DNA of 40,379 nucleotides. Source: an uncultured Bacteroidales bacterium. Lineage in GTDB: Bacteria; Bacteroidota; Bacteroidia; Bacteroidales; UBA932. The stretch is from contig ONTQ01000018.1 in assembly GCA_900320795.1 (NCBI GenBank), positions 1-40,379 of the forward strand, read 5' to 3'. The notes under the pieces were generated by a model. That model worked only from the letters and a program-made list of their open reading frames with translations. It ran no database searches and was not told the DNA's origin. Position 1 is the stretch's first letter. Each line of letters opens with the position of its first letter. Made by a program: the position numbers and the translations under genes. Positions 1 through 40,379 of the stretch are shown one piece after another.

Positions 1-1173
1 GTGACGAATCTTACGATCATCACCGGTATGAATGAATATGCGCTGCGCTACGCGCCGTTTGCGGAGTGGATGAACGGTCATCATATCAACGTCTGGTGCC
101 TGGACGCTTTCGGACAGGGGCTGAATGCGCCTTCCGTGAAACTGCTGGAGCGCTGGCCCGAAGGCGCGTTTGATAAGACGGTAAAAGCGCTTCTGCAGAT
201 GGTCAGGCTGGCCTCTTCCAACGGTCTGCCGACATTCCTGATGGGACACTCGATGGGCTCCTTCATGGTGCAGTCCTATCTGGAGAAGTATCCCTGCAGC
301 ACGAACGGCATTATTCTGTGCGGCTCCAACGGCGGACAGAGAAGACTGATGAAGACAGGCTACAATCTGGCCAAGAGCATCGATGTGATGATGCTGGGTT
401 GGAAGTTCAACGAGCATTGGGCCGTGAACCTGGGCAAGATGTGCCAGATATGGGGCGGCTTCGAGTTTGACGAGAATCCCATGTTTATCTACCAGTATTC
501 GGATATGCTGGACTACATGGACAACTTCATGACCGGCGGTATGGTCTCCTGGTTCCCGGTTCCTTCTCAGGAAATCGCATTCATGGTGACCAACGCCTAT
601 ACGTCACGCCGTGAATACAAGGGCTTTGAGCCATCGGCCCACCCTCTTACCTATATACTCAACTGGAACGGCAGCATGTTCGGGGGTATTCTGAATACCC
701 GCTGGGCCGCCGGTGTCCAGACAGAGGCCCGTAACAAGTATTCCTACATGGTTACGCTAGGCCAGCAACTGGCACTTCCCAAATTCCAGATTTATGTGGA
801 CTACATGGGAGAATATGACCAGTTGGACCGCCTGGGCATCGTTCAGGAAAACCTTGGCATCCAGGAGAACGTGCGATATCACTCTATCATTACCAAAGCC
901 AACTGGCAATTTGCCCCCAAGTGGAACCTCATGGGAAAGGGCATGTATGAACTTGCCTCCGTGGCCGGTAACCAGCAGTATTCCACTTACCGGAAGTCCA
1001 TCGGCTGGGTGGGCAGCATCGAGTTCTATCCCTGGGACCAGCAGGACCTCCGCTTCTTCCTGGCCTACATCGGCCGAAGCCACCACTTTACCAACTCCAG
1101 CGGCCTTGCCGGCGCCAATGGGACCGAGCACCGCATCGAACTGGGCTTCATGTACAGAATCAAAGCATATTAA
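1..1173 (+). CDS. Chimeric ORF: truncated alpha/beta hydrolase joined to OprO/P-like porin C-terminus
   Basis: Residues 1-126 read as the middle of a monoacylglycerol-lipase/lysophospholipase-type alpha/beta hydrolase: [13 protein letters not shown] (the oxyanion strand), then GHSMGS with nucleophile S84. From about residue 128 the protein becomes a Bacteroidota phosphate-selective-porin-like beta-barrel ([28 protein letters not shown], alternating aromatic strands) that runs to a normal barrel end ([10 protein letters not shown]). The hydrolase Asp and His of the triad and its last strands are missing, and the porin lacks its signal peptide and N-terminal half. The frame is open at base 1, so the GTG there may be an internal Val; family members have about 40 more N-terminal residues. 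The join is at about nt 380-390. It could be a deletion fusion or an assembly artefact; a working enzyme is unlikely. Confidence 0.7.
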
Positions 1174-1190
1174 ATCATTATTCTAATACT

Positions 1191-2603
1191 ATGTCTGAAC
1201 AAAAATTCAGGGTCGAAAGCGACCTCATCGGCGAACTTCAGGTTCCCATCGACGCCTACTACGGCGTACAGACCCAGCGGGCCATCAACAACTACAAAAT
1301 CTCCAACACCAGGATGTGCGACTATCCGGAGTACATCATCGCCATGGCCTATGTAAAAATGGCCGCAGCAGCTGCCAACGCCGAACTGGGCGTGCTGGAC
1401 AAGACCATCGGCGACGCCATCGTTGCAGCCTGCAAGGAAATCGTGGCCGGCAAGTTCTGGGACCAGTTCCCCGTGGACATGATGCAGGGCGGCGCCGGTA
1501 CTTCCGTGAACATGAATGCCAACGAAGTGATCGCCAACCGCGCCCTGGAACTCATGGGACACAAGAAAGGCGAGTATCAGTTCTGCTCCCCCAATGACCA
1601 TGTGAACTGCGCCCAGTCCACCAATGACGCTTATCCCACCGCTTTCCGCTATACCTTCGTCCGCATGAATAAGCACGTGGAAAAGGCGCTGAAAGACCTC
1701 ATCGCCGCCTTCCGCGCCAAGGGCGAGGAATTCAAGGACATCATCAAGATGGGCCGCACCCAGCTGCAGGACGCCGTTCCCATGACCTCCGGTCAGGAAT
1801 TCAACGCCTTTGCCAACAACCTGGAAGAAGAACTGGCCAACCTGGAACGCAACGCCGTTCTCCTGAAGGAAATCAACATGGGCGGTACCGCCATCGGCAC
1901 AGGCCTGAACGCTGTTCCCGGGTTTGCCGAACTCTGCACCAAGCGTATGAGCGAATTCACCGGCGACACCTTCGAGAAAGCCCCCGATCTGGTGGAAGCC
2001 ACTCCCGACACCGGCGCCTACGTAAGCTATTCCGCAGCCCTCAAGCGCCTGGCCGTCAAGCTCTCCAAGATTTGCAACGACCTCCGTCTCATGGCTTCCG
2101 GTCCCCGTTGCGGCCTGCACGAGATCAACCTCCCTCCCATGGCTCCGGGTTCCTCCATCATGCCGGGCAAGGTGAATCCCGTCATCCCCGAGGTTACCAA
2201 CCAGGTGTGTTTCAAGGTGATCGGCAACGACACCGCCGTGTGCTTCGCCGCCGAAGCCGGCCAGCTGCAACTCAACGTGATGGAACCGGTCATCGCCGAA
2301 TGCATCCTCGAGAGCCAGACATGGCTGATGAATGCCATGAACACCCTCCGCACCAAGTGCGTGGACGGTATCACTGTCAATGCAGAGCACTGCTACGACA
2401 TGGTGAAGAATTCCATCGGCATTGTGACCGCCCTCAACCCGTATATCGGCTACAAGAACTCTACCAAGGTGGCGAAGGAAGCCCTGCAGACCGGACGCAG
2501 TGTCTATGACCTCGTTCTCGAACACAAGCTGATGACCAAGGAGAAACTGGACGAAGCCCTGGATCCCAAGGCCATGACCGCCTCCCACGCCCTTCTCAAA
2601 TAA
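1191..2603 (+). CDS. aspA: Aspartate ammonia-lyase (aspartase)
   Basis: Cytosolic enzyme that deaminates L-aspartate to fumarate and ammonia. The 470-residue length is normal for AspA. The N-terminus carries the family's RVESDLIGE and [11 protein letters not shown] motifs, and the aspartase/fumarase signature [10 protein letters not shown] lies at residues 320-329, with S321 the expected catalytic-loop serine. The start follows the previous stop by 17 bases, with no Shine-Dalgarno sequence, as is usual in this phylum. A DUF1963 gene begins one base after its stop codon, so the two are almost certainly co-transcribed. Together with fumarase and type I asparaginase elsewhere in the window it supplies fumarate from asparagine and aspartate. 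Class II fumarase is the closest alternative, but the AspA-type N-terminus argues for aspartase. Confidence 0.95.
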
Positions 2604-2604
2604 G

Positions 2605-3219
2605 ATGGCAATCAAAATCAATCTGCAGAAGACGGAAACGGAACTGTTCTGCTCTTCCAAATGGTGGGGAGACCCGGACCTTCCGGCCGACATGGACTAT
2701 CCCACGGTGGAAGTGACGGACGATGACGGCACTTACGACTATCCACTCACCTTCATTTGTCAGATAGACTGCGAAGACATCGGCCCTCTGGACCCGGAAG
2801 GCAAACTTCCCCATCAGGGGATGCTCTATGTCTTTGCCGGCGTGGACGAGTATCTGGACGGATTCGACAGTCCGTTCCATAATGGCCTGGGAGAATGGGG
2901 CCGGAAGATGGTGGTGGTCAAATACACCAAAGCCATCAACTTCGAAACCTTCCGCAGCGCCATCCTGGTAGATGATGAGGACAATTCCCTCACGGAGGCT
3001 CCCCTGAAAATGACATTTGAGGCCTGTGCCGATGACGCCCCCTGCACCCGGCTGCTGGGAATCGGCCCGGATGAAGCGCTGGAAAGTCTCCTGCAAATCG
3101 TTTCAGGGACTGCCGGCCTCGCTTTCCCGGACCAAGGCGTCCTGTCCCTCCAATATACAGGGAAAGACCTTGCCGCCGGGAAGTGGAAACTGGTCAAGGC
3201 CCGTTTAATCGGCCACTAG
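2605..3219 (+). CDS. DUF1963 (YwqG-like) protein
   Basis: A 204-residue soluble protein of the DUF1963/YwqG family: acidic, with the family's SKWWGDPDLP opening, a FICQIDC strand, a LPHQGMLYVF strand and a late LLGIGP loop. The family's function is not established. There is no signal peptide or membrane segment. It starts one base after the aspA stop codon, which implies translational coupling, and it ends before a strong hairpin at 3255-3293, so it is the last gene of this unit. Confidence 0.85.
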   Translation: MAIKINLQKTETELFCSSKWWGDPDLPADMDYPTVEVTDDDGTYDYPLTFICQIDCEDIGPLDPEGKLPHQGMLYVFAGVDEYLDGFDSPFHNGLGEWGRKMVVVKYTKAINFETFRSAILVDDEDNSLTEAPLKMTFEACADDAPCTRLLGIGPDEALESLLQIVSGTAGLAFPDQGVLSLQYTGKDLAAGKWKLVKARLIGH

Positions 3220-3254
3220 CGTGGCTCCCAACTGCTTAATTATCATACAAATAC

Positions 3255-3293
3255 AAGATATTCCTCGTTCAAAAATCGAACGAGGAATATCTT
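3255..3293. terminator. Perfect 16-bp inverted repeat between convergent genes
   Basis: Arms 3255-3270 and 3278-3293 are exact reverse complements with a 7-base A-rich loop. It lies between the convergent DUF1963 (+) and PspC (-) genes, so it probably acts as a bidirectional terminator. There is no long T-run on either side. Confidence 0.8.
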
Positions 3294-3323
3294 ATAATCA
3301 ACTGATAGTCAAGAATTTGGCAA

Positions 3324-4349
3324 TCACATCACGAAGTGGACGTAATCTTCTGCGGCGCCGGCTGCAATCAGAAGGACCAGCAGGACGACGATGATGATGA
3401 GCCAGAGAACGAAGATGACCAGTCCGGGCTTCCAGGAGGGGGATTTGAAGCCGAAGATAAGCTGGATACCTCCATAGAGGAGGCCCACAAAAGGCAGGAT
3501 GAAGGCCAGGGCGGCCAGCACCATTACCCATGGAGTGGACAAGAGATCATAAAAAGCCGGATATTCCTGCGACAGTTCCTCCATCCAATGGGCGATAGGC
3601 ACGCCGAAGAGCTGGGTTCCCTTGAGGGACAGCACCGACACGGAAGCCAGACCAGAGGAGCCCGCAATCAGCAGAACGATTCCCACGGCCACCAGGATCC
3701 ATTTCCCAAATCGCTGGAAGAAATCGGAATGAGCCACCTCCCGGGCCGCATCGCCCATCTCATGGATACCGCTCTGAACGGTCCGCCGGATGTCGTCGGC
3801 CGTTCCGGGATCTCCTTTCATGGCCCAGCGCTCCTGCGCCGTACGGGCTGCCGGCATGGCTACCCAGAGGAGGCAATAGAGGAAGGGGCCGGCCAGGCAC
3901 CAGACATCATGCTTGGCTCCGGAGAAGAATACCACCGTAGTAACCACGGCAAAGATAATCCTCACCCAGGCAACCTGCACGTCAAAATAATTGGCCAATC
4001 CACTGCACACACCACCGAGCCGCTTGTCGGAAAGGTCCCGGAACAGTCTTTTCCGGGGTTTTTCCGTACCGGTTTCGGGAGCGGGATCATCGGCCTCGAT
4101 GGTCTCCGGACGGCCGATGACATCAATCACACGCTGTACCCCCGGAAGAGTGACGACGGTACCTTTAGGGGTGTATTCCTGCAGGAGTTCGGCCACCCGC
4201 TCCTCGATGCCCTCCATGATTTCTTTCCCGCCTTCCTGCTTGAGGTAGTGGGTCTCCAGGGTCGTCAGGTACCCGGACAGCGTATCGGCCGCATCCTTTT
4301 CCAGAATAAAGGCATAACCTCCTATGCTTAGTTGTACGGTTTCTTTCAT
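3324..4349 (-). CDS. PspC-domain membrane protein, long form
   Basis: A 341-residue membrane protein, last gene of a three-gene minus-strand operon. Residues 1-80 form a soluble N-terminal domain shared with the first gene of the operon (VQLSIGGYAFILEKDA matches VNVSLGGRNFILDEDA there). A PspC domain follows at about 101-165 (RLFRDLSDKRLGGVCSGLANYF, then two hydrophobic segments). Three further predicted membrane segments lie at about 217-240, 273-298 and 308-335. PspC proteins are linked to envelope stress or to toxin/secretin protection; the role here is inferred only from the domain. It starts 6 bases after padR. The paralogy with the first gene suggests duplication inside the operon. Confidence 0.85.
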   Translation of the reverse strand: MKETVQLSIGGYAFILEKDAADTLSGYLTTLETHYLKQEGGKEIMEGIEERVAELLQEYTPKGTVVTLPGVQRVIDVIGRPETIEADDPAPETGTEKPRKRLFRDLSDKRLGGVCSGLANYFDVQVAWVRIIFAVVTTVVFFSGAKHDVWCLAGPFLYCLLWVAMPAARTAQERWAMKGDPGTADDIRRTVQSGIHEMGDAAREVAHSDFFQRFGKWILVAVGIVLLIAGSSGLASVSVLSLKGTQLFGVPIAHWMEELSQEYPAFYDLLSTPWVMVLAALAFILPFVGLLYGGIQLIFGFKSPSWKPGLVIFVLWLIIIVVLLVLLIAAGAAEDYVHFVM

Positions 4350-4355
4350 GACGGT

Positions 4356-4685
4356 TTACTGTTTTAAGGTTTGAATGCTTTGAACCATTTCTTCCCAGGC
4401 TGCATCCATCTCGGCGAGCTGTTCCCGGCCTTTCTCGGTAATCACATAGTACTTTCTGGGCGGTCCCTGGGTGGATTCTTCCCAGCGGTAACTCAGCAGC
4501 CCCTGGTTTTTCTGGCGGATGAGCAGCGGATACAGCGTTCCTTCCACCACAAGCATATTGGCTGCCTTGAGTTCTTCCAGAATGACGGAGGCATAGGCCT
4601 CTTTCCGGCTCAGGATGCACAGAATGCAGTATTCCAGCACCCCTTTCCGCATTTGGGAGCGGACATTTTCACTGATGTTTTCCAT
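4356..4685 (-). CDS. PadR-family transcriptional regulator
   Basis: A 109-residue PadR-type winged-helix regulator: residues 10-90 carry the typical RKGVLEYCILCILSRKEAY helix, the recognition region with VVEGTLYPLLIRQKNQGLLSY, and the wing GPPRKYYVIT, followed by a short dimerisation helix. Members bind short palindromes as dimers and usually repress the genes beside them. It is sandwiched 6 bases from each of two PspC genes. A 19-bp palindrome over the operon promoter (5308-5326) is the obvious candidate operator, so autoregulation is likely. Confidence 0.93.
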   Translation of the reverse strand: MENISENVRSQMRKGVLEYCILCILSRKEAYASVILEELKAANMLVVEGTLYPLLIRQKNQGLLSYRWEESTQGPPRKYYVITEKGREQLAEMDAAWEEMVQSIQTLKQ

Positions 4686-4691
4686 GGCCTG

Positions 4692-5264
4692 CTACTTTTT
4701 ATAGGTTTCACGGGCGAAAGCCGACATGTTCTCCGCAGTAGGGGGAATGCCGCGCATCTCGCACTTCTTGACCGGAGTATCGGCCTTGGGGACGGCAATC
4801 CAGAGAATGACATAGATCCAGAATCCGGCCGATCCGAAGATGAGGGCCACCAGCATGAGGATACGGATGAGCGTAATGTCGATATCGAAATACAAGGCCA
4901 GACCGGAACAGACACCGGCAACGGATTTGTTGTCCACATCCCGGTACAGACGGCGGGGCAGGTCGGTTTTTGAGGCCGATGACGAATTGCTGAAGCCCCC
5001 TTCGGCCGATCCGTCGGGCATGCCGAGGGCCGATGTCACCTTCTGCACCATTTCCAACGTTACCACACGCGAGCCATCCCCCACTTCCTGGAAGAACAGT
5101 TCCGCGATGCGTCCTTCGATCTCTTCCATCACTTCCGTTTTCTGATGTTCCGGAACGGTGAGCTTGCCCTTGAAATGGTCCAGATACTCCTGCAGGCGGG
5201 TGTAAGCATCTTCATCCAGGATGAAGTTGCGGCCTCCCAAAGAAACATTTACTACCTTTTTCAT
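4692..5264 (-). CDS. PspC-domain membrane protein, short form
   Basis: A 190-residue protein, first gene of the pspC-padR-pspC operon. The N-terminal domain (residues 1-82) is paralogous to that of the long PspC protein downstream. After a Ser-rich linker comes a PspC domain at about 105-160 (RRLYRDVDNKSVAGVCSG, then two hydrophobic stretches including LIRILMLVALIFG). The ATG at 5264 lies 21 bases from a TATCTTTG promoter box. The soluble N-domain plus PspC arrangement is widespread in Bacteroidota beside PadR regulators, from what I know of the family. Confidence 0.88.
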   Translation of the reverse strand: MKKVVNVSLGGRNFILDEDAYTRLQEYLDHFKGKLTVPEHQKTEVMEEIEGRIAELFFQEVGDGSRVVTLEMVQKVTSALGMPDGSAEGGFSNSSSASKTDLPRRLYRDVDNKSVAGVCSGLALYFDIDITLIRILMLVALIFGSAGFWIYVILWIAVPKADTPVKKCEMRGIPPTAENMSAFARETYKK

Positions 5265-5285
5265 TTTTCAAAATATTTGTTAGTG

Positions 5286-5293
5286 CAAAGATA
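5286..5293 (-). promoter_or_regulatory. -7 box TATCTTTG of the pspC-padR-pspC operon
   Basis: It matches the Bacteroidota -7 consensus TAnnTTTG, with a TTG 21 bases upstream (minus-strand TTG at 5317-5315) as the -33 element. It lies 21 bases before the ATG at 5264. Confidence 0.75.
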
Positions 5294-5307
5294 TAAATTA
5301 TTTTTGG

Positions 5308-5326
5308 TACTTTGCAATACAAAGTA
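5308..5326. promoter_or_regulatory. Candidate PadR operator palindrome
   Basis: TACTTTG-caata-CAAAGTA is a perfect 7-bp inverted repeat with a 5-base centre that covers the -33 region of the operon promoter. A dimeric regulator bound here would block RNA polymerase. The link to PadR is inferred from position. Confidence 0.55.
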
Positions 5327-5388
5327 GTAAATTTTTTATACTATTTTTAGGATGGCCTCGCAACTTGCTTATTATCAATGCAATACGA

Positions 5389-5421
5389 ACAGTCCTCAGC
5401 GCAAAAAGCACCGAGGACTGT
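5389..5421. terminator. Hairpin downstream of rubredoxin gene
   Basis: Arms 5389-5397 and 5413-5421 (ACAGTCCTC/GAGGACTGT) are perfectly complementary with a 15-base loop. It lies about 45 bases past the rubredoxin stop codon on the minus strand. No T-run follows, so it is only a probable terminator. Confidence 0.5.
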
Positions 5422-5464
5422 ACGTAAAAGCATGAGAATCAAACGATTGTCTGCCAGAAAGGGC

Positions 5465-5626
5465 TTATTCAGCCGGGGAGAAATCGTCTTTCCCTACTCC
5501 GCAGACGGGGCATACCCAGTCGGCAGGGATGTCTTCGAAGGCGGTTCCAGGGGCGATTCCGCTGTCCGGATCCCCTACTGCAGGGTCATATTCATACCCG
5601 CAAATGTTGCAAACGTATTTTTTCAT
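5465..5626 (-). CDS. Rubredoxin
   Basis: A 53-residue protein beginning [15 protein letters not shown] and containing [14 protein letters not shown]. The four iron-ligating cysteines are C6, C9, C39 and C42 in the standard CxxCG...CPxCG arrangement, and the length is typical. It carries a single Fe(Cys)4 centre for one-electron transfer, in anaerobes usually to rubrerythrin or oxygen/superoxide reductases. The start is 24 bases past the class I fumarase stop codon on the same strand, so the two are probably co-transcribed. That pairing is notable because class I fumarases have an oxygen-labile 4Fe-4S cluster; a protective or redox link is my inference. Confidence 0.95.
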
Positions 5627-5650
5627 ATCCTTATATTGTGTTAGTGGTTT

Positions 5651-7279
5651 TTACAGGCCGATGGACTTAAAGAAGTCATTGCCCTTGTCATCCACCAGGA
5701 TGAAGGCCGGGAAGTCTTCCACCGTGATTTTCCAGATGGCTTCCATTCCCAGTTCCGGATATTCCACACATTCGATGCTGCGGATGCTGCTCTGGGAGAG
5801 GACGGCGGCCACGCCGCCGATGGTGCCCAGGTAGAAGCCGCCGTGCTTCTGGCAGGCATCCGTCACCACCTTGGAACGGTTTCCCTTGGCAATCATCACC
5901 AGGGAGGCGCCGTGGTCCTGGAACTCATCTACATACGGGTCCATCCGGTTGGCCGTGGTGGGACCCATGGAGCCGCAAGGGTACCCGGCAGGGGTCTTGG
6001 CCGGGCCGGCATACAGGATGGGATGGTCTTTGAAATAAGCGGGCATTTCCTCACCGGCGTCCAGGCGGGCCTTCAGTTTGGCATGGGCGATGTCACGGGC
6101 CACGATGATGGTGCCCTTCAGGTTCACACGTGTTCCTACAGAATATTTCGTGAGTTCTGCGCGTACGGCGTCAATGCCCTTGTCCAGGTCGATTTCGATA
6201 CCCTTGGGGCCTTCACCGGGACGGCGGAGCGCTTCGGGAATGAGTTCGGAAGGGTTGCTGTCCATCTTTTCGATCCAGACGCCGTCGGCATTGATCTTGG
6301 ACTTGATGTTGCGGTCTGCACTGCAACTCACACCCATGCCGATGGGGCAGCTGGCACCGTGGCGGGGAAGGCGTACTATGCGGATATCATGCGCCAGGTA
6401 TTTGCCTCCGAACTGGGCGCCCAGGCCAATCTTCTGTGCTTCTTTCAGGAGTTTCTCCTCCAGGTCGATGTCACGGAAGGCACGGCCGGTCTCATCACCG
6501 GTGGTGGGGAGGTTGTCGTAGAACTTGATGCTGGCCAGCTTGACAGTCAGGAGATTCTTCTCGGCCGATGTACCGCCAATCACGAAGGCGATGTGGTAAG
6601 GCGGGCAGGCCGCCGTGCCCAGGGAGCGCATTTTCTCCACGAGGAAGGGAATAAGGGTGCCCTCGTTCTGGATGGTGGCTTTGGTCATGGGGTAGAAGTA
6701 GGTCTTGTTGGCGCTGCCGCCGCCTTTTGCCACCATGATAAAGCGATATTCATCCCCCTGAGTGGCCTCAATGTCAATCTGTGCGGGGAGGTTGCACTTG
6801 GTATTCACCTCATTATACATATCAAGGGGAGCATTCTGGCTGTAACGGAGGTTTTCCTGGGTATAGGTGTTGAATACACCCCGGCTCAGGGCTTCTTCAT
6901 CCTCGAAGTCCGTCCAGACGTGCTGGCCTTTTTCTCCGTGGATGATGGCCGTTCCGGTGTCCTGGCAGAAGGGAAGGATGCCCTTGACAGAAGTTTCGGC
7001 ATTGCGGAGGAACTGAAGGGCCACATACTTGTCGTTGTCAGAAGCCTCGGGGTCACTCAGGATTCTTGCAACCTGCTCATTGTGAGCGCGGCGCAGCATG
7101 AACTGGCAGTCGTGGAAAGACTGCTGGGCCACCAGCGTGAGGGCCTCCGGAGAAACCTCCAGAATGGTTTTGTCACCATATTTTCCGGTTTTTACAAGTT
7201 TCTCGGAACCAGGAATCTTGTAGTATTCAGTGGTGTCTTCACCAAGCTGAAACATGGGAGCATATTTGAATTCTGCCAT
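5651..7279 (-). CDS. fumA: Fumarate hydratase, class I (4Fe-4S)
   Basis: A 542-residue two-domain class I fumarase that interconverts fumarate and malate. The iron-sulfur ligands are visible as C105 (in FCQDTGT), C225 (in GTAACPPYH) and C319 (in GVSCSADRN), in the places expected from E. coli FumA. The N-terminal catalytic domain is followed by a C-terminal beta domain containing [13 protein letters not shown] and GPTTANRMD. The fusion of both subunits in one chain and the length match FumA/FumB. A TACATTTG promoter box lies 25 bases upstream, divergent from the porin promoter. Rubredoxin follows. In a Bacteroidota anaerobe it would act in the reductive branch toward succinate. Confidence 0.95.
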
Positions 7280-7304
7280 AAGGGTACATAAAGTTTAGAG
7301 TACA

Positions 7305-7312
7305 CAAATGTA
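7305..7312 (-). promoter_or_regulatory. -7 box TACATTTG of fumarase-rubredoxin
   Basis: It matches TAnnTTTG and lies 25 bases upstream of the fumarase ATG at 7279. Only 23 bases separate it from the divergent porin box at 7336-7343. Confidence 0.65.
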
Positions 7313-7335
7313 CAACTTTTTCTGCAAAATATTAG

Positions 7336-7343
7336 TATCTTTG
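7336..7343 (+). promoter_or_regulatory. -7 box TATCTTTG of the porin gene, 6 bases from the ATG
   Basis: An exact TAnnTTTG box ends only 6 bases before the ATG at 7350, which implies a leaderless or near-leaderless mRNA. It also rules out the in-frame ATG at 7308, which lies upstream of the promoter. Confidence 0.7.
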
Positions 7344-7349
7344 CAAACT

Positions 7350-10022
7350 ATGGCAAAGTTTTGGACCGACATACTGGTGCCCGTGGCCCTCGCCGGAGCG
7401 GTGGCCGCACAGACGCTGGGGGTAGAGCTTACCCGTGCCTCGCGCCTGAGAGCCTCGTTCCCATCGGCCCAGATTGATACCACAAAGGTGCACCCGGACA
7501 GCCTCAAGATACACCCGGACAGCCTGAAAGCCAAGGCGGACACGCTGATAGCCAAGGCGGACACACTGGACGAAGACTTCGACTTTTTTGGCGAAGCGGC
7601 TGACACCACGCCCAAAATCACAGCCCGGGACACCATGAAGATTCCCGACAGCCTGAAAGTCACGGACCCGTTCCTGTACCAGTGGTATGTAGCCACCAAA
7701 GACAGTTACACCCACAGGGTGGTCATCGACTCTCTCAAACAGGCGGGCGACAGCCTCATCTGGCCGCAGGTGGATTCCCTCTTCCTGGCCGATTCCACCT
7801 ACCAGGCCCAGCTGGCCTGGGAAGCCAAATGGAATACCATGTCCAAGGCGGAGAAAAAGCGCTGGACCTACGAACATGTGGAGCTCCCGCGCATCATGCA
7901 CCGTCAGGATTCCATCCTCAAGGTCAAAGACAGCCTCAAGCGCATCAAGGACAGTATCATCGAGAATACTCCGCGTATCCTGGAAACGGGCTTCCTCCCG
8001 GATTCCCTCCTGTACAAGCGTCTCGTGACATGGCGCCACAACCGTCTGTACAACAGCATAGAAACCTTCGAATGGGACACTACGGCCAACTATCACTTCT
8101 ATGACTATCCTTTCATGCGGAAGGACGTAGGGGCCACTTGGCTGGGAATGCCCGGCAGCGCTGTTCAGCAGTACAATTTCTTCCGCCGCCAGGACGAAGA
8201 GTCGGTCAGTTATTACCGCGCCATGGAAGGCTGGACCTACACGCCGGAAAACCTCACCCAATGGAATACCAAAACCCCGTACACAGAGCTGGAATACTAC
8301 GGAAACCTGTTGAGCAACAGCACCCTGAGTTCGGATAATTTCCGGGTCTTCACCACACAGAACATCTTTCCCAGCCTCAATATCGCCCTGGAGATGAAGC
8401 GCTATGGCGGCGCCGGTACCCTCAAGAACGAAGAGACCAAGAACCGCACCTATGTCGTGGCCGGCAACTATCTGGGGCGCAAATACCTGGCCCACGGAGG
8501 ATTCATCTACAACATCATTTCCCGTCAGGAGAGCGGCGGTATGCAGGATACCCAGTTGATCCGGGATACCACGGTGGATGTGCGGGAAATCGACATCAAC
8601 CTGGCCGCCGCCACCAACAGCTACCGGAAGATGACCTTCTTCTACGACCAGAGCTACCGAATCCCCTTCGAGTTTATCGAGAAACTCCGTCACCGGAAAG
8701 ATTCTACCTGGCAGCCGAGCGACAGCCTGAACAGGGACATGACGACGGGCTTCATCGGCACCTCCTCGGAATTCACGACCTACAGCAAGAAATACGCGGA
8801 CAAGACCTCACCGGAACTATCGGATTTCTACAACGGGATTTTCAACATCCATCCCGAAAAAAGTGCGGATTCGCTCCGTACCATGCGTCTGGACAACCGC
8901 GTTTTCGTTCGCCTGCAGCCCTGGAAGGAAGACGCCATCGTCTCCAAGGTGGAAGGCGGTATCGGAGACCGGCTGCAGACCTTCTATCTGCAATCCCCCA
9001 ACGAGGCCCTTTACAAGAATTCCAACCACAAGTGGAACAGCCTGTATGTCTATGCCGGAGCGGAAGGGCGCCTGAGTAAATACCTGTCCTGGGATGCCAC
9101 CGGCTTGTATAATTTTGCCGGACAGGAAGTCAATGACTTCTATATCAAGGCCAATGCGACGCTGAACCTGTTCCCGTTCCGCCGGCAGCCGCATAGTCCT
9201 GTCAGCCTGAAGGCGGCGTTCGAGACCAACCTCAAGACGCCGGACTTCTACCAGCAGCATTTCTACTCCAACCACTTCCGCTGGGAAAACGACTTTGGCA
9301 AGACGTCCACTACCAGAATCCACGCGACACTGGATATCCCCAAGTGGGAACTGAAGGCACAGGTAGGGTATGCCCTGGTGGCCGGCCATGTCTATTACGA
9401 TACCCTGGGCATCGTCCGTCAGCACGCCCCTGCCCTGAGCATCCTCTCCGCCGGGCTCACCAAGAACTTTACGCTGGGACCCGTCCACCTTGACAACTCG
9501 GCCCTGTTCCAGTTATCTTCGGACAAAGAAGTGCTGCCGCTCCCGTCCCTGGCGCTCAACCTGCGCTGGTACCTCCAGTTCAATATCGTAGATCCCAAAG
9601 TCCTTCAGCTCCAGTTGGGCGTAAATGCCCGGTACACTACGCTGTGGTATGCTCCTTCCTATAACCCGGTTGCCGGTGTCTTTACCCTGCAGAAAAAAGA
9701 GACTTACGGAAACTGTCCCGTCTTCGATGTCTTCATCAACGCCCAGTGGAAAAAGTGCTGTGTTTTCCTGAAACTGGAAAATGCCGGCAACGGCTGGCCC
9801 ATGGAACGGCACGACTACTTCACCGCCCATCAGTACATCCAGACAGCCCGGATTATCAAATTCGGCATTTCGTGGCCGTTCTATCCCCGTCTGGGCGTCC
9901 AGAAGACCATGTCCGACCGGGCCGGATCCGGCTTCGGCGGTAGCGGAGATAGCGGCGGAGGCAGCGGCGGAAACGCCGGCAGGAACGGTCGTTCCACCTC
10001 TTCCAGAAGCGCCGGCCGATGA
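7350..10022 (+). CDS. Putative porin (Bacteroidota 'putative porin' family)
   Basis: An 890-residue outer-membrane protein. After a weak N-terminal hydrophobic export segment (residues 1-24) comes a periplasmic, Asp/Ser/Leu-rich stretch with small tandem repeats (HPDSLK twice, AKADTL twice) and many DSL units. From about residue 225 the chain becomes an aromatic-rich beta-barrel of the Bacteroidota putative-porin type (YDYPFMRKDVGATWLG, GMPGSAVQQYNFF, later DVFINAQWKKCCVFLKLEN and GISWPFYPRLGVQKTM). The barrel should end at about residue 855; it is followed by an unusual Gly/Ser/Arg tail of about 30 residues. The start was set at 7350 because a promoter box lies just before it. The lytic transglycosylase overlaps its stop codon by 4 bases. 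The transported substrate is unknown. Confidence 0.88.
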   Translation: MAKFWTDILVPVALAGAVAAQTLGVELTRASRLRASFPSAQIDTTKVHPDSLKIHPDSLKAKADTLIAKADTLDEDFDFFGEAADTTPKITARDTMKIPDSLKVTDPFLYQWYVATKDSYTHRVVIDSLKQAGDSLIWPQVDSLFLADSTYQAQLAWEAKWNTMSKAEKKRWTYEHVELPRIMHRQDSILKVKDSLKRIKDSIIENTPRILETGFLPDSLLYKRLVTWRHNRLYNSIETFEWDTTANYHFYDYPFMRKDVGATWLGMPGSAVQQYNFFRRQDEESVSYYRAMEGWTYTPENLTQWNTKTPYTELEYYGNLLSNSTLSSDNFRVFTTQNIFPSLNIALEMKRYGGAGTLKNEETKNRTYVVAGNYLGRKYLAHGGFIYNIISRQESGGMQDTQLIRDTTVDVREIDINLAAATNSYRKMTFFYDQSYRIPFEFIEKLRHRKDSTWQPSDSLNRDMTTGFIGTSSEFTTYSKKYADKTSPELSDFYNGIFNIHPEKSADSLRTMRLDNRVFVRLQPWKEDAIVSKVEGGIGDRLQTFYLQSPNEALYKNSNHKWNSLYVYAGAEGRLSKYLSWDATGLYNFAGQEVNDFYIKANATLNLFPFRRQPHSPVSLKAAFETNLKTPDFYQQHFYSNHFRWENDFGKTSTTRIHATLDIPKWELKAQVGYALVAGHVYYDTLGIVRQHAPALSILSAGLTKNFTLGPVHLDNSALFQLSSDKEVLPLPSLALNLRWYLQFNIVDPKVLQLQLGVNARYTTLWYAPSYNPVAGVFTLQKKETYGNCPVFDVFINAQWKKCCVFLKLENAGNGWPMERHDYFTAHQYIQTARIIKFGISWPFYPRLGVQKTMSDRAGSGFGGSGDSGGGSGGNAGRNGRSTSSRSAGR

Positions 10023-10612
10023 AACACCCTGTTCTCATTTACGCTCTGGGGGTGTCGGCGGTCTTGCTGCTGACACCGGTCCGGAGCCCGCTGCATCCTG
10101 TTCCGGAGAACAATTTTCTGGAAGAGTTCCCCATTTCTCCCATCCCGGAAGAGCTCTCCACCTACGAGCATATCATACGGTGTGCGGCACGGGACTACGG
10201 CTGGGACTGGCGCCTGATTGCGGCCATCATCTATCATGAATCCCGGTTCCACAACGAAGCCCTGTCTTCCAAAGGAGCCACAGGACTCATGCAAATCCGA
10301 AGCTCCCGCTATCCGCAGGACACGCTCTTGATTCCTTCCGTGAACATCGCCATCGGCACGGAGTACCTTTACAGACTGGAAAAGATGTTCCCGGCTGCCA
10401 GCGATGAAGACAGCCTCAAATTTGCCCTGGCGGCATACAACCTGGGTGACGGCAATATCCGGAAACTCATTACCCAGGCCGATTCAGCGGGCCTGGATTC
10501 CCGATATTGGGAACTGGTGGCACACATGTTACCGGAAGGACACCGGACGCCGGCCTATGTGGACAAGGTATTGCGGACTTACGAAGACTACTGCTCCAGG
10601 CTTCCCCGCTAA
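10019..10612 (+). CDS. Lytic transglycosylase (SLT/MltF-like)
   Basis: A 197-residue exported muramidase-like enzyme that cleaves peptidoglycan glycan strands non-hydrolytically. The N-terminal hydrophobic segment (about 6-19) is a signal or anchor. The SLT domain starts at about residue 50, with catalytic E74 in YHESRFHNEA, then SSKGATGLMQI (83-93) and AAYNLGDGN (about 141-149). Its ATG overlaps the porin stop codon (ATGA), which indicates translational coupling. Its own stop codon shares CTAA with the stop of the convergent transporter gene. Confidence 0.9.
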   Translation: MKHPVLIYALGVSAVLLLTPVRSPLHPVPENNFLEEFPISPIPEELSTYEHIIRCAARDYGWDWRLIAAIIYHESRFHNEALSSKGATGLMQIRSSRYPQDTLLIPSVNIAIGTEYLYRLEKMFPAASDEDSLKFALAAYNLGDGNIRKLITQADSAGLDSRYWELVAHMLPEGHRTPAYVDKVLRTYEDYCSRLPR

Positions 10613-11562
10613 GCTTCCTTTTCGCGGGATTTCTCGTAGAGTTCCCATGAATTGAACAGATTCTGCCAAATGGCATACAGACCGCCGGCGACCGAAGTGA
10701 CCGGCGTCATGTAATTGTACCCCAACCAGATGAGGAACCCCGTGTTCTTCTGCCCCAGGGCCTGCCCCGCCGTCAGGCTCTCCACCTTTTTCCTTCCCAG
10801 ATGGCGCCCGGAGAAAAACTGCACGAAGCAGCACACCAGCGAAACCAGCACGATACCCGCCACGGCGGCCCAGCCGAGCCCGCTCAGCAGGAGGGCACGC
10901 GTAGCCAGTACCATCGCCAGCGTCAGCCCCACCCCCCATACATAAAAGGAATTGGAGGCCCAGCGCATCAGTCTCCGCTGCAACCTGTGGGTGGTGTAAC
11001 GGATGACCCAGGCTACCAGTCCGGGCAGGATGAGCACCGGGAACACCTTGAGGGCGATATGCCCCACATAGGTCCAGAAGTCCATGGTGGCCGAAGGGTT
11101 CACCAGAGGAATCACCAGCGGAATCAGGAAAGTGGCCGCCACGTTGATGAGCACCACATAGCTGACCGTTCCGGCCAGGTCGCCGCCCAGCCGGTCGGTG
11201 ATAACGCCGGCGGCCGACGCCGTGGGACAGACCATACACAGCATTGCACATTCCAGCAGCATTCGGAGCGTCCCGCCGGTATAGGCGACCAGAAGGGCCA
11301 GCAGCAGGAATGAAAGAATCTGGATGGCCAGCGCATAGAGATGCCATCGGCTCAGTTTCAGGTCGTGCGGGGAAACTTTGACAAACTGGAAAAACAGCAG
11401 AAAGGCAATGACCAGCCGTTGCCCTTCCGACACCAGCGGATGCAGCCAGAAACCCATGTGATGTAGTCCCGGTATAAAATGATAGACAAGATAAAGGCTG
11501 ATTCCCAACACAATGGCACAGGGAAGCATCCACTCTTTCAAGAAATGAAGGGCCTTATTCAT
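10609..11562 (-). CDS. Bile acid:sodium symporter (BASS) family transporter
   Basis: A 317-residue integral membrane protein with about nine to ten hydrophobic segments. The diagnostic BASS regions are visible: CMVCPTASAAGVITDRLGG in the middle, and late GQALGQKNTGFLIWLGYNY, followed by TPVTSVAGGLYAIWQNLFNSW. The family moves organic anions with sodium; the substrate here is unknown and need not be a bile acid. It overlaps the upstream YczE-like gene by 8 bases on the same strand, so the two form an operon. Its stop codon is interleaved with that of the convergent transglycosylase. Confidence 0.85.
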   Translation of the reverse strand: MNKALHFLKEWMLPCAIVLGISLYLVYHFIPGLHHMGFWLHPLVSEGQRLVIAFLLFFQFVKVSPHDLKLSRWHLYALAIQILSFLLLALLVAYTGGTLRMLLECAMLCMVCPTASAAGVITDRLGGDLAGTVSYVVLINVAATFLIPLVIPLVNPSATMDFWTYVGHIALKVFPVLILPGLVAWVIRYTTHRLQRRLMRWASNSFYVWGVGLTLAMVLATRALLLSGLGWAAVAGIVLVSLVCCFVQFFSGRHLGRKKVESLTAGQALGQKNTGFLIWLGYNYMTPVTSVAGGLYAIWQNLFNSWELYEKSREKEA

Positions 11563-12235
11563 GCTTGGGGACCAGCGGGCCGAAAAGTCTGTCCATCCAA
11601 GGGTCGGTGACTTTCATGCACAGCCCGGTGAGCAAGGCCTGGATGAGCGTTCCTTCCCGGATGACATTGGTGAAACCGTTCCCGGTAAGAAGGCCGAAGG
11701 CAAACCAGGCGAAAGCGGCGGTAATTGCCACCAGCACAACGTCGAAGATTACTTTCATCGTGCTGAAAGGCTTCCGGGTGACGGTGCTCAGGACGGCCGT
11801 GGTCATGTCACCGGCCAAAATCCATCCCCGGCCCAGCACCTCTATCTTGATGCCGACGGCCGCAATGACAACGGCCGCAAGGCTCAGAAGAATCTGTATT
11901 CCGTAATCCGTAGCCGGAGCGCCGATGGCATCCAGCATCCAGATGAAAGCGTCGCACAGGTATCCGAACACGAAGGCCGCGGGAATCTGCATCAAATAAC
12001 TGAGTTTGAAATCTTTTCTCAGGAGGGCCACCTGCAGGAGGATAAAAAGCAGGTGCATGATCCAGGTAAAGGTTCCGACCGAGATTCCCGTCCAGCGAAG
12101 ATTGAGGATGGTGGGCGGGCAGGAAGGCGGGGAAATGCCCAGATTGGATTTGATGGAAACGGCTACCCCGAAGGCAATGATGACAAGCCCCAGGGTGGAG
12201 ATTCCATATCGGACCAGAATATCCTTGATTTTCAT
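11555..12235 (-). CDS. YczE/YitT-like integral membrane protein
   Basis: A 226-residue membrane protein with five or six hydrophobic segments and the family's opening GLVIIAFGVAVSIKSNLGISP, then TWIMHLLFILLQ and GDMTTAVLSTVT. YczE-type proteins are conserved but functionally uncharacterised. It is the first gene of a two-gene operon with the BASS transporter (8-base overlap). A near-match promoter box (GATATTTG) lies about 20 bases upstream of the ATG at 12235. Confidence 0.75.
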   Translation of the reverse strand: MKIKDILVRYGISTLGLVIIAFGVAVSIKSNLGISPPSCPPTILNLRWTGISVGTFTWIMHLLFILLQVALLRKDFKLSYLMQIPAAFVFGYLCDAFIWMLDAIGAPATDYGIQILLSLAAVVIAAVGIKIEVLGRGWILAGDMTTAVLSTVTRKPFSTMKVIFDVVLVAITAAFAWFAFGLLTGNGFTNVIREGTLIQALLTGLCMKVTDPWMDRLFGPLVPKHE

Positions 12236-12274
12236 AAAAGTCGATTAAGGGATGCAAATATCCGCATTATTGTG

Positions 12275-12282
12275 TAATTTTG
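12275..12282 (+). promoter_or_regulatory. -7 box TAATTTTG of the M13 peptidase gene
   Basis: It matches TAnnTTTG and lies 37 bases before the ATG at 12320. The intergenic region is shared with the divergent YczE-like gene. Confidence 0.6.
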
Positions 12283-12319
12283 CAAACTGCATTGATAATA
12301 CGTTTAATTAAAAAACAAT

Positions 12320-14329
12320 ATGAAAAAGTCTGTTATCATCATGATGTCATTCCTCGCTTTTGCAGCCTGTGCACCCAAAAGCACGGTTCCTGCACTGGAT
12401 TTGACCAATCTGGACACCGAGACCAGCCCCAAGGTGGATTTCTATCAGTACTCCACCGGCGGCTGGCAGGCCAATAACCCCCTTCGTCCGGAGTTCTCCC
12501 GCTACGGCAGTTTCGACGCCATCGCCGAACGCACCCAGGAAAACCTCAACGCCCTCTTCGAGAGCATGACCACCCTGGAAGCCAAGAAAGGCACCGTGGA
12601 CCAGAAAATCTCCGACCTCTACAAAATGGCCCTGGATTCCACAACCCGCAATTCCCTGGGCGCCGAGCCCATCCAGCCCTACATCGCAGAAATCCAGGCC
12701 GTCGAGACCCGTGATGAACTGGCCACCCTCCTGGGCAAGATGAACCTCTACGGAGAAGGCGGCTTCCTGGGCGCCGGCGTCGAGGCCGACCTCGCCAACA
12801 GCGATGTCCAGGTCCTGTATCTGGGCCAGGGCGGCCTGGGCATGGGAGACCGCGACTATTACCTGAAGGAAGAGAACAAGGCCCTGTACGAAGGCTATCA
12901 GGCTTTCCTCGTGAAGGTCCTGAACCTGGCCGGTATCCAGGATGCGGAAGCCCTTGCCCTGAAAGACCTGGAGGTGGAAAACGCCATGGCCAGGATTTTC
13001 TGGTCCCGCGAGCAGAACCGCGACATGCAGGCCATCTACAACCCCATGTCCAGCCAGGAAATCTACCAGCGCTGGCCCGGCCTCCGCTTTGACAAACTCT
13101 GCGCAGCCGCCGGCATTCCCGACCAGGAGAAGATTATCGTCCAGCAGCCTTCCTACTTCGACGGCCTTTCCAGCATGATGGAGAAATGTGACCTGGAAAC
13201 CCTGAAAGCATACCTTCTGTGCCAGTTTGTCTCCAATCAGGCCGGAGCCCTCTCCGACGATTTCTACACCGCCTCCTGGGAGTTCTTCTCCCACCAGATG
13301 GCCGGTGCACAGGAGCAGCAGCCCCGCTGGAAGCGCGCCATGCGCGTTCCCAACAGCCTGCTGGGAGAAGCCGTGGGTGAGATGTATGTGAGCCGTTATT
13401 TCCCCGAGAGTTCCAAGAAGAAGATGATTGCCCTCGTGGAGAACCTCCGCACCGCCCTGGGCCAGCATATTGACGCCCTGGAATGGATGAGCGACACCAC
13501 CAAGGTGCGCGCCCGCGAGAAACTGGCCGCCTTCACCGTGAAAATCGGCTATCCTGACAAGTGGAAGGACTACAGCACCCTGGAAATCGATCCGTCCAAG
13601 ACCTATTACGAGAACCTCCGCAACGCCAGCGCCTGGTACGTGAAGGACAACATGGACAAGTTGGGCAAGCCCACGGACAAGACCGAATGGGGCATGACGC
13701 CGCAGACGGTGAACGCCTACTACAACCCCACCACCAACGAGATTTGCTTCCCGGCCGCCATCCTGCAGAAACCTTTCTTCGACCCCGATGCTGACGACCC
13801 CGTGAACTACGGCGGCATCGGCGTAGTAATCGGCCACGAAATGTCCCATGGCTTTGACGACCAGGGTTCCATGTTCGACGCCAGCGGCAATATGGTGAAC
13901 TGGTGGACCGCCGCCGACAAGGCCAAATTCGATGAACTGGGCAACCGCCTGGCCGCACAGTTCGACGAAGTGGAAATCCTCCCCGGCGTACACGCCAACG
14001 GCCGCTACACCCTCGGCGAGAACATCGGTGACCACGGCGGTCTTTCCATCGCCTACAGCGCCATGGAGAATGCCCTCAAGGGCAAAAACGTGAAACCCAT
14101 CGACGGCTTCACTCCCGCCCAGCGCTTCTATCTGAGCTACGGCGCCATCTGGGCCCAGAACATCACCGATCAGGAGAAGGCCCGTCTTACCAACATGGAC
14201 CCGCACTCCCTGGCCGAAAACCGCGTCAACGTGTCTGTCCGTAACTTCCAGACCTTCTTCGACGCCTTCGACATCCACGAGGGCGACCCGATGTTCCGTC
14301 CGGAAGAGGAACGCGTCCATATTTGGTAG
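12320..14329 (+). CDS. pepO: M13 (neprilysin-like) zinc metallopeptidase, lipoprotein
   Basis: A 669-residue peptidase of full family length. The N-terminus MKKSVIIMMSFLAFAAC is a lipoprotein signal with lipidated C17, so the enzyme is anchored facing the periplasm or cell surface. The zinc site is complete: HEMSH at residues 506-510 supplies two histidines and the catalytic E507, and GENIGD supplies the third ligand, E567, with D571. The NAYYNP substrate-binding motif precedes it. Members cleave short peptides. The next gene, a permease, starts inside its last codons. Confidence 0.95.
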   Translation: MKKSVIIMMSFLAFAACAPKSTVPALDLTNLDTETSPKVDFYQYSTGGWQANNPLRPEFSRYGSFDAIAERTQENLNALFESMTTLEAKKGTVDQKISDLYKMALDSTTRNSLGAEPIQPYIAEIQAVETRDELATLLGKMNLYGEGGFLGAGVEADLANSDVQVLYLGQGGLGMGDRDYYLKEENKALYEGYQAFLVKVLNLAGIQDAEALALKDLEVENAMARIFWSREQNRDMQAIYNPMSSQEIYQRWPGLRFDKLCAAAGIPDQEKIIVQQPSYFDGLSSMMEKCDLETLKAYLLCQFVSNQAGALSDDFYTASWEFFSHQMAGAQEQQPRWKRAMRVPNSLLGEAVGEMYVSRYFPESSKKKMIALVENLRTALGQHIDALEWMSDTTKVRAREKLAAFTVKIGYPDKWKDYSTLEIDPSKTYYENLRNASAWYVKDNMDKLGKPTDKTEWGMTPQTVNAYYNPTTNEICFPAAILQKPFFDPDADDPVNYGGIGVVIGHEMSHGFDDQGSMFDASGNMVNWWTAADKAKFDELGNRLAAQFDEVEILPGVHANGRYTLGENIGDHGGLSIAYSAMENALKGKNVKPIDGFTPAQRFYLSYGAIWAQNITDQEKARLTNMDPHSLAENRVNVSVRNFQTFFDAFDIHEGDPMFRPEEERVHIW

Positions 14330-15441
14330 CGGAGCGTTTCATATCACGGAAACTCAAATTCCAAGGAAACGTGGCGGCGATAGCGATCGCCGTCAGTTTC
14401 TTTGTCATCATCGTGGCAGTGGCCGTCACTTCCGGATTCCGGCATACCATCCGGCAGGGAGTGGCGGCCATGACCGGTGATATCCGGATTGCCCCGCTCG
14501 TGAGCGGGAGTTCGGAACCAGTCTCCATGCCCCGGCACATTCCCGGGGAAGAAAGCATTCTCGCCTTGCCGGGCGTCAGGGAAATCGTACCCGCCGTCGT
14601 CCGGGCCGGCATCGTGAAAAACGGGGACATCGTCCACGGGGTCATCGTCAGGGGAACGGAAAGGGCCGATTCCACCCTCTCCGTCAGTATTCCGCACCGG
14701 CTTGGAGAAATCACCGGCCTGGGCGTTGGAGACGACCTCACGGTTTATTTCATCGGAGAGAAAGTGCGGGTACGGAAATTCCACATCACCGAGGTCCACC
14801 GCGACCTCCTGGAATTGGACGACAACCTGCTGGTCTATGCCGGAATCGAGGACATGCAACGCCTCAACGGATGGTCCTCCGAGGAGGTCTCCTGCCTGGA
14901 CATCCTCACAGGTGAAGCCGATCCCGATCCCCTGACCTTCGCCGTCGGCACCCTGGCGGAAGACTACTATGTACGTTCTTCCAAACAGACCTACCCGCAG
15001 GTTTTCGAATGGCTCAACCTGCTGGATTTCAATGTTCTCATCATCCTTGTCCTTATGACGGTGGTGGCTGGATTCAACATGGTCAGCGGACTTCTGATCA
15101 TGCTGCTGAGGAACATTTCCACCATCGGCACGCTCAAAACCCTGGGGATGGACAACCGGGCCGTGGGAAGGCTGTTTGTCCGCATCGGCGCAGAGGCTGT
15201 CTTCAAAGGGATGCTCATCGGCAATGCGCTCGCCCTGCTGTTCTGCCTCGTTCAAGGGACGACACACCTCATTCCCCTGGATCCGGAGAATTACTTCGTC
15301 TCCTGGGTACCGGTACACGTCAATCTGCTGTGGATTCTTGCGGCCGATGCCGCCGCTTTCCTGGGCATTCTCGCCCTTCTGTGGCTTCCTTCCCTGATGG
15401 TAGCGGGCATCGACCCCGCCAAGACGGTAAAAGCCGACTAG
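14323..15441 (+). CDS. FtsX/LolE-like ABC transporter permease
   Basis: A 372-residue permease with one N-terminal membrane segment (about 17-40), a long extracytoplasmic domain (about 45-230), and three C-terminal segments (about 236-262, 288-310, 335-358), the LolC/LolE/MacB topology. The opening ERFISRKLKFQGN and closing GIDPAKTVKAD are typical. The best start is TTG at 14323, seven bases before the end of the peptidase stop codon; no in-frame ATG or GTG fits before the first membrane segment. No ATPase gene is adjacent, so it must pair with a subunit encoded elsewhere. Lipoprotein sorting is the likely role. Confidence 0.85.
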   Translation: MVAERFISRKLKFQGNVAAIAIAVSFFVIIVAVAVTSGFRHTIRQGVAAMTGDIRIAPLVSGSSEPVSMPRHIPGEESILALPGVREIVPAVVRAGIVKNGDIVHGVIVRGTERADSTLSVSIPHRLGEITGLGVGDDLTVYFIGEKVRVRKFHITEVHRDLLELDDNLLVYAGIEDMQRLNGWSSEEVSCLDILTGEADPDPLTFAVGTLAEDYYVRSSKQTYPQVFEWLNLLDFNVLIILVLMTVVAGFNMVSGLLIMLLRNISTIGTLKTLGMDNRAVGRLFVRIGAEAVFKGMLIGNALALLFCLVQGTTHLIPLDPENYFVSWVPVHVNLLWILAADAAAFLGILALLWLPSLMVAGIDPAKTVKAD

Positions 15442-16049
15442 ATCCGCGCTTCGCGGAAAACTTCCTGGATGGAAGGATAGGTATTTTTCAGAAACGGTGG
15501 CAGGGAAGACTTGGCCACCCAGGCCGCCTTGGTAATGTCTTCTTCCCGCTGGGGTGTCAGGTTGGTGGGATCCGTATAGAGCATATCGTACCACCAGGTA
15601 TGCTTGAGATGCCACATTCCCTGCCGGAAATAGACATGGTCCGTGATGCAGATGAGGCGGCGGAGCTCCAGCTGGTCCACCCCTGTCTCCTCCTGGACCT
15701 CCCGCATGGCGCATACTTCGATATCCTCCCCTTCTTCCTGATGTCCCTTGGGAAGGTCCCAGAGGCCGCTGCGGGAGATGAGCAGGAAATCCCCGCGCCG
15801 GTTGCTCACGAGCCCTCCGGCCGCATTCACTTCCTTGAACTCCGAACAGATACGCCGATAGGTGCGTTCGATGTCTTCCGTGGGGATATAGATGCGGGAA
15901 AGGGTGTCCTGCACTTCGAACATGCGTACCAGTTTGTGGATATCCAGGATTTCCCCGACATGGAACTCTACGGAGTTAGGGTCGGCCAGGGCTTCCTCGG
16001 AAGGGGAACAAATGATGATGCAGCGTTTCTCGAAGTATATTTTGTGCAT
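15438..16049 (-). CDS. NUDIX hydrolase
   Basis: A 203-residue protein with an N-terminal domain of about 65 residues and a NUDIX domain from about residue 72. The NUDIX box is complete: G in KGHQEEGE, then after seven residues REVQEETGV, giving the metal-binding RExxEE core. The substrate class (nucleoside diphosphate derivative) cannot be read from sequence. The ATG at 16049 is the only methionine near the start of the homologous region. A TATCTTTG box lies 24 bases upstream, back to back with the SRPBCC gene promoter. Its stop codon shares CTAG with the convergent permease. Confidence 0.92.
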   Translation of the reverse strand: MHKIYFEKRCIIICSPSEEALADPNSVEFHVGEILDIHKLVRMFEVQDTLSRIYIPTEDIERTYRRICSEFKEVNAAGGLVSNRRGDFLLISRSGLWDLPKGHQEEGEDIEVCAMREVQEETGVDQLELRRLICITDHVYFRQGMWHLKHTWWYDMLYTDPTNLTPQREEDITKAAWVAKSSLPPFLKNTYPSIQEVFREARI

Positions 16050-16058
16050 GGTTTTTGC

Positions 16059-16066
16059 TATATTTG
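16059..16066 (+). promoter_or_regulatory. -7 box TATATTTG of the SRPBCC-rsmF unit
   Basis: An exact TAnnTTTG box 22 bases before the ATG at 16089, only 7 bases from the opposing NUDIX box. Confidence 0.7.
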
Positions 16067-16073
16067 CAGCACG

Positions 16074-16081
16074 CAAAGATA
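16074..16081 (-). promoter_or_regulatory. -7 box TATCTTTG of the NUDIX gene
   Basis: An exact TAnnTTTG box on the minus strand, 24 bases before the ATG at 16049. The two divergent transcripts would start within a few bases of each other. Confidence 0.7.
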
Positions 16082-16088
16082 AGCAATT

Positions 16089-16535
16089 ATGACTGAAATC
16101 GAAAGTAAACACGGTATCGTATCCCGCCAACCTTACGAGATGTACATGTCCTTCGTGGACCTGCAGAACTTCCAGCGCATGCTTCCGGAAGACAAGCGGG
16201 ACATGGTTACGGCCGATTACGACACCCTCACCGCCACGGTGCAGGGATTCCATATCGGCGTGAAAGTACACCAACGGGTTCCCTATTCCCGGATTGAGCT
16301 GGTTGACTTTGACGCCCCCTTCGCCTTCCATGTGGTCCTGCACTTCGAACCCGCCCGGGAAGACCCGTACAAGACGGATTTCTGGATCAAAGTAGAAGCA
16401 GACCTGAACCTCATGATGAAGATGATGCTCTCCGGCAAGGTGAAAGAAGCCCTGGACAAGGTTGTGGACGCTCTGGCAGATGCTTCCAACGGCAAAATGC
16501 CGGAAGGGTTCGATCCCGCAAAGTGGGCAAAATAG
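16089..16535 (+). CDS. SRPBCC (START/polyketide cyclase-like) protein
   Basis: A 148-residue soluble protein with the helix-grip pattern: an early PYEMYMSFVDLQNF helix, strands around ATVQGFHIGVKVHQRVPYSRIEL and FHVVLHFEPA, and a long C-terminal helix with MMKMMLSGKVKEALDKVVDAL. The family binds hydrophobic ligands; no specific function is visible. It has its own TAnnTTTG promoter and is followed by a dispersed repeat and the RsmF-like gene on the same strand. Confidence 0.75.
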   Translation: MTEIESKHGIVSRQPYEMYMSFVDLQNFQRMLPEDKRDMVTADYDTLTATVQGFHIGVKVHQRVPYSRIELVDFDAPFAFHVVLHFEPAREDPYKTDFWIKVEADLNLMMKMMLSGKVKEALDKVVDALADASNGKMPEGFDPAKWAK

Positions 16536-16560
16536 ATTCTTCGCTACGCTCAGAATGACA
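16535..16560. repeat. 26-base dispersed 'CHSERSEE/VILSVAKNL' repeat
   Basis: An imperfect hairpin element (ATTCTTCGC/GCTCAGAAT arms) whose translations give the recurrent spurious peptides CHSERSEES, VILSVAKNL and FFATLRMT seen in many genome annotations. It begins at the SRPBCC stop codon and contains the ATG (16555) of the next gene. Only one copy lies in this window. Confidence 0.65.
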
Positions 16561-17700
16561 GGTTTTCCGGAAGGATTTGACGAAATGCTCGCCTGCTCCG
16601 TTGGCAAGGAGCGGGCCGATGCTGTCCTGGAGGCCCTTCAAGGCCCTCCTTCGGTGTCCGTACGCCTGAACCCTTCCAAACTCCGGGAATGTCCTTTCCC
16701 GGATGCCGTCCCCGTTCCCTGGAGCCCCTGGGGCTTCCTTCTCAAGGAACGTCCCGTCTTTACGCTGGACCCGCTTTTCCATGCCGGGGCCTATTATGTC
16801 CAGGACACATCGGCCATGTTCGTGGGACATCTCTTCCGCCAACTGGAACTGGAGGAAGGGGCTGTCGTACTGGACCTCTGCGCTGCTCCCGGCGGAAAGA
16901 CCACCGACATTGCCGCCTCCCTGAGGGAGCGTTTCGGGGAGCGCTTCACCCTCCTCTCCAACGAAGTGATGCGCAGCCGCTACAGCGTCCTCCGCTCCAA
17001 TGTGGAAACCTGGGGAGACCCCTGTGTGGGAACCGTATCAAAGGATCCGTCGGCTTTCGGACAGACGCCCCTTTTCGACGTGATCGTGGCCGATGTCCCC
17101 TGCTCCGGCGAGGGGATGTTCCGGAAAGACGCCCAGGCCGTGGCCGAATGGTCCCCGGCCACGGTGGAATTCTGCGCAGCCCGTTCCCGCCGCATTCTCC
17201 GGGACATCTGGCCCGTCCTCAAGCCCGGCGGCTGGCTCCTGTATTCCACCTGCACCTTCAATCACCTTGAAAACGACGAAACCGTTGCCTGGATTGCCGG
17301 TGAACTGGGGGCCGATATCCTTCCTCCCTGTCCGCAGCCACCGGCCGTCTGCACCAAGCACGGCTATCTGATGCTCCCCGGGACCGTCCCCGGTGAAGGC
17401 CAGTACGCGGCCGTCCTCCGGAAACACGGAACCCCGGAAGGACTCCGCAGTGCCAATCCCTTCACCCTTTTCCGGGCCGAAGTCCCCGCTCCCCAATGGA
17501 GCGGTCCCCGCTGGAATCTCACCCGCGAAGAGGCGCTCCGCTATCTCCACGGCGATGCCCTGGTGCTGGCGGCGGATGCCCCCATCGGCCCGCTTACCCT
17601 CTGTTATGAAAACCTGCCGCTGGGCCCTGCCAAAAACCTGGGGAAGCGCTGCAACAACCTCTATCCCAAAGCCAAACGAATTAGAATGGATATCCGATGA
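16555..17700 (+). CDS. rsmF: RsmF/NOL1-NOP2-Sun-type rRNA (cytosine-C5) methyltransferase
   Basis: A 381-residue SAM-dependent enzyme that methylates cytosine C5 in rRNA (RsmF class) or possibly tRNA. The AdoMet loop DLCAAPGGK lies at residues 107-115, motif IV PCSGEGM at 182-188 (C183), and the catalytic TC of motif VI at T232-C233. The C-terminal portion (about 320-381, WNLTREEALRYLHGDAL, then NLYPKAKRIRMD) is the PUA-like RNA-binding domain of RsmF proteins. The start ATG, followed by the family-typical FPEGFDEML, is supplied by a dispersed repeat (16535-16560). The downstream gene overlaps by 4 bases. Confidence 0.92.
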   Translation: MTGFPEGFDEMLACSVGKERADAVLEALQGPPSVSVRLNPSKLRECPFPDAVPVPWSPWGFLLKERPVFTLDPLFHAGAYYVQDTSAMFVGHLFRQLELEEGAVVLDLCAAPGGKTTDIAASLRERFGERFTLLSNEVMRSRYSVLRSNVETWGDPCVGTVSKDPSAFGQTPLFDVIVADVPCSGEGMFRKDAQAVAEWSPATVEFCAARSRRILRDIWPVLKPGGWLLYSTCTFNHLENDETVAWIAGELGADILPPCPQPPAVCTKHGYLMLPGTVPGEGQYAAVLRKHGTPEGLRSANPFTLFRAEVPAPQWSGPRWNLTREEALRYLHGDALVLAADAPIGPLTLCYENLPLGPAKNLGKRCNNLYPKAKRIRMDIR

Positions 17701-18626
17701 AACGTTTTCTGATTATACTGCTGAGCCTTTCGTTCCTCGTGCCCGCCACAGGGCAGGAGACCTATTCGAGAGAAGAATTCCTGCGCCGCTACAACAACCT
17801 CACCGAAAGGGTGGGGCCCAGCGGAGTGGGAGTGGAAACCCTCCTGAACAAATGGGAAGAAGCCTGGCCGGACGATGTCAACCACCGCCTGGCCCGCTTC
17901 ACGTTCTGTTTCAACCGCTGCCAGTCTTCCAAGGTTGTGCCCCTGAACCGGGAGCGTTATATGGGCAATCCCCCGCTGATTCCCATGACCGATTCCCTGG
18001 GGAACAAGGTAAACTATTTTGAGGTTTACGAGTACGACGACGAATTGTTCGCCCAGGCCAACTCGGCCATCACCCAGGCCATCGCTGCGCGGGAGAACCG
18101 CCTGGACTGGCGTTTCCTCAAGATCAATGCGCTGATGGCTTACGAGAAGGAAGAGCCGGAAATGACGCTCCAGGAACTCAAGGCCCTTGCCGACTATCAC
18201 TTCAAGCGGAAACCCGACTGGGAACACGACCAGCTGGGAAAAATCTCTCCCGAACAGTTCAACGCCCTTATGCAGGATTATTGCGCAGCCCTGTTCCAGA
18301 TTGGCAGCGAGAAATCGAACGAAGCCTTCCGCGCCCTCTCCGAACACATGCTGGGCTATTGCAAGGACGAGCCGATGTTCCTGGACAACCTGGGTTCCTA
18401 TTATCTTATTAAAAAGGAATACAAGAAATCCCAGAAATACTTCGATCAGGTTCTCAAGAAGCATCCCGGCGACATGACGGCCCTGAAGAACTGCATCCTC
18501 ATGGCACGGACCCGAAAGGATGTCAAGATGGAGAAGAAATACCTCACCCTCATGGCCGTCCACGGCGAGACGGAGACCGACCGGATGTCGGCGCAGACGC
18601 GTCTGGACGCATACGGGAAAAAGTAG
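17697..18626 (+). CDS. Secreted TPR-like protein
   Basis: A 309-residue exported protein: signal peptide [19 protein letters not shown] (about 1-19), then helical repeats. The last third reads as TPR units ([38 protein letters not shown], then [21 protein letters not shown]). The family is unnamed but of a kind common in Bacteroidota; the role is probably protein-protein contact in the periplasm. The ATG overlaps the rsmF stop codon (ATGA), so it is translationally coupled, although a link to RNA methylation is not obvious. queA follows after 55 bases. Confidence 0.75.
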
Positions 18627-18681
18627 TGAAACTATTTTCCAAAAAGTACCGTATATTATAAGTATCACTAATACGGAGTAC

Positions 18682-19731
18682 ATGAAACTTTCACAATTCA
18701 ACTTCGATCTTCCCAAGGACCGTATTGCCCAGGAACCTCCCCGCTGGAGAGACGAGGCCCGTCTGATGGTCCTTCACCGGAACAGCGGTGAAATCGAGCA
18801 CCGCCTGTTCAAAGATATTATCGACTATTTCGGCAAGGGCGACGTCTTTGTCCTCAACGATACCAAGGTTTTCCCCGCCCGCTTGTATGGCAAAAAGGAA
18901 AAGACCGGGGCAGATATCATGGTACTCCTGCTGCGTGAACTCAACCGGGAGCAGCGCCTGTGGGATGTCATCGTGGATCCCGCCCGCAAAATCCGCATCG
19001 GCAACAAGTTGTATTTCGGAGAAGACGAGTCCATGGTGGCGGAAGTGATTGACAACACCACGTCCCGCGGCCGAACCCTCCGTTTTCTCTTCGACGGATC
19101 CTACGAAGACTTCAAGGAAGCCCTCTTCTCCCTCGGTGAGCCCTATGTTCCGGAATGGGTGAAGGAAAAGACCACTCCGGAAGACGTGGAGAATTACCAG
19201 ACCATCTTCGCTGCCAACGAAGGGGCCGTGAGCGCCCCGGCAGCCGGCCTGCACTTCAGCCGCGAGCTATTCAACCGCATGATTCTGAAAGACATCGAAA
19301 AAGCTTTCATCACCGTGCACATGGGGATCGGCCATTTCCGCACCGTCGATGTGGAAGACCTTTCCAAGCACCGCATGGACTCCGAACGCCTCATCATCCC
19401 GGAGAATGCCGCCACCATCATCAACAAAGCCAAACGGACAGGACACAAGGTTTGCGCCATCGGCGCTACGGTGATGCGCGGGCTGGAGACGTATGTCACC
19501 ACTACGCACGAAGTAAACGCCTACGACGGGTGGACCAACAAGTTCATCTTCCCCCCGTATGATTACTCCGTTCCGGATGCAATCGTTTCCAATTTCCATC
19601 TCCCGCAGAGCACCATGCTCATGAGCGTGGCCGCATTCGGCGGATACAAGCCGGTGATGGCCGCCTACGAAGAAGCCATCAAGGAAGGATACAAGTTCGG
19701 TCCCTACGGAGACGCCCTCCTGATTGTATAG
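18682..19731 (+). CDS. queA: S-adenosylmethionine:tRNA ribosyltransferase-isomerase
   Basis: A 349-residue enzyme that transfers the ribosyl part of AdoMet to preQ1 in tRNA to make epoxyqueuosine. Full-length hallmarks: [12 protein letters not shown] at the N-terminus, [37 protein letters not shown] and [19 protein letters not shown]. The start was set at the ATG at 18682, where the family N-terminus begins; an upstream in-frame extension overlaps the TPR gene. It ends before an intrinsic terminator. Confidence 0.97.
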
Positions 19732-19734
19732 ACT

Positions 19735-19785
19735 GTTGTTTCAGAAGGTTCCTCTTCGAAAACGACAATAAACACCTGAAACAAC
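19735..19785 (+). promoter_or_regulatory. Possible anti-terminator hairpin after queA
   Basis: Arms 19735-19744 and 19776-19785 (GTTGTTTCAG/CTGAAACAAC) are perfectly complementary. The right arm overlaps the left arm of the terminator at 19781-19810, so the two hairpins exclude each other. Confidence 0.4.
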
Positions 19786-19815
19786 GCAATCTGCCATACG
19801 ATTGCGTTGTTTTTC
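19781..19815 (+). terminator. Intrinsic terminator downstream of queA
   Basis: An 11-bp perfect stem (19781-19791 with 19800-19810, ACAACGCAATC/GATTGCGTTGT), an 8-base loop and a run of T follow queA before dprA. Confidence 0.88.
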
Positions 19816-19838
19816 GTTTTGGAGCCGTATCTTGCGGC

Positions 19839-21020
19839 ATGAGCAGTTTTGACGAAAACGTGGCGCTGTGCGCCCTGAACAGAATTTTCGGGTATCACCC
19901 TACGCTGGCATTGCAACGGATTGCGCAGGCCGGCAGTGCCCTGGCCCTTTTTGACGGTTCGCATACGGAAGGGCAGCCCCATCCTGAACTCATGAGCCGC
20001 CTGGTCCCACAGGAACTGGAGTGGGCGCAGAAGGAACTGGAGCGCGTGCGGGAAGGCGGCTTCCGCTTCCTCTCCCTGGCCGATGAAGACTATCCATCGG
20101 CCCTGAAGGAGTGTCCGGACCCGCCCCTGGGACTGTACCTGAACGGGACCTCCAGCCCGGCGGAAATCTTTGAGATGAGACCCATGGTGGCCTTCGTAGG
20201 CACACGGGACTTGAGCCCATACGGGAAGGCATGGTGCGAGAAACTGGTGACGGCCCTCTCCGAAACCCCGGCCCGGCCGGCCATCGTGAGCGGCCTTGCC
20301 CTGGGGGCCGACGGGGTGGCCCACCGGACCGCCCTGCAATGCGGGCTGCCCACTGTCGGCGTCATGGCCACGGGCATAGAGACCGTGTATCCCTGGCAGC
20401 ATGAGCGGCTGGCCATGGATATGGTCCGGAGCCCTTCCGGAGCCCTTGTCACGGATTATCCCATGGATACGGCTCCCGTGGCCCTCAACTTTGTCCGCCG
20501 CAACCGGATTATCGCGGGTCTTGCCCGGTCCGTTGTGGTGGTGGAATCCAAGAGCAAGGGTGGTTCACTGATGACGGCCAAATATGCCGTGGAATACAGC
20601 CGGGAGGTCTTCGCCGTCCCGGGCCGTTTGGACGATATCCGCAGCGCCGGCTGCAATTCCCTCATTTCCAGCCAGATGGCGCAGATTATCACTTCGCCTG
20701 AGCAGTTGGTATCCGAGCTGGGGCTGGGCGGCAGCCGGCGGCACCGCGCCGCCGGCGGGTCCTGGGTCACCAATCAGGCCGGAGACAGCCCGGAGGAAAG
20801 GTTCCGGCATGCCCTTGTGAGGAAGTACTCGGCCGGATCGGCCCTTATTCCCGTGGCCCTGGCCATTTTCCGGCAACGGGGAATAGGTGTAGAAGAACTG
20901 ATACAGACCATCCGGAGGCCCTATGGAGAAGTCGTTGCCGCTGTTGGCACCCTGGAAGCCGACGGCGTGGTTGACACCGACTTTCTCCGCCGATGCTCGG
21001 TTTCTCCCGCCTGGGGATAG
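19839..21020 (+). CDS. dprA: DNA-processing protein DprA
   Basis: A 393-residue protein that binds incoming single-stranded DNA and loads RecA during natural transformation. The Rossmann-like DprA domain is clear: GTRDLSPYGKAWCEKL at about residue 121, IVSGLALGADGVAH at about 149, and FVRRNRIIAGLARSVVVVES at about 219. An N-terminal SAM-like helical part and a C-terminal winged-helix (RGIGVEELIQTIRRPYGEV) complete the usual architecture. A near-consensus box (TATCTTGC) ends just before the ATG, so it may have its own promoter despite the terminator upstream. A transposase cassette begins 5 bases after its stop codon. Confidence 0.95.
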   Translation: MSSFDENVALCALNRIFGYHPTLALQRIAQAGSALALFDGSHTEGQPHPELMSRLVPQELEWAQKELERVREGGFRFLSLADEDYPSALKECPDPPLGLYLNGTSSPAEIFEMRPMVAFVGTRDLSPYGKAWCEKLVTALSETPARPAIVSGLALGADGVAHRTALQCGLPTVGVMATGIETVYPWQHERLAMDMVRSPSGALVTDYPMDTAPVALNFVRRNRIIAGLARSVVVVESKSKGGSLMTAKYAVEYSREVFAVPGRLDDIRSAGCNSLISSQMAQIITSPEQLVSELGLGGSRRHRAAGGSWVTNQAGDSPEERFRHALVRKYSAGSALIPVALAIFRQRGIGVEELIQTIRRPYGEVVAAVGTLEADGVVDTDFLRRCSVSPAWG

Positions 21021-21025
21021 CACCC

Positions 21026-21136
21026 TGGGCCAGGTGGGATTTCGTACTACCCACCGCGCCCACACATTATGCCATACATGCCTTTAGCCTTCAAAACAGC
21101 GGGCCAGGTGATACACGCAAAATCCCACCTGGCCCA
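21026..21136 (+). repeat. Left end: REP hairpins A and B
   Basis: Hairpin A is 21026-21038 with 21050-21062: TGGGC and GGTGGG pair, split by a 2-base mismatched bulge (CA against GC), loop 11 bases. Hairpin B is 21101-21110 with 21126-21135, a perfect 10-bp stem (GGGCCAGGTG) with a 15-base loop. The 17-mer TGGGCCAGGTGGGATTT at 21026 recurs inverted at 21120-21136. Confidence 0.85.
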
Positions 21137-21150
21137 AAACACAAACCCTT

Positions 21151-22068
21151 ATGAAGAGAATTGTTACCAGAATCCTTCCTTCCGGAGAGTACAAATCCGT
21201 CCACCCATTTCACGTTTGCATCAAAGGCGCGGAAACGGCCGTTCATTGCCGGGATAATGAAGACTATGATGTTTATGTGAAGTACATCGCCTTGTGCGCA
21301 CGAAGGAAAAATGTGCTCGTCGTCATCTATGCAGTGGTATCCAACCACTCCCATGTGGCGGTATTGGCTGCCTTGCAAGCCGATGCAGATGCGTTTGCCC
21401 AGGAACTGAAGAAAATGTATTCCCAGTGGTTCCAGGCCAAGTATCATGAACCCAAAATATTTCATCGGACAGAAGTACAGGCCATTCTTCTGGATAATGA
21501 CTGGTATGTCAGAAATGCGCTGGCCTACATCCCCCGTAATGCCCTGGACAACAAATGCTCCGTCCAGGATTACCCATGGAGCGGTTTTCAGGCCATGTTT
21601 CGCAGAGGTCCCGCCCCGGAAGGGAGAAAGGTAGCATCTCTTACTAAAAGAGAAACCGGCCGCCTGATGCATACACGGGACAAACTGAAAAACGTGGCGT
21701 GGCAACTGGACGAACAGAACAGACTGATTCCGGACAGTTTCTGCGATACCGCCTATTTGGAACAAGCCTTCAACGACGACCCGGCTTATTGGTTCAAGAC
21801 CATCGGCTCGGTGAGCCCTGCCGAGATGGAAGAAAAACTGGTGGATGGGCCACGCCGGATGTTGTCCGATTCCGATTTCCGGAAAATCGTGGCCGATACC
21901 GTTCAGCGCTGGTTCTCCCAGGAACTTGCCACCCTTCCCAGAGACAAGATAATCAGAATCATCCCTTACCTTTGGCGCACTCGGAAAACAAGTGCAAGCC
22001 AACTTGCAAGAGTGATGGGGATAAGCAGGGAGGAAATCGGAAAGATTCTTGGAATCCGGGTGGTGTAG
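21151..22068 (+). CDS. REP-associated Y1 (HUH) transposase, RAYT
   Basis: A 305-residue single-strand DNA transposase of the TnpA-REP/IS200-like class. The N-terminal half is the Y1 domain: PFHVCIKGAE (about 19-28), CRDNEDYDVYVKYI, and the HUH motif in VSNHSHV (H66, H68). Y126 in LAYIPRN is the likely nucleophile, followed by the class-typical DYPWSGFQAM. The C-terminal half adds about 150 residues ending in a helix-turn-helix-like TSASQLARVMGISREEIGKIL, longer than E. coli RAYT but familiar in Bacteroidota. The ATG lies 14 bases after the left REP hairpins, so those hairpins fall in its leader and may control it. The gene appears intact. Confidence 0.88.
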   Translation: MKRIVTRILPSGEYKSVHPFHVCIKGAETAVHCRDNEDYDVYVKYIALCARRKNVLVVIYAVVSNHSHVAVLAALQADADAFAQELKKMYSQWFQAKYHEPKIFHRTEVQAILLDNDWYVRNALAYIPRNALDNKCSVQDYPWSGFQAMFRRGPAPEGRKVASLTKRETGRLMHTRDKLKNVAWQLDEQNRLIPDSFCDTAYLEQAFNDDPAYWFKTIGSVSPAEMEEKLVDGPRRMLSDSDFRKIVADTVQRWFSQELATLPRDKIIRIIPYLWRTRKTSASQLARVMGISREEIGKILGIRVV

Positions 22069-22101
22069 ATTTACGAAAAAAGACCACATTTGCACAGAAC
22101 C

Positions 22102-22658
22102 ATGAAACGTACCCTTCTTGTTTTCTTTCTCTGTATGGCGGCCAGCGTGACGGCTCTTGCCCAGAAGAATTACGCCACGGATACTGTTCGCGCACCGCTG
22201 GCACATGTGTACAACATTGACCGGCTTCTTATAACTTTGCAACTGGACAGTACGCGTTTCAAGGTTCAACTTGGAGGAGAACCTAAAGATGAAATTCCCG
22301 CTTTTGGGGAACGGGATATCCGTCCAGGAGACACCCTGACTCTGTGTGGCATAAGGAATCCGCGGAAATAGTTGCGGAAGCACGATCCGCATCTGCTGTC
22401 GGCCAGAATCCTTTCCGTGGACTATGCGCACAATCATGAAGAGCGACCTTGCTACCTCTTCTTCATGGAACAAAAACCCACATTCCGGGGCCGTGACATG
22501 AATTCCTTCTCCTCGTGGGTCAATAGTTTCTCCGCTTCGAAGGAACCGTGCTTTTGCGCTTTACCATTGACCAGGACGGAAACTTGAAGGATTTGGATGC
22601 GGAAGCATACCGCGTCGTCTCTTCATCTCCCAGGTGGCAACCCGGTCGATGCATTTGA
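22102..22658 (+). pseudogene. Decayed TonB-like C-terminal-domain protein
   Basis: A signal peptide (MKRTLLVFFLCMAASVTALAQ) and about 90 residues run to an in-frame TAG at 22369-22371. The same frame continues with EKQ-like FMEQKPTFRGRDMNSF and SSWVNSF, which match the start of TonB C-terminal domains. At about 22530-22540 the frame shifts by -1 and the domain resumes as EGTVLLRFTIDQDGNLKD and VVSSSPRWQPGR up to TGA at 22656-22658. The piece normally between these parts (the LVYPEIAKENGVQG region) is missing. So there is one nonsense change and one frameshift with deletion, and the right REP begins one base after the last stop codon. It lies inside the RAYT cassette as passenger DNA. Confidence 0.8.
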
Positions 22659-22659
22659 C

Positions 22660-22770
22660 TGGGCCAGGTGTGTTTTTATGCGCTCCACCTGGCCCACTGT
22701 TTTAGCCACTCAAGGTTTGTGTGGCAATAATCCTGGGCGTGGTGGGCAGCAAGAAATCCCACCTGGCCCA
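22660..22770 (-). repeat. Right end: REP hairpins B' and A'
   Basis: Hairpin B' is 22660-22670 with 22686-22696, a perfect 11-bp stem. Hairpin A' is 22734-22746 with 22758-22770, again 5+6 bp split by a 2-base mismatch (GT against TG), loop 11 bases. On the minus strand it reads like the left end and carries the same 17-mer at its outer tip. Confidence 0.85.
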
Positions 22771-22788
22771 AAACTCGCTTTTTTTGTA

Positions 22789-22796
22789 TATATTTG
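22789..22796 (+). promoter_or_regulatory. -7 box TATATTTG of tatD-ansA
   Basis: An exact TAnnTTTG box 5 bases before the GTG at 22802 and 18 bases after the REP end, so the -33 region falls in or next to the REP hairpin. Confidence 0.65.
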
Positions 22797-22801
22797 TACC
22801 T

Positions 22802-23572
22802 GTGTTTGTGGATACACATACTCATTTCTACGACGAGTGGCTGCTTCCGGATGCGGAAGAAGCCATTCAAAGAGCCTTGGAGGCCGGCGTCGGAAAAATG
22901 ATCCAGGCCGACGTGGATTCCCACGAGCGGCCCGCCATGTGGGAAATCGGCAAACGCGATCCCGGCGTCCTTTTCCAGATGGCCGGCCTGTATCCTGGTT
23001 CCGTCACGGCCGAAAACTGGAAAGAGGAACTCGCCCTTGCCGAGGAAACTGCCACCTCGCACAAAATCGTTGCTATCGGCGAAATCGGCCTTGACTATCA
23101 TGAAGGGAAGGATTTTGTCCGGGAGCAGAAAGAGGTTTTAAGGTTGCAGTTCGAACTGGCCACCCGGCTGAATCTTCCGGTGAACATCCACCTTAGGGAT
23201 GCCTGGGAAGATTTTTTTGAAGTGCTTTCAGATTGTAAGCACTTGCACCTGAGAGGTAATCTTCACTGCTTCACGGCCAGCTACGAGATTTACGAAAGAG
23301 CCAACCGCTGGGCCGATTTCTCCGTGGGGATCGGCGGTGTCGTCACCTTCAGGAACGCATCCCTCCCCAAAACACTGGAGCGCATTCCGGTGGAAAAGAT
23401 CCTGCTGGAAACCGATGCGCCCTACCTGGCCCCGGTCCCCTTCCGCGGCCGCCGCAACGAGAGCGCCTACCTTCCCCTCATCGCAGCCAAAGTGGCCGAG
23501 GTCAAGGGGCTGCCCGTCCAAGAGATTGAAACCATCACCACCCATAACGCTGAAACGCTGTTCGGAATATGA
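22802..23572 (+). CDS. tatD: TatD-family metal-dependent hydrolase/DNase
   Basis: A 256-residue TIM-barrel hydrolase of the TatD/YcfH class. Metal ligands are visible: DTHTH at residues 4-8 (H6, H8), E94 in GEIGLD, histidines in NIHLRDA and NLHCFT, and an Asp in LETDAPYLAP. The start is GTG at 22802, which gives the family's usual MFVDTHTH opening; a longer frame would read through the REP hairpin and the promoter. Members act as 3'-5' exonucleases or D-aminoacyl/phosphoesterase-like enzymes; the exact substrate is unclear. It overlaps ansA by 4 bases (ATGA). Confidence 0.93.
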   Translation: MFVDTHTHFYDEWLLPDAEEAIQRALEAGVGKMIQADVDSHERPAMWEIGKRDPGVLFQMAGLYPGSVTAENWKEELALAEETATSHKIVAIGEIGLDYHEGKDFVREQKEVLRLQFELATRLNLPVNIHLRDAWEDFFEVLSDCKHLHLRGNLHCFTASYEIYERANRWADFSVGIGGVVTFRNASLPKTLERIPVEKILLETDAPYLAPVPFRGRRNESAYLPLIAAKVAEVKGLPVQEIETITTHNAETLFGI

Positions 23573-24600
23573 CCGCTTCTATCCTAATCATTTACACCGG
23601 AGGTACCATCGGCATGAAAGAAGACCCGATGGACGGGACCCTCAAGCCTTTCGACTTCAGCCAGATTATGGAAGAAGTCCCGGAACTGAACAAGTATGAC
23701 GTCCGGATTGACTCGTACACCTTTGCACCGCTGATCGATTCTTCGGACGTAGAACCGTCCCTGTGGATATCCCTGTCAGAAATCATCCGCGACAAGTACG
23801 AGGAATATGACGGATTTGTGATCCTGCACGGGACCGACACCATGGCCTACAGCGCCTCCGCGCTCAGTTTCATGCTGGAAGGACTCACCAAACCCGTGGT
23901 GTTTACGGGAAGCCAGCTTCCCATCGGCGTACCCCGTACCGACGGTAAGGAAAACCTGATATCGGCCGTGGAAATCGCCGCTGCCAAAGATTATGAGGGA
24001 CATGCCCGCGTACCGGAAGTATGCATCTATTTCGATTCCCGGCTTCTCCGCGGGAACCGCTCCACCAAATACAGCGCGGAAGCCTTCAACGCCTTTGCCT
24101 CCCCCAACTGCCCACCCCTGGCCGAGGCCGGCATCCAGATTCGCTACAATACGGACATCATCCGCAAACCCGTTTACTGGGATGCCCAGCTGCGGGTGCA
24201 GACCCGCCTGGACACCCGGGTCTCCATCCTGAAGGTGCATCCGGGCATGACTCCGCAGGTGATGCGTTCCGTGGTTTCGGATCCGCTCACCCGGGCCTGC
24301 ATCATCGAAACATACGGCTCCGGCAACGCCCTGTCCAAGGAATGGTTCCTGGACATCGTCCGGGAAGCCAGCGGTTCGGGAAAGATTCTGCTGAATGTCA
24401 CCCAATGCAAATCCGGCACGGTAAACATGGACCTGTATGCAACCGGCGCCACGCTCAAGCACGCCGGCGTGCTTTCCGGCAGCGACATCACCACCGAAGC
24501 CGCCCTTGGAAAACTCTTCTCCCTGATGGGCCGGAGCGACAACAACTCATGGGTGAAAACCATGTTGGAAAAGAACCTTTGTGGCGAAATAACGAAATAA
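23569..24600 (+). CDS. ansA: L-asparaginase, type I (cytosolic)
   Basis: A 343-residue enzyme that hydrolyses asparagine to aspartate and ammonia. Both catalytic threonine motifs are present: YTGGTIG (T13) and LHGTDTM (T89, D90), with the lysine in RGNRSTKY. There is no signal peptide and the length matches type I AnsA. Type I enzymes are allosterically activated by asparagine. The start overlaps the tatD stop codon. With aspA it would feed asparagine nitrogen and carbon into ammonia and fumarate. Confidence 0.95.
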   Translation: MTASILIIYTGGTIGMKEDPMDGTLKPFDFSQIMEEVPELNKYDVRIDSYTFAPLIDSSDVEPSLWISLSEIIRDKYEEYDGFVILHGTDTMAYSASALSFMLEGLTKPVVFTGSQLPIGVPRTDGKENLISAVEIAAAKDYEGHARVPEVCIYFDSRLLRGNRSTKYSAEAFNAFASPNCPPLAEAGIQIRYNTDIIRKPVYWDAQLRVQTRLDTRVSILKVHPGMTPQVMRSVVSDPLTRACIIETYGSGNALSKEWFLDIVREASGSGKILLNVTQCKSGTVNMDLYATGATLKHAGVLSGSDITTEAALGKLFSLMGRSDNNSWVKTMLEKNLCGEITK

Positions 24601-24698
24601 TCTTTGGCAAATTGGATTTTTATTCCTAAATTGCACGACCAAAAGGAAATTATAGTTACTAACTAATTCAACTTATAACTAACAACACAAAAACGATT

Positions 24699-25490
24699 AT
24701 GAAAAAGTTTTTCATGTTTTTGGCAGTCGCCGGTCTCGTGACCTTCACTGCAAACATCGCTTCCGCTCAAGATGAGGGCGCTGCTCCTGCTGCTCAGGAA
24801 CAGGTTGAAGAAGCTGAAGAGGTTGTGGACCTTTTCGCCGGAAACGGTGAGGAAGTTCCCCTCCACCAGGCTCTTAAGACCAAATTCATCGAAGGTGGCG
24901 CAGGCTTCATGTCCCTGATTATCATCTGCCTCATCATCGGTATGGCCCTCGCTATCGAGCGTATCCTCTATCTGGCCTTCTCCAAGACCAACACCACCAA
25001 ACTCCTCGAGAATGTTGAGGCTGCTCTGGCAAAGGGTGGTATCGAAGAAGCCAAGAAAGTATGCCGTGAAACCCGTGGCCCCGTGGCCAGCATCTTCTAT
25101 CAGGGTCTCCTTCGTGCAGACCAGGGTGTGGATGTCGTAGAAAAGACCATCGTCTCCTATGGCGGCGTTCAGATGAGCCTCATGGAGAACGGCCTCAGCT
25201 GGATTGGTCTGTTCATTTCCATCGCCCCGTCCCTCGGATTCCTTGGTACCGTTATCGGTATGATCCAGGCCTTCGACGCTATCCAGGCTGCCGGTGATAT
25301 CTCCCCGAACGTTGTGGCTGGCGGTATGAAGGTTGCCCTTATCACCACTGTGGGCGGTCTTATCGTTGCTATGATTCTCCAGATCTTCTACAACTATATC
25401 ATTGCCAAGATCGACTCCCTGTCCATCGATATGGAAGACTCTTCCATCCGCTTCGTGGACACCATGGTCAAATTCAACAACAAAAAGTAA
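24699..25490 (+). CDS. exbB: ExbB/TolQ/MotA-family proton channel protein
   Basis: A 263-residue inner-membrane protein with a signal-peptide-like N-terminus (1-23), an acidic Gln/Glu-rich linker and three membrane segments (about 68-92, 165-190, 208-232). The core IAPSLGFLGTVIGMIQAF (about 177-194) is the ExbB/TolQ signature. With ExbD it converts proton motive force into TonB motion. The leading signal-like extension is usual in Bacteroidota. A weak promoter (TTTG at 24603, TAAATTGC 20 bases later) leaves a leader of about 65 bases. It is the first gene of a four-gene block. Confidence 0.93.
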   Translation: MKKFFMFLAVAGLVTFTANIASAQDEGAAPAAQEQVEEAEEVVDLFAGNGEEVPLHQALKTKFIEGGAGFMSLIIICLIIGMALAIERILYLAFSKTNTTKLLENVEAALAKGGIEEAKKVCRETRGPVASIFYQGLLRADQGVDVVEKTIVSYGGVQMSLMENGLSWIGLFISIAPSLGFLGTVIGMIQAFDAIQAAGDISPNVVAGGMKVALITTVGGLIVAMILQIFYNYIIAKIDSLSIDMEDSSIRFVDTMVKFNNKK

Positions 25491-25516
25491 GTAACCCCCT
25501 TTAATTCCGAATTAAA

Positions 25517-25966
25517 ATGGAAAACCAGAAATACGCTAAAATTTTCAAGATTGTTCTTTGGGTCCTTATGATCCTGAGCATCTGCGTGCTGGTCTGGGGT
25601 TTCTTCACGGGATTCGAGGCCAATGACGGCGCTGCAACGAATGTGCTCCTTTACTGGGCCTACATCGTTCTGGGCATCGCCCTGGCAGCTGTGATTTGCG
25701 TGGGACTGTATGTTACCGCCACCACCAATCCCAAGGGCCTCATCAAGATCGGAATCGCTGTGGTCGGTGCAGCCGTCCTCTTCGGCGTCTGCTACCTGCT
25801 GGCTTCCGGAGCCCCTGCCGTGGGCTATTCCGGTGCCAAGCTCCCCACCGCAACCGAACTTAAGATGACCGACACCATCCTCAACATGGCCTACATCGTC
25901 GGTGGCGCAGCCATCCTGTCCATCATTGTAGGTGAAGTTTTGATGACCATCCGCAACAAAAAGTAA
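25517..25966 (+). CDS. Small integral membrane protein between exbB and exbD
   Basis: A 149-residue protein with four predicted membrane segments (about 11-30, 43-65, 77-95, 122-142) and short loops; it ends with the positively charged RNKK, implying a cytosolic C-terminus. I do not recognise a named domain. Its fixed place between exbB (26 bases upstream) and exbD (8 bases downstream) suggests an accessory part of the motor complex. That is inference from context. Confidence 0.75.
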   Translation: MENQKYAKIFKIVLWVLMILSICVLVWGFFTGFEANDGAATNVLLYWAYIVLGIALAAVICVGLYVTATTNPKGLIKIGIAVVGAAVLFGVCYLLASGAPAVGYSGAKLPTATELKMTDTILNMAYIVGGAAILSIIVGEVLMTIRNKK

Positions 25967-25974
25967 AGTAAACC

Positions 25975-26541
25975 ATGGCAAGAAGAAATTTCCAAGCAAT
26001 CGGTTCAACGGCTGACATTGCATTCCTGCTCCTGTGCTACTTCCTCATGACTACAACCATGGGTGACCAGTCAGGTCTGCAGCGCCGCCTTCCTCCGATT
26101 CCGGACGAGAAACAAGCCCAGGATCAGAAGGTTAACCGCCGTAACATCATCATCGTCAGAATCAACTCTGCCGATAAGCTGTTTGCCGGTAGCGAAGCCA
26201 TGGACATCTCGTACTTGAAAGAAAAGATCAAAGAGTTCCTCACCAACCCCAGCAACGATCCCAACCTCCCTGAAAAGGAAGCCAAGGAAATCGAAGGCAA
26301 GACCTACATGGTCTCCAAGGGCGTTATCTCCCTGCAGAACGACCGTGGTACCAGTTACCAGGCCTACATTGCAGTCCAGAACGAACTGGTAAAGGCCGTG
26401 AACGAACTCCGAGATGATTTCTCCAGAGCCAACTTCGGAAAGAAGTTCTCCCGTCTGTCGGAAGACGAGCAGGAAATTGTAAAGAAGGCTGTTCCTCAGA
26501 ACATCTCCGAGGCAGAGCCTAAGGATACCGGTAAAAAATAA
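25975..26541 (+). CDS. exbD: ExbD/TolR-family protein 1
   Basis: A 188-residue protein with a short cytosolic N-terminus, one membrane segment (about 13-29, IAFLLLCYFLMTTTM preceded by the conserved Asp of STADIAF) and a periplasmic domain that contains an insert relative to the second copy. The membrane Asp (D12) is the proton-carrying residue in ExbD. It is the first of two tandem, non-identical exbD genes, as is usual in Bacteroidota. Confidence 0.9.
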   Translation: MARRNFQAIGSTADIAFLLLCYFLMTTTMGDQSGLQRRLPPIPDEKQAQDQKVNRRNIIIVRINSADKLFAGSEAMDISYLKEKIKEFLTNPSNDPNLPEKEAKEIEGKTYMVSKGVISLQNDRGTSYQAYIAVQNELVKAVNELRDDFSRANFGKKFSRLSEDEQEIVKKAVPQNISEAEPKDTGKK

Positions 26542-26542
26542 T

Positions 26543-26549
26543 AGGAGGT
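26543..26549 (+). promoter_or_regulatory. Strong Shine-Dalgarno AGGAGGT before second exbD
   Basis: A perfect AGGAGGT 7 bases before the ATG at 26557. I saw no comparable site before the other genes here, so it is unusual for this genome. Confidence 0.7.
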
Positions 26550-26556
26550 AAGAATT

Positions 26557-27030
26557 ATGTCAAAATTTGGAAGTTCCAGCAATAAGAAGGAAGTCCCTCA
26601 GGCATCGTCCAACTCCCTGTCCGATATCGTGTTCATGCTCCTGTTCTTCTTCATGGTGACCACCCAGATGCGTGAAACCGAGCAGAAGGTAAAAGTTACC
26701 ATGCCGGTCGCATCCGAGGTTGCCAAACTCGAGAGAAAGGACCTGAGCGCCAATATCAATATCGGTAGCCCTACCCTCCAGTATCAGGCTATGTATGGTA
26801 CCGACGCCCGTATCCAGCTCAACGACTCTTTCAAGACGGTAGCCGACATCCGTGACTTCATCGCGGCAGAGCGTGATGCCATGAGCGAGGCCGAACGGTC
26901 CCTGATGACCGTCAACCTCCGTGTCGACCAAGACGTCCGCATGGGTATCGTTTCCGATGTGAAACAGGAGCTGCGTCGCTGCTCCGCCCTTAAGATTATG
27001 TACGCCGCCCGCAAACCGGCCAAAGACTAA
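26557..27030 (+). CDS. exbD: ExbD/TolR-family protein 2
   Basis: A 157-residue ExbD paralogue: N-terminal cytosolic tail, membrane segment at about 22-40 (SLSDIVFMLLFFFMVTTQM, with the conserved Asp D25), and a compact periplasmic domain. It starts after the only obvious Shine-Dalgarno site in the window, which may raise its dose relative to the first ExbD. A textbook terminator follows 23 bases after the stop codon and closes the exbB block. Confidence 0.92.
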   Translation: MSKFGSSSNKKEVPQASSNSLSDIVFMLLFFFMVTTQMRETEQKVKVTMPVASEVAKLERKDLSANINIGSPTLQYQAMYGTDARIQLNDSFKTVADIRDFIAAERDAMSEAERSLMTVNLRVDQDVRMGIVSDVKQELRRCSALKIMYAARKPAKD

Positions 27031-27053
27031 GGATTTCACATCGTAATATACTG

Positions 27054-27085
27054 AAAAAAGCAACCTCACGCAGGTTGCTTTTTTT
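27054..27085 (+). terminator. Intrinsic terminator after exbD
   Basis: A perfect 13-bp stem (27054-27066 with 27072-27084), a 5-base loop and seven T residues (27079-27085). Confidence 0.95.
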
Positions 27086-27133
27086 GTGTCTTCAGACTGC
27101 TCCCCGGTTATTCATGGTTCCATCGCAGGCATC

Positions 27134-27141
27134 TATCTTTG
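27134..27141 (+). promoter_or_regulatory. -7 box TATCTTTG of the HTH-like gene
   Basis: An exact TAnnTTTG box 26 bases before the ATG at 27168, just past the exbD terminator. Confidence 0.7.
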
Positions 27142-27167
27142 CCGCGCAATAATCATAATCATAAACC

Positions 27168-27704
27168 ATGAAGAAACAAACAGACCTGGGCGGACAGCCC
27201 GTGGCGACGGAAATCGTGCGTCACAAACAGAAAAGAAGAATCAATGAAGAAGTTGTTCTTCTCAGCATTTTCGCGGCGGAATGGTTCCTGTCTGAAGAAA
27301 TGCATTACACCGACGAGTACCGGCGGAAGAAATGCCTGGAAAAATTGCAGGAGATTCTGGGCGGACCGGAAAAACCAGGCTATCTGCAAAAAAGAATGAA
27401 CCAAAGGATGGACGGAATCCTCGACCGCCTCTGCGCGGACTTTGAAGATCTGAAACCCAAAGATATCCTTATCTTCTGCTATGGGGCAGCCGGACTCACG
27501 GCCGACCTGTCGGCCCGTCTGGCCGGGCTCAAGAATGCGCGGGCAGCCAGCGTAATCAAAAGTCGGCTCCGGAAACGATTTCTTCTTTCCGATTCGCCCC
27601 ACGCCAAAGAGTATCTGGCATTGTTGCCCCAGAAGGGTTGCCGATTTGGGGAAGAAATGTTATATTTGCATAATTTGAAGTTTAGAAAGAAATGGAAACT
27701 CTGA
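27168..27704 (+). CDS. Hypothetical protein with HTH-like C-terminus
   Basis: A 178-residue basic soluble protein that I do not recognise by name. Residues about 1-105 are helical and charged. The C-terminal part ([27 protein letters not shown], then [12 protein letters not shown]) follows the pattern of the helix-turn-helix found at the C-terminus of many Bacteroidota sensor-type regulators, where a CYLLAGF-like strand precedes the recognition helix and an RKSRLRKK end. DNA binding is therefore plausible. Its last 13 bases overlap asnS, and the asnS promoter box lies inside its coding region. Confidence 0.7.
27661..27668 (+). promoter_or_regulatory. -7 box TATATTTG of asnS, inside the upstream gene
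   Basis: An exact TAnnTTTG box 23 bases before the asnS ATG at 27692, located within the last codons of the HTH-like gene. Confidence 0.65.
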
Positions 27705-29035
27705 AAAGGACCAAAATCAAGGCTCTGCTTGCCTCGGAGCCGGGCGTTGAAGTACTGGCCAAAGGCTGGGTACGTACCAAGAGAGGCAATAAACAGGTAA
27801 AGTTCATCGCCCTTAATGACGGTTCCACCATCAATAATATCCAGATTGTAGCCAATACGGAGCTCTTCGATGAAGAGCTCCTCAAACGCATTACCACCGG
27901 AGCATCCCTTTCCGTGAAAGGACAGTTGGTTGCATCCATGGGCAGTGGCCAGGCCGTGGAAATCCAGGCCACCGAGATGGAAGTCCTCGGAGACTGCGAT
28001 CCCATGCGTTTCCCGCTCCAGAAAAAGGACACCACCCTGGAGTATCTCCGCAGCGTAGCACACATGCGCCTCAGGACCAATACCTTCGGTGCCGTCCTTC
28101 GTATTCGCAATGCCATGGCATTCGCCATCCACAAGTTCTTCAATGAAAAAGGCTTCGTCTATCTGCATACCCCGCTCATTACCGAAAGCGATGCGGAAGG
28201 TGCCGGAGATATGTTCCAGGTAACTACCTTGGACCTCAAGAACATTCCGCTGGACAAGAAAGGGAACGTAGATTTCTCCAGAGATTTCTTCGGAAAGAAG
28301 ACGTCCCTGACCGTTTCCGGACAGCTGGAGGGTGAGCTGGGCGCTACGGCCGTCGGAGAGATCTACACCTTCGGTCCCACCTTCCGGGCAGAAAACTCCA
28401 ATACGCCGCGCCACCTGGCAGAATTCTGGATGATTGAACCCGAGATGGCCTTCTATGACCTTCAGGACAACATGGACCTCAAGTTTCTCAACGACAAGTA
28501 CGACGACGGACTCATTGAGCGCATGCAGGGCGTTCTGGGCATCCCCTTCCAGAAAGTCACGTACACCGAAGCCGTGGAGATTCTTGAAAAAGCCATTGCC
28601 GACGGGGTCAAATTTGAGTATCCCGTCCATTGGGGAACGGATTTCCAGAGCGAGCACGAGCGCTATCTGGTAGAGAAGCACTTCGGCAAGCCGGTCATCC
28701 TCATTGATTTCCCCAAGGATATCAAGGCCTTCTATATGAAGCAGAACGAAGACGGCCGCACCGTCCGGGGCATGGACGTGTTGTTCCCGAAGATCGGAGA
28801 AATCATCGGTGGCAGCGAACGTGAAGCTTCCCTGGAAAAGCTGGAAAAACGTATCGAAGAGCTGGGCATGTCCCGCAAGAACCTGGAGTGGTATATCGAC
28901 ACCCGCCGCTACGGCAGCGTGCCGCACAGCGGATTCGGCCTCGGATTTGAGCGTCTGCTCCTGTTCGTCACCGGCATGGCCAACATCCGTGACGTGATTC
29001 CGTTCCCCCGTACTCCGAAGAACGCAGAGTTTTAA
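27692..29035 (+). CDS. asnS: Asparagine--tRNA ligase
   Basis: A 447-residue class IIb synthetase that charges tRNA-Asn. The N-terminal OB-fold anticodon domain (about 20-110, [22 protein letters not shown]) is followed by the catalytic domain with motif 2 ([20 protein letters not shown], about 230-249) and motif 3 ([16 protein letters not shown], about 414-429). The sequence has the AsnRS rather than AspRS pattern. It starts 13 bases inside the preceding gene and udk follows after 18 bases. Confidence 0.97.
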
Positions 29036-29053
29036 CCTAACCAAATAACCATC

Positions 29054-29686
29054 ATGCTCGTAATTGGTATTGCCGGAGGTTCCGGCTCCGGGAAGACAAC
29101 CGTTGTCAAAGCCATTGTCAATCAGTTGCAGGGTCGCGTAGTAGTCATCCCCCAGGATTCTTATTACAAAGACTCCAGCCACGTACCCGTGGAAGAGAGG
29201 AAGAACATCAACTTCGACCACCCCGACGCCATCGACTGGAAACTCATGTGCCAGCAGGTGAGAGAACTCAAAAGCGGCAAAACCATTGAGCAGCCCATCT
29301 ATTCTTACATCACCTGCTCCCGTTCCACCACGGAGACCGTCAGGGTAGAGCCGGCCGATGTCATCATTGTGGAAGGCATCCTCATTTTCACCTGCAAGGA
29401 ACTCCGAGACCAGATGAACATCAAGATTTTCGTGGATGCCGACGATGACGACCGTCTCATGCGTATCATCGTCCGCGACATTGCAGAACGCGGCCGCACC
29501 ATTGAAACCGCCATCGAACATTACTGTGATACGGTCAAACCCATGCACCTGCAGTTCATCGAACCGTCCAAACGTTATGCCGATGTCATCGTCCCCCAGG
29601 GCGGTCATAACAAGGTAGCCATCGACATCCTTACCACCACGGTGGAACAGGCCCTGAACCAGAAGAAGAACAAGCATCACAAGTAA
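29054..29686 (+). CDS. udk: Uridine kinase
   Basis: A 210-residue salvage enzyme that phosphorylates uridine and cytidine. The P-loop GGSGSGKTT is at residues 8-16, the substrate loop QDSYYKD follows at about 39-45, and NFDHPDAIDW and PIYSYITCSR are the nucleoside-binding regions. Its stop codon overlaps the tonB start by one base (TAATG), which suggests coupling. Confidence 0.96.
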   Translation: MLVIGIAGGSGSGKTTVVKAIVNQLQGRVVVIPQDSYYKDSSHVPVEERKNINFDHPDAIDWKLMCQQVRELKSGKTIEQPIYSYITCSRSTTETVRVEPADVIIVEGILIFTCKELRDQMNIKIFVDADDDDRLMRIIVRDIAERGRTIETAIEHYCDTVKPMHLQFIEPSKRYADVIVPQGGHNKVAIDILTTTVEQALNQKKNKHHK

Positions 29687-30414
29687 TGAGATTCCAGCTC
29701 AGTCCAGACCAGAAAGCCGGATTATATATCACCGTAAGCGTTCATCTTGCGGTGATTATCATTTTGCTGGCGGTTCAGATTGGGTACGAAGTCAAAAGGG
29801 AGAACAGTTTCGTGCTGGATTTCACCCAACAGGAAGAAAAAGAGCGCCAGGAACAAGAAGCCGAGCTGCAGGAAAAGGCGGCCGAGAATCTGGAACGCCT
29901 TCTGGCTGCCGCCCAGGCCATCCACTCCAGCGAGATGCGCAATGTGGCCGTGAACCGGTCGGCTCTGAAGGATGACAAAGGCATCAATGCCGACGAACTC
30001 TACAAAGAAGCGGAGCGGCTGGCCCAGGAACTGAAAGACGGGCAGCATCGTCAGGAAGATGACCCCGACGCTTTCGCCGCCGCCCAGCCAGACAAACAGG
30101 ATCAGCCGGAAAAGGAAAAACCACGCCCCTACAGCGGACCTTCCGTACTTTCCTGGAGCCTGGACGGGCGGAACGCCTCCCATCTTCCCATCCCGGCATA
30201 CCGTTGTTACGGGGCCGGAGAAGTCACCGTCATAATCACCGTCAATAACAGGGGAGATGTCGTGAACGCCAAGGTCGATGACAAGCTCTCCACTCCGGAC
30301 GGGTGTCTTCGCACCTTTGCCGTCCGCGCCGCCCGGCTGTCCCGGTTTTCTGCTTCGTCATCGGCCCCTGCAAGGCAGATGGGGACCATCACCTATGCCT
30401 TTATCGCCCAATAG
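29686..30414 (+). CDS. tonB: TonB-like energy transducer
   Basis: A 242-residue protein with one membrane anchor (about 12-32), a long charged periplasmic helix rich in Glu/Gln/Lys (about 45-75 and 105-150) and a C-terminal TonB-type domain (about 175-242, AGEVTVIITVNNRGDVVNAKVD). It would link the ExbB/ExbD motor encoded 2.7 kb upstream to outer-membrane receptors. The C-terminal domain is shorter and less standard than E. coli TonB; TolA-like function is an alternative. It overlaps udk by one base. Confidence 0.82.
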   Translation: MRFQLSPDQKAGLYITVSVHLAVIIILLAVQIGYEVKRENSFVLDFTQQEEKERQEQEAELQEKAAENLERLLAAAQAIHSSEMRNVAVNRSALKDDKGINADELYKEAERLAQELKDGQHRQEDDPDAFAAAQPDKQDQPEKEKPRPYSGPSVLSWSLDGRNASHLPIPAYRCYGAGEVTVIITVNNRGDVVNAKVDDKLSTPDGCLRTFAVRAARLSRFSASSSAPARQMGTITYAFIAQ

Positions 30415-30438
30415 ACAACCATATTCTACTTTTTTCAC

Positions 30439-30446
30439 TATATTTG
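30439..30446 (+). promoter_or_regulatory. -7 box TATATTTG of the acyltransferase gene, 4 bases from ATG
   Basis: An exact TAnnTTTG box ends 4 bases before the ATG at 30451, implying a leaderless transcript or a start at the next Met (30496). Confidence 0.6.
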
Positions 30447-30450
30447 TGAT

Positions 30451-32274
30451 ATGGAAAGAAAAGAGTTCGTTCTGAGTACAGAGAAACTACAGGGAATGCT
30501 GGGTCTCAAAGGAGGTTTCGGAAGATGGGTCACCCGCCTCGTCATGAAAGCGCTGGAGATTGACAAGGTGAACGCCACGCAAGCCAAATTTGCCCAGGAC
30601 AACGCCCCCGATTTTTCCAAGCATGTATTGGAATATATCGGAATCCGTTATGAAATCCCGGAAGGAGAAATGGACCGCATCCCGTCAGATGGCGGATTCA
30701 TCACGGTTTCCAATCATCATTTCGGCAGCATTGACGGTCTCATTCTCTGCGATTCCATCCTTCGGAAAAGGACCGATTATAAACTTCTCACCACCTTCAT
30801 GTTATCCCTCGTTCCCAACCTGAAAGAGGGATTCCTCCCGGTGGACAACCTTTCGGGCAAAACCGACGCCCGCAGCGTCAACAGCATCCGGGCCGCCCTC
30901 AAGCACATTGCGGACGGCGGAGCCATCGGCTTTTTCCCGGCCGGAGAAGTCGCCACGTACCAGAAGGGAAAAGCCCGCACGGCCATTGGAGAACAGCCCG
31001 TCATCGAAGACAAACCCTGGGCGCCCAATATCATCAAACTCATCAAGAAATCCGGCCTGCCGGTCATTCCCATTTATTTTGACGGGACCAATTCCCGGAA
31101 TTTCCACTGGCTGGGGAAGATTCATCCCCGCATCCGGACTGTCCGTCTCATCCATGAACTGTTCAACAAAAAGGGAACGTTCGTGAAAGTCCGGATCGGC
31201 CAGCCCATCCTGCCCGCTGAGATGGCCGATATGGATGTGGATACGCTGGGACAGTATCTCCGCAGCCGCACCTATGCGCTGGAGGTCAAATGCCTTCCCG
31301 AGAAAAAAGTGGAGCAGGTTCCGATGGTTCCCATTGCTCCCCAGGAAGACCCGGCCCTCGTACGGGAAGAAATCGCCCGCATCCATGACCGGATTCTCTT
31401 CGAATCCGGAGACTATCGCTGCTTTCTTACTCCAGCCGGGGATATTCCGCATACGATGCGGGAACTGGCCCGGCTCAGGGAAATGGTCTTCCGTGCGGTG
31501 GGAGAAGGAACCGGTACGCCTCTGGACACAGACGTCTATGACAAGAACTATAAGCACCTCATTCTCTGGAATATTCCCCACGATGAAATTGCCGGAGCCT
31601 ACCGCATCGGCGTCGGTAAAGAGTTGATGGAGCTTCCGGGAGGAGAACATAATTTCTATACGGATTCCCTCTTCCGGTTCAAGGAAAAGTTCCTTCCCTA
31701 TCTTCCTTCGGCTATTGAGCTGGGACGCACCATCATCCTGCCCCAGTATCAGCGGGATGTATCCACCCTCAAACTCCTGCTATCAGGCATTCTCACCGCC
31801 GCCGTACGGGAAGAAGGCGTAGAATACAGCATGGGACCGGCCAGCATCAGCAACGACCTCCCGACCTTCTACAAGAGTCTCATCTACCATTTCATGCAGA
31901 AAAACTGCAGTATGGAGAATGCCTCTTCCTTCATGGTGCCCACGCATCCTTTCAAACCCGATTATTTGCGCGTGAATCCGGACCAGCTCCTGGATCATTG
32001 CCATACCCTGGACGACGTGGACCGCCTTCTTAGCACCCTGTCCGACGGCGAATTCCGTTTGCCCGTTCTCCTCAGAAAATATGTTGCCTTTGGTGCCAAG
32101 CTCGTTTGCTTCAATGTCGATCCCGACTTCCATGACAGCCTGGACGCCTTTGTCCTGATGAAATTCAGCGAGATTCCCGAAAACTCCTTCCGGGCCTTCT
32201 CCAGATTCCTTACGCAGGAAGAAATGGTTAAAATCAAGGGCAGTGGGGCTAGTCGTGTTTCCGCCGGTCGATGA
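30451..32274 (+). CDS. Two-domain acyltransferase, OlsF-like (aminolipid synthesis)
   Basis: A 607-residue protein. The N-terminal half is a PlsC-type O-acyltransferase: VSNHHFGSIDG gives the HX4D motif (H90, D95), with FFPAGEV and PVIPIYFDGTNSR following. From about residue 315 a second domain resembles hemolysin-type GNAT N-acyltransferases of the OlsB class (SGDYRCFLTPAG, LREMVFRAVGEGTG, AGAYRIGVGKE, DSLFRF). This O-acyl plus N-acyl order is that of OlsF, the bifunctional ornithine-lipid synthase; Bacteroides uses separate glsB and glsA genes for glycine lipids. The substrate amino acid cannot be told from sequence. The last few residues may have been altered at the junction with the convergent lipoprotein gene. 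Confidence 0.82.
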   Translation: MERKEFVLSTEKLQGMLGLKGGFGRWVTRLVMKALEIDKVNATQAKFAQDNAPDFSKHVLEYIGIRYEIPEGEMDRIPSDGGFITVSNHHFGSIDGLILCDSILRKRTDYKLLTTFMLSLVPNLKEGFLPVDNLSGKTDARSVNSIRAALKHIADGGAIGFFPAGEVATYQKGKARTAIGEQPVIEDKPWAPNIIKLIKKSGLPVIPIYFDGTNSRNFHWLGKIHPRIRTVRLIHELFNKKGTFVKVRIGQPILPAEMADMDVDTLGQYLRSRTYALEVKCLPEKKVEQVPMVPIAPQEDPALVREEIARIHDRILFESGDYRCFLTPAGDIPHTMRELARLREMVFRAVGEGTGTPLDTDVYDKNYKHLILWNIPHDEIAGAYRIGVGKELMELPGGEHNFYTDSLFRFKEKFLPYLPSAIELGRTIILPQYQRDVSTLKLLLSGILTAAVREEGVEYSMGPASISNDLPTFYKSLIYHFMQKNCSMENASSFMVPTHPFKPDYLRVNPDQLLDHCHTLDDVDRLLSTLSDGEFRLPVLLRKYVAFGAKLVCFNVDPDFHDSLDAFVLMKFSEIPENSFRAFSRFLTQEEMVKIKGSGASRVSAGR

Positions 32275-32654
32275 ATGGAATTCCGGTCAAAACGGATGCG
32301 GGCACGCCACATATCTCCGTCCAATACTTTCATCCGCGGCAGATATGATTGTCTGAGCTTATGAAGGCGATGCTCAGACACGATGGCGTGGATACGGGCT
32401 AAGAAATCCTCCGGAGCCAGAATCACGCGAATCTCTTCCTCGCCCTGCTCCGACCATGCGATGTTTACACGCCCTTCGGCATCGCGTTCCACCAGGTAGT
32501 ATTTTTCAGGATAGCGCATCAACAACGAGTAACTAAACTCGTAAAAAGAAGTAATGCCGTCCGGCTTGGGGTTCCGGCCGAAACTCCTGGTCCGGAACGA
32601 AGAACAGGAAAACAACAAGGGAAGCATCAGGGAGAGTACGATTATCTTCTTCAT
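31995..32654 (-). CDS. Small lipoprotein with overprinted C-terminus
   Basis: An exported lipoprotein: MKKIIVLSLMLPLLFSC gives lipidated C17. Residues 18-126 have normal protein character (FYEFSYSLLMRYPEKYYLVE, DGDMWRARIRFDRNS). From residue 127 the frame runs antisense through the last 280 bases of the acyltransferase gene, and the sequence becomes a Ser/Arg-rich string typical of antisense reading, ending at 31995. So the native C-terminus seems to have been lost. It is the third gene after GH5 and GH94 on this strand. The start is well supported; the end as translated may be real but is not ancestral. Confidence 0.6.
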   Translation of the reverse strand: MKKIIVLSLMLPLLFSCSSFRTRSFGRNPKPDGITSFYEFSYSLLMRYPEKYYLVERDAEGRVNIAWSEQGEEEIRVILAPEDFLARIHAIVSEHRLHKLRQSYLPRMKVLDGDMWRARIRFDRNSIHRPAETRLAPLPLILTISSCVRNLEKARKEFSGISLNFIRTKASRLSWKSGSTLKQTSLAPKATYFLRRTGKRNSPSDRVLRRRSTSSRVWQ

Positions 32655-32681
32655 ATTCGGGCCGGCCGCGGGACGCCGGGC

Positions 32682-35060
32682 TTAAAGATTGATTTCAAAC
32701 TCCTGTTTCCCGGGTTTGTAGGGAATGAATACCTTGCCGCCTTTCCCCGTCTGATGGATGACCAGATTGTATTCGGCGTCGCGGAAGCGGCGGTGAATCC
32801 GGTAGGTGCCGATGGGGATGCAAGGCTCCACAAGCAGGCCATCGAACTGCGGCTTGATGCCCAGCAGGGCCTCGCTCACGGCCTTCCAAGCCCAGGCGGC
32901 CGTACCGGTGAGCCAGCTGTTCTTACCCTCGCCGGGGGTAACGGCATCCTTGCCGGCCACCATCTGGCAGAACACATACGGCTCCACTTTCCGGAGAGCC
33001 TGATCCTTCGTGAAAGCCGGCGTAATCTTCTGATAATGCCGCCAGGCATCTTCGGCCCGTCCGGCCAGCGCCTCACCGATAATGACCCAAGGATTGTTGT
33101 GGCAGAAAATGCCGGCATTCTCCTTATAGCCTTCCGGATAAGAACTGATTTCGCCGTAGCCAATGTAGTACTTTGTATAGGCCGGGTTGTTCAGGACCAG
33201 GCCGTACTCGCATTCCAGATACTTTTTCGCGGAGTCCAAAGCTTTGTCGCAGAGGCCTTCTTCCGCCCCGATGCGGGCCATGGTGCACCAGCCCTGGCTC
33301 TCGATGAACACCTTGCCTTCCTCACACTCCTTGGAGCCGATCTTCCCACCATAGTAGTCATACGCGCGGAGGAACCATTCACCGTCCCAGCCATGTTCTT
33401 TCACAGCCATTTCCATATCGGCCACAGCTTTCTTCACTCCGGCGGCACCGCTGTCCCCTATCCGCTCCAGGAGCTGGGCAAAATCCCGGCCCTCGGCCAC
33501 AAACAGGCCGGCAATCATCAGGGATTCGGCCTTGGAGCCTTCGGATTTGTTCTCGGTGGTCTGGAAAGAATCGTCGGGATTGTCCGAGAAGCAATTCAGG
33601 TTCAGGCAATCGTTCCAATCGGCCCGGCCGATAAGCGGCAGCCCGTGCGGTCCCAGATTGTCCGTCACATGCTTGAAACTGATCTTCAGATGCTCCAGCA
33701 GCGAAACCTCGGTTCCGGGCTGGTTGTCAAATGGAACGGGCTCCTGAAGGATGCCGAAATCACCCGTTTCCCGGATATAGGCCACCGTGCCGAAGATGAG
33801 CCACAGCGGGTCGTCATTGAATCCGCCGCCTATGTCATTGTTGCCTCGCTTGGTAAGGGGCTGGTACTGATGGTAACAACCGCCATCCGGGAACTGGGTA
33901 GCGGCGATGTCCAGGATACGCTGACGCGCCCGCTCCGGAATCAGATGTACGATGCCCGCCAGATCCTGATTGGAATCCCGGAAGCCCATTCCCCGGCCGA
34001 TGCCGCTTTCAAAGAAGCTGGCGCTCCGGCTGAAGAAAAAGGTGATCATACACTGATACTGGTTCCAGATATTCACTGTACGGTCCAGTTCCGGCACGGC
34101 CGACTGCACCGAGAAGCGGGAAAGTAGGCCGTCCCAGAAGACTTTGAGTGCCGAAAAAGCAGCGTCCACCTGCGCCGGAGATGCGAAGGCGTCCATTATC
34201 TTGAGCGCTGCCTCCTTGTTGATGACCCCGGGGGCGACGAATTTCTTGTCGGCAGGGTTCTCTACGTAGCCCAGCACGAAAATGAGTTCTTCCTCCTCCC
34301 CCGGCTCCAGAACCAGGTCCAGGCGATGCGAGGCAACGGGGCTCCAGCCGTGCGCTACGGAATTACCTGACGTCCCGGCAAACACCTGCTGCGGAGCCTC
34401 AAAGCCATTATAAAGGCCGATGAAAGTCTCCCGGTCCGTATCGAAGCCGTCGAAGGGACGGTTTACGCCAAAGAACGCATAGTGGTTCCGGCGTTCCCGG
34501 TATTCGGTTTTGTGATAAAGCACGTTTCCTTCCACCTCAACCTCTCCGGTAGAGAGATTCCGCTGGAAATTCTCCATATCAGTGGAAGCGTTCCAAAGAC
34601 ACCATTCGGCGAAGGAATACAGTTGGATACGCTTGGGAGCATGGCCGTTGTTGGCGAGCCGCACCCGATGCACCTCGCAGGGGTGGCCGATGGGGACGAA
34701 GAATAGGACATCGGCCCGAAGGCCGTCCTTGACTCCCGTAATCCGGGTATATCCCATGCCGTGACGACACTCATAGCTGTCCAGCGGTGTTTTGCAAGGT
34801 TTCCAGCCGGGACTCCACACCGTATTACCGTCCTTGATATAATAGTAGCGGCCGCCGGCATCCATGGGGACGCCGTTGTAGCGGTAACGCAGGATGCGAC
34901 GGAACTTGGCATCCTTGTAGAAACAATAGCCGCCCGCCGTATTGGAAATGAGGGAAAAGAAATCTTCCGTTCCCATATAATTGATCCAGGGCCATGGCGT
35001 ATCCGGCCTGGTAATCACATATTCACGCGAGGCGTCATCAAAATGACCAAAGTTACCCAT
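32682..35060 (-). CDS. GH94 cellobiose phosphorylase
   Basis: A 792-residue cytosolic phosphorylase that converts cellobiose and phosphate to glucose 1-phosphate and glucose. Family landmarks: [23 protein letters not shown] at the start, [33 protein letters not shown], and catalytic acid D484 in [11 protein letters not shown]. The overall pattern is that of cellobiose phosphorylase rather than chitobiose or cyclic-glucan enzymes. The start was set at 35060 because a TACCTTTG promoter box lies just upstream; the in-frame ATG at 35096 precedes that box. It follows the GH5 lipoprotein gene on the same strand. Confidence 0.93.
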
Positions 35061-35077
35061 AACAAATCTTTCGTTTT

Positions 35078-35085
35078 CAAAGGTA
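35078..35085 (-). promoter_or_regulatory. -7 box TACCTTTG of the GH94 gene
   Basis: It matches TAnnTTTG, 17 bases before the ATG at 35060. It suggests that GH94 can be transcribed independently of GH5. Confidence 0.6.
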
Positions 35086-35144
35086 CACATTTTCACACAC
35101 CTGGAAAGGTTTATTTTAGAAAACTGAATCTATTTTTCCGGTAT

Positions 35145-36161
35145 TTATTCCGAACGGACAGCCTTCTCCTGCAGGTAGGCTTTGAAGAACCGTCCCTGGG
35201 TGCTTGGGGTAAAATTCCAGTCCTGGATGAGCGTAGGTGCCCAGTTGGTATCAAAGCACCAAACCGTAAAGGAGATGCCTTTCTGTTCGAAATAACGGGT
35301 TACATGCTCTCCATAGACTTCCGTTGCCATCACGGGAACGTGCGCTCCGGGTTCGTCTTCCAGGCAGAATCCGATCTCCGTGCAGATAAGCGGATACTTC
35401 TCGGCCACAAAACCGAAATCCCTTTCCCATTTTTCTTCCCAGGGTTCAGGCCGTTTCATCGGATACGGATGGGACACATAGGCGATATTCTCGCGTTGTA
35501 CCGGCTCTTCCGCTACCGGAGTCAGGTCATACGCCCAGTTGAATCCGGCACATAGGCAAATCGCACGGGGGTTATAGGTGCGCACGGTATCTATGATCTG
35601 CTCCTGCAGTTCCCTCCATTCGGTCCAGGTGCATTCACCCACACCGGGAGCGGTTACCGTAGGTTCATTGAACAACTCGTACAATGCCACTGCCGGCTCA
35701 TCCTTATAGCGTCGGGCCACCGTACGCCAGAACTTGAAGGTCTCTGCCTTGGTGGTATTGTACATGGGCGAGGTATATAACTCGTCCTTAAGGTTGCCGA
35801 TGGAATGCCAGTCCATAATTACGTACATCCCATATTGTTTGGCCCAGGCGATGCCCTGGTCCATGATCTTGAAGGTTTCCTCCCAACCCATGGCGTTCAG
35901 GTTGGAGGGGTGGACAGCAAAGCGCACCGCGTTGGCGCCCCAGTCAGCAGCTTCCGCAAAGTAGCGCTCGTTCCACTGGCCGTCGCAGACCAGCTTTACC
36001 GGATCCGAAAAACAAAGACCGCGGAAAACCAGTTCGTTCCCGTCCGGGCCGATAAACTTGTTCCCCTGCACTTTAACCCAGACACTACCGGGAGAACAGG
36101 AGGTCGTAAGCAGGATGGTGAGAACAGTGGCTGCAAAGGAAGAAAGGACATTCTTGATCAT
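35145..36161 (-). CDS. GH5 endoglucanase-like lipoprotein
   Basis: A 338-residue glycoside hydrolase family 5 enzyme with a lipoprotein signal (LLTTSC, lipidated C22). TIM-barrel landmarks: NAVRFAVHP, YVIMDWHSIGN, acid/base E166 in YELFNEPT, YVSHPYP, and nucleophile E262 in ICTEIGF. It should act on beta-1,4-glucan or a related polymer outside the cytosol; the subfamily cannot be fixed here. No acidic export motif follows the cysteine, so periplasmic anchoring is as likely as surface display. The GH94 gene lies downstream on the same strand, giving an endo-cleavage plus phosphorolysis pair. Confidence 0.92.
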   Translation of the reverse strand: MIKNVLSSFAATVLTILLTTSCSPGSVWVKVQGNKFIGPDGNELVFRGLCFSDPVKLVCDGQWNERYFAEAADWGANAVRFAVHPSNLNAMGWEETFKIMDQGIAWAKQYGMYVIMDWHSIGNLKDELYTSPMYNTTKAETFKFWRTVARRYKDEPAVALYELFNEPTVTAPGVGECTWTEWRELQEQIIDTVRTYNPRAICLCAGFNWAYDLTPVAEEPVQRENIAYVSHPYPMKRPEPWEEKWERDFGFVAEKYPLICTEIGFCLEDEPGAHVPVMATEVYGEHVTRYFEQKGISFTVWCFDTNWAPTLIQDWNFTPSTQGRFFKAYLQEKAVRSE

Positions 36162-36190
36162 AGTGATTCACAATGCGTTATATATTTCTA

Positions 36191-36198
36191 CAAAAATA
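36191..36198 (-). promoter_or_regulatory. -7 box TATTTTTG of the GH5 gene
   Basis: It matches TAnnTTTG, 29 bases before the ATG at 36161, in A/T-rich DNA, so it is a weaker case. Confidence 0.45.
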
Positions 36199-36208
36199 AG
36201 AAAAAAAG

Positions 36209-36370
36209 ATGTATAAATCGGATTGCGGCCAATACGTTGGAAATAAGATCCAGGTGCGCGTTGAGGACAACGGCGATACGGGAAAGGATATCCGATTCCA
36301 GTGGAGTACTTCGCGCTGCCAGCGCTGCAGCCGGCTGAACATCGAGCACGAGAACCGGCATTTAATATAG
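36209..36370 (+). CDS. Small hypothetical protein, possible gene fragment
   Basis: A 53-residue frame starting MYKSDCGQYVGNKIQVRVED and ending with a Cys-rich SRCQRCSRLN and HENRHLI. Codon use resembles that of the neighbouring genes and four cysteines lie at 6, 37, 40 and possibly a lone partner nearby, hinting at a small metal site, but I recognise no family. It sits immediately before the left tRNA remnant (36381), so it may be the broken end of a gene interrupted by integration. Confidence 0.35.
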   Translation: MYKSDCGQYVGNKIQVRVEDNGDTGKDIRFQWSTSRCQRCSRLNIEHENRHLI

Positions 36371-36380
36371 CCTAAAATAA

Positions 36381-36408
36381 TGTAGCCCCACGAGGAATCG
36401 AACCTCTA
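36381..36408 (-). other. tRNA 3'-end remnant (integration scar), left
   Basis: On the minus strand this reads as the T-arm and acceptor end of a tRNA: GAGG-TTCGATT-CCTC, then TGGGGCTACA. There is no matching 5' acceptor strand or D-arm upstream, so it is not a complete tRNA. Such 3' fragments mark tyrosine-recombinase attachment sites. An inverted repeat AAGTTT-agg-AAACTT (36413-36427) lies beside it. The following stretch to 36540 shows no gene. Confidence 0.6.
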
Positions 36409-36541
36409 TTTAAAGTTTAGGAAACTTACATTGCAAGTCTGGAACTCACTAAATTTCAGTCAGTTGCTTCATTATTTAAGATTTGGGTAAAACAATGGGA
36501 CAACAATGTAAACATAACAATAATGCCTAATCAACATTTTG

Positions 36542-36586
36542 AAATTTAGCCAAAATGAAGATCTTTTATCGATTTTGGCTGAATTT
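36542..36586. repeat. Hairpin flanking the ATPase gene, left copy
   Basis: Arms 36542-36556 and 36572-36586 pair over 15 bases with one mismatch; loop 15 bases. The right arm ATTTTGGCTGAATTT recurs in the same direction at 38128-38142 with one change. Confidence 0.65.
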
Positions 36587-36610
36587 CTAGGACAGTAAAA
36601 GATTATTTAC

Positions 36611-36618
36611 TATCTTTG
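36611..36618 (+). promoter_or_regulatory. -7 box TATCTTTG of the ATPase gene
   Basis: An exact TAnnTTTG box 21 bases before the ATG at 36640. Confidence 0.7.
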
Positions 36619-36639
36619 TATCAACCAATTAGCACAAGT

Positions 36640-38100
36640 ATGAACCCATCTTCAGTTATCGGCAGAGAAGAAGAACTTGCCACTATCTCAAGGCTCTACA
36701 CATCAGAGCGTTCCGAGTTTCTGGTCCTTTACGGCAGGCGCCGTGTGGGCAAATCCTTCTTGATAGAGGAAGCCCTTGAGAACAAATTCACCTTTATGAC
36801 AGTGGGCCTGTACATCAAGGTGGACAAGGATGATGCGGAGAAGGTGGAATCCTACCGCCAGCAGCAACTCCGCCACTTCTACAGCAGCTTGCTGGAGTAT
36901 GGATTGCCGGAAGAAGAGAATCCTGTGCCCTCCAACTGGCTTGACGCGATGAATTTGCTTAAGAAGCTTCTCCTGAGCAAACGAGCCCGCCGCAAGGTGG
37001 TATTCATCGATGAACTGCCTTGGCTGGCCGGGCCCCAATCCTCGGAACTGGTGAGCGAACTCGGTTTCTTCTGGAACCAGTGGGCACGAAAACGAAAGGA
37101 TATTTTCCTTATTGTCTGTGGGTCTGCTACCAGCTGGATGATAGACAATGTGATTCGGGAATATGGAGGATTATACGGCAGAACCACTGAGACAATCGCC
37201 CTCAAGCCATTCACGCTGGCAGAATGCGAGCATTACTGGGAAAAGCGCGGTTTCCACCTCTCCCGGTATGAGGTCGCCTTAACCTATATGGTTATCGGTG
37301 GGATACCTTACTACATGGACAAGTTCCGGACGGATCGAACGATGGCGGACAACATAAACACCATATATTTCAGCAAGGACAGAGCCAAACAAGAGTTTAA
37401 GGATGTTTACGCCGGCCTGTACTCTACATCAGACGTTTATATAAGAGTCATCCGGGAACTTGGGAAAAACTTCTATGGAATGTCAAGAAATGACCTGCTT
37501 GATGCAGTAGAAAAGAAAGGCGGCGGCACATTCTCGGAAGTGCTGGAGAATCTGACGGACTCCGGCATCATCCGGAGTTATACCCTATACGGCGGCCCCC
37601 GGAAGCAGACGGTCTACCAGCTGATGGACTTCTTTACGCTGTTTTATCTGCGTTTCTGCGAGAATCCTGATTATACCTCCTGGCGCTCAGTCCAGCGGAG
37701 TAAACCATTTTACACTTGGGCGGGGAACACCTTCGAACTCCTGGTCATAGAACATATGCCACAGCTGGCCAATGCTCTCCGCATAAAGGAATACGCTACT
37801 CCTTTCAGTTGGAAGGGAGAAACTCCGGACGGAGAAGGCGTTCAAATTGACCTCCTCATCCCCGCCACGGCCGAACGTGCCGACTACATCTGCGAGATGA
37901 AGTTTTCTGAAGGGAAATATATTCTCAAAGATACTGATGTCAACGAATTGACCAATCAGATTGCTGCTTTAAGAAACTCCGGCATTCACAAGCCCAGCCA
38001 CTCCATTTATATAACCCTCGTGACATCAATCGGCGTGACTGAATCCAAGCACAAAAGTCATATCAATGATATAGTTACGCTGGATTCTCTATTCGCATAA
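36640..38100 (+). CDS. AAA ATPase with C-terminal PD-(D/E)XK-like domain (DUF234 class)
   Basis: A 486-residue protein of the archaeal-ATPase/DUF234 type. Walker A is GRRRVGKS (residues 32-39) and Walker B is VFIDELPW (D124, E125). A winged-helix region follows at about 265-330 (YGMSRNDLLDAVEKKGGGTFSEVLENLTDSG region). The C-terminal domain carries a nuclease-like core, D404 in QIDLLIPA and E419-x-K421 in CEMKFS. The ATG at 36640 was chosen because it follows a promoter box and begins the family N-terminus (VIGREEELA). These genes are common, often multicopy and of unknown function. Matching hairpins stand on both sides. Confidence 0.88.
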   Translation: MNPSSVIGREEELATISRLYTSERSEFLVLYGRRRVGKSFLIEEALENKFTFMTVGLYIKVDKDDAEKVESYRQQQLRHFYSSLLEYGLPEEENPVPSNWLDAMNLLKKLLLSKRARRKVVFIDELPWLAGPQSSELVSELGFFWNQWARKRKDIFLIVCGSATSWMIDNVIREYGGLYGRTTETIALKPFTLAECEHYWEKRGFHLSRYEVALTYMVIGGIPYYMDKFRTDRTMADNINTIYFSKDRAKQEFKDVYAGLYSTSDVYIRVIRELGKNFYGMSRNDLLDAVEKKGGGTFSEVLENLTDSGIIRSYTLYGGPRKQTVYQLMDFFTLFYLRFCENPDYTSWRSVQRSKPFYTWAGNTFELLVIEHMPQLANALRIKEYATPFSWKGETPDGEGVQIDLLIPATAERADYICEMKFSEGKYILKDTDVNELTNQIAALRNSGIHKPSHSIYITLVTSIGVTESKHKSHINDIVTLDSLFA

Positions 38101-38145
38101 TTCAGCCAAAACCAACAGCAAAAGCCCATTTTGGCTGAGTTTTAT
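38101..38145 (+). terminator. Hairpin/terminator after the ATPase gene, right copy
   Basis: An 11-bp stem (38101-38111 with 38129-38139, one wobble) is followed by TTTTA. It shares the ATTTTGGCTGAGTTT arm with the hairpin before the gene and starts directly at the stop codon. Confidence 0.7.
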
Positions 38146-38236
38146 ACAAAGAAGTACAGTGATTCTTTGTTACATTCTTATTGGTCGTGTGTTATATAGA
38201 TAGACGACATAGAGAGAATGTGAAATAACCACAGCA

Positions 38237-38713
38237 ATGGCTGACTATTTGACAGATGCGTTCATACGGCTTCGGCAGAGGCTCAAACGGGTTTCCGGCA
38301 GGATATTGCCGGATGCCGATGGCGCGGAGGATATCCTGCAGGACAGTTTCGTGAGGCTTTGGCGCCGACAGTATCCGCTGCAGTCGGAAAAGGAAGCCGA
38401 AGCGCTGCTCACCCGGACGGTCCGGAATGCCAGCCTGAATGAACGCCGACGAGCCCGGTCAGTTCCTTTGGAAAGGGACTATGCCGATGACAGTCCCGAT
38501 ACGCAGGAAAAAGAACGGGCCTTCGCCCAGATGAAGGAGAAGATTCAAGCGGAGTTAACAGACACACAACGATACATACTGGAGGAGAAAGAATACGGAG
38601 GACGAACCCTGGAAGAGATAGCGGCGGAGTTGGGGATGAAGCCCGCAGCAGTGAGGATGCAGCTCTCCCGCGCCCGCAAAACACTTAGAGACGCTTTGAA
38701 AGATGACAGATAA
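38237..38713 (+). CDS. ECF-type RNA polymerase sigma factor
   Basis: A 158-residue sigma-70 family factor with region 2 (DAFIRLRQRLKRVSGRILPDADGAEDILQDSFVRLWRR, described here in parts) at about 7-43 and region 4 (TLEEIAAELGMKPAAVRMQL, about 124-143) with the recognition helix. It lacks regions 1 and 3, as ECF factors do. The 136-base upstream gap has no TAnnTTTG box, consistent with self-recognition of a different promoter. The next gene starts 11 bases inside it, the usual arrangement for an anti-sigma partner. Confidence 0.9.
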   Translation: MADYLTDAFIRLRQRLKRVSGRILPDADGAEDILQDSFVRLWRRQYPLQSEKEAEALLTRTVRNASLNERRRARSVPLERDYADDSPDTQEKERAFAQMKEKIQAELTDTQRYILEEKEYGGRTLEEIAAELGMKPAAVRMQLSRARKTLRDALKDDR

Positions 38714-39125
38714 AGAAAAATACTTGGACCTTATGCAGCGGTACTGGGATGCCGAAACCACTTCCAAAGAGGAGTGGGAACTGGCCCGGTATGTTGCACG
38801 GGCGGACGATCCTGAGTTCGATGAACTCAGGGGCGTTTTGGGTTATCTCTCCATCGGCAAAGAGAAAAAGGCCCGGAGAGCAAGTACAGTACGTCTCCTC
38901 CCTTTGGTTGCCGCTGCCGCCAGTATCGCCGCTGTTGTTGCCATCGGCTTTACCATCAGGAATAGCGGGACCCAAACAGGTGAAGAACTCTATGTCTGTT
39001 ACTCATATGGGGAGAAAACCACCGACAATCAGCAGGTTATGGCATCAGTCGCGTCATCCCTTGCCGATTTCTTCGGCGGCAGTTCTCCTGCCGAAATTAA
39101 CTTATTCGAAATGTTCGAGCGATGA
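38703..39125 (+). CDS. Putative anti-sigma-like single-span membrane protein
   Basis: A 140-residue protein: a cytosolic N-terminal helical part (about 1-57, KYLDLMQRYWDAETTSKEEWELARYVA), one membrane segment (about 64-86, LLPLVAAAASIAAVVAIGF) and a short outer part. This topology and the 11-base overlap with the sigma factor gene are typical of anti-sigma factors; no named domain is clear. It overlaps the next gene by 4 bases. Confidence 0.72.
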   Translation: MTDKEKYLDLMQRYWDAETTSKEEWELARYVARADDPEFDELRGVLGYLSIGKEKKARRASTVRLLPLVAAAASIAAVVAIGFTIRNSGTQTGEELYVCYSYGEKTTDNQQVMASVASSLADFFGGSSPAEINLFEMFER

Positions 39126-39565
39126 AAAGGTTATTGATGTGCATAATGGCCTTGCTCCTGTTTTCTGGGGCGGCTTTTGCCCAGCGGGGGCTGAACTGCT
39201 ATCCCGTCTTCAAGGGGAAGATTGTTCCTACAAAACGGATGGTAATCACGGAAGCTCGCGGCGAAAGCATGGCCACTTATAAATTGGATTACTACCATAG
39301 TGTTCAATTCCAGGTCGATGAGAAGACTGCCTTAGAAGTGGCGGAGTTGATTCAGGCCGATGCGGCCGAAGCACAATCGGCCGAAACGGAAATGACGGGC
39401 GAACTCTTGACATACGCCTTGATACAGCCCGCTCCCTTCGCACGGGTGCGTCGCTATCTTTGCTACCAGGCCAGACCCGTCGGAGCCGCCTGGATCATTA
39501 CCATCCTTTATCTGGAGGGCAGCGCCACACTTGAAGACCTACGTTCCATGTTTGAAAAACAATAA
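39122..39565 (+). CDS. Secreted hypothetical protein of the sigma operon
   Basis: A 147-residue exported protein with signal peptide MKRLLMCIMALLLFSGAAFA. The mature part has a KGKIVPTKRMVITEARGESM segment, YKLDYYHSVQF, an Ala/Glu-rich helix and a C-terminal LYLEGSATLEDLRSMF. It may belong to the Bacteroidota DUF6108 group, which I recall in the same sigma-linked setting, but I cannot confirm it. The start overlaps the upstream stop codon. Confidence 0.7.
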   Translation: MKRLLMCIMALLLFSGAAFAQRGLNCYPVFKGKIVPTKRMVITEARGESMATYKLDYYHSVQFQVDEKTALEVAELIQADAAEAQSAETEMTGELLTYALIQPAPFARVRRYLCYQARPVGAAWIITILYLEGSATLEDLRSMFEKQ

Positions 39566-39569
39566 CCCC

Positions 39570-40214
39570 ATGAAGCACTTTACAATCACTATATTATCCT
39601 TTCTGATTGCCTTTTCGGCCACCGCACAGGAGGCAGACTCAACTGTTGCTGTGACGGGAGAGAAACTCAATTTTGAGCAGCCGCGTTTTTTGGTCTCAGA
39701 TTATTTCAGCAGCGTGAAGGCACATCTCTCCAAGGAGGGGCGCAAGGGGTGGAAGCCGGAGTTCAGTTTACGTGCCAACGCAGAATTGTTTGACTGTTCC
39801 GCCATTTTTACCGGTGGCATCCGTACCAGTCAGAACAAGGTGTTCGGACTGGGTGTTGGTTGGGGCTATTCCTTCTTTCTTTTCGGCCCTGAATCACACC
39901 CGTCTGGACAACGTGTAAATATTGTTGCTTATCATCGGCATTATATTCCTCTGGGCCACAGAAAGAATTTCTCCTTGTACAGCGATATCATGTTGGGAGC
40001 TCGCGTTATTTATAAAATGAGCGACTGGTACATGGATAATGGTGTTGTGCGCTCCCCTGGCGCAGAACCTGAGTTTCCCGTTCTACCCGGAGACTGGAAG
40101 TTTTGGGGATCCTGGCAACCTGGCATTGCTTTCCACCTGTGGGGCAAGTCCAACTTCTTTATCGGCCTCAGCATCGGCCCAACCATCGGAGCTCATGTGG
40201 GTATTGCCCTGTAG
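39570..40214 (+). CDS. Outer-membrane beta-barrel-like protein
   Basis: A 214-residue exported protein: signal peptide MKHFTITILSFLIAFSATAQ, then alternating aromatic strands (FSLRANAELFDCSAIFTGGI, KVFGLGVGWGYSFFLFG, FSLYSDIMLGARVIYKM, FFIGLSIGPTIGAHVGIAL) that look like a small eight-stranded barrel. The start was set at 39570, where the signal peptide begins, 4 bases past the previous stop codon. It is the last gene of the sigma-factor operon, so the operon probably senses or remodels the envelope. Confidence 0.75.
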   Translation: MKHFTITILSFLIAFSATAQEADSTVAVTGEKLNFEQPRFLVSDYFSSVKAHLSKEGRKGWKPEFSLRANAELFDCSAIFTGGIRTSQNKVFGLGVGWGYSFFLFGPESHPSGQRVNIVAYHRHYIPLGHRKNFSLYSDIMLGARVIYKMSDWYMDNGVVRSPGAEPEFPVLPGDWKFWGSWQPGIAFHLWGKSNFFIGLSIGPTIGAHVGIAL

Positions 40215-40239
40215 AACCCCAAAGTAAGTCGAAGACAAT

Positions 40240-40287
40240 GGGCTACAAGAAAAGGATTGGCGTTTGCCAATCCTTTTCTTGTAGCCC
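40240..40287. terminator. Perfect 22-bp palindromic hairpin at island end
   Basis: Arms 40240-40261 and 40266-40287 are exact reverse complements with a GTTT loop. It ends the sigma operon. Its outer 8 bases are the tRNA acceptor end TGTAGCCC seen at both scars. Confidence 0.85.
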
Positions 40288-40303
40288 GGAGGGGAATCGA
40301 ACA
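40280..40303 (-). other. tRNA 3'-end remnant (integration scar), right
   Basis: On the minus strand it reads GTTCGATTCCCCT, then CCGGGCTACA, the T-loop to acceptor end of a tRNA. The T-stem 5' strand is replaced by unrelated sequence (AAATG cannot pair with CCCCT), so this is a scar and not a tRNA. Two near-identical 9-mers (TTCCGTTAA, TTCCGCTAA) lie beside it at about 40317-40335, possible integrase arm sites. No gene is supported from here to the window end. Confidence 0.6.
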
Positions 40304-40379
40304 TTTTCCCTTTGTTTCCGTTAATTTCCGCTAAATACTTGATTATAAGCGCCTATATTGAAGGTTGCCCAGAAACGAA

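Follow-up and report, generated by a model that had tools for sequence, protein, structure and literature searches.

What, if anything, moves at a locus where an apparently intact Y1 gene is enclosed by long inverted repeats between two host genes? The window analysed here, a 40,379-nucleotide stretch of contig ONTQ01000018.1 from an uncultured Bacteroidales bacterium (GCA_900320795.1), contains such an arrangement between dprA and tatD (Table 1). A sequence-only reading had described it as a REPtron-like cassette whose 111-base ends agree at 83 positions and hold two hairpins each, and had suggested that the whole unit might be the mobile form that seeds REPs around the genome. The anatomical part of that description held. 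Aligned in inverted orientation without gaps, the two 111-nt arms agree at 83 of 111 positions at exactly the coordinates first given, against a best of 49 in 20,000 shuffles; read directly, they agree at 69 of 111. Because each end is itself partly palindromic with two hairpins (the right arm agrees with its own reverse complement at 78 of 111 positions, the left arm at 62), the inverted relation is partly built in. The doublet of REP hairpins at each end makes it a REPIN, and the unit is thus REPtron-like, a RAYT with its own flanking repeats. As to the suggestion that such two-hairpin ends are little described in Bacteroidota, two hairpins per end are the known form of a REPIN, and TnpA_REP genes with flanking repeats have been reported from Bacteroidetes (excerpts of PMC3116915 and PMC6006769, respectively). 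We consider it probable (about 0.78) that the locus is a REPtron whose RAYT copies or moves its own REPINs in trans, its gene being fixed behind dprA.

Table 1. Features of the dprA-tatD interval, in positions of the window
Feature	Coordinates	Strand	Basis or remark
dprA, upstream host gene	19839..21020	+	
Left REPIN	21026..21136	+	2 REP hairpins, 17-nt perfect outer arms; between dprA stop and RAYT start
RAYT / TnpA_REP-like Y1 HUH protein, 305 aa	21151..22068	+	Pfam and PDB fold
NHSH (HUH) motif, residues 65-68	21343..21354	+	protein alignments
Candidate catalytic tyrosine Y126 in YIPRNA	21526..21528	+	protein alignments
RAYT residues 166-176, putative REP-reading segment (window: K166, G170, R176)	21646..21678	+	
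Decayed gene, presumably TonB-like, in RAYT to right REPIN interval	22108..22650	+	decay judged by eye
Right REPIN	22660..22770	+	
tatD, downstream host gene	22802..23572	+	start set by eye from relatives

For tatD, the frame in the list of open reading frames begins at 22721, and the start in the table is preferred by comparison with relatives. The decayed gene, presumably TonB-like, had no match in a family search among the matches listed; relative L010 has an open 240-aa frame in its place. In the closest relative, L048 (G019:C8), a tatD-ansA-exbB block lies upstream of dprA on the opposite strand, which places a rearrangement breakpoint near the cassette. A short repeat of the type TTCGCT..GCTC.GAATGAC was seen in the window at 16540-16559 and at about 2026-2060 of L210, with many matches in several relatives; looked for as GTCATTC.GAGC, it was not found at ten loci (L037-L046) of this genome's other RAYT homologues.

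The window protein scores under the cut-off of Pfam Y1_Tnp (E 2.9e-4; 21.4 bits, cut-off 23), and an NCBIfam search with it gave no match. The Y1 gene is intact, with H66, H68 and Y126 in place as the sequence-only reading had it, and these residues and N65 are invariant in an alignment of 34 proteins. Among 103 RAYTs, NHxH is kept in 102 (the remaining one has THCH), NH[CSAG]H is found in 96 and Y[IV]PRNA in 88. An AlphaFold2 model made with the 34-sequence alignment (pLDDT 92.4) had a single match below E 0.001 in a fold search of the PDB, namely 4er8, TnpA_REP bound to REP (E 5.6e-4; TM 0.34 by query length and 0.58 by target length), with the TnpA proteins of ISDra2 and IS608 ranking next. 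A PDB sequence search with the RAYT profile found no relative (best E 0.56), so the link to 4er8 comes from the fold search. The protein has the HUH motif and the one downstream catalytic tyrosine of the RAYT / TnpA_REP class 2 of TnpA_Y1, and its predicted structure has the TnpA_REP fold. The motifs printed for TnpA_Y1 subclasses 2.4 and 2.6 in the excerpts of PMC6006769 (NH[IFV]H/YIxNNP and NH[LIV]H/YIH[QN]NP) are absent from it. As these printed motifs, by which the two subclasses were judged, and the GT[AG]G foot considered below both fail, the window RAYT is filed as a putative new RAYT subfamily with atypical REPs. The gene is single-copy, the next full-length homologue in the genome being 37% identical, with the proviso that a second copy may have been lost from an assembly 85% complete. 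Eight more distant homologues (17-27% identical) lie in this genome (G000) on C158, C193, C160, C229, C164, C184, C91 and C141.

A strict detector run on the flanks of 102 RAYT loci found at least one REPIN beside the RAYT in 82 of them, as against 5 of 102 with the flanks reversed and 0 of 102 both in shuffled flanks and within the RAYT gene; some of the misses fall close to a contig end, and others have REP words that can be seen but are looser. The lengths detected cluster near 110 and near 98 bp. For the structure we used 49 of 92 registered REPINs, of length 110-113 and at most 85% alike without gaps. In the two-hairpin structure 91.9% of cells are paired, versus 50.6% and 48.7% at one-column slides, and in the long-hairpin structure 88.7%, percentages that lean upward because the sequences were chosen by a detector demanding pairing. 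The variety of compensated pairs is stronger evidence for the repeat structure than these percentages: double-change cells number 136 versus 37.5 in shuffles for the two-hairpin structure and 189 versus 64.0 for the long-hairpin one, and on two weaker measures of covariation in the former, 13 of 500 shuffles reached the observed number of pairs showing a double change and 15 of 500 that of further pair types. The bases just within the arms pair in 68.6% of cells in the long form versus 51.0% in the short, the two forms being hard to separate because all four arms share one sequence. GGT is invariant in the left arm of each hairpin but was required by the detector; the ACC that matches it varies little or not at all, and variation is wide at bases 3-6. 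Inverted REP pairs forming hairpins beside a RAYT, the defining trait of a REPIN, are thereby present, and canonical REPs of the GT[AG]G type are not: that foot occurs at 2 of 184 outer feet, where the reversed motif used as a control occurs at 5, and at 7 of 126 inner feet. The outer flanks of the 92 REPINs, compared for conserved bases that might mark the cut site, had a T-rich bias only, with about 50% T at -1 to -3. At L101, L137 and L145 additional REP half-sites adjoin the RAYT in a tandem array with a spacing of 22 bp.

Subfamily RAYTs are present in 89 of 300 congeners at E 1e-45 or better, the window's genome included, and in 115 of 400 genomes of a larger draw at E 1e-60. A class-wide draw of 295 genomes (profile E 1e-30) gave a match in the window's own genome and in none of the other 294. 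The titled relatives are Bacteroidales or Bacteroidia MAGs, several of them labelled rumen, reticulum or omasum.

The REPINs are dispersed. A covariance model applied to 25 hand-chosen RAYT genomes and 10 without (no match at 1e-45 in the 300-genome survey) found matches in 25 of 25 and 2 of 10, respectively (Fisher p 1.9e-6), a contrast that is partly circular because flanking REPINs of many of the tested genomes had trained the model. Strand-hits ranged from 4 to 53 per RAYT genome, most places being counted on both strands and the best 108 candidates being scored in each; scoring 150 candidates in the window's genome added none at E 0.001. With E 0.05 as the limit, that genome gave 27 strand-hits spread over 14 places, of which four are partial, a low count and a lower bound, since the assembly is 85% complete and in 266 contigs. 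By eye these REPINs sort into three families. The window-type core, TGGGCCAGGT, stands at four places (two in the window, one on C157 and, as one hairpin, on C111), and the 17-mer that the sequence-only reading proposed as a probe has three occurrences inside the window and one elsewhere in the genome. A second core, TGCAAAAGGT or nearly so, is found at eight places. The other two REPINs measure 98 bp, and C171, where the 37% identical RAYT lies, has one of them. On C257 (G000:C257 40974-42468; loci L043, L212 and L215) REPINs with the TGCAAAAGGT type of core stand on either side of a relic RAYT in which a match to the first 39-47 RAYT residues overlaps, in another frame, one to some 30-40 near-end residues, the middle being missing. 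With no full-length RAYT of this family found in the assembly, the repeat family seems to outlive its RAYT in this genome.

At the copy on C157, the left flank of relatives aligns up to the repeat and their right flank resumes 7-19 bp beyond it. Some match to the locus was present in 16 of 17 genomes, and the gap was inspected in the ten for which loci were returned: it measures 38-62 bp and holds no REPIN by eye in six (G062, G081, G075, G028, G078 and G312), as against 130 bp here, holds repeats of another core, TGGACCTGGTCCA, in G171, and is filled by 131-179 bp of other sequence in the remaining three. Because the flanks of the empty-site relatives align at only about 71-86%, the exact junctions are unreadable. 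It had been proposed that the same cassette in every relative, with no other copies and no empty sites, would mark a static structure; both copies and empty sites exist.

The dprA-tatD junction itself was compared at 30 dprA loci, the window included. At 22 of these dprA and tatD are adjacent (match gaps of 3-82 nt) with no RAYT between them; of the others, five have a RAYT behind dprA, one (L083) has it before dprA and two show no tatD. In a quick tree the 18 RAYTs that follow dprA form one clade (SH-aLRT 93), to which L106 also belongs; L106 is nearly identical to L105, and its contig stops 355 bp upstream. On the dprA tree the carrier label requires five changes; L059-L061 and L065 are non-carriers amid carriers, which makes losses likely, and L103, also a carrier, falls in the tree's other half. 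At L103 (G098) dprA is 41% and tatD 76% identical to those of the window and the RAYT is close; replacement of dprA and transfer of the cassette are candidate readings.

These observations bear on two alternatives to a REPIN-moving RAYT. That the 1.75-kb cassette moves whole, as an insertion sequence or as a composite, would account for its inverted-repeat boundaries, its absence from the same gap at 22 of 30 loci, and the presence of subfamily RAYTs at other loci elsewhere, including one pair before dprA (L083 and L014). Yet the genome holds no second full-length copy of the RAYT (in an assembly 85% complete), its nearest homologue there being 37% identical; unit transposition with near-identical copies, as in IS200/IS605, was not found; and the dprA-linked RAYTs are one clade within which the site stayed constant as the core changed, cores there including GGGCCAGGT, GGGGAAGGT, GGACCAGGT and GCGGAAGGT. 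We therefore regard movement of the whole cassette as very unlikely. The RAYT gene itself looks static, and the data support the 111-bp REPIN, rather than the 1.75-kb cassette, as the mobile unit. Of the suggested REP-seeding mobile unit, what stands is the seeding, with REPINs at other loci and a C157 site that is empty in relatives; movement of the cassette found no support. The other alternative is that the REPINs serve the host as regulatory or structural hairpins (terminators, mRNA ends or nucleoid sites) and that the RAYT has been domesticated, perhaps acting with DprA on incoming single strands. The RAYT match begins only 0-21 nt past the dprA match in L008, L053, L118, L119 and L133, and the single dprA-linked clade would also fit such a role. 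It is harder to reconcile with the four non-carriers among carriers, with a dprA-following position in only 18 of 103 RAYTs (some contigs being too short to tell) and with stem bases that follow the RAYT lineage, and we find it improbable. In the REPtron reading that we prefer, the Y1 HUH protein would recognise the hairpin stem of its own REPs and, by analogy with the biochemistry of TnpA_REP and IS200/IS605, would cut and rejoin them as single strands, so that 111-bp REPINs would be copied or moved in trans and the RAYT gene would stay behind. The window RAYT is presumably active.

The REP core follows the RAYT closely. A common core is seen in 10 of 10 RAYT pairs with an identity of 85% or more, and the fraction is 38 of 47 at 70-85%, 69 of 225 at 60-70%, 62 of 1194 at 50-60% and 2 of 839 at 40-50%. 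Where two RAYTs of a single genome both have a known core, the cores differ in 9 of 9 pairs, at a single base in one pair and at up to 5 of 11 bases in the others. RAYT columns were scanned against core bases in 69 training loci. Residue 170 tracks base 5 without exception there (E with G, 27 of 27; R, G, D or K with C, 34 of 34; I, A, V, H or M with A, 8 of 8), residue 166 tracks bases 3 and 4, and residue 176 tracks base 6. In the model all three lie in or just past a predicted helix at 166-173.

The resulting rule was fixed before 60 further RAYT loci were fetched. A core could be read at 36 of these, and one of the 36, a copy of L014, was set aside. The rule was right for base 5 at 30 of 35 loci (misses at L240, L257, L258, L259 and L275), for base 4 (K166 to G) at 8 of 8 and for base 6 (G176 to A, H176 to C) at 28 of 28; a guess taken from the closest RAYT of known core scored 25 of 35, 6 of 8 and 28 of 28. 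Some test loci are close to what had been seen: L238, L255, L262 and L273 are 93-98% identical to a training RAYT, several come from genomes in which another RAYT had been sampled earlier, and L285-L287 are alike in core and in segment. Among test loci less than 65% identical to training, the rule scored 13 of 18, 6 of 6 and 16 of 16 for bases 5, 4 and 6, and the nearest relative 8 of 18, 4 of 6 and 16 of 16; thus base 6 adds nothing beyond ancestry in the test loci, whereas bases 4 and 5 do. With all loci pooled, G5 is found at 41 of 42 E170 loci versus 0 of 62 others, G4 at 45 of 47 with K166 versus 7 of 57, and A6 at 55 of 56 with G176 versus 2 of 48.

Such an association could reflect only the shared ancestry of RAYT and REP, with no contact between residue and base. 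Cores do follow RAYT similarity closely, and the nearest relative equals the rule for base 6 and comes near it for base 5. On a tree built without columns 160-182, position 5 shows 10 changes of residue and 11 of base; independent pairs on supported branches agree at 5 of 5 for residue 170 (median p 0.0625), about 4.1 of 5 for 166 (p 0.125) and about 2.9 of 4 for 176 (p 0.25), so that none of these tests, which have low power, reaches p 0.05. Off-register controls, however, change the same way in only 1.3-1.8 and the opposite way in 0.4-1.4 of 4-5 pairs, and a pooled rescan of 256 RAYT columns against seven core positions peaks in one segment: the top columns for bases 1, 2, 3, 5 and 6 are 167, 167, 166, 170 and 176, and column 170 stands 11.7 deviations above the median column for base 5, the next reaching 4.9. 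The peak is less clean elsewhere. Column 93 is top and 166 third for base 4, base 11 has its top at column 102, and column 63 ranks second both for base 5 and for base 6, where it nearly matches column 176 (8.0 versus 9.9 deviations); these three columns could be further contacts or products of shared ancestry. Given the concentration in one segment and the better score of the rule for base 5 in distant loci, ancestry as the sole cause seems to us unlikely, and residues 166-176 probably touch REP bases. In chemical terms, Arg would read G and Glu would read C, both on the opposite strand.

We thus lean, with some reserve, towards a modular code in which one segment after the Y1 core would specify the stem, residues 166/167 setting bases 2-4, residue 170 base 5 and residue 176 base 6. 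The radiation would be genus-wide, changes in the segment followed by sweeps of the repeats creating mutually blind REPIN populations within a genome, with about half of the RAYTs coupled to an orphan partner gene (described below) for which dprA would stand in here. Co-evolution of RAYT and REP is published, as are the contacts of E. coli TnpA_REP with GTAG (excerpts of PMC3116915 and PMC8266576); a residue-to-base code for the variable stem was not reported in the mostly open-access literature searched, including the excerpts of PMC6006769, PMC8266576, PMC3733652 and PMC3116915. With more than 100 natural RAYT/REP pairs of differing specificity within one genus, the question of a code can be put to a direct test; were the code confirmed, one could predict the targets of a hairpin-specific single-strand nuclease.

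Among known systems, the REPIN-RAYT of Pseudomonas fluorescens SBW25, as described in the excerpts of PMC3116915, is similar in having a single-copy RAYT with inverted REP doublets both adjoining and scattered, and several private RAYT/REPIN pairs per genome; the present system differs in fewer copies found per genome, lack of the GT[AG]G foot, another protein subfamily and, often, a partner gene. E. coli TnpA_REP (4er8; excerpts of PMC8266576) likewise combines a Y1 HUH fold with REP hairpins beside the gene and stem mismatches, but it heavily contacts a GTAG guide that is absent here, whereas the present protein has 305 aa with a long helical tail and apparently reads variable stem bases individually. 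Subclass 2.6 of TnpA_Y1 (Bertels group 5) shares the Bacteroidetes host and REPs without a GT[AG]G foot; by the description in the excerpts of PMC6006769 it has a median of 179 aa with NH[LIV]H, WQ and YIH[QN]NP, whereas the proteins of the present subfamily have about 305 aa and, for the most part, NH[CSAG]H and Y[IV]PRNA. IS608 and ISDra2 of the IS200/IS605 family also have a Y1 HUH enzyme acting on hairpins near their ends, but they move as a unit with near-identical copies, and here no second gene copy was found.

The partner is a conserved upstream gene of 116-119 or about 126-151 aa that adjoins the RAYT in 52 of 103 loci, its match stopping 3-30 nt ahead of the RAYT match in 49 of the 52. 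Its protein had nothing above cut-off in Pfam (best E 0.0062), nothing below E 0.02 in PHROGs and a best E of 2.3 against PDB folds, and no match to it was found at seven of the eight more distant homologues of this genome, the seven scored for it. Our literature search, which favoured open-access papers and had no direct target in the case of the partner gene, found no report of a RAYT partner gene or of a link to dprA; the two offer new handles on the persistence of single-copy RAYTs. In 61 congeners a profile of the partner has 23 matches, spread over 20 of these genomes, and 15 of the matches adjoin a listed RAYT by coordinates. In the window's genome the partner is present on C171 and absent at the window locus, where the RAYT follows dprA, and throughout the dprA-linked clade dprA occupies the position of the partner gene.
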